From Thermoflexales bacterium (GTDB taxonomy: Bacteria > Chloroflexota > Anaerolineae > J036 > Brachytrichaceae), in NCBI GenBank assembly GCA_019694215.1, contig JAIBCK010000026.1:1-37429 (forward strand): a stretch of 37,429 bases of DNA, in the 5' to 3' direction. Below, one piece after another: positions 1-37,429 of this stretch. The position numbers and the translations under genes were made by a program. Each line of letters begins with the position of its first letter. Position 1 is the first letter of the stretch. The notes beneath the pieces are model-generated. The model did no database searches, was not told where the DNA came from, and worked only from the letters and a program-made list of their open reading frames with translations.

Positions 1-251
1 TTGGCGTGCGCGATCAGGGGCCGGGGATTGCGCCGATCCAGCAGGAGTTTGTTTTTGAGCGTTTTGCGCGTGGCGTCAACGGGGAAAGCGCCCCGCCCGG
101 CTGGGGGCTGGGGCTGTATCTGTCACGTCGCCTGATCAACGCTCAGGGCGGGGTGCTGGGGGTGCGCTCACCGGTGTCGGAGGACACAAACCGCCCGGGC
201 AGCGAGTTTTTCATCCTCCTGCCGATTGACGAGACGCCCGAGGACGGCTGA
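1..251 (+). CDS. Sensor histidine kinase, C-terminal fragment (5' end outside window)
   Basis: This is the end of a two-component sensor kinase; the frame is open from base 3 and the protein begins before the window. What remains is the second half of the HATPase_c ATP-binding domain. It shows the G1 box (DQGPGI, directly at the left edge), the F box (VFERF) and the G2 box (GWGLGLYLSRRL). The protein ends about 30 residues after the last beta strand (SEFFILLPI). The kinase would autophosphorylate on a His in the missing part and pass phosphate to the regulator that starts 1 base after its TGA stop at 249-251. The signal it senses cannot be read from this fragment. Confidence 0.9.
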   Translation, partial: GVRDQGPGIAPIQQEFVFERFARGVNGESAPPGWGLGLYLSRRLINAQGGVLGVRSPVSEDTNRPGSEFFILLPIDETPEDG

Positions 252-252
252 C

Positions 253-936
253 ATGGCGCGAATCCTGCTCATCGACGACGACCGCGGGCTCACCACACTG
301 CTGGCCGAGTTTCTGGAAAGCCAGGGCTGCACCGCGCATTGCGCGGACGGCGGCAAGGCCGGGCTGCGGGCGGCATATTCCGAACGGCCGGACCTCATCG
401 TGCTGGATGTCACCATGCCCGATAAGGACGGCTGGGAGACGCTGAAGGCCATCCGCGAGCTGAGCAATACGCCCGTGATCATGCTGACCGCGCGCGGCGA
501 GGAAGCCGATGTGTTGCACGGCTTCTCGCTGGGTGCCGACGATTACGTCACAAAGCCCTTTTCCTTCGCGCAACTGCTGGCGCGCATCCGGGCCGTCATC
601 GCCCGGGTCGGGCACACGCCGGGTGAGAGCACCCTCAAGGCGGGAGATCTCGAAGTCAATCTGAGCCTGAAGCGCGTGACGCGGGCCGGCACACCGATTC
701 CCCTCACCCCGACCGAGTTCAAGCTGCTGGTGACGCTCATGCGCCACGCCGGGGTGACCCTGGCGCCCGATGTGCTCGTGCGCGAGGTCTGGGGACAGCA
801 ATACGCCAGCGAGATCGGGTATGTGCGTCGTTACATCTGGCACCTGCGGCAAAAGCTTGAAGTCGATCTCGATCACCCGCGCTACATTCACAACGACCGC
901 GGCTTCGGCTATCGCTTCGAAGCCCTCGCGCCCTGA
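253..936 (+). CDS. OmpR/PhoB-family response regulator
   Basis: 227 aa with a receiver domain at about 1-118 and a winged-helix DNA-binding domain at about 130-225. Visible receiver residues are the acidic D8/D9/D10 cluster, phosphoacceptor D52 (in VLDVTMP), T79 and K101 (VTKPF). The winged helix has the usual PLTPTEFKLL start and the DRGFGYRF hairpin at the end. The ATG at 253 follows the kinase stop by one base, so the two are co-translated partners. An earlier in-frame ATG at 226 would lie inside the kinase gene and add residues that do not belong to the receiver fold. It is KdpE/PhoB-like in shape, but the regulon is unknown. It is one possible reader of the 11-bp direct repeats found elsewhere in the window, with no direct evidence. 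Confidence 0.93.
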   Translation: MARILLIDDDRGLTTLLAEFLESQGCTAHCADGGKAGLRAAYSERPDLIVLDVTMPDKDGWETLKAIRELSNTPVIMLTARGEEADVLHGFSLGADDYVTKPFSFAQLLARIRAVIARVGHTPGESTLKAGDLEVNLSLKRVTRAGTPIPLTPTEFKLLVTLMRHAGVTLAPDVLVREVWGQQYASEIGYVRRYIWHLRQKLEVDLDHPRYIHNDRGFGYRFEALAP

Positions 937-952
937 AGCACGAAAACAGAAA

Positions 953-992
953 CGCGGCGGGCAACATCCTTTTCAAGACATCGTCCGCCGCG
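953..992. terminator. Hairpin between convergent genes, probable bidirectional terminator
   Basis: A perfect 8-bp inverted repeat (CGCGGCGG at 953-960, CCGCCGCG at 985-992) with a 24-base loop lies between the regulator stop and the permease stop. On the minus strand the stem is followed by a T-rich stretch (TTTCTGTTTTC), which suits termination of the sugar-transporter operon. On the plus strand the tail is weaker. The long loop lowers confidence. Confidence 0.5.
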
Positions 993-1022
993 AGTTTGTG
1001 TTCGGGAACCGCGCGGGATTCT

Positions 1023-2207
1023 CTAGCGGCCGCGGTTGCGCGTCGTGACGTCGAAGATGACCGCCGCAACGAGGACGAGACCGCGCACCACGTACTGATA
1101 CGCAATGCCGATGCCCATCAAGTTCATCCCGCTCGTCAGCGAGAGCATGACCAGCGCGCCGATGATCGAGCCGATCACCTTGCCGACACCGCCCGCCGCC
1201 GAGACGCCACCGATGTAGGCCGCGGCGATGGCATCCAGCTCGAACAGCGTCCCCGCCGTCGTCGTCGCGGAGCGCAGACGCGCGGTGAAGAGGATGCCGG
1301 CCAGCGCCGAGAGCATGCCCATCGAGCCGAAGACGACGAAGATGATACGTTTGACGTTGATGCCGCTCAGCTCAGCGGCCTCCGGATTGCCACCCACAGC
1401 GTAGATGTGGCGGCCGAGAACGGTCTGCGTCGTGATGAAGTAGTACACAGCGACGACCACGAGCACGATCACCAGCGTCCACGAGATGCCCGACCAGGCT
1501 GCCAGAACCATGCTCACACCGCCGATCAGCAGCGCCACGAAGGCGAGCTTGAGGACGAAGAGGTTCGTCGGCAATACCTCGAAGTTGTAGGCCTGCTTCT
1601 GCTTGCGGTCGTTGATCTGGCTGAGCACGAAAAGAACGATCGCGACGAAGCCGAGCAGCAGCGTGAGCAGATGCGTCTTCTCTCCCACGGGCAGGAAATG
1701 CGGGAGGTCCGGGATGAAGCCGTTGCCCAACGCATTGAAGGTCTCATCCGGGATGATGATGGTGCCGGTCTTCTCGGTCACCAGCAGCAGCAGACCGCGG
1801 TAGATCAGCATGCCGGCCAGTGACGCGACGAACGAGGGGATCTTGAGCGCCGCCACCGGCAAGGCAGTGATCAGACCCGCGATGACGCCCAGGCCCATCA
1901 CCAGCGGCACGACCAGGAAGGTCGGAAGCCCCCACTGCACCAGCATGATGGCAGAGATGGCCCCCAGAAAGCCGGCCAGAAAGCCGACCGACAGGTCGAT
2001 GTGACGAATGACGATCACCAGCGTCATCCCGACCGCGAGGACGGCGATGTAACCCGTCTGGTCGATCAGGTTGCTGAGGTTGCGCGGTGAAACGAAGATG
2101 CCCTCGGTCGTCGCCGCGAAGATCGCCATGATGACGAACAACGCGATGTACATGCCGTACTCGCGGATGTTCTGGCGGAGCTGTTTTTGAAGGTTTTGGA
2201 GGAACAT
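1023..2207 (-). CDS. mmsB: Monosaccharide ABC transporter permease, MmsB/GguB type
   Basis: 394-aa polytopic inner-membrane protein of the carbohydrate-uptake-2 (CUT2) permease family (BPD_transp_2). It forms the sugar channel and would work with the ATPase encoded just upstream. About ten hydrophobic segments are visible. The family loop after the first membrane region is present (RHIDLSVG), as is the EAA-like cytoplasmic segment (NPEAAELSGINV), where the ATPase docks. The N-terminus (LRQNIREYGMYIAL) and the long insertion between TM5 and TM6 resemble MmsB/GguB/XylH, about 390-400 aa long. The ATG lies 8 bases after the ATPase stop with only a weak purine stretch before it, so translation probably depends on coupling. 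Substrate is inferred from the family: xylose, arabinose, galactose or related sugars. Confidence 0.9.
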   Translation of the reverse strand: MFLQNLQKQLRQNIREYGMYIALFVIMAIFAATTEGIFVSPRNLSNLIDQTGYIAVLAVGMTLVIVIRHIDLSVGFLAGFLGAISAIMLVQWGLPTFLVVPLVMGLGVIAGLITALPVAALKIPSFVASLAGMLIYRGLLLLVTEKTGTIIIPDETFNALGNGFIPDLPHFLPVGEKTHLLTLLLGFVAIVLFVLSQINDRKQKQAYNFEVLPTNLFVLKLAFVALLIGGVSMVLAAWSGISWTLVIVLVVVAVYYFITTQTVLGRHIYAVGGNPEAAELSGINVKRIIFVVFGSMGMLSALAGILFTARLRSATTTAGTLFELDAIAAAYIGGVSAAGGVGKVIGSIIGALVMLSLTSGMNLMGIGIAYQYVVRGLVLVAAVIFDVTTRNRGR

Positions 2208-2215
2208 GATTTCTC

Positions 2216-3736
2216 TCAGTTGGTCGCCAATTGCATAACGCGTTCCTGGGTCGCTTCGCTGATGGGCAGCTCGCCGGCGATGCGGCCGGCCGCGACGACA
2301 TACACCCGGTCACTCATGCCCAGCACTTCGGGCAGCTCGGAGGAGATCAGGATGATGCTCATCCCCTGCTGCACCAGCTTCGACATGAGCGAGTAGATCT
2401 CGAACTTCGCTCCCACATCGATGCCGCGTGTGGGCTCGTCGAGGATGAGCACATTCGGTTTGACGAACAGCCACTTGGCCAGCGATACCTTCTGCTGGTT
2501 GCCGCCGCTGAGATTGCCGACCTTCTGCTCGACAGACGGGGTCTTGATGTTCATCGACCCCTTGTATTCGTTGGCGACCTTGATCTCGGCATTTGCGTTC
2601 AGCACGCCCCTGGCGGCCAGCTCGCGCAGGTTGGCGATCGAGATATTTTGTTTGACGTCCTGGATCAGGATCAGCCCGTCGCCCTTGCGATCCTCCGACA
2701 CGTAGGCGATCCCGGCCTTGATCGCCTGCTCGGGCTGGCTGAGCGCCCGCTTTTCGCCCTTGACGGTCAGTTCCCCCTGCAGTCGATAGCCATCCGGATT
2801 GCCAAAGATGCTGTGCGCCAGCTCGGTCCGCCCGGATCCCATCAGGCCCGCAAAACCGACAATCTCACCCTTCCGAACCTTGAAGTGGGCGTCCTTTACC
2901 ACGTCGCGCCCAAGCGCAGGATCATGCGCGGTCCAGTGGTCGACCTGGAGCACGATCTCATTCCGGGGAGTGTGGGCGCGCGGCGGATAGATGTTTTCGA
3001 TCTCGCGGCCAACCATGTGCTTGATCATGACGCCTTCGGTCAGCTCGCCCTTGGTCGCATCGAGCGTGACGATGGTCTGGCCGTCCCGCAGGACGGTAAC
3101 CTTGTCCGCCACGGCCATCACTTCCTTCAGCTTGTGCGAGATCAGGATGCAGGTCACGCCCTGGTTGCGCAGGCCGCGCAACAGCTCCAGCAGATTGTCA
3201 CTCTCGATCTCGTTGAGGGCCGCGGTCGGCTCGTCGAGGATGAGCAATTTGACGTCCCGGCTGAGGGCCTTGGCGATCTCGATCAGCTGCTGTTTGCCGA
3301 CGCTGAGATCGCGGACCAGGGTGGCCGGGTTTACCTTGAGGCCCACCTTGTCGAGCATGGCGCTGGCCCGCCGGATGGTCTCATTCCAGTTGATCAGCCA
3401 ACCCTTGCGATTCTCGTTGCCGAGAAAGATATTCTCGAATACCGGCATGTCCGGAACCAGGGCGAGTTCCTGATAGATGATGGCGATGCCGACCCGTTCG
3501 CTGTCTGCAATGCCCTTGAAGTGCTGGACCTGGCCGTCGAACAGGATGTCTCCGCTGTACGAGCCATGCGGATACACGCCGCTCAACACCTTCATGAGGG
3601 TGGATTTGCCGGCGCCGTTCTCCCCGACAAGACAGTGAATCTCCCCGCGGGCAACCTTGAAGCTGACGTTGTTCAAGGCCTTTACCCCGGGGAACTCCTT
3701 GGTGATGCCGCGCATCTCCAGGATGCTGTTGTCCAT
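2216..3736 (-). CDS. mmsA: Monosaccharide ABC transporter ATP-binding protein, MmsA/GguA type
   Basis: 506-aa double ATPase of the CUT2 sugar importers. The first half has a full Walker A (GENGAGKST, 38-46), a signature (LSVGKQQ) and Walker B (LLILDEPTAAL). The second half has the degenerate Walker A usual in this family (GLMGSGRT), an intact signature (LSGGNQQ) and Walker B (VLILDEPTRGID). I placed the start at 3736 because AGGAGG lies 9 bases upstream of that ATG; the frame is open 15 codons further but without a ribosome site. It sits between the binding-protein gene and the permease gene, and a hairpin in the upstream gap probably lowers its expression relative to the binding protein. Confidence 0.92.
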   Translation of the reverse strand: MDNSILEMRGITKEFPGVKALNNVSFKVARGEIHCLVGENGAGKSTLMKVLSGVYPHGSYSGDILFDGQVQHFKGIADSERVGIAIIYQELALVPDMPVFENIFLGNENRKGWLINWNETIRRASAMLDKVGLKVNPATLVRDLSVGKQQLIEIAKALSRDVKLLILDEPTAALNEIESDNLLELLRGLRNQGVTCILISHKLKEVMAVADKVTVLRDGQTIVTLDATKGELTEGVMIKHMVGREIENIYPPRAHTPRNEIVLQVDHWTAHDPALGRDVVKDAHFKVRKGEIVGFAGLMGSGRTELAHSIFGNPDGYRLQGELTVKGEKRALSQPEQAIKAGIAYVSEDRKGDGLILIQDVKQNISIANLRELAARGVLNANAEIKVANEYKGSMNIKTPSVEQKVGNLSGGNQQKVSLAKWLFVKPNVLILDEPTRGIDVGAKFEIYSLMSKLVQQGMSIILISSELPEVLGMSDRVYVVAAGRIAGELPISEATQERVMQLATN

Positions 3737-3780
3737 GGCGTCATTCCTCCTGAGCGCGTCTTGGGTGGTTGAGAAACGCA

Positions 3781-3824
3781 AACGCCCTCCGCTTCATTCC
3801 ACGTTGGAACTCACGGAGGGCGTT
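3781..3824 (-). terminator. Intercistronic hairpin between binding protein and ATPase genes
   Basis: A perfect 11-bp inverted repeat (3781-3791 with 3814-3824) encloses 22 bases that contain a smaller TTCCA/TGGAA pair. It lies 70 bases after the binding-protein stop and 44 bases before the ATPase start. On the minus strand it is followed by TGCGTTTCTC, only moderately T-rich. Such partial terminators or mRNA stabilisers are common after binding-protein genes, where they let the lipoprotein be made in excess over the membrane parts. Role inferred. Confidence 0.6.
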
Positions 3825-3893
3825 CATCGTCATTCAGGCATCAGGGCCTCTGCAAGACAATCGCGTTGCCCTGCTGTCTGTCTCAGCCACACA

Positions 3894-6131
3894 CTACGGC
3901 AGGTTCTTGAAGTCCGATGCCGGGTAGTAGCCCGAGTCAATCACGGCCGCCTTGACATTGGCCTTCGTCACGGTCACGATCGCGGACGGCTTCGCCGGCA
4001 CGTCGATCTTGCCGTTGTTATAGGTCGTTGTCTTGGCAGGCGTCTCGCCCTTGGTGTAGGCCAGCGCCGCCGCGATCGCGTCCTTCACCAGCGTGCGCAC
4101 GTCCTTCAGCACCGTCATCGACTGCTTCCCGTCAATGATGTACTGAACCGACGCCTTCTCCGCGTCCTGCCCCGTGATGTAATACTTCGTCACGGCCTTG
4201 TCCGCCGCAAACGCATCCGCAATCGCCCGCGCCGTCCCATCGTTCGGCGCCACGATATACACGTTCCCCTTGTCCGCCGCCCCCGCCTTCGTCAGGTTCG
4301 CCTCGGCCAGGCCCTTCGCCGTGTTGAAGTCCCAGTTCGTCGTCACCTGCCCGATGATCTTCGCCATCTCATCGCGGCTCAGCTTCGCCTTGTCCTTCAA
4401 CCCGACCGCCTCGCTCGAATTCTTGATCACGAACGTCCCGTCCGCAATCTTCGGCTGAAGCTTGTTCCACGCACCCTCGAAGAACAGGAACGCGTTGTTG
4501 TCCGACGCCGCGCCCGCATACAGATACAGGTTGTTCCCCTTGTCCTTCGCGTTGTCGATCAGATACTGACCCCACGCCTCGCCCACAGCCACGCTGTCAA
4601 ACGTCACGTAGTAGTCCACCGCATCCGTCCCGCGGATCAACCGGTCATAGCTGATCACTTTCACGCCCGCCTTGCGTGCCGCCTCGGCTGCCGCCGCTGC
4701 CGCGTTGCCATCCTGCGGCGTCAGGATCAACACCTTGATCCCCTTTGTGATCAGCGCCTCAACGTTCGCCTTCTCCCGCGCGCTGTCGCCCTGGCTGAAC
4801 AGAATCTCGACCTCGGCCCCGGCCGCCTTGAAGGCGTCCTGGAAGCGCGTCTGATCCTGAATCCAGCGCGGCTCATCCTTCGTCGGAAGAACAATGCCGA
4901 CTGCCAGCTTGCCTGCCGGAACGGCGGCACCCGCATCCAGACCCTTGAAGTCGGTGGCGGGATAGTAGCCCGAGTCAATCACGGCCGCCTTGACGTTGTC
5001 CTTCGTCACGGTCACGATCGCGGACGGCTTTGCCGGCACATCGATCTTGCCGTTGTTGTAGGTCGTTGTCTTGGCAGGCGTCTCGTTCTTGAGGTAGGCC
5101 AGCGCCGCCGCGATCGCGTCCTTCACCAGCGTGCGCACGTCCTTCAGCACCGTCATCGACTGCTTCCCGTCAATGATGTACTGAACCGACGCCTTCTCCG
5201 CGTCCTGCCCCGTGATGTAATACTTCGTCACGGCCTTGTCCGCCGCAAACGCATCCGCAATCGCCCGCGCCGTCCCATCGTTCGGCGCCACGATATACAC
5301 GTTCCCCTTGTCCGCCGCCCCCGCCTTCGTCAGGTTCGCCTCGGCCAGGCCCTTCGCCGTGTTGAAGTCCCAGTTCGTCGTCACCTGCCCGATGATCTTC
5401 GCCATCTCATCGCGGCTCAGCTTCGCCTTGTCCTTCAACCCGACCGCCTCGCTCGAATTCTTGATCACGAACGTCCCGTCCGCAATCTTCGGCTGAAGCT
5501 TGTTCCACGCACCCTCGAAGAACAGGAACGCGTTGTTGTCCGACGCCGCGCCCGCATACAGATACAGGTTGTTCCCCTTGTCCTTCGCGTTGTCGATCAG
5601 ATACTGACCCCACGCCTCGCCCACAGCCACGCTGTCAAACGTCACGTAGTAGTCCACCGCATCCGTCCCGCGGATCAACCGGTCATAGCTGATCACTTTC
5701 ACGCCCGCCTTGCGCGCCGCCTCGGCCGATGCCGCTGCCGCGTTGCCATCCTGCGGCGTCAGGATCAACACCTTGATCCCCTTTGTGATCAGCGCCTCAA
5801 CGTTCGCCTTCTCCTTCGCGCTGTCGCCCTGGCTGAACAGAATCTCAACGTCGGCCCCGGCCGCCTTGAAGGCGTCCTGGAAGCGCGTCTGATCCTGAAT
5901 CCAGCGTGGCTCATCCTTCGTCGGAAGAACAATACCGACTGCCAGCTTGCCTGCCGGAACGGCGGCGGTCGCGGCCGGTGCGGCGGTTGTGGCGGCGGGC
6001 GCGGCGGTCGTCGCCGCTGCCGCGGGCTTGGTCGGGGCGGCGGTGGGCGCCGCGGGGGTCGCGCCCGTGCACGCTGCGAGGAATAGCCCCGCGGCCGCCA
6101 TGAGCGACATCACTCTAAACTGCTTCATCAT
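3894..6131 (-). CDS. Sugar-binding lipoprotein with two tandem ChvE/XylF-like domains
   Basis: 745 aa, about twice the length of a normal sugar-binding protein. Residues 1-20 are a signal peptide ending in the lipobox LAA-C21, followed by an Ala/Thr/Pro linker to about residue 55. Then come two complete type I periplasmic-binding domains (about 57-400 and 403-745), offset by 346 residues and about 97 percent identical. Each starts with PAGKLAVGIVLPT, carries SYDRLIRGTDAVDYY and PNDGTARAIADAF, and ends with IDSGYYPA(T/S)DFK. The first domain ends in KGLDAG and runs straight into the second with a linker of only a few residues. The ATG at 6131 has GAGG 7 bases upstream. It delivers monosaccharides to the MmsA/MmsB transporter encoded downstream. 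Sugar identity is inferred from ChvE/XylF resemblance. Confidence 0.93.
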   Translation of the reverse strand: MMKQFRVMSLMAAAGLFLAACTGATPAAPTAAPTKPAAAATTAAPAATTAAPAATAAVPAGKLAVGIVLPTKDEPRWIQDQTRFQDAFKAAGADVEILFSQGDSAKEKANVEALITKGIKVLILTPQDGNAAAASAEAARKAGVKVISYDRLIRGTDAVDYYVTFDSVAVGEAWGQYLIDNAKDKGNNLYLYAGAASDNNAFLFFEGAWNKLQPKIADGTFVIKNSSEAVGLKDKAKLSRDEMAKIIGQVTTNWDFNTAKGLAEANLTKAGAADKGNVYIVAPNDGTARAIADAFAADKAVTKYYITGQDAEKASVQYIIDGKQSMTVLKDVRTLVKDAIAAALAYLKNETPAKTTTYNNGKIDVPAKPSAIVTVTKDNVKAAVIDSGYYPATDFKGLDAGAAVPAGKLAVGIVLPTKDEPRWIQDQTRFQDAFKAAGAEVEILFSQGDSAREKANVEALITKGIKVLILTPQDGNAAAAAAEAARKAGVKVISYDRLIRGTDAVDYYVTFDSVAVGEAWGQYLIDNAKDKGNNLYLYAGAASDNNAFLFFEGAWNKLQPKIADGTFVIKNSSEAVGLKDKAKLSRDEMAKIIGQVTTNWDFNTAKGLAEANLTKAGAADKGNVYIVAPNDGTARAIADAFAADKAVTKYYITGQDAEKASVQYIIDGKQSMTVLKDVRTLVKDAIAAALAYTKGETPAKTTTYNNGKIDVPAKPSAIVTVTKANVKAAVIDSGYYPASDFKNLP
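3905..4929 (-). repeat. Tandem repeat copy B (second sugar-binding domain)
   Basis: 1025-bp copy whose partner lies exactly 1038 bp away at 4943-5967. The 13 bases between the copies (4930-4942) encode the inter-domain linker. By eye, 4058-4676 is identical to 5096-5714. Differences fall only in the flanks: about 14 in 3905-4057 and about 10 in 4677-4929. Confidence 0.9.
4943..5967 (-). repeat. Tandem repeat copy A (first sugar-binding domain)
   Basis: Partner of the copy at 3905-4929, same orientation and in frame. The homology stops abruptly at 5967, where the lipoprotein linker begins. The duplicated segment therefore covers the mature sugar-binding domain without the signal peptide. Confidence 0.9.
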
Positions 6132-6529
6132 GTGGGTACCTCAATAGAACGCTCTTGAAACTGTGCCAGGCAGGCACGGTGAGACACGATCACAAATTAG
6201 GGGCATCAGATGTCTTGATCAGTATGGCCTCCTCGCGCTTGCCGCAATTCAGATTAAGGATGTTTCTTGGGCTCATCTCAGGGGATCAAGTCCAACTGGG
6301 ATGGGGATGTGCTTTCATGCGCACGATAGCGGTCGGGGCCTGCGATCGCAAGCCGCGCACCCCCAGAAGCCCCCCCCGATTTCCCCCTGCTTCCCCATCG
6401 GCGGTGCTTTGGCGAGTCTGCGGTGGGGCACATCGGGAGGCCCGGACACGGAGAGAGCCAAGATGCGTTGTGCGTTCAGGCGCGCAAGCCGGGTCCTTTG
6501 TTGTGAGGCCGCACCCTATAATCCCGGCC
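6132..6529. other. Gene-free region between divergent binding-protein and REC-HTH-REC genes
   Basis: About 400 bp with no convincing gene. The frame of the downstream regulator is open through it, but the translation before 6530 has no receiver-like sequence. At the left end is a 15-bp palindrome, GTGCC AGGCA GGCAC (6163-6177), about 30 bp upstream of the binding-protein start. It may be an operator over that promoter. The right end holds the TATAAT box of the regulator. The middle (about 6200-6490) has C-runs and no structure I could recognise. Confidence 0.6.
6517..6522 (+). promoter_or_regulatory. -10 box of the REC-HTH-REC regulator, leaderless-type spacing
   Basis: A perfect TATAAT ends 7 bases before the GTG at 6530, so transcription would begin at or next to the start codon. 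No Shine-Dalgarno sequence is present and no good -35 hexamer was found. Confidence 0.6.
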
Positions 6530-7591
6530 GTGGCCACCTTGATTCTGGCCGATGACCATGCCGTGGTCCGTGCCGGGCTCCGCAATGCCCTGCACGGCGT
6601 CGCTGGCATGACCGTCGTGGGGGAAGTCGGCGATGGCACCACGCTGCGCGGCGCAGTGGATCAGCTACGCCCCGATCTGCTGGTCATGGATGTCGCGATG
6701 CCCGATTTCGATGCCCACCTGGCCATCCCTGAGCTGAAACGCGTACATCCCGGCATGCGCATCTTGATCGTCAGCGCCTACGCCGAGAGCGGCGATGTTG
6801 CCGCCCTGCTCAAGGCGGGCGCAGAGGGCTACCACCTCAAGGATCAGTCCCTGGCCGATCTGGTGCTCGCCGCCCAGCGCGTGTTGCAGGGTGAGCGATG
6901 GATCTCGAGCTCACTGCTGGGGCCGCTGCTGGGGCCATCTGACGCGACGGCATCTTCGTCTGAAGGCGACACCCCATCGCCCTCCCTCACGCGCCGCCAG
7001 CGCGAGATGCTGCGCCTGATCAGCTACGAGTACGACAACCGCGCCATCGCGCAGGCGATGGACCTGAGCGTCAAGACGGTGGAGAACACGCTGACCACGC
7101 TGTATCGCGCGCTGGGGGTGAGCAGCCGCCATGGCGCAATGGATGTTGCCAATCACCATCCGGAGCTGCTGGCCGTTCGCGGCGGGGAGCTGCGCGAGGC
7201 ACGGGAGAAGCGCGACGGCGCACTCAGCGTTCTTGTCGTGGATGACAACGCGCGCTATGGACAGCAGATCGCGCGCATGATCGACAAGGCCTGCCCTGGA
7301 TCCCTGCTTTATGACGCGCGGGACACGGCACAGGCCCTGCGCGTTGCCGCGCAGGCCAAGCCCCGGCTCGCACTGATCGATGTGGTGCTTTCGGATGAAG
7401 ATGGCATTCTTTGCGCTCGCAAGCTCAAGGCCGTCAGCCCGAACACGCGGATCGTCGTCATGAGCGCATACCCTGATCGCGAATTCCGCCGCCTGGCCTT
7501 GAGTGCGGGGGCCGTGGCCTTTCTGGACAAGAAGGACCTCGATGCGGTGACGATCCGTCAGATCATCGATGATGCCGAGGGCAGCCGATAG
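6530..7591 (+). CDS. Response regulator with REC-LuxR HTH-REC architecture
   Basis: 353 aa. Residues 1-122 are a NarL-type receiver (D8/D9, phosphoacceptor D54, K104). Residues about 152-208 are a LuxR-type helix-turn-helix (LTRRQREMLRLI ... NRAIAQAMDLSVKTVENTL). Residues about 232-350 are a second complete receiver (VVDDN, phosphoacceptor D284, S312, K334). NarL-family regulators normally end after the helix-turn-helix, so the extra C-terminal receiver is unusual. I chose the GTG at 6530 because receiver homology begins there and a TATAAT box lies 7 bases upstream. No kinase gene is adjacent. Both receivers look phosphorylatable, so the protein could integrate two phosphate inputs at one promoter. 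Targets are unknown. Confidence 0.9.
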   Translation: MATLILADDHAVVRAGLRNALHGVAGMTVVGEVGDGTTLRGAVDQLRPDLLVMDVAMPDFDAHLAIPELKRVHPGMRILIVSAYAESGDVAALLKAGAEGYHLKDQSLADLVLAAQRVLQGERWISSSLLGPLLGPSDATASSSEGDTPSPSLTRRQREMLRLISYEYDNRAIAQAMDLSVKTVENTLTTLYRALGVSSRHGAMDVANHHPELLAVRGGELREAREKRDGALSVLVVDDNARYGQQIARMIDKACPGSLLYDARDTAQALRVAAQAKPRLALIDVVLSDEDGILCARKLKAVSPNTRIVVMSAYPDREFRRLALSAGAVAFLDKKDLDAVTIRQIIDDAEGSR

Positions 7592-7605
7592 ACGCCTATA
7601 CGAAT

Positions 7606-7624
7606 ATTTAAGGTCATTTAAGGT
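7606..7624 (+). promoter_or_regulatory. Direct repeat ATTTAAGGT x2, probable activator site
   Basis: Two perfect copies of ATTTAAGGT (7606-7614 and 7616-7624) are spaced 10 bp apart, one helical turn. They end 9 bases before the -35 element of the ATP-grasp gene. Their AT-richness stands out in this GC-rich DNA. The layout suits an OmpR-type regulator bound head to tail, or an UP element for RNA polymerase. Confidence 0.5.
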
Positions 7625-7633
7625 TCAAAACCA

Positions 7634-7662
7634 TTGACGCAATCGCAGGTTGGCTGGACAAT
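7634..7662 (+). promoter_or_regulatory. Promoter of the ATP-grasp gene
   Basis: TTGACG (7634-7639) and GACAAT (7657-7662) are separated by 17 bp. Transcription would start near 7669, giving a short leader with AGGGAG (7676-7681) 6 bases before the ATG at 7688. This is one of the few fully conventional promoters with a ribosome site in the window. Confidence 0.6.
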
Positions 7663-7687
7663 GCGCGCCATCTTCAGGGAGACTTGC

Positions 7688-8752
7688 ATGGCTAACGACA
7701 AAGCGCGCGTGATTGTGCTCTACAACTATTATTTGAACCGCACGGCGGAGGAAGCCGAACTCGGCGACCGCCAGACGCGGGAGATGCTCGATGCACTGCG
7801 CGCGCTGGGTCACGTCGCCGAACCCGTCGAGTTTCACTCGGATGTGAAGGCGGCGGTTGCGCACTACGATCCAAACGAGTGGATCGTCTTCAACTGGGTG
7901 GAAGGCATCGAGAACGAGGTCGCCGGTGACTCGCGCATCTGCGCCGAATTGGACGCGCTGGGCTTTACCTACACAGGCAACCCACCCGCAACACTCCGCT
8001 TGTCCGTTGAGAAGGGCCGCGTCAAGCGGATGCTCGAGCGCTGGAACATCCCCACGCCCGAGGGCCGTGATTTCCTCACGCCCGACCAGGTGCAGAGTTG
8101 GACGCACTTTCCGGCCATCGTCAAACCCGTCAGCCAGCATTGCTCGGCCGCCGTCACGCGCGATGCCGTGGCGCACACGGTGGAAGCCCTGCGCGCACGC
8201 ATCGCGCACATCAATCAGGCGTTTCATGAGGGTGCCGTCGTCGAGCGTTTCATCGCAGGCCGCGAGATCAACGTCGGCATCTGGGGCAACGGACGCCCGC
8301 GCGTCCTTCCCCTGCGCGAAATCGATTTCTCGCTGATCCCGGATCCGCTGCACCAGATGGTGACCTGGGACAGCAAGTGGACGCCCAACAGCGCGGAGTG
8401 GAACACCACCCCCGTCAACGAGCGCCCGTTGGTGTCCAACGCGCTGCGCGAGCAACTCGAAGACATCGCGATTCGCACCTACCGCGCCTTTGGTTGCCGC
8501 GACTACGCCCGCGTTGATTTCCGCATCGAGCAGGACGCGCAGGGCAATGAGCGCCCCTTCGTTGTGGATGTGAATCCCAACCCCGACATCACCGCCGATG
8601 GCGGCTTTGCCGGCGCGTGCCGCGCAGCGGGATACAGCTACGGCCAGGCCATCAGCAACATCATCGGCATGGCGGTGGCGCGCCGCAACCGCAAGAACGC
8701 GCTTCGCGCCACCCTGTCCACGCGTCGCGTGCGCGTGGCATTGCCGGCCTGA
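7688..8752 (+). CDS. ATP-grasp family ligase, D-Ala-D-Ala ligase-like
   Basis: 354 aa. The ATP-grasp fold is visible from the ATP-binding lysine strand (PAIVKPVSQHCSAA, K146), the VVERFIAGREINVG strand (184-197) and the metal-binding loop VDVNPNPD (D294, N296). The N-terminal 120 residues match the pre-ATP-grasp domain of D-alanine ligases (FNWVEGIENE, GFTYTGNPP). Substrate loops do not match a true Ddl well: the Ddl-type ATP loop and EVNT-PG motif are replaced by SQHCSAA and DVNPNPD. It more likely joins another amino or carboxylic acid. The C-terminus is a basic tail. The start at 7688 is supported by AGGGAG upstream. It converges on the next gene with a 16-base gap. The exact substrate is unknown. 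Confidence 0.82.
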   Translation: MANDKARVIVLYNYYLNRTAEEAELGDRQTREMLDALRALGHVAEPVEFHSDVKAAVAHYDPNEWIVFNWVEGIENEVAGDSRICAELDALGFTYTGNPPATLRLSVEKGRVKRMLERWNIPTPEGRDFLTPDQVQSWTHFPAIVKPVSQHCSAAVTRDAVAHTVEALRARIAHINQAFHEGAVVERFIAGREINVGIWGNGRPRVLPLREIDFSLIPDPLHQMVTWDSKWTPNSAEWNTTPVNERPLVSNALREQLEDIAIRTYRAFGCRDYARVDFRIEQDAQGNERPFVVDVNPNPDITADGGFAGACRAAGYSYGQAISNIIGMAVARRNRKNALRATLSTRRVRVALPA

Positions 8753-8768
8753 TCACCCCGGCGCGCGT

Positions 8769-9503
8769 TCAGGCATAGAACTCGGGCGCTTTGCGCAGGC
8801 CGACCCATTGATCGCGGTCATGGCCAAAGATGATGTGCGCGCGCTCACGCGCGGCGATGTCGAGCAGCTTGCGCGTACTGGCCCGCAGCGAGGGTTCATC
8901 CATGTCATGCGCGCCCATCGGCCGACCTTCCGGGTCCGCCAGGTGGCTGAACGAGATCGCATCGCCGGCCAGCAGCCACGCCCCTGTCTCCGGCAGCATC
9001 ACCAGCACCGATTGATGCCCGATCACGTGCCCACTGCTTTCGATGACGCGCACACCGGGGAACACCTCGGCGTCGCCATCGACCTCTCGGTAGCGCAAAC
9101 GTGGATCATTCCACTTTGCGCGAGGCATCCCAAAGCGCGGCGCACCGCTCTCACGGGCAACGGCAAGGTGTGAGCGCTGGATGATGAACTCCGCCTGCGG
9201 AAACTCGCCGTGACCACCCGCATGATCAGGATCGAGGTGCGTGCAGATCACCCCGTCGATCTGCGCGGGCTCCAGGCCGGCCAGCGCAAGCTGCGCGACA
9301 ACATGGCTGTCCTCGGTCACCCGCCACCCCGCGCGATCGCCCTCCGGCCCGGTGATCATGCTGCGCGAGAAGCCGGTATCAACCAGCACATTCAGCACGC
9401 GGCCATCCGCATCCCGGGTCCGGATGAGAAAGCCCGGCACCGGCAGGTTGCTTTGGGGCCGGATGGCAAAGGTAAAGAGATACAACCGCTGCGCACAGAG
9501 CAT
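8769..9503 (-). CDS. Metallo-beta-lactamase-fold hydrolase, AHL-lactonase-like
   Basis: 244 aa with the dinuclear-zinc signature H89-x-D91-x-D93-H94 (THLDPDHAGG), then H159 in SSGHVIGHQS, D181 (LLAGDAI) and H228 (IFGHD). This order and spacing match the lactonase/glyoxalase II branch of the superfamily (AiiA/AttM-like). The reaction is probably hydrolysis of an ester or lactone; quorum-signal cleavage is possible but unproven. No signal peptide, so cytoplasmic. The ATG at 9503 is chosen because a TATACT box ends 6 bases upstream and the extra 16 codons of open frame have no support. It shares a divergent intergenic region with the aldolase gene. Confidence 0.85.
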   Translation of the reverse strand: MLCAQRLYLFTFAIRPQSNLPVPGFLIRTRDADGRVLNVLVDTGFSRSMITGPEGDRAGWRVTEDSHVVAQLALAGLEPAQIDGVICTHLDPDHAGGHGEFPQAEFIIQRSHLAVARESGAPRFGMPRAKWNDPRLRYREVDGDAEVFPGVRVIESSGHVIGHQSVLVMLPETGAWLLAGDAISFSHLADPEGRPMGAHDMDEPSLRASTRKLLDIAARERAHIIFGHDRDQWVGLRKAPEFYA

Positions 9504-9509
9504 CGCGAG

Positions 9510-9515
9510 AGTATA
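9510..9515 (-). promoter_or_regulatory. -10 box TATACT, leaderless-type spacing
   Basis: On the minus strand TATACT is followed by 6 bases and then the ATG at 9503. No ribosome-binding site is present. This is the same arrangement as at several other starts in the window. Confidence 0.55.
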
Positions 9516-9685
9516 GGCGTGTTTGGGTCGCTGCCTGATTTTGCCGCGCACAAGGTCAGCGGTGTTAGAGTTGCGGTGTTCGCGCCCACGATGGCGAATT
9601 CAAGCGATTCAGCGTTTCACGCTGTGTTTTGGTTGTCCCGCGCGCCGCGCGGAATCCGGCGATTCAGGTCAACCCCATCTTCATC

Positions 9686-11098
9686 ATGAATGACACCCTC
9701 CAAACCCTTCTTGCGGCCGCCAGCAACACCCTCGAGGTGAAGGGCGGCCACGTCGTCGTCCGTGACGAGTCCGTTTTACGTGAGCGTGGCATCGACGCGC
9801 TGGTCTATCTCGCCGTCTTCGGCGATGACGCCAGCAAGGCGACGGCGCGCTGGTTGATCTGGGAGACCGCCCAGACGCTGGGCATCCGCCCTGCCTCGAT
9901 CCACGAGCTGTATATCGCGCGCGGTCAGGGCAAGCTGCCGCACACCTTCACCACGCCCGCGATGAACATCCGCGCCATGGCCTATGACTCGGCCCGCGCG
10001 GCCTTCGCAGCCATCGTCAAGCACAACGTTGGCGCCTTCCTCTTCGAGATCGCGCGCAGCGAGATGACCTACACCAACCAGCCGCCGCAGGAATACGTCA
10101 GCGTCATGCTGGCCGCGGCGATCAAGGAAGGCTTCCGGGGTCCGGTCTTCATTCAGGGCGATCACTTCCAGGTCAACGCCAAGAAGTATGCCGATGCCGC
10201 CACGCGCGACGGCGAGATCGCCGCGCTCAAGAAGCTCATGGACGACGCGCTGCAGGCCGGCTTCTACAACATCGACATCGACACGTCGACGCTGGTCGAT
10301 CTGAGCAAGCCCAACCTGGCCGAGCAGCAGCGGCTGAACTACGAGCTATGCGCGATGTTCAGCGATTACATCCGCGAGCGCACGCCGAAGGGCGTCACAG
10401 TCTCGCTCGGCGGCGAGATCGGTGAGGTCGGCCAGAAGAACAGCGACATCCACGAGCTGCGCGCGTTCATGGCCGGCTACACGCCGCTGGTCAAGCACAA
10501 GCCCGGGATCAGCAAGATCAGCATCCAGACCGGCACATCGCACGGCGGCGTCGTCCTGCCTGATGGCACCATCGCCGATGTCACGATCGACTTCAAGACC
10601 CTGCACGACCTGTCGGTCGAAGCGCGCAACCACAACATGGGTGGCGCGGTCCAGCACGGGGCCAGCACCCTGCCCGAGAGCGCCTTTGGCAAGTTCGTCG
10701 AGTCGCAGGCCATCGAGGTCCACCTCGCAACGGCCTTCCAGACCATCCTCTTCGATCACCTCCCCGAGGCGATCAACAAGGAGGTCAACGCCTGGCTGTT
10801 CAAGAACGCGCTCGATGAGCGCAAGGCCAAGGACACGGACGAGCAGTTCCTCTACAAGACGCGCAAGAAGGCCATCGGCCCGTTCAAGAAGGCCCTCTGG
10901 CAGCTGAGCGAAGGCGATCGCGCCAAGGTGCGCCGCGCGCTCTTCGAGAAGTTCGAGTTGCTGTTTGGCCGCCTCGGGGTCGCGAACACCCGCGAGGCCG
11001 TTGCCAAGTTCGTCAACGCGCCCGAGCAGCACCGTCTGCCGTCCGAGTTCGGCGCAGCGGCGGTGGTGATCGAGGATGTGAGCGGGCTCGCCGACTGA
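9686..11098 (+). CDS. Class II (zinc-dependent) fructose-bisphosphate aldolase-like protein
   Basis: 470 aa, longer than the usual 280-360 aa class II aldolase. Catalytic landmarks are present: D159-H160 (QGDHFQ), the zinc-ligand glutamate E244 (SLGGEIGEVG), the phosphate-binding GTSHG with H286, and H324 (AVQHGAS). An N-terminal extension of about 70 residues and a C-terminal helical region (about 360-470, rich in Lys, Glu and Arg) account for the extra length. It likely cleaves or forms fructose- or tagatose-1,6-bisphosphate; the long form could prefer another ketose phosphate. The ATG at 9686 begins the recognisable protein. A possible promoter (TTGCCG at 9541, TTAGAG at 9565) would give a leader of about 110 bases. 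Transcription ends at the terminator just downstream. Confidence 0.85.
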   Translation: MNDTLQTLLAAASNTLEVKGGHVVVRDESVLRERGIDALVYLAVFGDDASKATARWLIWETAQTLGIRPASIHELYIARGQGKLPHTFTTPAMNIRAMAYDSARAAFAAIVKHNVGAFLFEIARSEMTYTNQPPQEYVSVMLAAAIKEGFRGPVFIQGDHFQVNAKKYADAATRDGEIAALKKLMDDALQAGFYNIDIDTSTLVDLSKPNLAEQQRLNYELCAMFSDYIRERTPKGVTVSLGGEIGEVGQKNSDIHELRAFMAGYTPLVKHKPGISKISIQTGTSHGGVVLPDGTIADVTIDFKTLHDLSVEARNHNMGGAVQHGASTLPESAFGKFVESQAIEVHLATAFQTILFDHLPEAINKEVNAWLFKNALDERKAKDTDEQFLYKTRKKAIGPFKKALWQLSEGDRAKVRRALFEKFELLFGRLGVANTREAVAKFVNAPEQHRLPSEFGAAAVVIEDVSGLAD

Positions 11099-11121
11099 GT
11101 CCATCAAAGCTCAACCAACAG

Positions 11122-11157
11122 GCGCGTCGAGGGTCTCCCCTCGACGCGCTGTTTTTT
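11122..11157 (+). terminator. Strong intrinsic terminator after the aldolase gene
   Basis: A 12-bp perfect GC-rich stem (11122-11133 with 11138-11149), a 4-base loop TCTC and six T residues at 11152-11157. It starts 24 bases after the aldolase stop. The minus-strand side lacks a good T-run, so it mainly serves the plus strand. Confidence 0.92.
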
Positions 11158-11176
11158 CACCTGCGTCAATCCCCGA

Positions 11177-14152
11177 TCACGGCACCGTGCCCGGGCTGGG
11201 GACGGCCTGATCGCGAAAGTCAGCCACGCAATCATCGGTGTCCTGCGACGGCGGCCAGCGCTGCAGGGTGTGATCGGCCGCGAGCGTGCCGGTGTACGGG
11301 GCCGCCCCGGCCAGCGTATCGGTCAGCCATTGCGCGGCATCGATGATCGTGTCCGACGGGCTAAGCAGCACGACCTGGTCGCCGCCATTGCCAAGCGCGA
11401 GGGTGCCGGTGCTCCAGACGGTGTAGGCGATCAGATCGGGCACGCTGGCGTCATACGCCCCCAGTTCAAAGTCCGGCTTGCGGCCCCAGTCGGTGAAGAA
11501 CTTGAGCGCATCCCCGGCCACGACGATCACGCCCTTGGGTTGGATAACAGCGTTGGCGGGGAAGATGTACATGCCCTCGTTGTAGCTGCGCCCGGGTGCC
11601 TCGGCATCGCCGATCTTGAAGCCGGCGAGAGGAACCGGGTCCGGTCCCGGGTTGTAGATCTCGACCCACTCGCGGCCGAGCTCGTCGGCGCCCGCCGGGT
11701 TGTAGAGCACCTCACTGATGAGCAGGTGGTAGCGCGGCGGGGACCAGTTCGTGTAGACGATCGGGAAGTACTTCGGGCGCGAGCGGGACAGATCGGTCTC
11801 AAACATCTCGCGCAAGCGGTCATACGCCGCGCCCGACTCGAACTGAACCGTCATCTCGCGGTTGATCTTGGCGCTGACCTCACTGCCATTCCACGATCCA
11901 AAGTGGACGAGCTTGTGGCCGGCGATGCGGGCAAGCAGCATCTTGTTGTGGATGCCGTGCCCGGTCGGGTTGCCCGTCACGGCGAGCAGGTCGAGCCCCT
12001 CATTCAAGGCCAGGGCGTTCAGCGCGCTGGCGGTCTGTTCATTGCCGCGTGGGTCCTTGACGTCATCGTAGAAGCGATCGAGCAGAATGCGCACGCGCGC
12101 ACCGCGTCGCGCGGCGGCAATCAGCCCCTCCAGACGAGGGTTGGGATCAGTCGTTGGTGAAGACGTGGCCGGCCCCCAGAAGCGCGGCTCATCGAGTTGC
12201 TCCAACACGAGCTCATCCCCCGCGCCCGCGGCCTGGATCAGCCCCATGAAACCGCCGCCGCGGCGGAGCGTGTTTTCCGGCGAGGTGTTCAGCTCCACCT
12301 GCACGGCGGTCGGGAGAATCAGGGCCCCGCTGTAGCGCACGGTGTAGCTCACCCCGCCGGTCTGGCTGATCGGCGTGTAGTTCAGAGGAGCCTGCCCCAT
12401 CGGGCAATCGGCATCGCCGAAGCGACAGATGTCGGTCAGCTGCCAGTGGAAGTCGGAGTCAAACACCTGCCGCGCGCGGGCGACGAGGGCCGGGGCATCG
12501 ACGATGGCAAAGACGCCGCGGTGGCCCAGCGTGCCGTCTTGCTTGTCGTCGTCCGGGAAGGCATTCACACCGAGGTTTTCGGATCCGACCATGAGCTGGT
12601 CGTCGTCGATCAGGATGAACTTGGCATGCAGCGACTTGTAGCGCGCCACGATGTTGGCGGCGGGATCGCTGCGCATAAACCAGCACCCGCTGCTGGCGCT
12701 GATCGTGCTGACGGTCATGCACGCCCAGCGTTCCGCGTCCGTGACACCGCCGGCGGGTGCCCCCTCCAGCAGCACGCGCACGCGCACGCCATTGCGCACC
12801 TTGTCCGCGAGCAGCTGCGCGATCCGGGGCTGATCAAACGTATACACCTCGATATCGATGCCCTCGGTGGCGGCCTCCAGCGCGGCGACCAGCGTCTCGT
12901 AGCCGCCATCGGGGGTGATGGCGAGGGTGATCGTCCCGCTGTCGGCGACCGGCTCGCCCAGGGGCCCCCGCGCCCAACCGGGATAGCTCACCCGCCGCCC
13001 GTCGATCGTGTCGGCGGGATCGCTCAGCCAGCCCGTGATCCCGTCGCTGTCCGGCGCGGGGCTGCCATTGCTGAGCAGGCGGCGCGCCAGCACCTGCCCA
13101 TCGGCAACGATGCTGCCGGTCACGGTGTAGGGCTGCAGGGGCTTGCCCACCCAGCCGGCGACCGGCGTACCATCGCCGTAGACGAGCGCATCGACGACGC
13201 GGGTGCGCTCATCGACCAGGCGCAGGACGGCGCCGGTGTTTGGAAGGGAGAACGAGGCGGTCTGCTGCGGCTGGGCACCCTCGGAAAACGTGGCGCTGTT
13301 GCGTTGCAGGAGGAAGAAACCATGCGCGGGCAGGCTGCCGGTCAGCACAACGCTCGCAGCATCGATGCGCAGCTGCCAGCCTGTGATGGAGACAGCAGTC
13401 GCCGTGTTGTTGTAGAGCTCGATCCACTCGTGCGTGCTGCCCGCCTGCGTGCCGCCCCAGGCCACCTCATTGATCACCACGGTGCGCCCCGTTCCTGTCG
13501 CAGGGGTCACCTGATGCGCGGCGAGCCAGGTGTTGGTCACCCCCGGCGTGCCATTGATCGGGTTGCCGTAGCCGTCCAGCGCGACGGCCTGCGTGATCCA
13601 CGTCGTCGTCCAGTTGGCTGGCGCATCCGGTCCCATCGGATCGATGCGTTCCATGCTTCGATAGCCCGGTGAGCCGGTCCCGGCCGGCCAGATGCCGCCA
13701 TCCCCGTTGGCCGTATCCGCCGTGCTCGAAATGACCTGGAGCAGCTGCAGCGAGCCGCCGTGATTGGCAAACGCAAGATCACCACCCGCCATCTGTCCAA
13801 AGGTCAGTGCGGGCTGCGCGCCAAATTGCAGGGAAAACGCCGCGGCATTGCGCGCCACCCAGGCGCTCTGTCCGGCACCCAGGTTGAACCCGGCCGGGAA
13901 GGCGCGACGATGCCCCGACGAATCGAGCATCGACCAGGCCGGGTCAAACGCGACCGGATAGCCGGACACATTGGTGATCTGAAAGGCCTCGTCGTTGACG
14001 CCATCGCGGCCAACGGCATGCAGGGCGCTGATCACGATGGCAGGCTCCGCGACACCGGCAACGCGGCCCTGCAAACTGGCGGTGGCCGCAAGCACGAGCG
14101 CAGCGGACAGGATGAGCCGAAGGACGGCCCGGGCGGAGGGGCTCTGATTCAT
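11177..14152 (-). CDS. Secreted phospholipase D-fold protein with lamin-tail domains
   Basis: 991 aa. Residues 1-35 form a signal peptide (basic start, LILSAALVLAA core). Two lamin-tail-like beta domains follow: a weaker one at about 37-120 and a clear one beginning TVVINEVAWGG and HEWIELYNN. A phospholipase D domain carries a full HKD motif (H509, K511, D516 in HAKFILIDD, then GSEN). A second PLD half has H735 and K737 but R742 where Asp is expected, followed by GSWNGSE. A clear third lamin-tail domain closes the protein (LLISEVLYNPAG, REWVEIYNPGPD). PLD enzymes use two HxK motifs, so it may be an active extracellular phosphodiesterase, either nuclease or phospholipase. The ATG at 14152 is preferred over a more upstream frame opening inside recN because a -10 box lies 7 bases before it. 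Confidence 0.88.
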   Translation of the reverse strand: MNQSPSARAVLRLILSAALVLAATASLQGRVAGVAEPAIVISALHAVGRDGVNDEAFQITNVSGYPVAFDPAWSMLDSSGHRRAFPAGFNLGAGQSAWVARNAAAFSLQFGAQPALTFGQMAGGDLAFANHGGSLQLLQVISSTADTANGDGGIWPAGTGSPGYRSMERIDPMGPDAPANWTTTWITQAVALDGYGNPINGTPGVTNTWLAAHQVTPATGTGRTVVINEVAWGGTQAGSTHEWIELYNNTATAVSITGWQLRIDAASVVLTGSLPAHGFFLLQRNSATFSEGAQPQQTASFSLPNTGAVLRLVDERTRVVDALVYGDGTPVAGWVGKPLQPYTVTGSIVADGQVLARRLLSNGSPAPDSDGITGWLSDPADTIDGRRVSYPGWARGPLGEPVADSGTITLAITPDGGYETLVAALEAATEGIDIEVYTFDQPRIAQLLADKVRNGVRVRVLLEGAPAGGVTDAERWACMTVSTISASSGCWFMRSDPAANIVARYKSLHAKFILIDDDQLMVGSENLGVNAFPDDDKQDGTLGHRGVFAIVDAPALVARARQVFDSDFHWQLTDICRFGDADCPMGQAPLNYTPISQTGGVSYTVRYSGALILPTAVQVELNTSPENTLRRGGGFMGLIQAAGAGDELVLEQLDEPRFWGPATSSPTTDPNPRLEGLIAAARRGARVRILLDRFYDDVKDPRGNEQTASALNALALNEGLDLLAVTGNPTGHGIHNKMLLARIAGHKLVHFGSWNGSEVSAKINREMTVQFESGAAYDRLREMFETDLSRSRPKYFPIVYTNWSPPRYHLLISEVLYNPAGADELGREWVEIYNPGPDPVPLAGFKIGDAEAPGRSYNEGMYIFPANAVIQPKGVIVVAGDALKFFTDWGRKPDFELGAYDASVPDLIAYTVWSTGTLALGNGGDQVVLLSPSDTIIDAAQWLTDTLAGAAPYTGTLAADHTLQRWPPSQDTDDCVADFRDQAVPSPGTVP

Positions 14153-14159
14153 ACACCCC

Positions 14160-14204
14160 ACCCTACGGCGGAAGGCGCAAATTGCACCTGACAGATCGCT
14201 GACG
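14160..14204 (-). promoter_or_regulatory. PLD-gene promoter with 11-bp-phased YGTCAG direct repeat
   Basis: On the minus strand: half-site CGTCA (14200-14204), half-site TGTCA (14189-14193), then exactly 17 bp (14166-14182) between the end of the second 11-mer (14183) and the -10 box TAGGGT (14160-14165). The start codon follows 7 bases later. The second 11-mer, TGTCAGGTGCA, differs only in its first base from that at the WXG100 promoter. Confidence 0.65.
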
Positions 14205-14241
14205 CCGAATCGTTTTGTGCGTTGTGCGACGCGGCCGCGCG

Positions 14242-16020
14242 TCAGGCGGCGGTGCGGCGGTGTTCGTCGGCTTCGCGCAGAAGCTGCTCGGCACCCTGCG
14301 TGCCGGTGCGGCCGCTCGTGCCCAGCATCTGGGCCAGCTCTTCCACACGCTCCTTGCGGCCGAGGGCGCGGATGCTGGTTGTGGTGCGCTGATCGCGCGC
14401 AACCTTCTCGACGCGCAGGTGCACAGCGGCATAGGCCGCCAACTGCGGCAGGTGGGTGACGCACAACACCTGATGCCCGCGCGCCAGCTTCCACAGCTTC
14501 TGCCCAACCACGGCGCCCACGCGCCCGCCAATGCCCTGATCGATTTCATCAAAGATCAGGGTGGGTGTGCTGGCCGAGCGCGACAACACCGTCTGAATCG
14601 CCAGCATCAGGCGCGCGGTTTCACCGCCGGAGGCCACCTTGACGAGGGGCTTGAAGCCTTCGCCGGGGTTCGGCGCAATCAGAAAGCTGACCCGATCGAG
14701 CCCGCTGACATCGACGCGCACCGGATTCGCGACGGGCGCACCACGCAGGCCAGTAAGACGCTTCAGCTCAGCGGCCGGGAGGATCAACCCGTCCTCGCCA
14801 CTCTCAAAATCGAATCCAACCGCAAAACGGGCATCACCCATGCGCAGGTCAACCAACTCGACCTCGACCTCGCGGCCGAGGCGCTCGGCCGCCTCCTGTC
14901 GCTTGCGCGACAACGCGATGGCCGCGCGGGCAACCTCGGCCGCCAGCGCCTTCTCCCGCGCGCGCAAGGCCTCGAGCGCGGCATCGCTGTTCTCGATGCG
15001 CGCGAGCTCGGCCTCCGCCTCATCGGCATAGGCCATGACCGCCGGGATGGACTCGCCGTACTTGCGCTTGAGCTTCTTGAGCGCTTCGAGCCGCGCCTCG
15101 ACGGTACGCAGACGCTGCGGGCTGAACTCGATGGCTTCGCGATAGGCACGCACCGAGCGCGCGACATCGTCGATCACTGCGGTGGCATCCGCCAGCTGGC
15201 GGGCGTATTCCTCAAACTGCTTGTCGTAGCGGGCCAGCGCGCCCAGCGCCCGGCTGGCCTTGGCGATCTGGTCCAGCGCTGCGGGCGAATCGGGCGCGCT
15301 TTCGTACAGCGCGGCGTGGGCGGCCTCGGCATGCTCGGACAGGGTCTCGGCGTTGGCGAGGCGGAGATGCTCGGCGCTGAGCGCCTCCTCTTCGTTGGGC
15401 TTAAGGCGCGCAGCGCGAATCTCTTCGAGCTGAAACTTGAGCATGTCGACGCGGCGGGCGCGCTCGCGCGTCTCGGACACGAGGGTGTCGATCTCGCGCC
15501 GTGTCTCACGCAGGGAAGCCACCAGCGTGGCGACCTCACGACGCTGCGGCCAGGTGCCGGCGTAGGTGTCAAGCAGATTGATGTGCTCGCGCGGGCGCAG
15601 CAGCGAGAGATGCTCGCTCTGCCCATGCGCGTCGATCAGCAGCTCACCCAGCTGGCGCAACACCGCCTGCCCCACGGCCCGGCCGTTGACGCGGCAGATG
15701 GCCCGCCCGGCGGAGCGCACCTCACGGGCGAGGATGATCTGGCGCGGGTCCTCATTCTCCAGGCCGTGCTCGGTCAGCACATGATCGACCTGCGGGCTGC
15801 GCTGTTCGTCCAACGCAAATACCCCTTCAATCTGCGCGCGCTCACAACCGGCGCGGACCAGCCCCGCGTCGGCGCGGTCGCCGAGCAACAGGCTGATTGC
15901 ATCCAGCAGGATGCTCTTGCCGGCACCGGTCTCACCGGTGATGGCGTTGAGGCCGGGTTGGAATTCGACGTTCAGCGCATCGATGATGGCGAAGTCGCGG
16001 ACCCTGAGTTCGGTCAACAT
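14242..16020 (-). CDS. recN: DNA repair protein RecN
   Basis: 592-aa SMC-like ATPase for recombinational double-strand break repair. The N-terminus shows the ABC-type head with Walker A GETGAGKS (29-36). A long coiled-coil-rich centre rich in Ala, Glu and Arg follows. The C-terminal head has the signature SGGETARLMLAI, Walker B TLIFDEIDQGIGG and the H-loop VTHLPQLAAYA. Length and order match RecN (about 550-570 aa). The ATG at 16020 starts the conserved sequence (MLTELRVRDFAIID); a TAGAAT box lies 11 bases upstream. The frame is open further upstream, but that stretch is antisense to the next gene. A YGTCAG direct repeat lies upstream, but 11 bp further from the -10 box than in the other genes. 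Confidence 0.95.
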   Translation of the reverse strand: MLTELRVRDFAIIDALNVEFQPGLNAITGETGAGKSILLDAISLLLGDRADAGLVRAGCERAQIEGVFALDEQRSPQVDHVLTEHGLENEDPRQIILAREVRSAGRAICRVNGRAVGQAVLRQLGELLIDAHGQSEHLSLLRPREHINLLDTYAGTWPQRREVATLVASLRETRREIDTLVSETRERARRVDMLKFQLEEIRAARLKPNEEEALSAEHLRLANAETLSEHAEAAHAALYESAPDSPAALDQIAKASRALGALARYDKQFEEYARQLADATAVIDDVARSVRAYREAIEFSPQRLRTVEARLEALKKLKRKYGESIPAVMAYADEAEAELARIENSDAALEALRAREKALAAEVARAAIALSRKRQEAAERLGREVEVELVDLRMGDARFAVGFDFESGEDGLILPAAELKRLTGLRGAPVANPVRVDVSGLDRVSFLIAPNPGEGFKPLVKVASGGETARLMLAIQTVLSRSASTPTLIFDEIDQGIGGRVGAVVGQKLWKLARGHQVLCVTHLPQLAAYAAVHLRVEKVARDQRTTTSIRALGRKERVEELAQMLGTSGRTGTQGAEQLLREADEHRRTAA

Positions 16021-16031
16021 GCCTGGGCGGT

Positions 16032-16087
16032 ATTCTACGGATGAATGCGCGCAACCACGCACCGGGAAGGCTGACACACGACTGACA
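16032..16087 (-). promoter_or_regulatory. recN promoter region with TGTCAG direct repeat (shifted one turn)
   Basis: On the minus strand two TGTCAG half-sites (TGTCA at 16083-16087 and 16072-16076) are 11 bp apart. The -10 box TAGAAT (16032-16037) is 28 bp from the end of the second 11-mer, instead of 17 in the four other cases. The difference is exactly 11 bp. The site lies in the divergent recN/coxMS gap and could also act on the other strand. Confidence 0.45.
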
Positions 16088-16141
16088 ACGGCGGGATCGT
16101 CGGGACGTCCGGGGCCGTGCCGAGGCGCTGTGGTCCGGCAG

Positions 16142-16147
16142 TACAAT
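16142..16147 (+). promoter_or_regulatory. -10 box TACAAT of the coxMS-era operon
   Basis: TACAAT ends 9 bases before the ATG at 16157 and no ribosome-binding site intervenes, so the transcript would have almost no leader. No clear -35 hexamer was found 17 bp upstream. Confidence 0.5.
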
Positions 16148-16156
16148 TTCGCCACG

Positions 16157-17569
16157 ATGTGGACTTCGTATGCTGCACCCTCCTCCATCGACGACGCCCT
16201 CAACCTCCTCGCCGCCCAGGCTCCCAACGTGCGCCTCATCGCCGGTGGGACCGACCTTCTGATTGAGTTCGAGCTCGGCGTTCGCCCACCCTGTGGATTG
16301 ATCGACCTCTCGCGCGTGCCCGGCCTGAACGCCATTTCCATCGAACCCGATCGCATTCGAATCGGCGCGACAGTCACACACGCCGACATCGTGGCCGACC
16401 GCCGGCTGCGGGATTGCGCGGCTCCCCTGGTGCAGGCCTGTCGCCACATCGGCGCACCCCAGATTCGCAACCGCGCCACCGTCGCAGGCAACCTGGTCAC
16501 GGCCTCGCCGGCCAATGACACCATCCCCGCCCTGATCGCGCTGGATGCAAACGTCACGCTGCGCTCGGCCTCCGGCACGCGCACCCTGGCCCTGCGCGAC
16601 TTCTACCTCGGCGTGCGCAAGACCGTGCTCCGCCCGGATGAGATGGTGACGGGCATCGACTTCCGGCCCCTGCAGGGTGCCGCGGGCAAGGGCGCGGGTG
16701 AATACGGAGCGTTTGTCAAGCTGGGCTTGCGCGCCGCGCAGGCCATCTCCGTGGTCAGCGCGGCAGCCACCGTGCGCCTGGACGACCATGGGCGCGTGCT
16801 CTCGGCGCGCATTGCGCTGGGCGCCGTCACCCCGACCATCGTGCGGGTGCCGGCAGCCGAGGCCGCGCTGGTGGGCCACCCGCTGGACGACGCCCACCTC
16901 GCCGCGGCCGCTGAGCTGTGCCGCGCGACGGCCACCCCCATCACCGACGTGCGCGCCACGGCCGATTACCGCCGCGACATGACCGGCGTCATGGTGGTGC
17001 GCGCCCTGCGGGCCATCCGCGAGCGCGCTGCCCTGCGATCACCCGAGGTCGACGACGATCCCGCCTTGCTCTGGACGGCAGGGACGAGCAACGCCTCGGA
17101 CAGCACGCGCATCAACCACAACCCCGTCGACTTGGCCGGCGTCAGCGGCAAGAGTCTGTTGCGCGCCTTGCGGGAGGACGTTGGACTGACCGGCACCAAG
17201 GAGGGTTGCGGCGAGGGCGAGTGCGGCGCCTGCGCGGTGCTGCTGGATGGCCGCGTCGTCAACAGCTGCCTCGTCCCGGTCGAGCGCGCGCGCGGCGCCG
17301 ACATCGTCACCATCGAAGGCGTCGCCGCCCTCGCGGAGCCAACCGCCGACGGCCTGCACCCGTTGCAGCGCGCCTTCATCGACGCCGGCGCGGCGCAATG
17401 CGGTTACTGCACCCCGGGCCTCATCGTCACCGGGGCCGCCCTGTTGAACGAGCGCGTCGAGGTGAGCAAGGACGTGATCAAGGAAGGCATCAGCGGCAAC
17501 CTCTGCCGCTGCACGGGGTACTACAAGATCATTGAAGCGTTCGAGAAGGCCGCCCGCCAGCTGGCCTGA
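16157..17569 (+). CDS. Fused FAD (CoxM-like) and 2Fe-2S (CoxS-like) subunit of a molybdenum hydroxylase
   Basis: 470 aa. Residues 1-170 are the FAD-binding domain (LIAGGTDLL at 27-35 and NRATVAGNLVTASPAND at 105-121). Residues about 185-290 are the C-terminal domain of the CO-dehydrogenase flavoprotein family. Residues about 315-470 are a two-cluster 2Fe-2S protein: C351, C356, C359 and C371 for the plant-type cluster, and C415, C418, C450 and C452 for the second. In the xanthine dehydrogenase/CO dehydrogenase family these pass electrons from the molybdopterin subunit to FAD. Here medium and small subunits are one chain in the order FAD then FeS, opposite to eukaryotic xanthine dehydrogenase. 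No large molybdopterin subunit is present in this window. Its TGA overlaps the ATG of era by one base. Confidence 0.9.
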   Translation: MWTSYAAPSSIDDALNLLAAQAPNVRLIAGGTDLLIEFELGVRPPCGLIDLSRVPGLNAISIEPDRIRIGATVTHADIVADRRLRDCAAPLVQACRHIGAPQIRNRATVAGNLVTASPANDTIPALIALDANVTLRSASGTRTLALRDFYLGVRKTVLRPDEMVTGIDFRPLQGAAGKGAGEYGAFVKLGLRAAQAISVVSAAATVRLDDHGRVLSARIALGAVTPTIVRVPAAEAALVGHPLDDAHLAAAAELCRATATPITDVRATADYRRDMTGVMVVRALRAIRERAALRSPEVDDDPALLWTAGTSNASDSTRINHNPVDLAGVSGKSLLRALREDVGLTGTKEGCGEGECGACAVLLDGRVVNSCLVPVERARGADIVTIEGVAALAEPTADGLHPLQRAFIDAGAAQCGYCTPGLIVTGAALLNERVEVSKDVIKEGISGNLCRCTGYYKIIEAFEKAARQLA

Positions 17570-18504
17570 TGCCGACACCCATGACTGACTCCAGCGCAGA
17601 GACACAACCGCATCGCTCCGGCTACATCGCCGTCATCGGGAAGCCCAACGTCGGAAAGAGCACCTTGGTCAACGCGCTGGTGGGCCGCAAGGTGGCGATC
17701 GTCTCGCCCAAGCCACAGACCACGCGCCGACGCGTGCTGGGGGTGTTGACCCGCCCGGATGTGCAGGCGCTGTTCATGGATACGCCGGGGATTCACCAAC
17801 CCCGCGAGGCCCTCAACCGCTACATGATGCGCGAGGCCGACGCCGCGCTGGGGGATTGCGATGCGCTGCTGATCGTCGTCGATGCGAGCGCGCCACCGGC
17901 CGCCGCCGACGAGCACGTCTTCGCGCGCGTGGCGGATGCCCCGCAGCCCAAGTTTCTGGCGCTCAACAAAGCTGACAAGATCGACCCGCGCGAGCTGGTG
18001 GCCAACGTCGCCGCCTTCCACGCCCTGCTCGGTTCAGAGCGTTCGATGCTGACCAGCGGCACGCGCGGTGACAACCTGGAGAAGTTGCTCGAGATGGTGC
18101 TGGCCGCGTTGCCGGAAGGGCCGGCCTATTACCCGGCCGAGATGGCGACCGATCAGACCGAGCGCATCATGGCGGCCGAGTTCATCCGCGAGCAGGCGCT
18201 GCTCAATCTGGAGGAGGAAGTCCCCCACGCCGTCGCGGTTGCCATCGAGGAGTGGGAGCCACGCCGGACGGGCGGGCTCTACATCGCGGCGACGATCTTC
18301 ATCGAGCGCGCCTCGCAGAAAGGCATTCTGATCGGCAAGGGCGGGGCCATGCTCAAGAAGATCGGCGCCGGGGCCCGCAAGGCCATCGCGGCGGAGACCG
18401 GGGCGAGCGTCTTCCTTGAGCTGTGGGTCAAGGTGCGCGACAAGTGGCGCGCCGACGAGGGCTGGATCGAACGGGTGGTCGGCCTCGACGGTGGCGCGGG
18501 CTAG
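17569..18504 (+). CDS. era: GTPase Era
   Basis: 311 aa. G domain: G1 GKPNVGKS (24-31), switch I PQTTRRR, G3 DTPG (71-74) and G4 NKAD (133-136). The C-terminal KH RNA-binding domain has GILIGKGGAMLKKIG. Era binds the 3' end of 16S rRNA and helps mature the 30S subunit. The first ATG overlaps the stop of the preceding fused hydroxylase subunit (TGATG), so the two are co-translated. A second ATG at 17581 is also possible, because the first 16 residues are not conserved. The stop codon TAG at 18502-18504 overlaps the stop of the opposite-strand glycosyltransferase in the palindrome CTAG. Confidence 0.95.
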   Translation: MPTPMTDSSAETQPHRSGYIAVIGKPNVGKSTLVNALVGRKVAIVSPKPQTTRRRVLGVLTRPDVQALFMDTPGIHQPREALNRYMMREADAALGDCDALLIVVDASAPPAAADEHVFARVADAPQPKFLALNKADKIDPRELVANVAAFHALLGSERSMLTSGTRGDNLEKLLEMVLAALPEGPAYYPAEMATDQTERIMAAEFIREQALLNLEEEVPHAVAVAIEEWEPRRTGGLYIAATIFIERASQKGILIGKGGAMLKKIGAGARKAIAAETGASVFLELWVKVRDKWRADEGWIERVVGLDGGAG

Positions 18505-19622
18505 GCCGTGGCGATCTCGCGGTAGACAGCCGCATAACGGTCGACCATCACGTCGGCATCGAGCTCCGCCCACGCCCTCGCCCGGGCGGCCTCGCCAAAG
18601 CGCGCGCGCAACGCCGCGTCGCCCAGCAGCCGGGTAAGCGCAACGGACAACGCCGACGCATCCATGGGTGGCACCACGAGGCCCGTCTGTTCGTGCTGAT
18701 TGACCCAGCTCGTCCCCGTCCCCAGCTCCGTCGACACCACCGGCTTCCCGCACGCCAAGGCCTCCACCTGCACCGCCCCCCAGCTCTCGCTGCGGTGGAT
18801 CGACGGCAGGCAGAAGACATCACAGGCATGAAAGAGCGCGCGCAGCTCGGCATCACTCACCCGCCCCAGAAACCGCACCCGCCCTTCGAGGCCACGCTGC
18901 GCGGCGAGCGCGCGCCATTCATCGCCCATCGGGCCCGCGCCGGCAACCAACAACGTTGCGTTGGGCACGTCGGCCATGGCCTCGATCAGATACTGCACAC
19001 CCTTGTAGTAGCGCAATAGCCCGGCGAAGAGCACGATCGGGGTGCCGATCTCCTGCCGAATGGCCTCGGCGCGGGCCGTGATCTCGGGCGTTGGCGCGAA
19101 CTGGCGCAGGTCTGCGCCGTGCGCGATCACGCGACACTTCGCCGCATGGGGTCGCAGGTAGTCCGAGGTCTGGATGTAGTTGGGATTCGACACGCAGATC
19201 AGGCGCGCCCGGCGCAGCACCGCGTGCCAGAACGGCTTGTAGAAGCGCATCAACGTCTTCTGCCGGACGATGTCGCTGTGATAGGTCATCACCATCGGCC
19301 GGCCGCGCCCGGCAAACAGATAGGCCATCTCGCCAATGGGATACGGAAAGTGCAGGTGCACGACATCGGCATCGAGCTTGCGCATCCATGCGAAGAGTGA
19401 CAGGCTGATCGGCGCCGAGGAGACCGTGGCCAGCCGTCCCGCCTTGACCACGCGCACGCCGTCGATCTCCTCCTCCGTCGTGCGCGACCCGGGGTTTGTC
19501 ACCAGCACGGTCGGCACGATATCGGGGTGGCGCTCGCGCAGCCCGCGACAGATCAGGCGGATGTGGTTTTCCATTCCCCCGACGACGGGCCAGTAGTCCT
19601 TGTAAACCTGCAGCAGACGCAT
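18501..19622 (-). CDS. Glycosyltransferase family 4
   Basis: 373 aa with a GT-B fold. The N-terminal half has the glycine-rich acceptor loop (YWPVVGGMENHI) and the HLHFPYPIGE strand. The C-terminal half has the nucleotide-sugar region (IVLFAGLLRYYKGVQYL) and a variant E-x7-E motif (SESWGAVQVEALACGKPVV). It would transfer a sugar from a nucleotide donor during surface polysaccharide or glycolipid synthesis; donor and acceptor are unknown. The start at 19622 is chosen because TATCCT ends 6 bases before it and homology begins there; the open frame runs 10 codons further. It converges with era, the stop codons sharing CTAG, and diverges from the WXG100 gene. Confidence 0.9.
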   Translation of the reverse strand: MRLLQVYKDYWPVVGGMENHIRLICRGLRERHPDIVPTVLVTNPGSRTTEEEIDGVRVVKAGRLATVSSAPISLSLFAWMRKLDADVVHLHFPYPIGEMAYLFAGRGRPMVMTYHSDIVRQKTLMRFYKPFWHAVLRRARLICVSNPNYIQTSDYLRPHAAKCRVIAHGADLRQFAPTPEITARAEAIRQEIGTPIVLFAGLLRYYKGVQYLIEAMADVPNATLLVAGAGPMGDEWRALAAQRGLEGRVRFLGRVSDAELRALFHACDVFCLPSIHRSESWGAVQVEALACGKPVVSTELGTGTSWVNQHEQTGLVVPPMDASALSVALTRLLGDAALRARFGEAARARAWAELDADVMVDRYAAVYREIATA

Positions 19623-19628
19623 GGGCCA

Positions 19629-19687
19629 AGGATACCGCGCAGCGTCAGACAAGCGTCAGGTGCATTCGCGCGCCTCGGCCCTATGGT
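19629..19687. promoter_or_regulatory. Divergent promoters with 11-bp-phased CGTCAG repeat
   Basis: Plus strand: CGTCA at 19643-19647 and 19654-19658 (11 bp apart), a 17-bp gap after the second 11-mer CGTCAGGTGCA, then TATGGT (19682-19687) and 6 bases to the WXG100 ATG. Minus strand: TATCCT (19629-19634) and 6 bases to the glycosyltransferase ATG. The repeat lies between the two promoters and could control both. Confidence 0.65.
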
Positions 19688-19693
19688 AGGGAC

Positions 19694-20671
19694 ATGAACG
19701 TTTTGCCGCCGGGTGCGCGCGTCGTCCGCGCCGACTACATCAGCCTGGATCTCATCGCGCGCCGCTTTGGCGTGGACGCCGGGGCCATCCGGGCCGAGCG
19801 TGCGGGGCTCTTGCGCGAGATGGATGTCCTGCGCTCCGGGGACTGGACCGGCCACGGGGCCAGGCAGTTCTATCTGGAGATGGACGCCTTCATCCTGCCC
19901 GCCCTGCAACGGCTGGGGGATGCGCTGGAGAGCGCCTCACGCGCCACGCAACAAATCCGCACCCGCATCCTGCAGGCCGAGAACAACGCCGCACAGGTTC
20001 TGGGTGCCGAACCCGTCGGTGAGGCTTCTGCCGCGACGCCGGGCGCGATGTCGCGCATCACGGACCTGCCGACGGTCCCAATCGGACAGGCCCTGCAGAA
20101 CAACCTCGCCCTCGCGACGGCGATCGATCAACTGATGGGCGCGTCGATCACCGATCCCATGACCCTCGAGATCGGCTGGCGCACATCGATGGACCCACAC
20201 TTCGTCGAGAAGTCACTGCGCTTGATGATGGTCACACCGCCGGATGCCCAGGCCGCGATGATCAACGACTTCGCGGGTCGCAACAACCTGCCCCTGCATG
20301 CCGAGGCGACCAGGCGGCTGTCGCACTTCGACCTGATTCCACTGCTCTCGCGCGGCGATACCGCGGTCATCGTCACCCTGACCTGGAACAGGGATCCCGA
20401 GGCCGAGGCCGTCCCCGCCGAGGTTCAAGAGGGTGTGCGCACGGTGGCGCCCATCCCCCAGCCCAAGGCGCGGGCGCTGCTGCTGCGGGCCTATGACCCC
20501 AATGGCGGCGATCCGCGCTGGGGGTTTTCCACGGTGACGCTGGACGGCACCGAGAGCATCACCTGGTTGAGCGACGCAGCCTTCAACCGCGCGCACGCAG
20601 CGTATCCGTTCCAGTCGCCCGAAATGGCCGATGGCACCGTCATCGTGACGCGCACGCCGACCAGCCCGTGA
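19694..20671 (+). CDS. WXG100-like protein with C-terminal domain of uncertain function
   Basis: 325 aa. Residues about 12-105 look like a WXG100 helical hairpin: DWTGHGARQFY has W51-x-G53 at the turn, flanked by amphipathic helices, and the second helix ends AENNAAQVL. A linker follows. The C-terminal part (about 150-325) has an order of elements reminiscent of a C39-like peptidase (FVEKSLRLMMVTPPDAQ, then SRGDTAVIVTLTW, then ALLLRAYDPNGG), but no Cys or catalytic His stands at the expected places. If related, it would be inactive. WXG100 proteins usually leave by a type VII/ESX-like route; no such secretion gene is in this window. Start fixed by the TATGGT box 6 bases upstream. The C39 resemblance is a weak inference. 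Confidence 0.7.
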   Translation: MNVLPPGARVVRADYISLDLIARRFGVDAGAIRAERAGLLREMDVLRSGDWTGHGARQFYLEMDAFILPALQRLGDALESASRATQQIRTRILQAENNAAQVLGAEPVGEASAATPGAMSRITDLPTVPIGQALQNNLALATAIDQLMGASITDPMTLEIGWRTSMDPHFVEKSLRLMMVTPPDAQAAMINDFAGRNNLPLHAEATRRLSHFDLIPLLSRGDTAVIVTLTWNRDPEAEAVPAEVQEGVRTVAPIPQPKARALLLRAYDPNGGDPRWGFSTVTLDGTESITWLSDAAFNRAHAAYPFQSPEMADGTVIVTRTPTSP

Positions 20672-20680
20672 ACAGCGCGC

Positions 20681-21802
20681 TCAGCGCCACAGACCGCGAT
20701 AGATTTCCACCGTTTTGCGCGCGCAGTCCGACCAGGTGAAGGTTCGGGCGCGTTCAACCCCGCGGCGGGAGAGATCCGCCGCCAGCGCGGGATCCCGGAG
20801 GATGCTCAGGCTGGCCTGCGCAATCTCCGCCGGATCGAGCGGGTCAAAGCGCAGCGCAGCGTCGCCGACGACCTCCGGCAGTGAGGAGGTATTCGAACAG
20901 GCCACGGGCGCGCCACACGCCATCGCTTCGAGCGGGGTGAGGCCAAAGCCCTCGTACAGCGAGGGGTAGACGAACAACGCGCAGGCCCCATACAACCCCG
21001 GCATGATGTCGGCGGACACATCGCCGATGAAGCGCACCGCACCCTGGATGTCCAGCGCGCGGGCGCGATCTGGCGCGTGCTGAAAGCGCGCATCCTGATG
21101 GCCGGCGATGATCAGCGGCGTGGTCTCCCCGGCCGCGACGACCTCCGCCCACGCCTCGACCAGCCGGACCAGGTTTTTGTGCGGCTTGTTACTGGCGAGA
21201 TACAACGCAAAACGCTCCGGCAGGTGATAGCGCGCGCGGGCCGCCGCCGCGCGGGATTGCGCAGCCGAAACAGAGAAGGAGGCGTCGGCGGCAAGGGGGG
21301 TCACCGTGACCTTGCCACGCAGCGCGGGAAAACGCCGCGTCAGGTCATCGGCCGTCGCCTGTGAGATGGCGAAGAAGGCATCCCCGCGCTGCGCGGCCAA
21401 CGCCGTCAGCACGCTGATCAGCATGCGCGTCCGCGCGCTTGGTACAAGGCCGGGATACAGGAAGGGGATGGCGTCGTAGAGCGTCGTGACGGTGGGCCGC
21501 GCGCCTACATACGGCCGCGCGTAATACGGGTAGTGCGAGAGTGCACCACGCGGCCCGCCCTGGATGGCGTTGCGCAGGCTGAAGACGGGGGTGCGCGACT
21601 CCACGATTCGCACGCGCGGATCGCCCGCCGGGGCAAGCGCCGCAACATCGTAGCGCGTGTTTTGGGCGGCCGGATCATGGGCGATGGTCAGATGATCATC
21701 CGCGGCCAGCCATTGCGGCATCGCGGCCAGCAGGTTCCAGGCATACCGCCCGATCCCGGGGAAGTGGTCCTGGATCACCCGCGCGTCAAAGAAGACCCTC
21801 AC
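20681..21802 (-). CDS. Glycosyltransferase family 4 (mannosyltransferase-like)
   Basis: 373 aa, GT-B fold. The N-terminus (VFFDARVIQDHFPGIGRYAWNL) has the acceptor-side loop. The C-terminal half shows ALYLASNKPHKNLVRLVEAW and the E-x7-E motif (YEGFGLTPLEAMACGAPV). The pattern SNKPHKN is common in GT4 enzymes that build mannose- or rhamnose-containing polysaccharides. The start is a GTG at 21802 whose last bases overlap the TGA of the upstream gene (GTGA), so it is translationally coupled to the fused heptose-type enzyme. That suggests both act on the same surface glycan. A longer open frame upstream is antisense-like and unsupported. Confidence 0.88.
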   Translation of the reverse strand: MRVFFDARVIQDHFPGIGRYAWNLLAAMPQWLAADDHLTIAHDPAAQNTRYDVAALAPAGDPRVRIVESRTPVFSLRNAIQGGPRGALSHYPYYARPYVGARPTVTTLYDAIPFLYPGLVPSARTRMLISVLTALAAQRGDAFFAISQATADDLTRRFPALRGKVTVTPLAADASFSVSAAQSRAAAARARYHLPERFALYLASNKPHKNLVRLVEAWAEVVAAGETTPLIIAGHQDARFQHAPDRARALDIQGAVRFIGDVSADIMPGLYGACALFVYPSLYEGFGLTPLEAMACGAPVACSNTSSLPEVVGDAALRFDPLDPAEIAQASLSILRDPALAADLSRRGVERARTFTWSDCARKTVEIYRGLWR

Positions 21803-23061
21803 GCCGCGTCCCCCATCGCCGCGCGTTCGATCGCGTCGCACAGCACGTGCCCGATGGCGATATGGGCCTCCTGGATGTGCTGTGTGCTGTTGGAGGGCAC
21901 GATGACCGCGACATCGCACAACGCCGCAAGCGCACCTCCGTCCCGGCCCGTCAGCCCGATCACCCGTGCCCCGCGCGCGTGCGCGCGCCGCGCAGCCTCC
22001 AGCACACTGGCGCTGGCCCCGCTCGTGCTGATCGCGACCAGCACATCGCCGGGGCGGGCATGCGCGTCCACCTGGCGGGCAAAGACCTGATCAAAGGCGT
22101 AGTCATTGCCAATCGCCGTCACGATGGAGAGATTCGTTCCGAGGGCAAGCGCGGGCAGGGCGCGGCGCTCATGGTTGAGCTTGCTGACCAGCTCACAGAC
22201 CAGATGCTGCGCATCGGACGCGCTCCCACCATTGCCGCACCACAAACTTTGTCCACCCGCTCGATACGCAGCCACCAGCAGCGCGGCCGCGTCGGTGATG
22301 GCGCGCCCGCACACTCGCGCGGTCTCCGCCAGCACCCGCGCACTTTCGCTCAACGAAACGTCGACGAGGTCGCGCAGTTGAAAGCGCGCATAGCTCTCCG
22401 GCGTGCCGATATCCGTCATCTCACCCTCCAGAACGTGGCCCCCCAGCAACCCCCGCGTCACCAACGCGGGAAAGAGGTCGCGTTCAAGCGAACGCGGCGC
22501 ACCGTCCTCCAGTGCCTCCAGCGCGCGCCGGTCCATCACATACACCCCGGCATTGATAAGGCCCGGGCCGCGCTGACCCTTTTCCGCAAAACGGACAATG
22601 CGCCCCCGCGCATCCAGCGCGACGGTGCCGTAGCGGTCCACATCCGGCACGGACACCAGCCCGAGCGTGGCGCCAGCGGGCGAGAGCGGGGCCGCGAGCA
22701 ACGGGGCCAGATCAGCGTCCAGGTAGGTGTCGCCATTGATCACGACAAAGCGATCCTCGAGCTGCGCGCCCGCCTGGCGAAGCGCGCCGGCCGTGCCCAG
22801 CAGGGCATCGGCGGGCTCATGGGCATATCGAATCGACAGACCGAGGCGGCTTCCATCGCCAAAGTGCTGCTCGATTTGCGCCGCCCGATATCCCACACAC
22901 AGCAGCACGCGTTCGAACCCCTGCCGGGCCAGGGCGCGCAGGACGTGCTCGAGAAAGGGCCGGCCATTGACGGGGGCCATGGGCTTGGGGACGTCGTCGA
23001 CCACGCCGCGCAGGCGCGTGCCCAACCCGCCCGCCAGGACCACCAGTTGCGGAGCGCTCAT
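21799..23061 (-). CDS. Fused sugar-phosphate nucleotidyltransferase (HddC-like) and sedoheptulose-7-phosphate isomerase (GmhA-like)
   Basis: 420 aa. Residues 1-230 are a nucleotidyltransferase: LAGGLGTRLR (9-18), VPKPM with K26, NGD with D111, and TDIGTPE with D217. Residues 235-420 are an SIS-domain isomerase of GmhA type: GNGGSASDAQH (276-286), IGNDYAFDQVFARQV, ISTSGAS (344-350), LTGRDGG and HIQEAH (395-400). Each half is full length and keeps its key residues. In the GDP-heptose pathway GmhA makes heptose-7-phosphate and HddC activates heptose-1-phosphate; the kinase and phosphatase between them are not in this window. The ATG at 23061 begins the conserved part; the frame stays open much further only as a shadow of prfA. 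It is followed by a coupled glycosyltransferase. Confidence 0.88.
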   Translation of the reverse strand: MSAPQLVVLAGGLGTRLRGVVDDVPKPMAPVNGRPFLEHVLRALARQGFERVLLCVGYRAAQIEQHFGDGSRLGLSIRYAHEPADALLGTAGALRQAGAQLEDRFVVINGDTYLDADLAPLLAAPLSPAGATLGLVSVPDVDRYGTVALDARGRIVRFAEKGQRGPGLINAGVYVMDRRALEALEDGAPRSLERDLFPALVTRGLLGGHVLEGEMTDIGTPESYARFQLRDLVDVSLSESARVLAETARVCGRAITDAAALLVAAYRAGGQSLWCGNGGSASDAQHLVCELVSKLNHERRALPALALGTNLSIVTAIGNDYAFDQVFARQVDAHARPGDVLVAISTSGASASVLEAARRAHARGARVIGLTGRDGGALAALCDVAVIVPSNSTQHIQEAHIAIGHVLCDAIERAAMGDAA

Positions 23062-23089
23062 GGGGCGATATTGTCGCGCATCCGGTCGG

Positions 23090-23095
23090 TATAAT
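23090..23095 (+). promoter_or_regulatory. -10 box TATAAT of the prfA-prmC-HAD operon
   Basis: A perfect TATAAT lies 14 bases before the prfA ATG at 23110, giving a leader of at most about 8 bases. No Shine-Dalgarno sequence is present. The divergent minus-strand gene starts at 23061, so this 48-bp gap holds both promoters. Confidence 0.6.
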
Positions 23096-23109
23096 CTTTT
23101 CCCGCTTTT

Positions 23110-24177
23110 ATGGATGACCGTCTTTCCGCCCTCGAAACGCGCTTCAACGCCCTGACCACCCTCATGGCCGATCCGGGGACCGTTGCCGACTACGCGCGCT
23201 ACGCCGAGGCGGCCAAGGAGCGCAGCGAGCTCGTGCCCGTCGTCGAGACCTGGCAGGCGCTCAAGAAGGCGCGCGAGGAGTGGGCGGATGCCAACGTGCT
23301 GGCCAGCGGCGACGACCCGGAGCTCGTCGAGATGGCCCAGGCGGAGATCAAACCACTCCAGGAGCGCATCGACGCCCTCACCCAGAAGGCTCGCGAGCTG
23401 CTCCTGCCAAAGGATCCGCGCGATGAGCGCAGCGTCATCGTCGAAATCCGCGCCGGGGCGGGCGGTGATGAGGCCGGCCTCTTCGCCGCCGAGCTCTTCC
23501 GCATGTATCAGCGCTACGCCGACGAGCACCATTTCAAGACCGAACTGCTCGACGAAAGCGAGACCGGCATCGGCGGCTACAAAGAAGTGGTCTTCGGGAT
23601 CAACGGGAAGGGCGCCTTCTCGCGGCTGAAGTTCGAGAGCGGCGTGCATCGCGTGCAGCGCATCCCCGCGACCGAGTCCAACGGACGCATCCACACCAGC
23701 ACCGTCACTGTCGCCGTGCTTCCCGAGGCGCAGGATGTCGAGATCAGCATCCCGGAAAACGAGTTGATCATCGAGACCTATCGCTCCCGTGGCGCCGGCG
23801 GCCAGAACGTGCAGAAGAACGAATCCGCGATCCGCATCACGCACAAACCCAGTGGCCTGGTCGTGCAGTGCCAGGATGAGCGCAGCCAGACCCAGAACCG
23901 CCTGCGCGCCATGAGCATCCTGCGCGCGCGCCTGTATGACCAGCAGCTGCAGAAGCAGGCCGCCGAGCTCAGCCAGCAGAAACGCGATCAGATCGGCACG
24001 GGCGACCGCAGCGAGAAGATCCGCACCTACAACTTTCCCCAGAGCCGCGTCACCGACCATCGCATCGAGATGAGCCTGTATCGCCTGGACATGATCATGA
24101 ATGGCGATCTGGACGAGTTCATCGACGCCCTCACCGCCGACGAGCAGGCGCGCAAGCTGCAGGCCAGTGGGCTGTAA
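23110..24177 (+). CDS. prfA: Peptide chain release factor 1
   Basis: 355 aa, close to the usual 355-360. It releases finished proteins at UAA and UAG codons. The GGQ catalytic loop is present (SRGAGGQNVQKNES), as is the RF1-type codon-reading tripeptide PAT (RIPATESNGRIH); RF2 would have SPF. The N-terminal helical domain (about 1-100) is also complete. It is followed 24 bases downstream by prmC, whose product methylates the GGQ glutamine, a classic pairing. Confidence 0.97.
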   Translation: MDDRLSALETRFNALTTLMADPGTVADYARYAEAAKERSELVPVVETWQALKKAREEWADANVLASGDDPELVEMAQAEIKPLQERIDALTQKARELLLPKDPRDERSVIVEIRAGAGGDEAGLFAAELFRMYQRYADEHHFKTELLDESETGIGGYKEVVFGINGKGAFSRLKFESGVHRVQRIPATESNGRIHTSTVTVAVLPEAQDVEISIPENELIIETYRSRGAGGQNVQKNESAIRITHKPSGLVVQCQDERSQTQNRLRAMSILRARLYDQQLQKQAAELSQQKRDQIGTGDRSEKIRTYNFPQSRVTDHRIEMSLYRLDMIMNGDLDEFIDALTADEQARKLQASGL

Positions 24178-24201
24178 CCTCCGCACCTGCGCGGCCACGC
24201 C

Positions 24202-25065
24202 ATGACCCAACGTGTGGATGCCACCCTCCGCGCAGCCATCGCCCGGCTCGATGCGGCGCGGGTGGATGCCCCGGCCGCGACGGCGCGTCGGCTGCTGAGC
24301 GTGGCGGCGGGACAACCGCGTGAATGGCTCGTGGCGCACGGCGAGCACGTTCTAGACGCCGCGACGCTGGTCGCCTTTGATGGGCTGCTCGCGCGTGCCA
24401 TCGCGCATGAGCCGCTGGCCTACATCCTCGGGGAACGCGCCTTCCGGAATTTCACGCTCAAGATCGACCCGCGCGCGCTCATCCCACGGCCCGAAACCGA
24501 ATTGCTGGTCGACCTGGCACTGGCGGCGCTGGCTGATGAACCCACCGGTGCGCCAGTCATCGATGTCGGCACCGGCAGCGGCGCGGCCGCCATCGCGCTC
24601 GCGCTGGAGGCCCCCCGGGCGAACGTCATCGCCTGCGACATCTCGCACGACGCCCTTGCGCTGGCCGCCGAGAACGCCGCGCGGCTGAACGCGCCGATTC
24701 GTTTTGTGCACAGCGATCTTCTTTCATCCGTGGACGACCTGGCGCCGGTCATCGTCGCCAACCTGCCGTATGTCACGCGGGAGGAGATCGAGGGACTGCC
24801 GCCCGAGATTCAGGCCCACGAGCCGCGCGTGGCCCTCGATGGCGGCCTGGATGGCCTCGATCTCGTGCGCCGATTGCTCGATCAGTTGCGCGCACCGGCC
24901 CGGCGTGCGGCGCTGCGCGCGCTCTTCCTGGAGGTCGGGGCGAGTCAGGGGCCGGCCACGCAGGCGCTCGCTGCGCGGGCCTTCCCCGAGGCCACCGCCA
25001 CCATCCACAAGGATCTGGCCGGCCTCGACCGGGTCATCGGCGTGCGCTTCAACCGCCCGGAGTAA
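24202..25065 (+). CDS. prmC: Release factor glutamine methyltransferase
   Basis: 287-aa SAM-dependent methyltransferase that methylates the glutamine of the GGQ motif in release factors. An N-terminal helical domain (1-75) is followed by the conserved ERAFRNFTLKIDPRALIPRPETELL segment in two parts, SAM motif I DVGTGSGAAAI and motif IV. Motif IV here reads ANLPYV, so the usual NPPY has become NLPY. The four positions that hold the glutamine are still compatible, since NLPY works in related N-methyltransferases. No ribosome site is visible before the ATG; expression probably follows from prfA. Confidence 0.92.
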   Translation: MTQRVDATLRAAIARLDAARVDAPAATARRLLSVAAGQPREWLVAHGEHVLDAATLVAFDGLLARAIAHEPLAYILGERAFRNFTLKIDPRALIPRPETELLVDLALAALADEPTGAPVIDVGTGSGAAAIALALEAPRANVIACDISHDALALAAENAARLNAPIRFVHSDLLSSVDDLAPVIVANLPYVTREEIEGLPPEIQAHEPRVALDGGLDGLDLVRRLLDQLRAPARRAALRALFLEVGASQGPATQALAARAFPEATATIHKDLAGLDRVIGVRFNRPE

Positions 25066-25086
25066 GATGACCGGCCATCCCAGACC

Positions 25087-25941
25087 ATGAACGATTCCCC
25101 TTCCCCGCTTCCCGCCACACCGATTCGCCTGATCGCCTTCGACCTCGACGGCACCGTCCTCGGCCACGATCAGGTCGCCTCGCCGCGGGTGCGCGCGGCC
25201 ATCCGGGCCGCCGCCGCGCAGGGCATCGCCGTCACGATTGCCACAGGGCGCAATGTTTCGACGGCCCGCAAATATGCGCACGAGCTCGGCGTGAACGCGC
25301 CCGTCATCTGCAGCCAGGGCGGCGAGCTGCACGACTTCAAGACCGATCGCACGCTGTTCTCACTGAGCATGGATGATGCGTTGGCCTGCGAGGTCATCGA
25401 CTTCGGGGAGCGGCATCCGCACTGGCACACCATCCTGTATCACAGCGGGCAGACTTACATCCAACGCAAGATTTTCGAGGATGCCTTCTACGCCCGGCTG
25501 CTCAGCGATGCCGCGCCCAGGCTGGTGCCCAGCCTGCGTGAAATCGTGACTGGCACACACGCGGACAAGCTGATCTTCGCCATGGAGGCCGAGCACACGC
25601 CCGGTGCCATCCGCGCGCTGCGCGAGTTTGTCGGTGATCGCGCCATCGTCGTGCAGTCGCATGCCATGTTTGCGGAAGTCAATCCGTTGGGCGCGCACAA
25701 GGGCGCCGGCCTGGCGCGGCTGGCGGCCCGGCTCGGCATCCCACGCGAGGCCGTGATGGCCATCGGCGACCAGGAGAATGACGTCACCATGCTGCTGTGG
25801 GCGGGCCTCGGCGTCGCGATGGGTCAGGGCCCGGACCTGGTCAAGCACAGCGCGCGGTGGGTGGCCCCCTCGATCGACGAGGACGGCGCCGCGGTCGCCA
25901 TCGAGCGCTTCGTGCTCAATCAGACCCCGTCGGCGGCCTAA
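25087..25941 (+). CDS. Cof-type HAD-IIB family hydrolase
   Basis: 284 aa. HAD motifs are in place: motif I D19-x-D21 (FDLDGTVLG), motif II (VTIATGRN) and motif IV GDQENDV (227-233). The cap domain between about 85 and 200 is of the C2B type. These enzymes remove phosphate from sugar phosphates, phosphorylated cofactors or nucleotides in the cytoplasm. It starts 21 bases after the prmC stop with no ribosome-binding site, so it probably belongs to the same transcript. Substrate unknown. Confidence 0.9.
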   Translation: MNDSPSPLPATPIRLIAFDLDGTVLGHDQVASPRVRAAIRAAAAQGIAVTIATGRNVSTARKYAHELGVNAPVICSQGGELHDFKTDRTLFSLSMDDALACEVIDFGERHPHWHTILYHSGQTYIQRKIFEDAFYARLLSDAAPRLVPSLREIVTGTHADKLIFAMEAEHTPGAIRALREFVGDRAIVVQSHAMFAEVNPLGAHKGAGLARLAARLGIPREAVMAIGDQENDVTMLLWAGLGVAMGQGPDLVKHSARWVAPSIDEDGAAVAIERFVLNQTPSAA

Positions 25942-25971
25942 CGCTCAATCACGCTCTTCGCCCGCATCGTT

Positions 25972-25977
25972 TACGAT
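25972..25977 (+). promoter_or_regulatory. -10 box TACGAT before the DNA glycosylase gene, leaderless-type spacing
   Basis: TACGAT is followed by 6 bases and the ATG at 25984, with no ribosome-binding site. It may give the glycosylase/GNAT pair its own start independent of the prfA operon. Confidence 0.45.
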
Positions 25978-25983
25978 TGCGGA

Positions 25984-26550
25984 ATGTCCTATTGCGCGTT
26001 CGTTCAGTCCCTGCCGCCCGACAACGTCCACCGCCGCTATCACGACCATGCCTATGGCTTCCCGATCCGCGATGACGATGGCTTGTTTGAGCGCCTGATC
26101 CTCGAGATCAATCAAGCGGGGTTGTCGTGGGAGACCATCCTGCGCAAGGCGGAGCGCTTTCATCAGGCCTACGACGGCTTCCGGGTCGACGTCGTTGCGG
26201 GCTATGGCGAAGCCGAGCGGCAGCGCCTGCTGCTCGACGCGGGGATCATCCGCAACCGCCTCAAGATCGACGCCGCGATCGAGAACGCCCGCCGCATCCA
26301 GGCACTTCGGGCGACGCACGGCTCCTTTGGCGCATGGCTCGACCAGCATCATCCCCTCCAGCTGCCGGCGTGGGTGGCTGTGTTCAAGCGTACCTTCCGC
26401 TTCGTCGGCACCGAGATCTGCAAGGAATTCCTGATGTCGTCCGGGTATCTCCCGGGCGCGCATGACCCGGACTGCCCCATCCACGCTCAAATCGTCGCGC
26501 TCGATCCGCCGTGGTGGCGGTCGCGTTCCTTCTTTGCCGTGCAGGCGTAG
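25984..26550 (+). CDS. tag: DNA-3-methyladenine glycosylase I (Tag family)
   Basis: 188 aa, the family's usual length. It cuts alkylated adenine from DNA as the first step of base excision repair. The Tag zinc site can be read as C4, H20 (RRYHDHAYG) and H160/C164 near the end (H-x3-C), as in the E. coli enzyme. The base-binding region EINQAGLSWETIL holds the conserved Glu (E41). The segment DAGIIRNRLKIDAAIENA and the FKRTFRFVGTEICKEFL block also match the family. It is followed 13 bases later by a GNAT gene with its own ribosome site. Confidence 0.93.
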   Translation: MSYCAFVQSLPPDNVHRRYHDHAYGFPIRDDDGLFERLILEINQAGLSWETILRKAERFHQAYDGFRVDVVAGYGEAERQRLLLDAGIIRNRLKIDAAIENARRIQALRATHGSFGAWLDQHHPLQLPAWVAVFKRTFRFVGTEICKEFLMSSGYLPGAHDPDCPIHAQIVALDPPWWRSRSFFAVQA

Positions 26551-26563
26551 CGCAAAGGAGATT

Positions 26564-27031
26564 ATGAAAACCGTTGTGCGTCTCGCGGGCCTGGCCGACC
26601 TCGACCTGCTGGCGCACGTCGCGGGCGAGCCCTTCGATGATCCTCTCGACCTCGCCGCCACACGCCGCTTCCTGTCCGACCCCAATCACATGCTGGTGAT
26701 CGCGCTGCGCGGCGAGGCCATCGTGGGCTTCATCTCGTCCGTGATCTACGTTCACCCGGACAAGCCGGCGTCCGAGTGCTGGATCAACGAGGTCGGCGTC
26801 AGTGCCGCGGCGCGGCGGGAAGGCATCGCCAGCCGCATGTTGGCGGCCACCCTCGATCACGCGCGCGTTCTCGGCTGCGGCGAGGCATGGGTGCTGACCG
26901 AGCGATCAAACCCGGCTGCGATGCGCCTGTATGCCAGCCTGGGCGGCGAGGAAGGGCCGCCGGACATCGCGATGTTCAGCTACGACCTGCGGGGCCCATC
27001 GTCGCACAACGCACAACAGTCCGGAGATTAG
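26564..27031 (+). CDS. GNAT family N-acetyltransferase, AAC(3)-I-like
   Basis: 155 aa. The acetyl-CoA-binding motif A is visible (INEVGVSAAARREGIASRML) together with the late motif SNPAAMRLYASLGG. Order and the D-L-x-A-T-R-R-F-L start resemble the AAC(3)-I branch (gentamicin acetyltransferases and relatives). Resistance activity cannot be claimed: many chromosomal relatives act on other amines. AAGGAG lies just 3 bases before the ATG, a tight but usable spacing that fixes the start at 26564. The TAG stop overlaps the TAA stop of the opposite-strand acetyltransferase gene. Confidence 0.82.
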   Translation: MKTVVRLAGLADLDLLAHVAGEPFDDPLDLAATRRFLSDPNHMLVIALRGEAIVGFISSVIYVHPDKPASECWINEVGVSAAARREGIASRMLAATLDHARVLGCGEAWVLTERSNPAAMRLYASLGGEEGPPDIAMFSYDLRGPSSHNAQQSGD

Positions 27032-27471
27032 GCGGCCTCCACCACGATCGCATCTTCGCCATTGGCGTAAAAACCGGAGATGCGCGCCGTCTCGCACATG
27101 CCCAGCCGCGCATACAGATTGCGCGCCGGGTAGTTGCCGGCCCGCACGTGCAACCAGAGCGCCCGGTGAACACCAAGCGCCTGCCGCATCAGCACGCCTC
27201 CGCAACCGCGGCGTCGCCACGCGGGCAGCACCCCGAGGCCCGGCACATACGGCCTGGACCGACCCTGCCACGCGCGCTGCTCGACCAGGACATAGCCGAC
27301 GATGCTGCCGCCCGCGCCGGCCACCCAGCCACGGACCTTGCGCCCGTCCAACCGTGACCAGTAACCCATCAGCAGGCGGTCCCACCCAAAGCTGCGCGCC
27401 TCGACCAGGGCAAGCCGCCAGCGGTCGGAAGGATCAGCAAGCCGGAGAAGCAAGCCGCTGGACAACTGCAT
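27028..27471 (-). CDS. GNAT family N-acetyltransferase, RimI-like
   Basis: 147 aa. Motif A reads VPGLGVLPAWRRRGCGGVLM and the C-terminal half LHVRAGNYPARNLYARLGM ... YANGEDAIVV, the usual end of RimI-type protein acetyltransferases. Its ATG follows directly on the TAG stop of the last pseudopilin gene (TAGATG), so it is co-translated with the Tad operon and is its last gene. It could acetylate a pilus or ribosomal protein N-terminus; that is inference from position only. Two GNAT genes from different operons meet here tail to tail. Confidence 0.82.
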   Translation of the reverse strand: MQLSSGLLLRLADPSDRWRLALVEARSFGWDRLLMGYWSRLDGRKVRGWVAGAGGSIVGYVLVEQRAWQGRSRPYVPGLGVLPAWRRRGCGGVLMRQALGVHRALWLHVRAGNYPARNLYARLGMCETARISGFYANGEDAIVVEAA

Positions 27472-27927
27472 CTAGCGATAGAGCCCTTCGCTGCCCGCCG
27501 CCAGGGTCGCCGCCGCGTGGGCCGGTACTTCGATGCCTTGCAGGCCAAAGGTTGCGCGCAGGATCGGCGTCGCCGCGCGGACGCGGAAGGAGACCTGGAT
27601 CAGCGCATCGCGTCCGCCCCCGTTCACCGAGATGGACAGGTCCTGGACCGGCGCCGGCACCAGCCCCGCGACCGTGTTGGCGGCGCGGCCCGCAGCATCC
27701 TCATCGAGTTTGACGCGCTGCGTGCCCTCAAAGCTGTCCCGGGCCAGCTCCTTTGCGGCATCGAGCGCGGCCGTTCGCGCTGCGGTATTGGCGATTTGCG
27801 ACACCAACGCCACGTTGCCGAGGTCATACACCAGCGCGAAGGCAATGAACAACGTAAAAACATAGATCACGGTCTGGGCCGTGATGCCCGCGCCCCCTTC
27901 CAGGCGTCTGATCGCGCTACGGCGCAT
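27472..27927 (-). CDS. TadG/TadE-like pseudopilin
   Basis: 151 aa. A short basic leader (MRRSAIRRLEGG) is followed by one hydrophobic helix (TVIYVFTLFIAFALVYDLGNVAL) and a mostly hydrophilic beta-rich domain. This is the layout of the minor pilins of Tad systems. The leader ends in LEGG-A, shared with the neighbouring small genes, and suggests cleavage by the prepilin peptidase. It overlaps the preceding gene by 11 bases. Specific assignment among TadE, TadF and TadG is not possible from the sequence alone. Confidence 0.75.
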   Translation of the reverse strand: MRRSAIRRLEGGAGITAQTVIYVFTLFIAFALVYDLGNVALVSQIANTAARTAALDAAKELARDSFEGTQRVKLDEDAAGRAANTVAGLVPAPVQDLSISVNGGGRDALIQVSFRVRAATPILRATFGLQGIEVPAHAAATLAAGSEGLYR

Positions 27928-28375
27928 GGGTCTCCCAGCGGGCCTTGGAGGGCTCGATGCGCGCGCTCGACTGCGCGGCGATGTCGATCACGCCAAAGGC
28001 CCCGCCCACCAGCGGCAATCCGGAAACGTCGACGTGATATGCGATCGCGCAGGTCACGGAAGCGCCGCGCTCCCAGGGGCCCGCCGACCACACCCGAATC
28101 GAGGCCTGCGCCGTCGCCAGATTGTTGCCGGTGAGCGAATCTGCCGCCGCCTGAATGCCCTGACGCACCCCGATGCTCGAATCCAGGCTGACGCTGGCCG
28201 CGCGTGCGCAGGCCTGTGCGGCGAACAGGGCGGGCAGTTGGGCGGGTCGGATGATGGCTGCCGCGGCGATGAGCGAAATCAATAGCACCATCGGCACGAT
28301 GGCGATGGTGAATTCGGCTGTCTCGGCCTCACCGCGTTCGAGACACCGCCGCCAGGCCCGCAGGCGCTCATTCAT
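27917..28375 (-). CDS. TadE-like pseudopilin
   Basis: 152 aa. The leader MNERLRAWRRCLERG is followed by EAETAEFTIAIVPMVLLISLI, which closely matches the TadE-family start (a Glu five residues after the cleavage Gly, then Phe and a hydrophobic helix). The rest is an exported domain with two Cys. It overlaps both neighbours (8 bases upstream, 11 downstream), so the three pseudopilin genes are translated as a unit. Predicted to be anchored in the membrane and processed by the TadV-like peptidase. Confidence 0.8.
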   Translation of the reverse strand: MNERLRAWRRCLERGEAETAEFTIAIVPMVLLISLIAAAAIIRPAQLPALFAAQACARAASVSLDSSIGVRQGIQAAADSLTGNNLATAQASIRVWSAGPWERGASVTCAIAYHVDVSGLPLVGGAFGVIDIAAQSSARIEPSKARWETHAP

Positions 28376-28856
28376 GGCATTCGCCTGTCACGTCATCGCA
28401 GACGGCGGGCCCAACGTAGAAACGCTCGCGGCGGCTTTGGCCCTGGCCCGGCAGGGAAAAGGTCCAGTTGCCAAAGATCCCGACCCGCAGCGTGACCGAT
28501 GCCTGAAAGCCCACCTTTTCAGCCCGGCCGCCCGGCCCGACGGACAGCGAGGTCTGGCCGCCTGCGGCGTCGGCCCAGGTGCTCAGGGCCTCCTGCTGGG
28601 CGGCGCGTGCGGTGTCTGCACCGCCCCCGCCGGGCGCGCGCGCATCGACCAACGCTCCGGCTTCGGCCGACATCGTCGCCCCGATGCGCCACACGCCGAC
28701 CAACGCGAAGGCAAGCCCGATCAGGAGCAGGAAGAACAGCACCGGCGTGTAGAGGGCATCTGCGAGCGCCGAGCCTTCGGCACTCCCGCCCTCCAGCCGA
28801 CGACGCGATGCACGCCAGCCACCGGGCTTGGGACGTGGGGCACCCTGTGCTTTCAT
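28368..28856 (-). CDS. Tad-locus pseudopilin-like protein
   Basis: 162 aa from the ATG at 28856. An ATG six codons upstream (28874) is also possible; neither has a good ribosome site. A basic leader ends in RRRLEGGSAEG, then a hydrophobic helix (LYTPVLFFLLLIGLAFALVGVW) and an exported domain with Cys residues near the end (AVCDDVTGEC). The leader signature is the same as in its neighbours. Function by position: minor pilin or pilus-tip component. No closer match recognised. Confidence 0.7.
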   Translation of the reverse strand: MKAQGAPRPKPGGWRASRRRLEGGSAEGSALADALYTPVLFFLLLIGLAFALVGVWRIGATMSAEAGALVDARAPGGGGADTARAAQQEALSTWADAAGGQTSLSVGPGGRAEKVGFQASVTLRVGIFGNWTFSLPGQGQSRRERFYVGPAVCDDVTGECHE

Positions 28857-28926
28857 CGCACTCACATCACACATCCTGTTACGACCGCCCGCCTTGGTCG
28901 CGCCGGCGATCTCATGCCCGACCGCC

Positions 28927-28947
28927 CGCGACTACGGAAAAGTCGCG
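28927..28947 (-). terminator. Hairpin across the pilin stop codon
   Basis: CGCGACT (28927-28933) and AGTCGCG (28941-28947) form a 7-bp perfect stem with a 7-base loop that includes most of the TAG stop at 28932-28934. No T-run follows on the minus strand. It is better seen as an mRNA stabiliser or partial terminator that keeps pilin message in excess over the three downstream genes. Confidence 0.5.
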
Positions 28948-29168
28948 CCGCTGATCCGGCTGCCCGTGTTGTTCACGATGCTGACCAGGGCCGCGACGAT
29001 GACGGTCAGGACCAGCAACGCCAGGCCGACGGCCGCGGCCGTGCGGATGATCGACGAGCTGCCCTCGGCATCCCCGCGCTGCAGGGCGACGAGCGCCAAC
29101 CGCGGCTGCCGGTAGGCGGTCGCAACCTGGTTGCCCCAGGCCTTCAAAACTTGGAACGTTGTCTTCAT
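28932..29168 (-). CDS. Small Flp-type pilin candidate
   Basis: 78 aa. A leader of about 34 residues ends at LQRG-DAEG, followed by a single long hydrophobic helix (AAVGLALLVLTVIVAALVSIV) and a short tail (NNTGSRISGATFP). Size and layout match Flp pilins, although the leader is longer than usual and the E-Y pair after the cleavage site is missing. AGGAGA lies 6 bases before the ATG at 29168 and fixes the start; a longer frame reading from 29249 has no support. It has its own regulated promoter and a hairpin at its stop, as expected for the main structural subunit. Confidence 0.72.
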   Translation of the reverse strand: MKTTFQVLKAWGNQVATAYRQPRLALVALQRGDAEGSSSIIRTAAAVGLALLVLTVIVAALVSIVNNTGSRISGATFP

Positions 29169-29201
29169 GTTCGGTCTCCTGTGATGATTTGACGCACTCC
29201 C

Positions 29202-29246
29202 ATCTTGCGCTGGATACGCCCAAATGAAGCTGACAGTTGCCTGACA
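29202..29246 (-). promoter_or_regulatory. Pilin promoter with 11-bp-phased TGTCAG repeat
   Basis: On the minus strand TGTCA half-sites at 29242-29246 and 29231-29235 are 11 bp apart; the second 11-mer is TGTCAGCTTCA. Exactly 17 bp later stands CAAGAT (29202-29207), a weaker -10 box. The leader is about 25 bases and carries the Shine-Dalgarno sequence. The half-sites closely match those at tadV, including the TTTG that follows. Confidence 0.6.
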
Positions 29247-29256
29247 CACCCCGCGC

Positions 29257-30249
29257 CTAGCCGATCCCCTCCAGGATGGCGGCCACCGCCGGCGCGATGA
29301 TCAGCATGGAGATGACCAGGGTGGTGGTCATGGCCACCGGGCGCCCCATCTCCTGCGCATTGCGCCGGCCCTGCGCCTGGACGGTCTGCCGCAAGCGGGT
29401 CTGGGCGGCGTCCGCCAGCGCATTCAGGGCGGACTCCACCCGCGCCCCGTGCAGCAGCGCCATGCGGACGGTGTTGCCGAACTCGATCACAAACTCGTTG
29501 CCCTCGTTGCGATCGAGCAACATCGTCACGGCCTTGACCTCATCGGCGTCGACCTTCAACGCCGTGGTCATCCGACGCAACTCCTCGATGAAGGGCCCTC
29601 CAGCGCGGCGCGACAGGCTGCCGATCGCCGCCGGCAGGGTCAGCCCGGCCAACACGTCGCTGCGAATCTCGCTGATGCGATAGCCCAGTTCGAGCGACAG
29701 CTCGCGTTGCCGGGCAACGGCCGCGGACGCCAGCTGGCCATCCGGCCCGGAAAAGCCGATCAGCCCGGTCAGGCCGCCCAGCAAGCTGGCCGGGAGCAGC
29801 AGCCCGGCACCCGCCAGCGGGCTCAGGGCCGCGCCCCCCAGTTGCAGGACGATGCCCATCCCCATGCCCGCGACGAGCACGGCCGCGGCCGCGGCTCCGC
29901 CGAGCAAGGTCGCCGCCAGATACTTCTCCGCCCACAGCGTTTCCAGGTTCCAGAACGGCACCCCGGGCCTCGGCGGCTGCGGCTCATCCGGTGCCCAGTA
30001 CCAGTCCGCCTGCTTGAGCTGCCGCAGATAGCGCGCGTTGGCACCATCCGTGCGCAACGCGCGCGATGCACCCGCACGATCAAACGCGGCCGCCAGCCCC
30101 TGGTTGGCGCGCCCGAGCGAACGCCCGCTGCGCGACCGGTACTGCGTCGCGAGGCGCCCCTGTCGGGCCACGCCCCGTGATGCCAGCGCGGACTGCGCCA
30201 GCAGAAACGCCGCCAGACCCCCAAGCAGGGCCAGGGCCCATTCGATCAT
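29257..30249 (-). CDS. tadC: Tad pilus inner-membrane platform protein TadC
   Basis: 330 aa, T2SSF-domain membrane protein. It has an N-terminal membrane helix, a cytoplasmic region, two central hydrophobic helices (about 110-165), the conserved T2SSF core (LELGYRISEIRSDVLAGLTLPAAI ... GGPFIEELRRM) and a last membrane helix at the C-terminus (TTLVISMLIIAPAVAAIL). It pairs with TadB as the platform on which the TadA ATPase works. The ATG overlaps the tadB stop (ATGA) and has GGAGGT 5 bases upstream. Confidence 0.9.
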   Translation of the reverse strand: MIEWALALLGGLAAFLLAQSALASRGVARQGRLATQYRSRSGRSLGRANQGLAAAFDRAGASRALRTDGANARYLRQLKQADWYWAPDEPQPPRPGVPFWNLETLWAEKYLAATLLGGAAAAAVLVAGMGMGIVLQLGGAALSPLAGAGLLLPASLLGGLTGLIGFSGPDGQLASAAVARQRELSLELGYRISEIRSDVLAGLTLPAAIGSLSRRAGGPFIEELRRMTTALKVDADEVKAVTMLLDRNEGNEFVIEFGNTVRMALLHGARVESALNALADAAQTRLRQTVQAQGRRNAQEMGRPVAMTTTLVISMLIIAPAVAAILEGIG

Positions 30250-31280
30250 CGCCCACCTCCCGCGCCGGTTTCAACCAGCGGCCGTTGTCCGCGAAGCGGC
30301 GCGCCGGTGCCGGTGTTGGCCTCGGTACGCATCTGCGCCGCGCTGGCCGTCGCCGCCAGCGCATCCGCGGTCTTCACCCGCCGCACGATCAGCCCGCGCC
30401 GCGCCAAACGGTCACAATACAGGTATGTCCACAGCGAGATGAGTGCCGCCAACAGGGCGATGAGATTGCCGGCCGGCGTGGAGAAGAACGTCGTCATCCC
30501 GCCAAAGGCGCCCCCGGCGTTGGTCGTGCTAAAGGCCAGTGACAGCACCCGAAACACAGCGAATACCCCCCACGGTCCAAAGGTCCCCCATTGCACATTG
30601 CTGCGCGCGTTGATCTGTGCGATCAGCGCATCCTCGAAGGCGGCCACGTTCTCGCGGGTCGATATGGCAAGCCTCGCCAGCATGTCACTGACGCCGGAGC
30701 CGGCCCGGTCGGCGCGCAGCAGCGCATTGGCCACGCCATCAAAGACAATCGAGCGACGACGGTCCGCGAGGGCCTCAACGGCGCGTTCGAAGTCGCCCTG
30801 CATGTAAGCGATCAGAAGCTCGCCAAAATCTTCCTTGACCGGGCTGCTGCAGTAGATCGCCGCCGCCTCGAGCGCCTTCTGCAGCGAGGGCTTCACGCTA
30901 TAGCTGTTTCGAATCACATCGCAGGCCTGCGCCAGCAGGCGCGTGTAGCGCGACAGGCGGAGGTCCCGCGCGCGTTCGAGCGCGCTCCAGGCAAACAGGT
31001 AGCCCGCCACAAGCCCAACGGGAAACAGCGACACAGCGCCAACCAGGACGGACAGCCCAAGGCCCAGTGCCAGCCCAAGAAGCGTGCCGCGCCGCACAAA
31101 ATCACCGGCCTTGACCTCCATCTGGGCGGCGTCGAGCCGCCGCTGCAAGGGGGTCAGGCGCCGATCAACGCGGGCGCGCAGCGGCGCGCGGCGCCCACCC
31201 GGCGGCAGTACCGCACCGAACCAAAGCGCCAGGATGGCCAGACCGGCCAAGGCCGCCAGGAGGATGACGATGGGGTCCAT
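30246..31280 (-). CDS. tadB: Tad pilus inner-membrane platform protein TadB
   Basis: 344 aa. An N-terminal membrane helix (IVILLAALAGLAILALWFGAV), two central membrane helices (about 75-110), the T2SSF cytoplasmic domain (YSVKPSLQKALEAAA ... RAGSGVSDMLARLAIST) and a C-terminal helix near residue 280. The order is that of TadB. The ATG at 31280 overlaps the TGA of tadA by one base (TGATG). A GTG one codon upstream is possible but less likely. The C-terminal 45 residues are polar and variable. Confidence 0.9.
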   Translation of the reverse strand: MDPIVILLAALAGLAILALWFGAVLPPGGRRAPLRARVDRRLTPLQRRLDAAQMEVKAGDFVRRGTLLGLALGLGLSVLVGAVSLFPVGLVAGYLFAWSALERARDLRLSRYTRLLAQACDVIRNSYSVKPSLQKALEAAAIYCSSPVKEDFGELLIAYMQGDFERAVEALADRRRSIVFDGVANALLRADRAGSGVSDMLARLAISTRENVAAFEDALIAQINARSNVQWGTFGPWGVFAVFRVLSLAFSTTNAGGAFGGMTTFFSTPAGNLIALLAALISLWTYLYCDRLARRGLIVRRVKTADALAATASAAQMRTEANTGTGAPLRGQRPLVETGAGGGR

Positions 31281-32785
31281 CACGCTGCCTGCCGTGCGCT
31301 GCGCACCATGCCCCGCCAGCTGAAACCCGGTGAGCGCTGCTCCAGCCGTGAGATCAGCCCGGTCGGGTGCGCGCCCGAGAAGACCAGCGCGCCCGCGCCG
31401 CTCTCACGGCCGGGCTCAACCTGCCAGCTGAAGAGCGGCTCGAATGTGATCGCGTCGCCCTCCACGCCCCCGGTGACGAAAGCGACCTCGCGCACGCGTC
31501 GCACCGCGCGGCCGGCGCTGTCGTGAAAGACGCCGATGTTGATGATCAAGTGCAGCGCCCGCGCAATGGTCCGGCGGATGGCCAGCAACGGGACGTTGCC
31601 CAGGCCTCCCATCAGATACAGGTCCTCGACGCGCTGCAGGGTGCGATAGGCGTCGTCGGCGTGCACGGTGAAGAGCACACCCTCGTGCCCCGTGTTCATG
31701 GCCTGCAGGATGGCGATGATTTCGGGGCCGCGCGCCTCACCGAGCAGAATCCGACGCGGCCGCATGCGCAGACAGTGCCGGACGTTGTCGGCCATCGTGA
31801 CCTCGCGCGTGTCTTCGCCCGCTTCCCGGGTGGCAAGCGCAATCCAGTTGGGCAGATGATCCAGCTTGAGCTCCGGCGTGTCCTCGACCGTCACCACGCG
31901 GTCCTGCGGATCGATCTCGCTCGCCAGCGCCGTAAGGAAGGTGGTCTTGCCCGTGCCTGTGCCGCCCGAGATGACGATGTTGACCTGCGCGCGCATCGCC
32001 GCGCGCAACAAGGTGGCCAGCTCGGGCGTGATCGTGCCCAACCGGACGAGATCATCCAACGTCCGCGCCACGCTGCGGAAGCGGCGAATGGTGACGGCGA
32101 TCGCGCCCTCGCCGAGGTTGGTCACGAGCGGGGCCATGATGGCGTGCGCGCGGCTTCCATCAGCCAGGCGATGGTCGCGCCACGGCGTCTTGAGGGTGAT
32201 GCCGCGCCCGCCTTCGCCATGGTCGAGCTTGCGATTGATGAAGACGCGCAAGTGGTTGGCGCTGAGGAAGCCGGCATTGACGCGCCTGGGGGGCTCCCCC
32301 ACGCGCTGCGCCCAGACCTGCTCATGGCCGTTGATGAAGATTTCCTCGACCTGCTCGTCCTTCATCAGCGCCGCGATCGGCCCCCAGCCCAGGATGTCAT
32401 CGGCCATTCGGCCGGCCAGGCGCTCCAACGCATCGCCTTCATCGTCGGCGTCGGCCGACACCAACGCCGTGCGCCCGGCGCTCGCCGCCTTGGCGTCGTA
32501 GGCGCGGATCATCGTCCGGGCCAGGTCGCGCACGAGCCTGACATCGTCCTCGGTGGGCTGATCGTAGGCCGCGGCGTTGAGTTTGCCGCCGCTCGCGAGC
32601 TGCCGCTTGACATCCTCCAGAACGACCTGATAGGGCACCTCGCCCGCGTTGGCCACCCGCGCCCGCGAAAGGGCATAGGCATCGGTGAAGGCGGGGGCGT
32701 CGCCAGCTCCGGTTGGCGAGGAAGCCGCGTCGCTCGTCCAACCGGGCACGCCGTGCAGGGTCTTACGAACATTTGCAGGCTCCAA
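31280..32785 (-). CDS. tadA: Tad pilus assembly ATPase TadA/CpaF
   Basis: 501-aa secretion ATPase of the GspE/VirB11 superfamily that powers Flp pilus extrusion. N-terminal domain to about residue 240, then Asp/Glu-rich catalytic elements: Walker A GGTGTGKT (274-281), Asp box VEDTPEL (300-306), Walker B region ILLGEARGPE (346-355) and the His box LFTVHADDA (371-379). I start it at a TTG (32785) because AGGAGGT lies 5 bases before it, inside the end of tadZ, and no in-frame ATG follows before conserved sequence. The frame extends to 32923, but that part is a shadow of tadZ. Confidence 0.9.
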   Translation of the reverse strand: MEPANVRKTLHGVPGWTSDAASSPTGAGDAPAFTDAYALSRARVANAGEVPYQVVLEDVKRQLASGGKLNAAAYDQPTEDDVRLVRDLARTMIRAYDAKAASAGRTALVSADADDEGDALERLAGRMADDILGWGPIAALMKDEQVEEIFINGHEQVWAQRVGEPPRRVNAGFLSANHLRVFINRKLDHGEGGRGITLKTPWRDHRLADGSRAHAIMAPLVTNLGEGAIAVTIRRFRSVARTLDDLVRLGTITPELATLLRAAMRAQVNIVISGGTGTGKTTFLTALASEIDPQDRVVTVEDTPELKLDHLPNWIALATREAGEDTREVTMADNVRHCLRMRPRRILLGEARGPEIIAILQAMNTGHEGVLFTVHADDAYRTLQRVEDLYLMGGLGNVPLLAIRRTIARALHLIINIGVFHDSAGRAVRRVREVAFVTGGVEGDAITFEPLFSWQVEPGRESGAGALVFSGAHPTGLISRLEQRSPGFSWRGMVRSARQAA

Positions 32786-32797
32786 ATCAGACCTCCT
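32783..32797 (-). promoter_or_regulatory. Ribosome-binding site that sets a TTG start for tadA
   Basis: AGGAGGT (32791-32797 on the minus strand) lies in the last codons of tadZ, 5 bases before TTG at 32783-32785. The tadZ stop TGA (32787-32789) falls between them. This is the strongest Shine-Dalgarno sequence in the locus and it compensates for the weak start codon. Confidence 0.75.
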
Positions 32798-34283
32798 TGA
32801 CAAACAGGTTGCGGAACAGGGTGCGGCGGGTGGCCTGCTTTGTCTTTGACTTGAAGGCCGCGCCAAGCTGCGGCAGATACAGGGCCCCAAGATGTCGGAT
32901 GGCGCTCCCCAGCGGCCCGGCATCCGTCAGCGCGTAGGGCGCACAGGTGTTGATCGCCTGGGTGGCGACAACATCATCGAAGGGAATGACACCGGCCAGC
33001 GGCACCCCCACCAGATCGGTGATCTCGCGTTCGGTCAGACCGTATTCGGGCTTGAACCCCGAGATCAGCAGACGGAACTTGCTGAGGTCGCCGAAGTGGG
33101 CGGCCAGCGCCTGGAGGGCATAACGCGTGTCGAGGGCCGCGGTCAGCGTGGGCGGGCAGATCACCAACACGTCATCCGAGTGGCGGATCGCCGCCTCGTG
33201 CAGCGGGTCGAGGAAATCCTGCCCGATGTCGACGATGGTGAAGGCATACGCGCGTCGAACGCACTCGATGATCGCCCGGCCCACGGCATACACCACGCGC
33301 CGGTCCCCGCGGAAAATCGACTCGCCGCTGTCCGTTGGGCGCATCAGTCCCGGCAGCAGGTCGAGCTGGCTCTCGGGCAGGGCGGGCGAATCGACGAAGT
33401 ACTGTTTGATGGTGGCCAGGCTGAGCCAGTCCTCGTTCTGCGGGTCGTAGTGCCGTAGCGCCTCCTCGAAGAGGTCCTTCAACCCCCGCTCGATGACGGC
33501 CATGTTGCGCTGCATGGCGATGCGCTGTTCGCTTTCGTGGATGTAGCCCAGCATGGTGTGGCAATCGCCCTTCACCATGTCGTAGTCCAGCAGGAGGGTC
33601 TTCTGGTTGCCCATCGTGACGTGGGAGAGAACCGCAGCTAGGTTGACCGCCGTCGTTGTGCGATGGCTGCCCCCGCCCTTGGGCACGAAAACGCTGATGA
33701 CCTTGCTCTGCCAGGCCATCCCGCGCGGGATCATGGAGCCACCAGCCAGCGACACCAGGCCATCCTCGCGCTCGCGGCGCAACCGGTCGACGGCTGCCTC
33801 GGCGAACTGCACCAGCTTCGACACCTGATGCGCGTCCGTGGGCAGCGAGATGTAGTTGACGGCGCCGGCGGCGACCATCAGCCGGCCCTCATCGGTGCGC
33901 GATTCCACCCAGCCGATCACCGGGATCGGCCGCCCGCGGTGCATGCGCAGGTCGACGATGATCTCCTTGCGGTAGCCAAAGCAGTTGGGGGAGAGCAGCA
34001 CCACGTCGGCATCGAGCCGGATGGCCGTATCGAAGACGCGCTGCGCCACCTGCTCGTACCCCACGAGGTCGAGCGATGTGCCGACCAGATCCCGCCGAAG
34101 CTGTTCGAGATCGCTGGAATTGTCATAGCCAACGACCAGTCGCAAAGCCTTGCGGGGCTCCTCCTTGCTCTGGCGCAGCGGCATGCCGCCAAATTGCGTC
34201 GGTGTCGAGACCGGGCGCAGCGTCCGTCCTGCGATGTCCGGATCGGTCTGGTTGGCAATCGGAAGTCGGGATTCGTTGACCAT
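32787..34283 (-). CDS. tadZ: TadZ/CpaE-like pilus localisation protein with degenerate ATPase motif
   Basis: 498 aa. Residues about 47-170 are an atypical receiver-like domain: the phosphoacceptor Asp position is Ser (VVLLSPN, S98), so it is not a phosphorylation switch. Residues about 193-470 are a ParA/MinD-type ATPase domain. Its Walker A reads FVPKGGGSHRTTT (K202 to T211), with one residue more than the family's KGGVGKTT and Arg in place of the catalytic Lys. Walker A' (LLLDYD) and VDIG are still visible. TadZ proteins place the pilus at the cell pole, and degenerate forms that bind but barely hydrolyse ATP are known. AAGGA lies 8 bases before the ATG. Confidence 0.87.
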   Translation of the reverse strand: MVNESRLPIANQTDPDIAGRTLRPVSTPTQFGGMPLRQSKEEPRKALRLVVGYDNSSDLEQLRRDLVGTSLDLVGYEQVAQRVFDTAIRLDADVVLLSPNCFGYRKEIIVDLRMHRGRPIPVIGWVESRTDEGRLMVAAGAVNYISLPTDAHQVSKLVQFAEAAVDRLRREREDGLVSLAGGSMIPRGMAWQSKVISVFVPKGGGSHRTTTAVNLAAVLSHVTMGNQKTLLLDYDMVKGDCHTMLGYIHESEQRIAMQRNMAVIERGLKDLFEEALRHYDPQNEDWLSLATIKQYFVDSPALPESQLDLLPGLMRPTDSGESIFRGDRRVVYAVGRAIIECVRRAYAFTIVDIGQDFLDPLHEAAIRHSDDVLVICPPTLTAALDTRYALQALAAHFGDLSKFRLLISGFKPEYGLTEREITDLVGVPLAGVIPFDDVVATQAINTCAPYALTDAGPLGSAIRHLGALYLPQLGAAFKSKTKQATRRTLFRNLFVKEV

Positions 34284-34307
34284 CAGGCTTGTCCTTGGGC
34301 GGGGTGA

Positions 34308-35159
34308 TCAGGGTTGGCGCGTGGGCTGCGGGGCGGTCGGTCGCGCGGCGCGCTCGGCCGCCAGCCAGCGCGCGAAGTCCGACCAGGTCACCGCATCGGT
34401 CGGGATTGGCTGGGCGGCGTTGTTGGCACCCCGGATGACAAAGGTGTGTTTGCCGTAGGCCAGCGCAAATGTCAGCGTCTCGAGCTGGTCGCGGTCCACG
34501 CGCAGGTAGATGCGGCGGACATCGCCCGGCCGGGCCGCGGAGGCTGAGGCGGAGGACTGGGAGCTCGTCGTCTTGGCCGCCGTGTCGCGCTCGACGCGGA
34601 TGACTTCGAGGTTTTGGGCGACCAGTTTCGAGATCGGCACGCTCAGCGTCTGCGTCGTCGCGACCCGGGTGGGGGCGGGCGCCGTCTCGCTGCGGGCCAC
34701 CGTGGCGAGGTCGAGCACACCGAGGTGGATGACGAGATCCACGCGATCACCCGGCTGGATGAAGTTGCCGACCTCGTCGGGCGTCGCGGCAATCGGCAGG
34801 TAGTAGCTGCCCTCACCGGACAGCGCCTGCGAGAGGCGGGCCTCGGAGGCTCCCGGCGCATTCACATCGACCTGCGCGCGCGCAACGGGGAAACCCGCCC
34901 GTACGTCGCTGTTCAGGCGCCGACCAACGACCGTATTGAAGTCACTCGCCAGGACCCAGGCCGCCAGGGTGTCGCCATCGACGTTGGCCATCTCGACCCC
35001 GCGGAACTGGGCGCGTTCGATGATCGTCCCGGCAGGGATGAAGTCATTGGCGATCGGGACGAGCGTGGTGCGGGGTCGGCTGAGGTTGGTATACAGCAGC
35101 AGCCCGACCACGACAAGGACGGCCAGCACGAGTCCGGCGATGAGGGAGAGTTTTCGCAT
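34308..35159 (-). CDS. cpaB: Flp pilus assembly protein CpaB/RcpC
   Basis: 283 aa. An N-terminal membrane helix (LIAGLVLAVLVVVGLLLY) anchors a SAF domain (about 33-100; PIANDFIPAGTIIERAQF and NSDVRAGFPVARAQV) followed by the CpaB core (GNFIQPGDRVDLVIHLGVLD). A Thr/Ser/Ala-rich insertion lies near 185-210 (SSQSSASASAARPGD). CpaB works in the cell envelope, in other bacteria at the outer-membrane secretin. No secretin gene (RcpA/CpaC) is seen in this window, consistent with a monoderm-type envelope. It starts 3 bases after the tadV stop. Confidence 0.9.
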   Translation of the reverse strand: MRKLSLIAGLVLAVLVVVGLLLYTNLSRPRTTLVPIANDFIPAGTIIERAQFRGVEMANVDGDTLAAWVLASDFNTVVGRRLNSDVRAGFPVARAQVDVNAPGASEARLSQALSGEGSYYLPIAATPDEVGNFIQPGDRVDLVIHLGVLDLATVARSETAPAPTRVATTQTLSVPISKLVAQNLEVIRVERDTAAKTTSSQSSASASAARPGDVRRIYLRVDRDQLETLTFALAYGKHTFVIRGANNAAQPIPTDAVTWSDFARWLAAERAARPTAPQPTRQP

Positions 35160-35162
35160 GGG

Positions 35163-35912
35163 CTATCGCTCCAGAAGGGGATGGGCCTGCACGGACGGCA
35201 TCGCACGCGGCGCGCGCGTCGGCAGCCCGCTGTTCAGGGGGGATGGGAGGAGGTCGGAGGGTCGCGGGGCAGCCAGGAGCAGCACGGCAACGATCAGCCA
35301 CGCCCCGCCCAACGGAATGCGCTGCCGCGCTGGCCAGCGCCGCACACGCGCCAGCACGCTCACCCCGATTTGCCCAAGCGCAAACGCCAGCAGGGCCGAG
35401 CCGGGCAGCGCCAACGCGATCCAGATCGACGCGAGTACATCGCCGCCTTGCCAGGTGCCCGCAGTGGCCAGAGCATTGATGACGAGCGAAGCAACGAGTG
35501 TTATGCCGGCCAACGCCCACAGCACGGCGCTGCCCGCTTCAACAAGGCCCATGCAGGCGAGGGCGATTCCTGCCAGGGTGAAGGGCAGCGGCAATTGCCA
35601 CTTGCGCCAATCGCACACCGCCGCTGCGGCCATGAGTGCGGCTTGGCCGATCAGCAGCACAAGATAGCCGCCCGTCGGCACGCCGCGCACGCCCACGGCC
35701 GCGCCAACGGCCGCCACAACGACCAGGCCGCCCGTGCCAAGGGCCAAACGCGGCGGGGCCACGGCCCGTGCGCTCTCCGCCGGTCCCGACCAGCCCGGGT
35801 CATAGCGCAGGCCAAAGGCGGCCAGCACGGCATACAGGCCCGTCGCCCCCGCTGCGCAGGCGATGGCCGGCAGCAGAGAGGAGGATTCGGGAAGTTGGGC
35901 GACAGGGATCAT
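35163..35912 (-). CDS. Prepilin peptidase, TadV/CpaA-like (A24 family)
   Basis: 249-aa polytopic membrane protein with six to seven hydrophobic segments. Two candidate catalytic Asp residues are in the right context: D101 (VCDWRKWQLPLP, compare D-x-R-x-x-x-x-P in A24 peptidases) and D158 in QGGDV (compare GGGDVK). The Lys normally following the second motif is Leu here. It would cleave the leaders of the pilin and pseudopilins encoded downstream. The N-terminal 90 residues and the C-terminal 40-residue polar tail (PSPLNSGLPTRAPRAM) are unusual for the family. The ATG at 35912 lies behind a short leader that can fold into a hairpin. Confidence 0.78.
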   Translation of the reverse strand: MIPVAQLPESSSLLPAIACAAGATGLYAVLAAFGLRYDPGWSGPAESARAVAPPRLALGTGGLVVVAAVGAAVGVRGVPTGGYLVLLIGQAALMAAAAVCDWRKWQLPLPFTLAGIALACMGLVEAGSAVLWALAGITLVASLVINALATAGTWQGGDVLASIWIALALPGSALLAFALGQIGVSVLARVRRWPARQRIPLGGAWLIVAVLLLAAPRPSDLLPSPLNSGLPTRAPRAMPSVQAHPLLER

Positions 35913-35919
35913 CGGATGA

Positions 35920-35946
35920 AGCGAGACGCGCAGCGCATGTCTCGCT
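35920..35946 (-). promoter_or_regulatory. Hairpin in the leader of the Tad operon transcript
   Basis: AGCGAGAC (35920-35927) pairs with GTCTCGCT (35939-35946), an 8-bp perfect stem with an 11-base loop. It would form the very 5' end of the transcript, between the predicted start near 35942 and the tadV ATG at 35912. It could protect the mRNA or control access of the ribosome. Confidence 0.5.
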
Positions 35947-35948
35947 CC

Positions 35949-35993
35949 ATCCTACGGACCCAACCCGCAAACGAACCTGACGCTTTCCTGACA
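35949..35993 (-). promoter_or_regulatory. Tad operon promoter with 11-bp-phased YGTCAG repeat
   Basis: On the minus strand: TGTCA at 35989-35993, CGTCA at 35978-35982, the second 11-mer CGTCAGGTTCG, exactly 17 bp, then TAGGAT (35949-35954). The hexamer GGTTCG occupies the -35 position. This is the same architecture and spacing as at 14160-14204, 19643-19687 and 29202-29246. Confidence 0.65.
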
Positions 35994-35995
35994 GT

Positions 35996-37429
35996 TCAGG
36001 CCGGGCCTTCCTGGCCGGGCGGGGGCTGATCGACGGAGATCGGCGTAATTTCCTCGGTCAAGGCGGTGCGGCTGACCTCCGCCCGGCGCGCCGCGACGCG
36101 CATCGCGCGCTTGGCGCCTTCGTCGGTGGCATCGGGATGGATGTCCATCTCGGCTCGGACGGGTGGGACGGGCGCGGGGTTGTGCTTGGCCGCTACCTTC
36201 GAGGACTCGGCCGACGCGGGCTGCCATGGTGCGCTGTTTCGCACCGCGCGCCTGACGCTCTGCAACGACCACCAGCGTTTGAGGGAGTCGATCGGGTCGA
36301 AGCGCGCCTTTGCGGGATCCCGGACTACCATGAACCAGGGGCTGCTGCGCGGCACAACGATGTTTAGCTCGCCATACAGGGCGACGTAGTCCCACAGCGC
36401 CTGCGCGAGGGAGAGCGCGCCGGACTCCGTGACGCGATAGACGCGATCGCGCCAACCGATCATGCTGAGCGAGCGCAGCGACCCGATGCTGGTGGTAAAG
36501 ATGAACTTGCGCCCGCGCGCATCCGTGACGGCAAATCGGGGAGCCGGCTCTGCCGAGACTCCGGTGATGCCCATCCGATTGTTGATCAGAATCGATTCGC
36601 CGGTGAGGTCGGCGACCTGCTGGCCCGCGACCAGACCCCATTCGCGCTGAATGCGCTGTTCGAGCTCGGCGCGGCGTGCGGGCATGTCGGCGCGGTTGGT
36701 CTGCTCGGCAATGGACAGCTGCGTCTTGCGCAGACCTTCGATGGCCGCGCTAATCCTCAGGTTGCTCAGGATGATGAGCAGGATGAGGAAGCCCAGGACG
36801 ATGTAGATGAAGAGCTCGGACAGGCGTGCCGTCAGGGACGTGTTCAGCGTGGGGGCCGGGGTGGGCGCGGCGGGGACAACGGTGGCCGGCACGCGATCGG
36901 CCACGAGGACGAAGTCGACCCGTGTGTTGACCGGGAGCGTTGTTGAAAGGGCGCGATAGCCCGGCGGTGGGATCACGGAGACGGCCCCGCCAATGCGTGC
37001 GCGCAGGGCGTACTGGCCAAGATCATCGGAGAGTGCGAGGGATCGGCCATCGACCGTACTGATGCGCACCTCCCGCACGGGGGCCTCCCCCGCATCGCAG
37101 GTGTCATTGCCGTTCTCATCGAGGCACACCCCGCCAAGCACGAGCATGACATCCGGGTCCGAGGCATCCAGGTTCGTGATCTCGCGAGGCTCGCGAGAGG
37201 GCAGGATGGGTGCCGCCGTGGACGGGGCGGGGCTTGGCAGCGGCGGGCGAGGCGAGGGCGGTGCCGACGGTGGGCTCGTGGGCGAGGCGGTGGGCGGGAC
37301 GACTGTGATGGTCGGCACCACCACCGGGACCCCCGGTGCCGCGGCCGGCGATGTCGGTATGGGGGTCGCCGTCGCGGCCGGGGGGATGACGATGAAGATC
37401 GGCGTCAGCGATGGGGTAGGCGTGGCGGT
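35996..37429 (-). CDS. Thr/Pro-rich single-pass membrane protein, N-terminus outside window
   Basis: The frame is open to the window edge, so the protein starts further right; 477 residues are visible. First comes a long Thr/Pro/Ala/Ser linker (the TPTPS and PTSP type), then a small beta domain of SdrD-B or carboxypeptidase-regulatory type (CLDENGNDTCDAGEAPV ... DLGQYALRARIGG). A second Pro-rich stretch leads to one membrane helix (LFIYIVLGFLILLIILSNL), and a charged cytoplasmic part of about 240 residues ends the protein. Calcium-binding-like DxNxND is visible. It lies just upstream of the Tad operon on the same strand, separated by the operon's own promoter. It may be an adhesin-like or regulatory envelope protein; no precise family recognised. 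Confidence 0.75.
   Translation of the reverse strand, partial: TATPTPSLTPIFIVIPPAATATPIPTSPAAAPGVPVVVPTITVVPPTASPTSPPSAPPSPRPPLPSPAPSTAAPILPSREPREITNLDASDPDVMLVLGGVCLDENGNDTCDAGEAPVREVRISTVDGRSLALSDDLGQYALRARIGGAVSVIPPPGYRALSTTLPVNTRVDFVLVADRVPATVVPAAPTPAPTLNTSLTARLSELFIYIVLGFLILLIILSNLRISAAIEGLRKTQLSIAEQTNRADMPARRAELEQRIQREWGLVAGQQVADLTGESILINNRMGITGVSAEPAPRFAVTDARGRKFIFTTSIGSLRSLSMIGWRDRVYRVTESGALSLAQALWDYVALYGELNIVVPRSSPWFMVVRDPAKARFDPIDSLKRWWSLQSVRRAVRNSAPWQPASAESSKVAAKHNPAPVPPVRAEMDIHPDATDEGAKRAMRVAARRAEVSRTALTEEITPISVDQPPPGQEGPA

What the first reader, a model, noticed from the sequence alone, without database searches (positions are those of the whole stretch)
16157..17569. Fused FAD plus 2Fe-2S hydroxylase subunit without a molybdopterin subunit nearby
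CoxM-like and CoxS-like parts are in one chain in the order FAD then FeS, with all eight cluster cysteines. The catalytic large subunit is absent from the window and the gene is co-translated with era (TGATG). Either the large subunit sits elsewhere or this is an electron-transfer protein in its own right.
Basis: partly seen in the sequence, partly recalled or inferred. Interest (0 to 1): 0.6.

Follow-up and report, generated by a model that had tools for sequence, protein, structure and literature searches.

The report
Split purine hydroxylase with fused subunit
The gene encodes the electron-carrying half of an ordinary xanthine-dehydrogenase-type molybdenum enzyme; its likely catalytic half is on another contig of the same genome, and this family of Chloroflexota keeps the electron-carrying half next to the housekeeping gene era instead of beside its partner.

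Summary
Window 16157-17569 encodes one 470-aa chain, FAD domain then [2Fe-2S] domain, with all eight cluster cysteines, overlapping era by one base. The "no catalytic subunit" puzzle is largely solved. The genome has four molybdenum large subunits. Three carry or adjoin their own FeS part. The fourth, on contig C178 (731-aa open frame), lacks one, and the window gene is the only FeS part without a Mo partner. In other families of the class (Anaerolineae by GenBank titles) the same fusion is followed by an ortholog of that C178 subunit: 44 of 55 loci. In the window's own family the two are separated, and 25 of 26 fused genes sit just upstream of era. Fused gene and large subunit co-occur and co-diverge beyond what era explains. 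The large subunit keeps xanthine-dehydrogenase residues (Glu/Arg/Glu in 36 of 36), and related operons sit with yqeB, ssnA and a luciferase-family gene. Best reading: the FAD/FeS half of a purine (xanthine/hypoxanthine) dehydrogenase assembled from two separately encoded chains. The FAD-then-FeS fusion is class-wide (about 139 of 249 genomes), so this is a lineage-specific variant of a known enzyme, not a stand-alone electron carrier. Substrate and complex are inferred, not assayed.

The parts
16157..17569 (+). Fused FAD + [2Fe-2S] subunit (470 aa) of a xanthine-dehydrogenase-type molybdenum hydroxylase
   Evidence: AlphaFold model pTM 0.87
16157..17032 (+). FAD domain, residues 1-292 (CoxM/XdhB-like: FAD_binding_5 + CO_deh_flav_C)
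   Evidence: Pfam; CutM 1ffu_C Z 33.3, 283 residues
17033..17098 (+). Inter-domain linker, about residues 293-314, variable in length and sequence among homologs
   Evidence: alignment; lower pLDDT around residues 290-320
17099..17566 (+). [2Fe-2S] domain, residues 315-470 (CoxS/XdhC-like), eight invariant Cys at 351, 356, 359, 371, 415, 418, 450, 452
   Evidence: Pfam; alignment; CODH small subunit 1n63_A Z 22.4
17569..18504 (+). era GTPase, one-base overlap with the fused gene; neighbour kept in 25 of 26 fused loci of the family, not thought to be part of the enzyme

Best explanation
The gene encodes the electron-transfer half (FAD plus two [2Fe-2S] clusters in one chain) of a two-chain xanthine-dehydrogenase-type molybdenum hydroxylase. 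Its catalytic half is the separately encoded Mo subunit on contig C178 (G000:C178:25-2193). Substrate hydroxylation at Mo (most likely of xanthine, hypoxanthine or a related purine) would send two electrons through the FeS clusters to FAD and on to a soluble acceptor. In most other Anaerolineae families the two genes form an operon, often near purine/urate degradation genes; in the window's family the fused gene is separated from its partner and sits immediately upstream of era. Shown: the domains, the gene bookkeeping, the operon in relatives, the conserved era linkage, co-occurrence. Inferred: physical pairing, substrate, acceptor, direction of the rearrangement, co-transcription with era.
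For: Gene bookkeeping in G000: Mo subunits on C5, C79, C112, C178; FeS domains on C5, C79, C112, C52; FAD domains on C5, C79, C52, C68. C5 and C112 are FeS-Mo fusions and C79 has FAD, FeS and Mo together, so only C178 lacks an FeS part and only the window gene lacks a Mo part. Outside the family, an L_C178 ortholog follows the fusion on the same strand in 44 of 55 loci, 37 within 1.5 kb. GenBank MAG loci agree: 13 of the 15 Anaerolineae-type single-frame fusions have it downstream; of the other two, one is a family member followed by era and one lies at a contig end. In the family, 26 of 28 genomes have the fused gene and 26 of 28 an L ortholog; the four absences are all in incomplete MAGs (67-87%). 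Distances of fused and L correlate (r 0.83; partial r 0.52 given era, 0 of 2000 permutations). L aligns Glu802, Arg880 and Glu1261 of bovine xanthine oxidase, kept in 36 of 36 orthologs. It lacks the Glu equivalent to E. coli XdhD Glu606 and has the XdhA-type Arg. Neighbours in relatives include yqeB, ssnA, luciferase-family, 8-oxoguanine deaminase and ygeY; the same genome has yqeB, XdhC, 8-oxoguanine deaminase, SsnA and selD.
Against: Pairing is by elimination and comparative genomics only; no complex was modelled or assayed. Contig C178 begins 24 bases upstream of the L start, so its upstream neighbour is unseen. No curated equivalog model passes its cut-off for either chain (pucD 559 bits against 784; TIGR02963 321 against 467), so the substrate is not certain. 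In the window's family L usually has no purine genes directly beside it; an amidase follows it in 10 genomes. The window's fused protein has diverged faster than its sister lineage's (55% against 64% mean identity within the family, while era is 62% against 60%), which could mean altered function.
Confidence: 0.8

Rival explanations
1. Stand-alone electron-transfer protein: the fused FAD/FeS chain works without a molybdenum subunit, shuttling electrons between a pyridine nucleotide and a ferredoxin-like partner, perhaps linked to Era-dependent physiology.
For: It is encoded next to era in 25 of 26 genomes of the family and away from any Mo subunit; it evolves somewhat faster in the window's genome.
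Against: An otherwise partnerless Mo subunit exists in the same genome; the two genes form an operon in most other families and co-occur and co-diverge in this family.
Confidence: 0.06
2. Same two-chain enzyme, but acting reductively on urate (urate to 2,8-dioxopurine, as E. coli XdhD-YgfM) or on another N-heterocycle, rather than oxidising xanthine or hypoxanthine.
For: Related operons lie near SsnA and luciferase-family genes that PMC12507026 assigns to reductive urate breakdown in Chloroflexota.
Against: L lacks the Glu606 of XdhD and keeps the XdhA-type Arg, whereas C5 and C112 have a Glu aligned with Glu606 and the XdhD-like FeS-Mo architecture. That alignment region is gappy, so this is weak evidence.
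Confidence: 0.25
3. Aerobic CO dehydrogenase (CoxMS fusion).
For: The FAD part is structurally closest to CutM/CoxM (Z 33).
Against: The candidate large subunit lacks the CoxL AYXCSFR motif (sequence) and scores far lower on CoxL models (208-250 bits) than on pucD (559 bits).
Confidence: 0.02

Closest known systems
Rhodobacter capsulatus xanthine dehydrogenase (XdhA FeS-FAD chain + XdhB Mo chain; PDB 1jro)
   Same: Two-chain layout: one chain with FeS clusters and FAD, one with Mo; best PDB match of the fused chain by sequence.
   Different: Domain order is reversed (FAD then FeS here, FeS then FAD in R. capsulatus), and here the two genes are on separate contigs.
PucC/PucE/PucD-type and XdhABC three-subunit xanthine dehydrogenases
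   Same: Same three functional parts; the C178 large subunit scores best against pucD.
   Different: FAD and FeS parts are separate genes there and one gene here; no equivalog cut-off is met.
E. coli XdhD-YgfM and the reductive uricolytic gene cluster (PMC12507026)
   Same: Some related Anaerolineae operons sit with SsnA, YgeY, YqeB and the luciferase-family gene that the paper reports for Chloroflexota.
   Different: XdhD is an FeS-Mo fusion with a separate FAD subunit; here FeS is fused to FAD and the Mo subunit is alone, without the Glu606 equivalent.
Aerobic CO dehydrogenase CoxMSL / CutMSL
   Same: Fold of the FAD and FeS parts.
   Different: No CoxL motif in the partner; subunits not fused in CODH.

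Membership tests
Xanthine oxidase (molybdenum hydroxylase) family, FAD and FeS subunits | FAD_binding_5 + CO_deh_flav_C domain | tested here: met
   (164 and 87 bits, above cut-off); fold
Xanthine oxidase (molybdenum hydroxylase) family, FAD and FeS subunits | Two [2Fe-2S] clusters, eight Cys in CX4CX2CXnC and CX2CXnCXC pattern | tested here: met
   eight invariant Cys
Xanthine oxidase (molybdenum hydroxylase) family, FAD and FeS subunits | Functions with a Mo subunit | tested here: inconclusive
   candidate partner by elimination and by operon in relatives; no physical evidence
Xanthine dehydrogenase | Active-site Glu802/Arg880/Glu1261 (bovine numbering) in the Mo subunit | tested here: met
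   (36 of 36 orthologs)
Xanthine dehydrogenase | Curated equivalog score (NCBIfam) | tested here: not met
   pucD 559/784 bits; TIGR02963 321/467
Xanthine dehydrogenase | Hydroxylation of xanthine or hypoxanthine | not testable with these tools
   needs an assay
Aerobic CO dehydrogenase (form I CoxL) | AYXCSFR motif in the large subunit | tested here: not met
   the C178 sequence holds no such motif and reads GAFRGFG in the corresponding loop
Selenium-dependent molybdenum hydroxylases | yqeB (TIGR03309) and selD in the genome | tested here: met
   yqeB within the examined flank in 17 of 55 related loci. That this particular enzyme carries Se is untested.

The most novel reading that the evidence does not exclude
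In one Anaerolineae family the electron-transfer half of a purine hydroxylase was captured by the era transcription unit and has stayed there, so that production of this half is tied to the housekeeping and growth state while the catalytic half is controlled elsewhere; it may serve more than one Mo subunit.
Probability: 0.15. Interest if true: 0.5.

Novelty: new variant of a known kind. Interest (0 to 1): 0.27.

Why it matters
It accounts for an apparently orphan FAD/FeS gene, gives the Anaerolineae FAD-FeS fusion family a likely catalytic partner and a likely purine-catabolic role, and shows that gene neighbourhood alone can mislead annotation when one half of a heteromeric enzyme sits next to a housekeeping gene.

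Tried and rejected
Stand-alone carrier: rejected as main reading because of the C178 subunit and the operon in relatives. CO dehydrogenase: rejected on motif and model scores. Chance, frame or assembly artefact of the fusion: rejected, since the fusion is one open frame in about 139 of 249 class genomes (the three genomes matched only through frames with stops were left out). Literature searches for this FAD-then-FeS fusion found no description in the held library. The plasmid collection holds only separate FAD and FeS genes among the best hits, at about 43% identity or less. The sequential structure aligner cannot test whether the two domains take the XdhA arrangement in permuted order. An ORF clustering of neighbourhoods gave some antisense clusters (16, 31) that were ignored.

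Full report
Observation. The reading frame 16157-17569 (+) gives 470 aa. Pfam places FAD_binding_5 at 4-168, CO_deh_flav_C at 188-286, Fer2 at 321-371 and Fer2_2 at 385-462. All eight cluster cysteines are present and invariant in 28 homologs. The stop codon overlaps the era start by one base. An AlphaFold model from 17 sequences has mean pLDDT 86 and pTM 0.87; residues 1-292 match CutM/CoxM (Z 33) and 315-470 match the CODH small subunit (Z 22).

Partner in the same genome. The genome (G000, 3.4 Mb, 96% complete, window = contig C52) has four MoCoBD subunits, on C5, C79, C112 and C178; four Fer2_2 domains, on C5, C79, C112 and C52; and four FAD_binding_5 domains, on C52, C79, C5 and C68. C5 and C112 are FeS-Mo fusions, and C79 carries FAD, FeS and Mo together. 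That leaves the C178 subunit (731-aa open frame, 723 aa from its ATG, at the very start of its contig) as the only Mo subunit without an FeS part, and the window gene as the only FeS part without a Mo subunit.

Relatives. In 60 related genomes the fusion is found full length at 46-59% identity in most, and an ortholog of the C178 subunit in most. tblastn of neighbourhoods shows two arrangements. In the window's family (f1) the fused gene is followed on the same strand by era in 25 of 26 genomes; the exception, G009, has a fused-L operon inside a purine gene cluster. Outside the family the fused gene is followed on the same strand by the C178-type subunit in 44 of 55 loci (37 within 1.5 kb). 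era lies near only one of these, on the same strand but upstream (L082). A scan of GTDB-species contigs gives the same picture: the single-frame FAD-then-FeS fusions at 45% identity or more come from records titled Anaerolineae, Anaerolineales, Longilinea, Chloroflexi/Chloroflexota or Caldilineaceae (plus one titled WPS-2), most with the large subunit downstream. Nearly all loci from other phyla have separate FAD and FeS genes, with one 40% fusion in a Myxococcota record and two in the opposite order. Across 249 genomes of the class, 142 have a hit at E <= 1e-90, about 139 of them as an unbroken frame. So the fusion is class-wide and the era linkage is specific to the window's family.

Co-evolution. 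In 23 family genomes with all three genes, tree distances of fused and L correlate at r = 0.83, and at partial r = 0.52 once era distances are removed (0 of 2000 permutations as high). This supports a shared constraint, but tip permutation does not fully remove phylogenetic structure.

What the enzyme does. The C178 subunit scores best on pucD (559 bits, cut-off 784) among NCBIfam models. Against bovine xanthine oxidase it aligns Glu802, Arg880 and Glu1261 (residue numbering from general knowledge of that enzyme), and these three are kept in 36 of 36 orthologs. Aligned with E. coli XdhA and XdhD it has the XdhA-type Arg where XdhD has Gln, and Ala at the position of XdhD Glu606; the genome's C5 and C112 subunits have Glu there. 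PMC12507026 assigns Glu606 a putative role in urate reduction by XdhD and reports that Chloroflexota ssnA clusters contain a luciferase-family gene. The related fused-L loci carry yqeB (17 of 55), the luciferase-family gene (10), a C5-type XDH (8) and ssnA (3) in the examined flanks; G009 also has 8-oxoguanine deaminase, YgeY and an ABC transporter of the sugar/nucleoside type. The window's own genome has yqeB, two XdhC-type proteins, 8-oxoguanine deaminase, SsnA and selD, elsewhere than the window. The best reading is an oxidative xanthine/hypoxanthine dehydrogenase of a purine-degrading pathway; the reductive alternative cannot be excluded.

How it works (inferred). Purine binds at the Mo site of the C178 chain; two electrons pass through the two [2Fe-2S] clusters to FAD in the window chain and on to a soluble acceptor. 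Fusing FAD and FeS in one chain fixes their stoichiometry, as in R. capsulatus XdhA, but in the opposite order. Maturation by XdhC/YqeB is likely and selenium at the Mo site possible. Co-transcription of the fused gene with era is plausible from the overlap but untested; in relatives the gap is larger.

Conclusion. The finding is real but mostly ordinary: a class-wide subunit fusion whose catalytic gene lies apart in one family. The less usual aspects are the reversed domain order, the lasting era linkage and the probable assignment of a partner to a large family of fused proteins.

Noticed in passing
G000:C112:74000-77100 (locus L041:10001-13033) and G000:C68:27725-28228 (L226): A second scattered enzyme: the 1010-aa FeS-Mo fusion on C112 was found with no FAD gene on its contig, and the genome's only other spare FAD_binding_5 gene is on C68.
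   Followed up: partly
G000:C60:29799-30731 (L268): selD homolog with one in-frame TGA, probably a selenocysteine codon, so this organism likely uses selenium.
   Followed up: no
L077 (G009:C73:53500-72500): Compact purine cluster in a member of the same family: SsnA, luciferase-family gene, sugar/nucleoside-type ABC genes, fused FAD-FeS, Mo subunit, YgeY, 8-oxoguanine deaminase, plus a C5-type XDH.
   Followed up: partly
window 16157-17569: The window's fused protein is more divergent than its sister's (55% against 64% mean identity within the family) although era is not (62% against 60%).
   Followed up: partly
L113, L115, L116, L120, L123, L127, L128 and others: In the window's family the separated Mo subunit is followed by an AtzE-like amidase in 10 genomes, with an inosine-uridine nucleoside hydrolase nearby in some.
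   Followed up: partly
L044, L045, L046, L048, L052, L053, L054, L057: A LarA-like (Lar_N) gene lies directly upstream of the fused gene on the same strand in eight genomes of the family.
   Followed up: no
L148:4965-6377: A distant FAD-then-FeS fusion (40% identity) in a Myxococcota record, followed by a Mo subunit of only 30% identity: perhaps an independent fusion.
   Followed up: no
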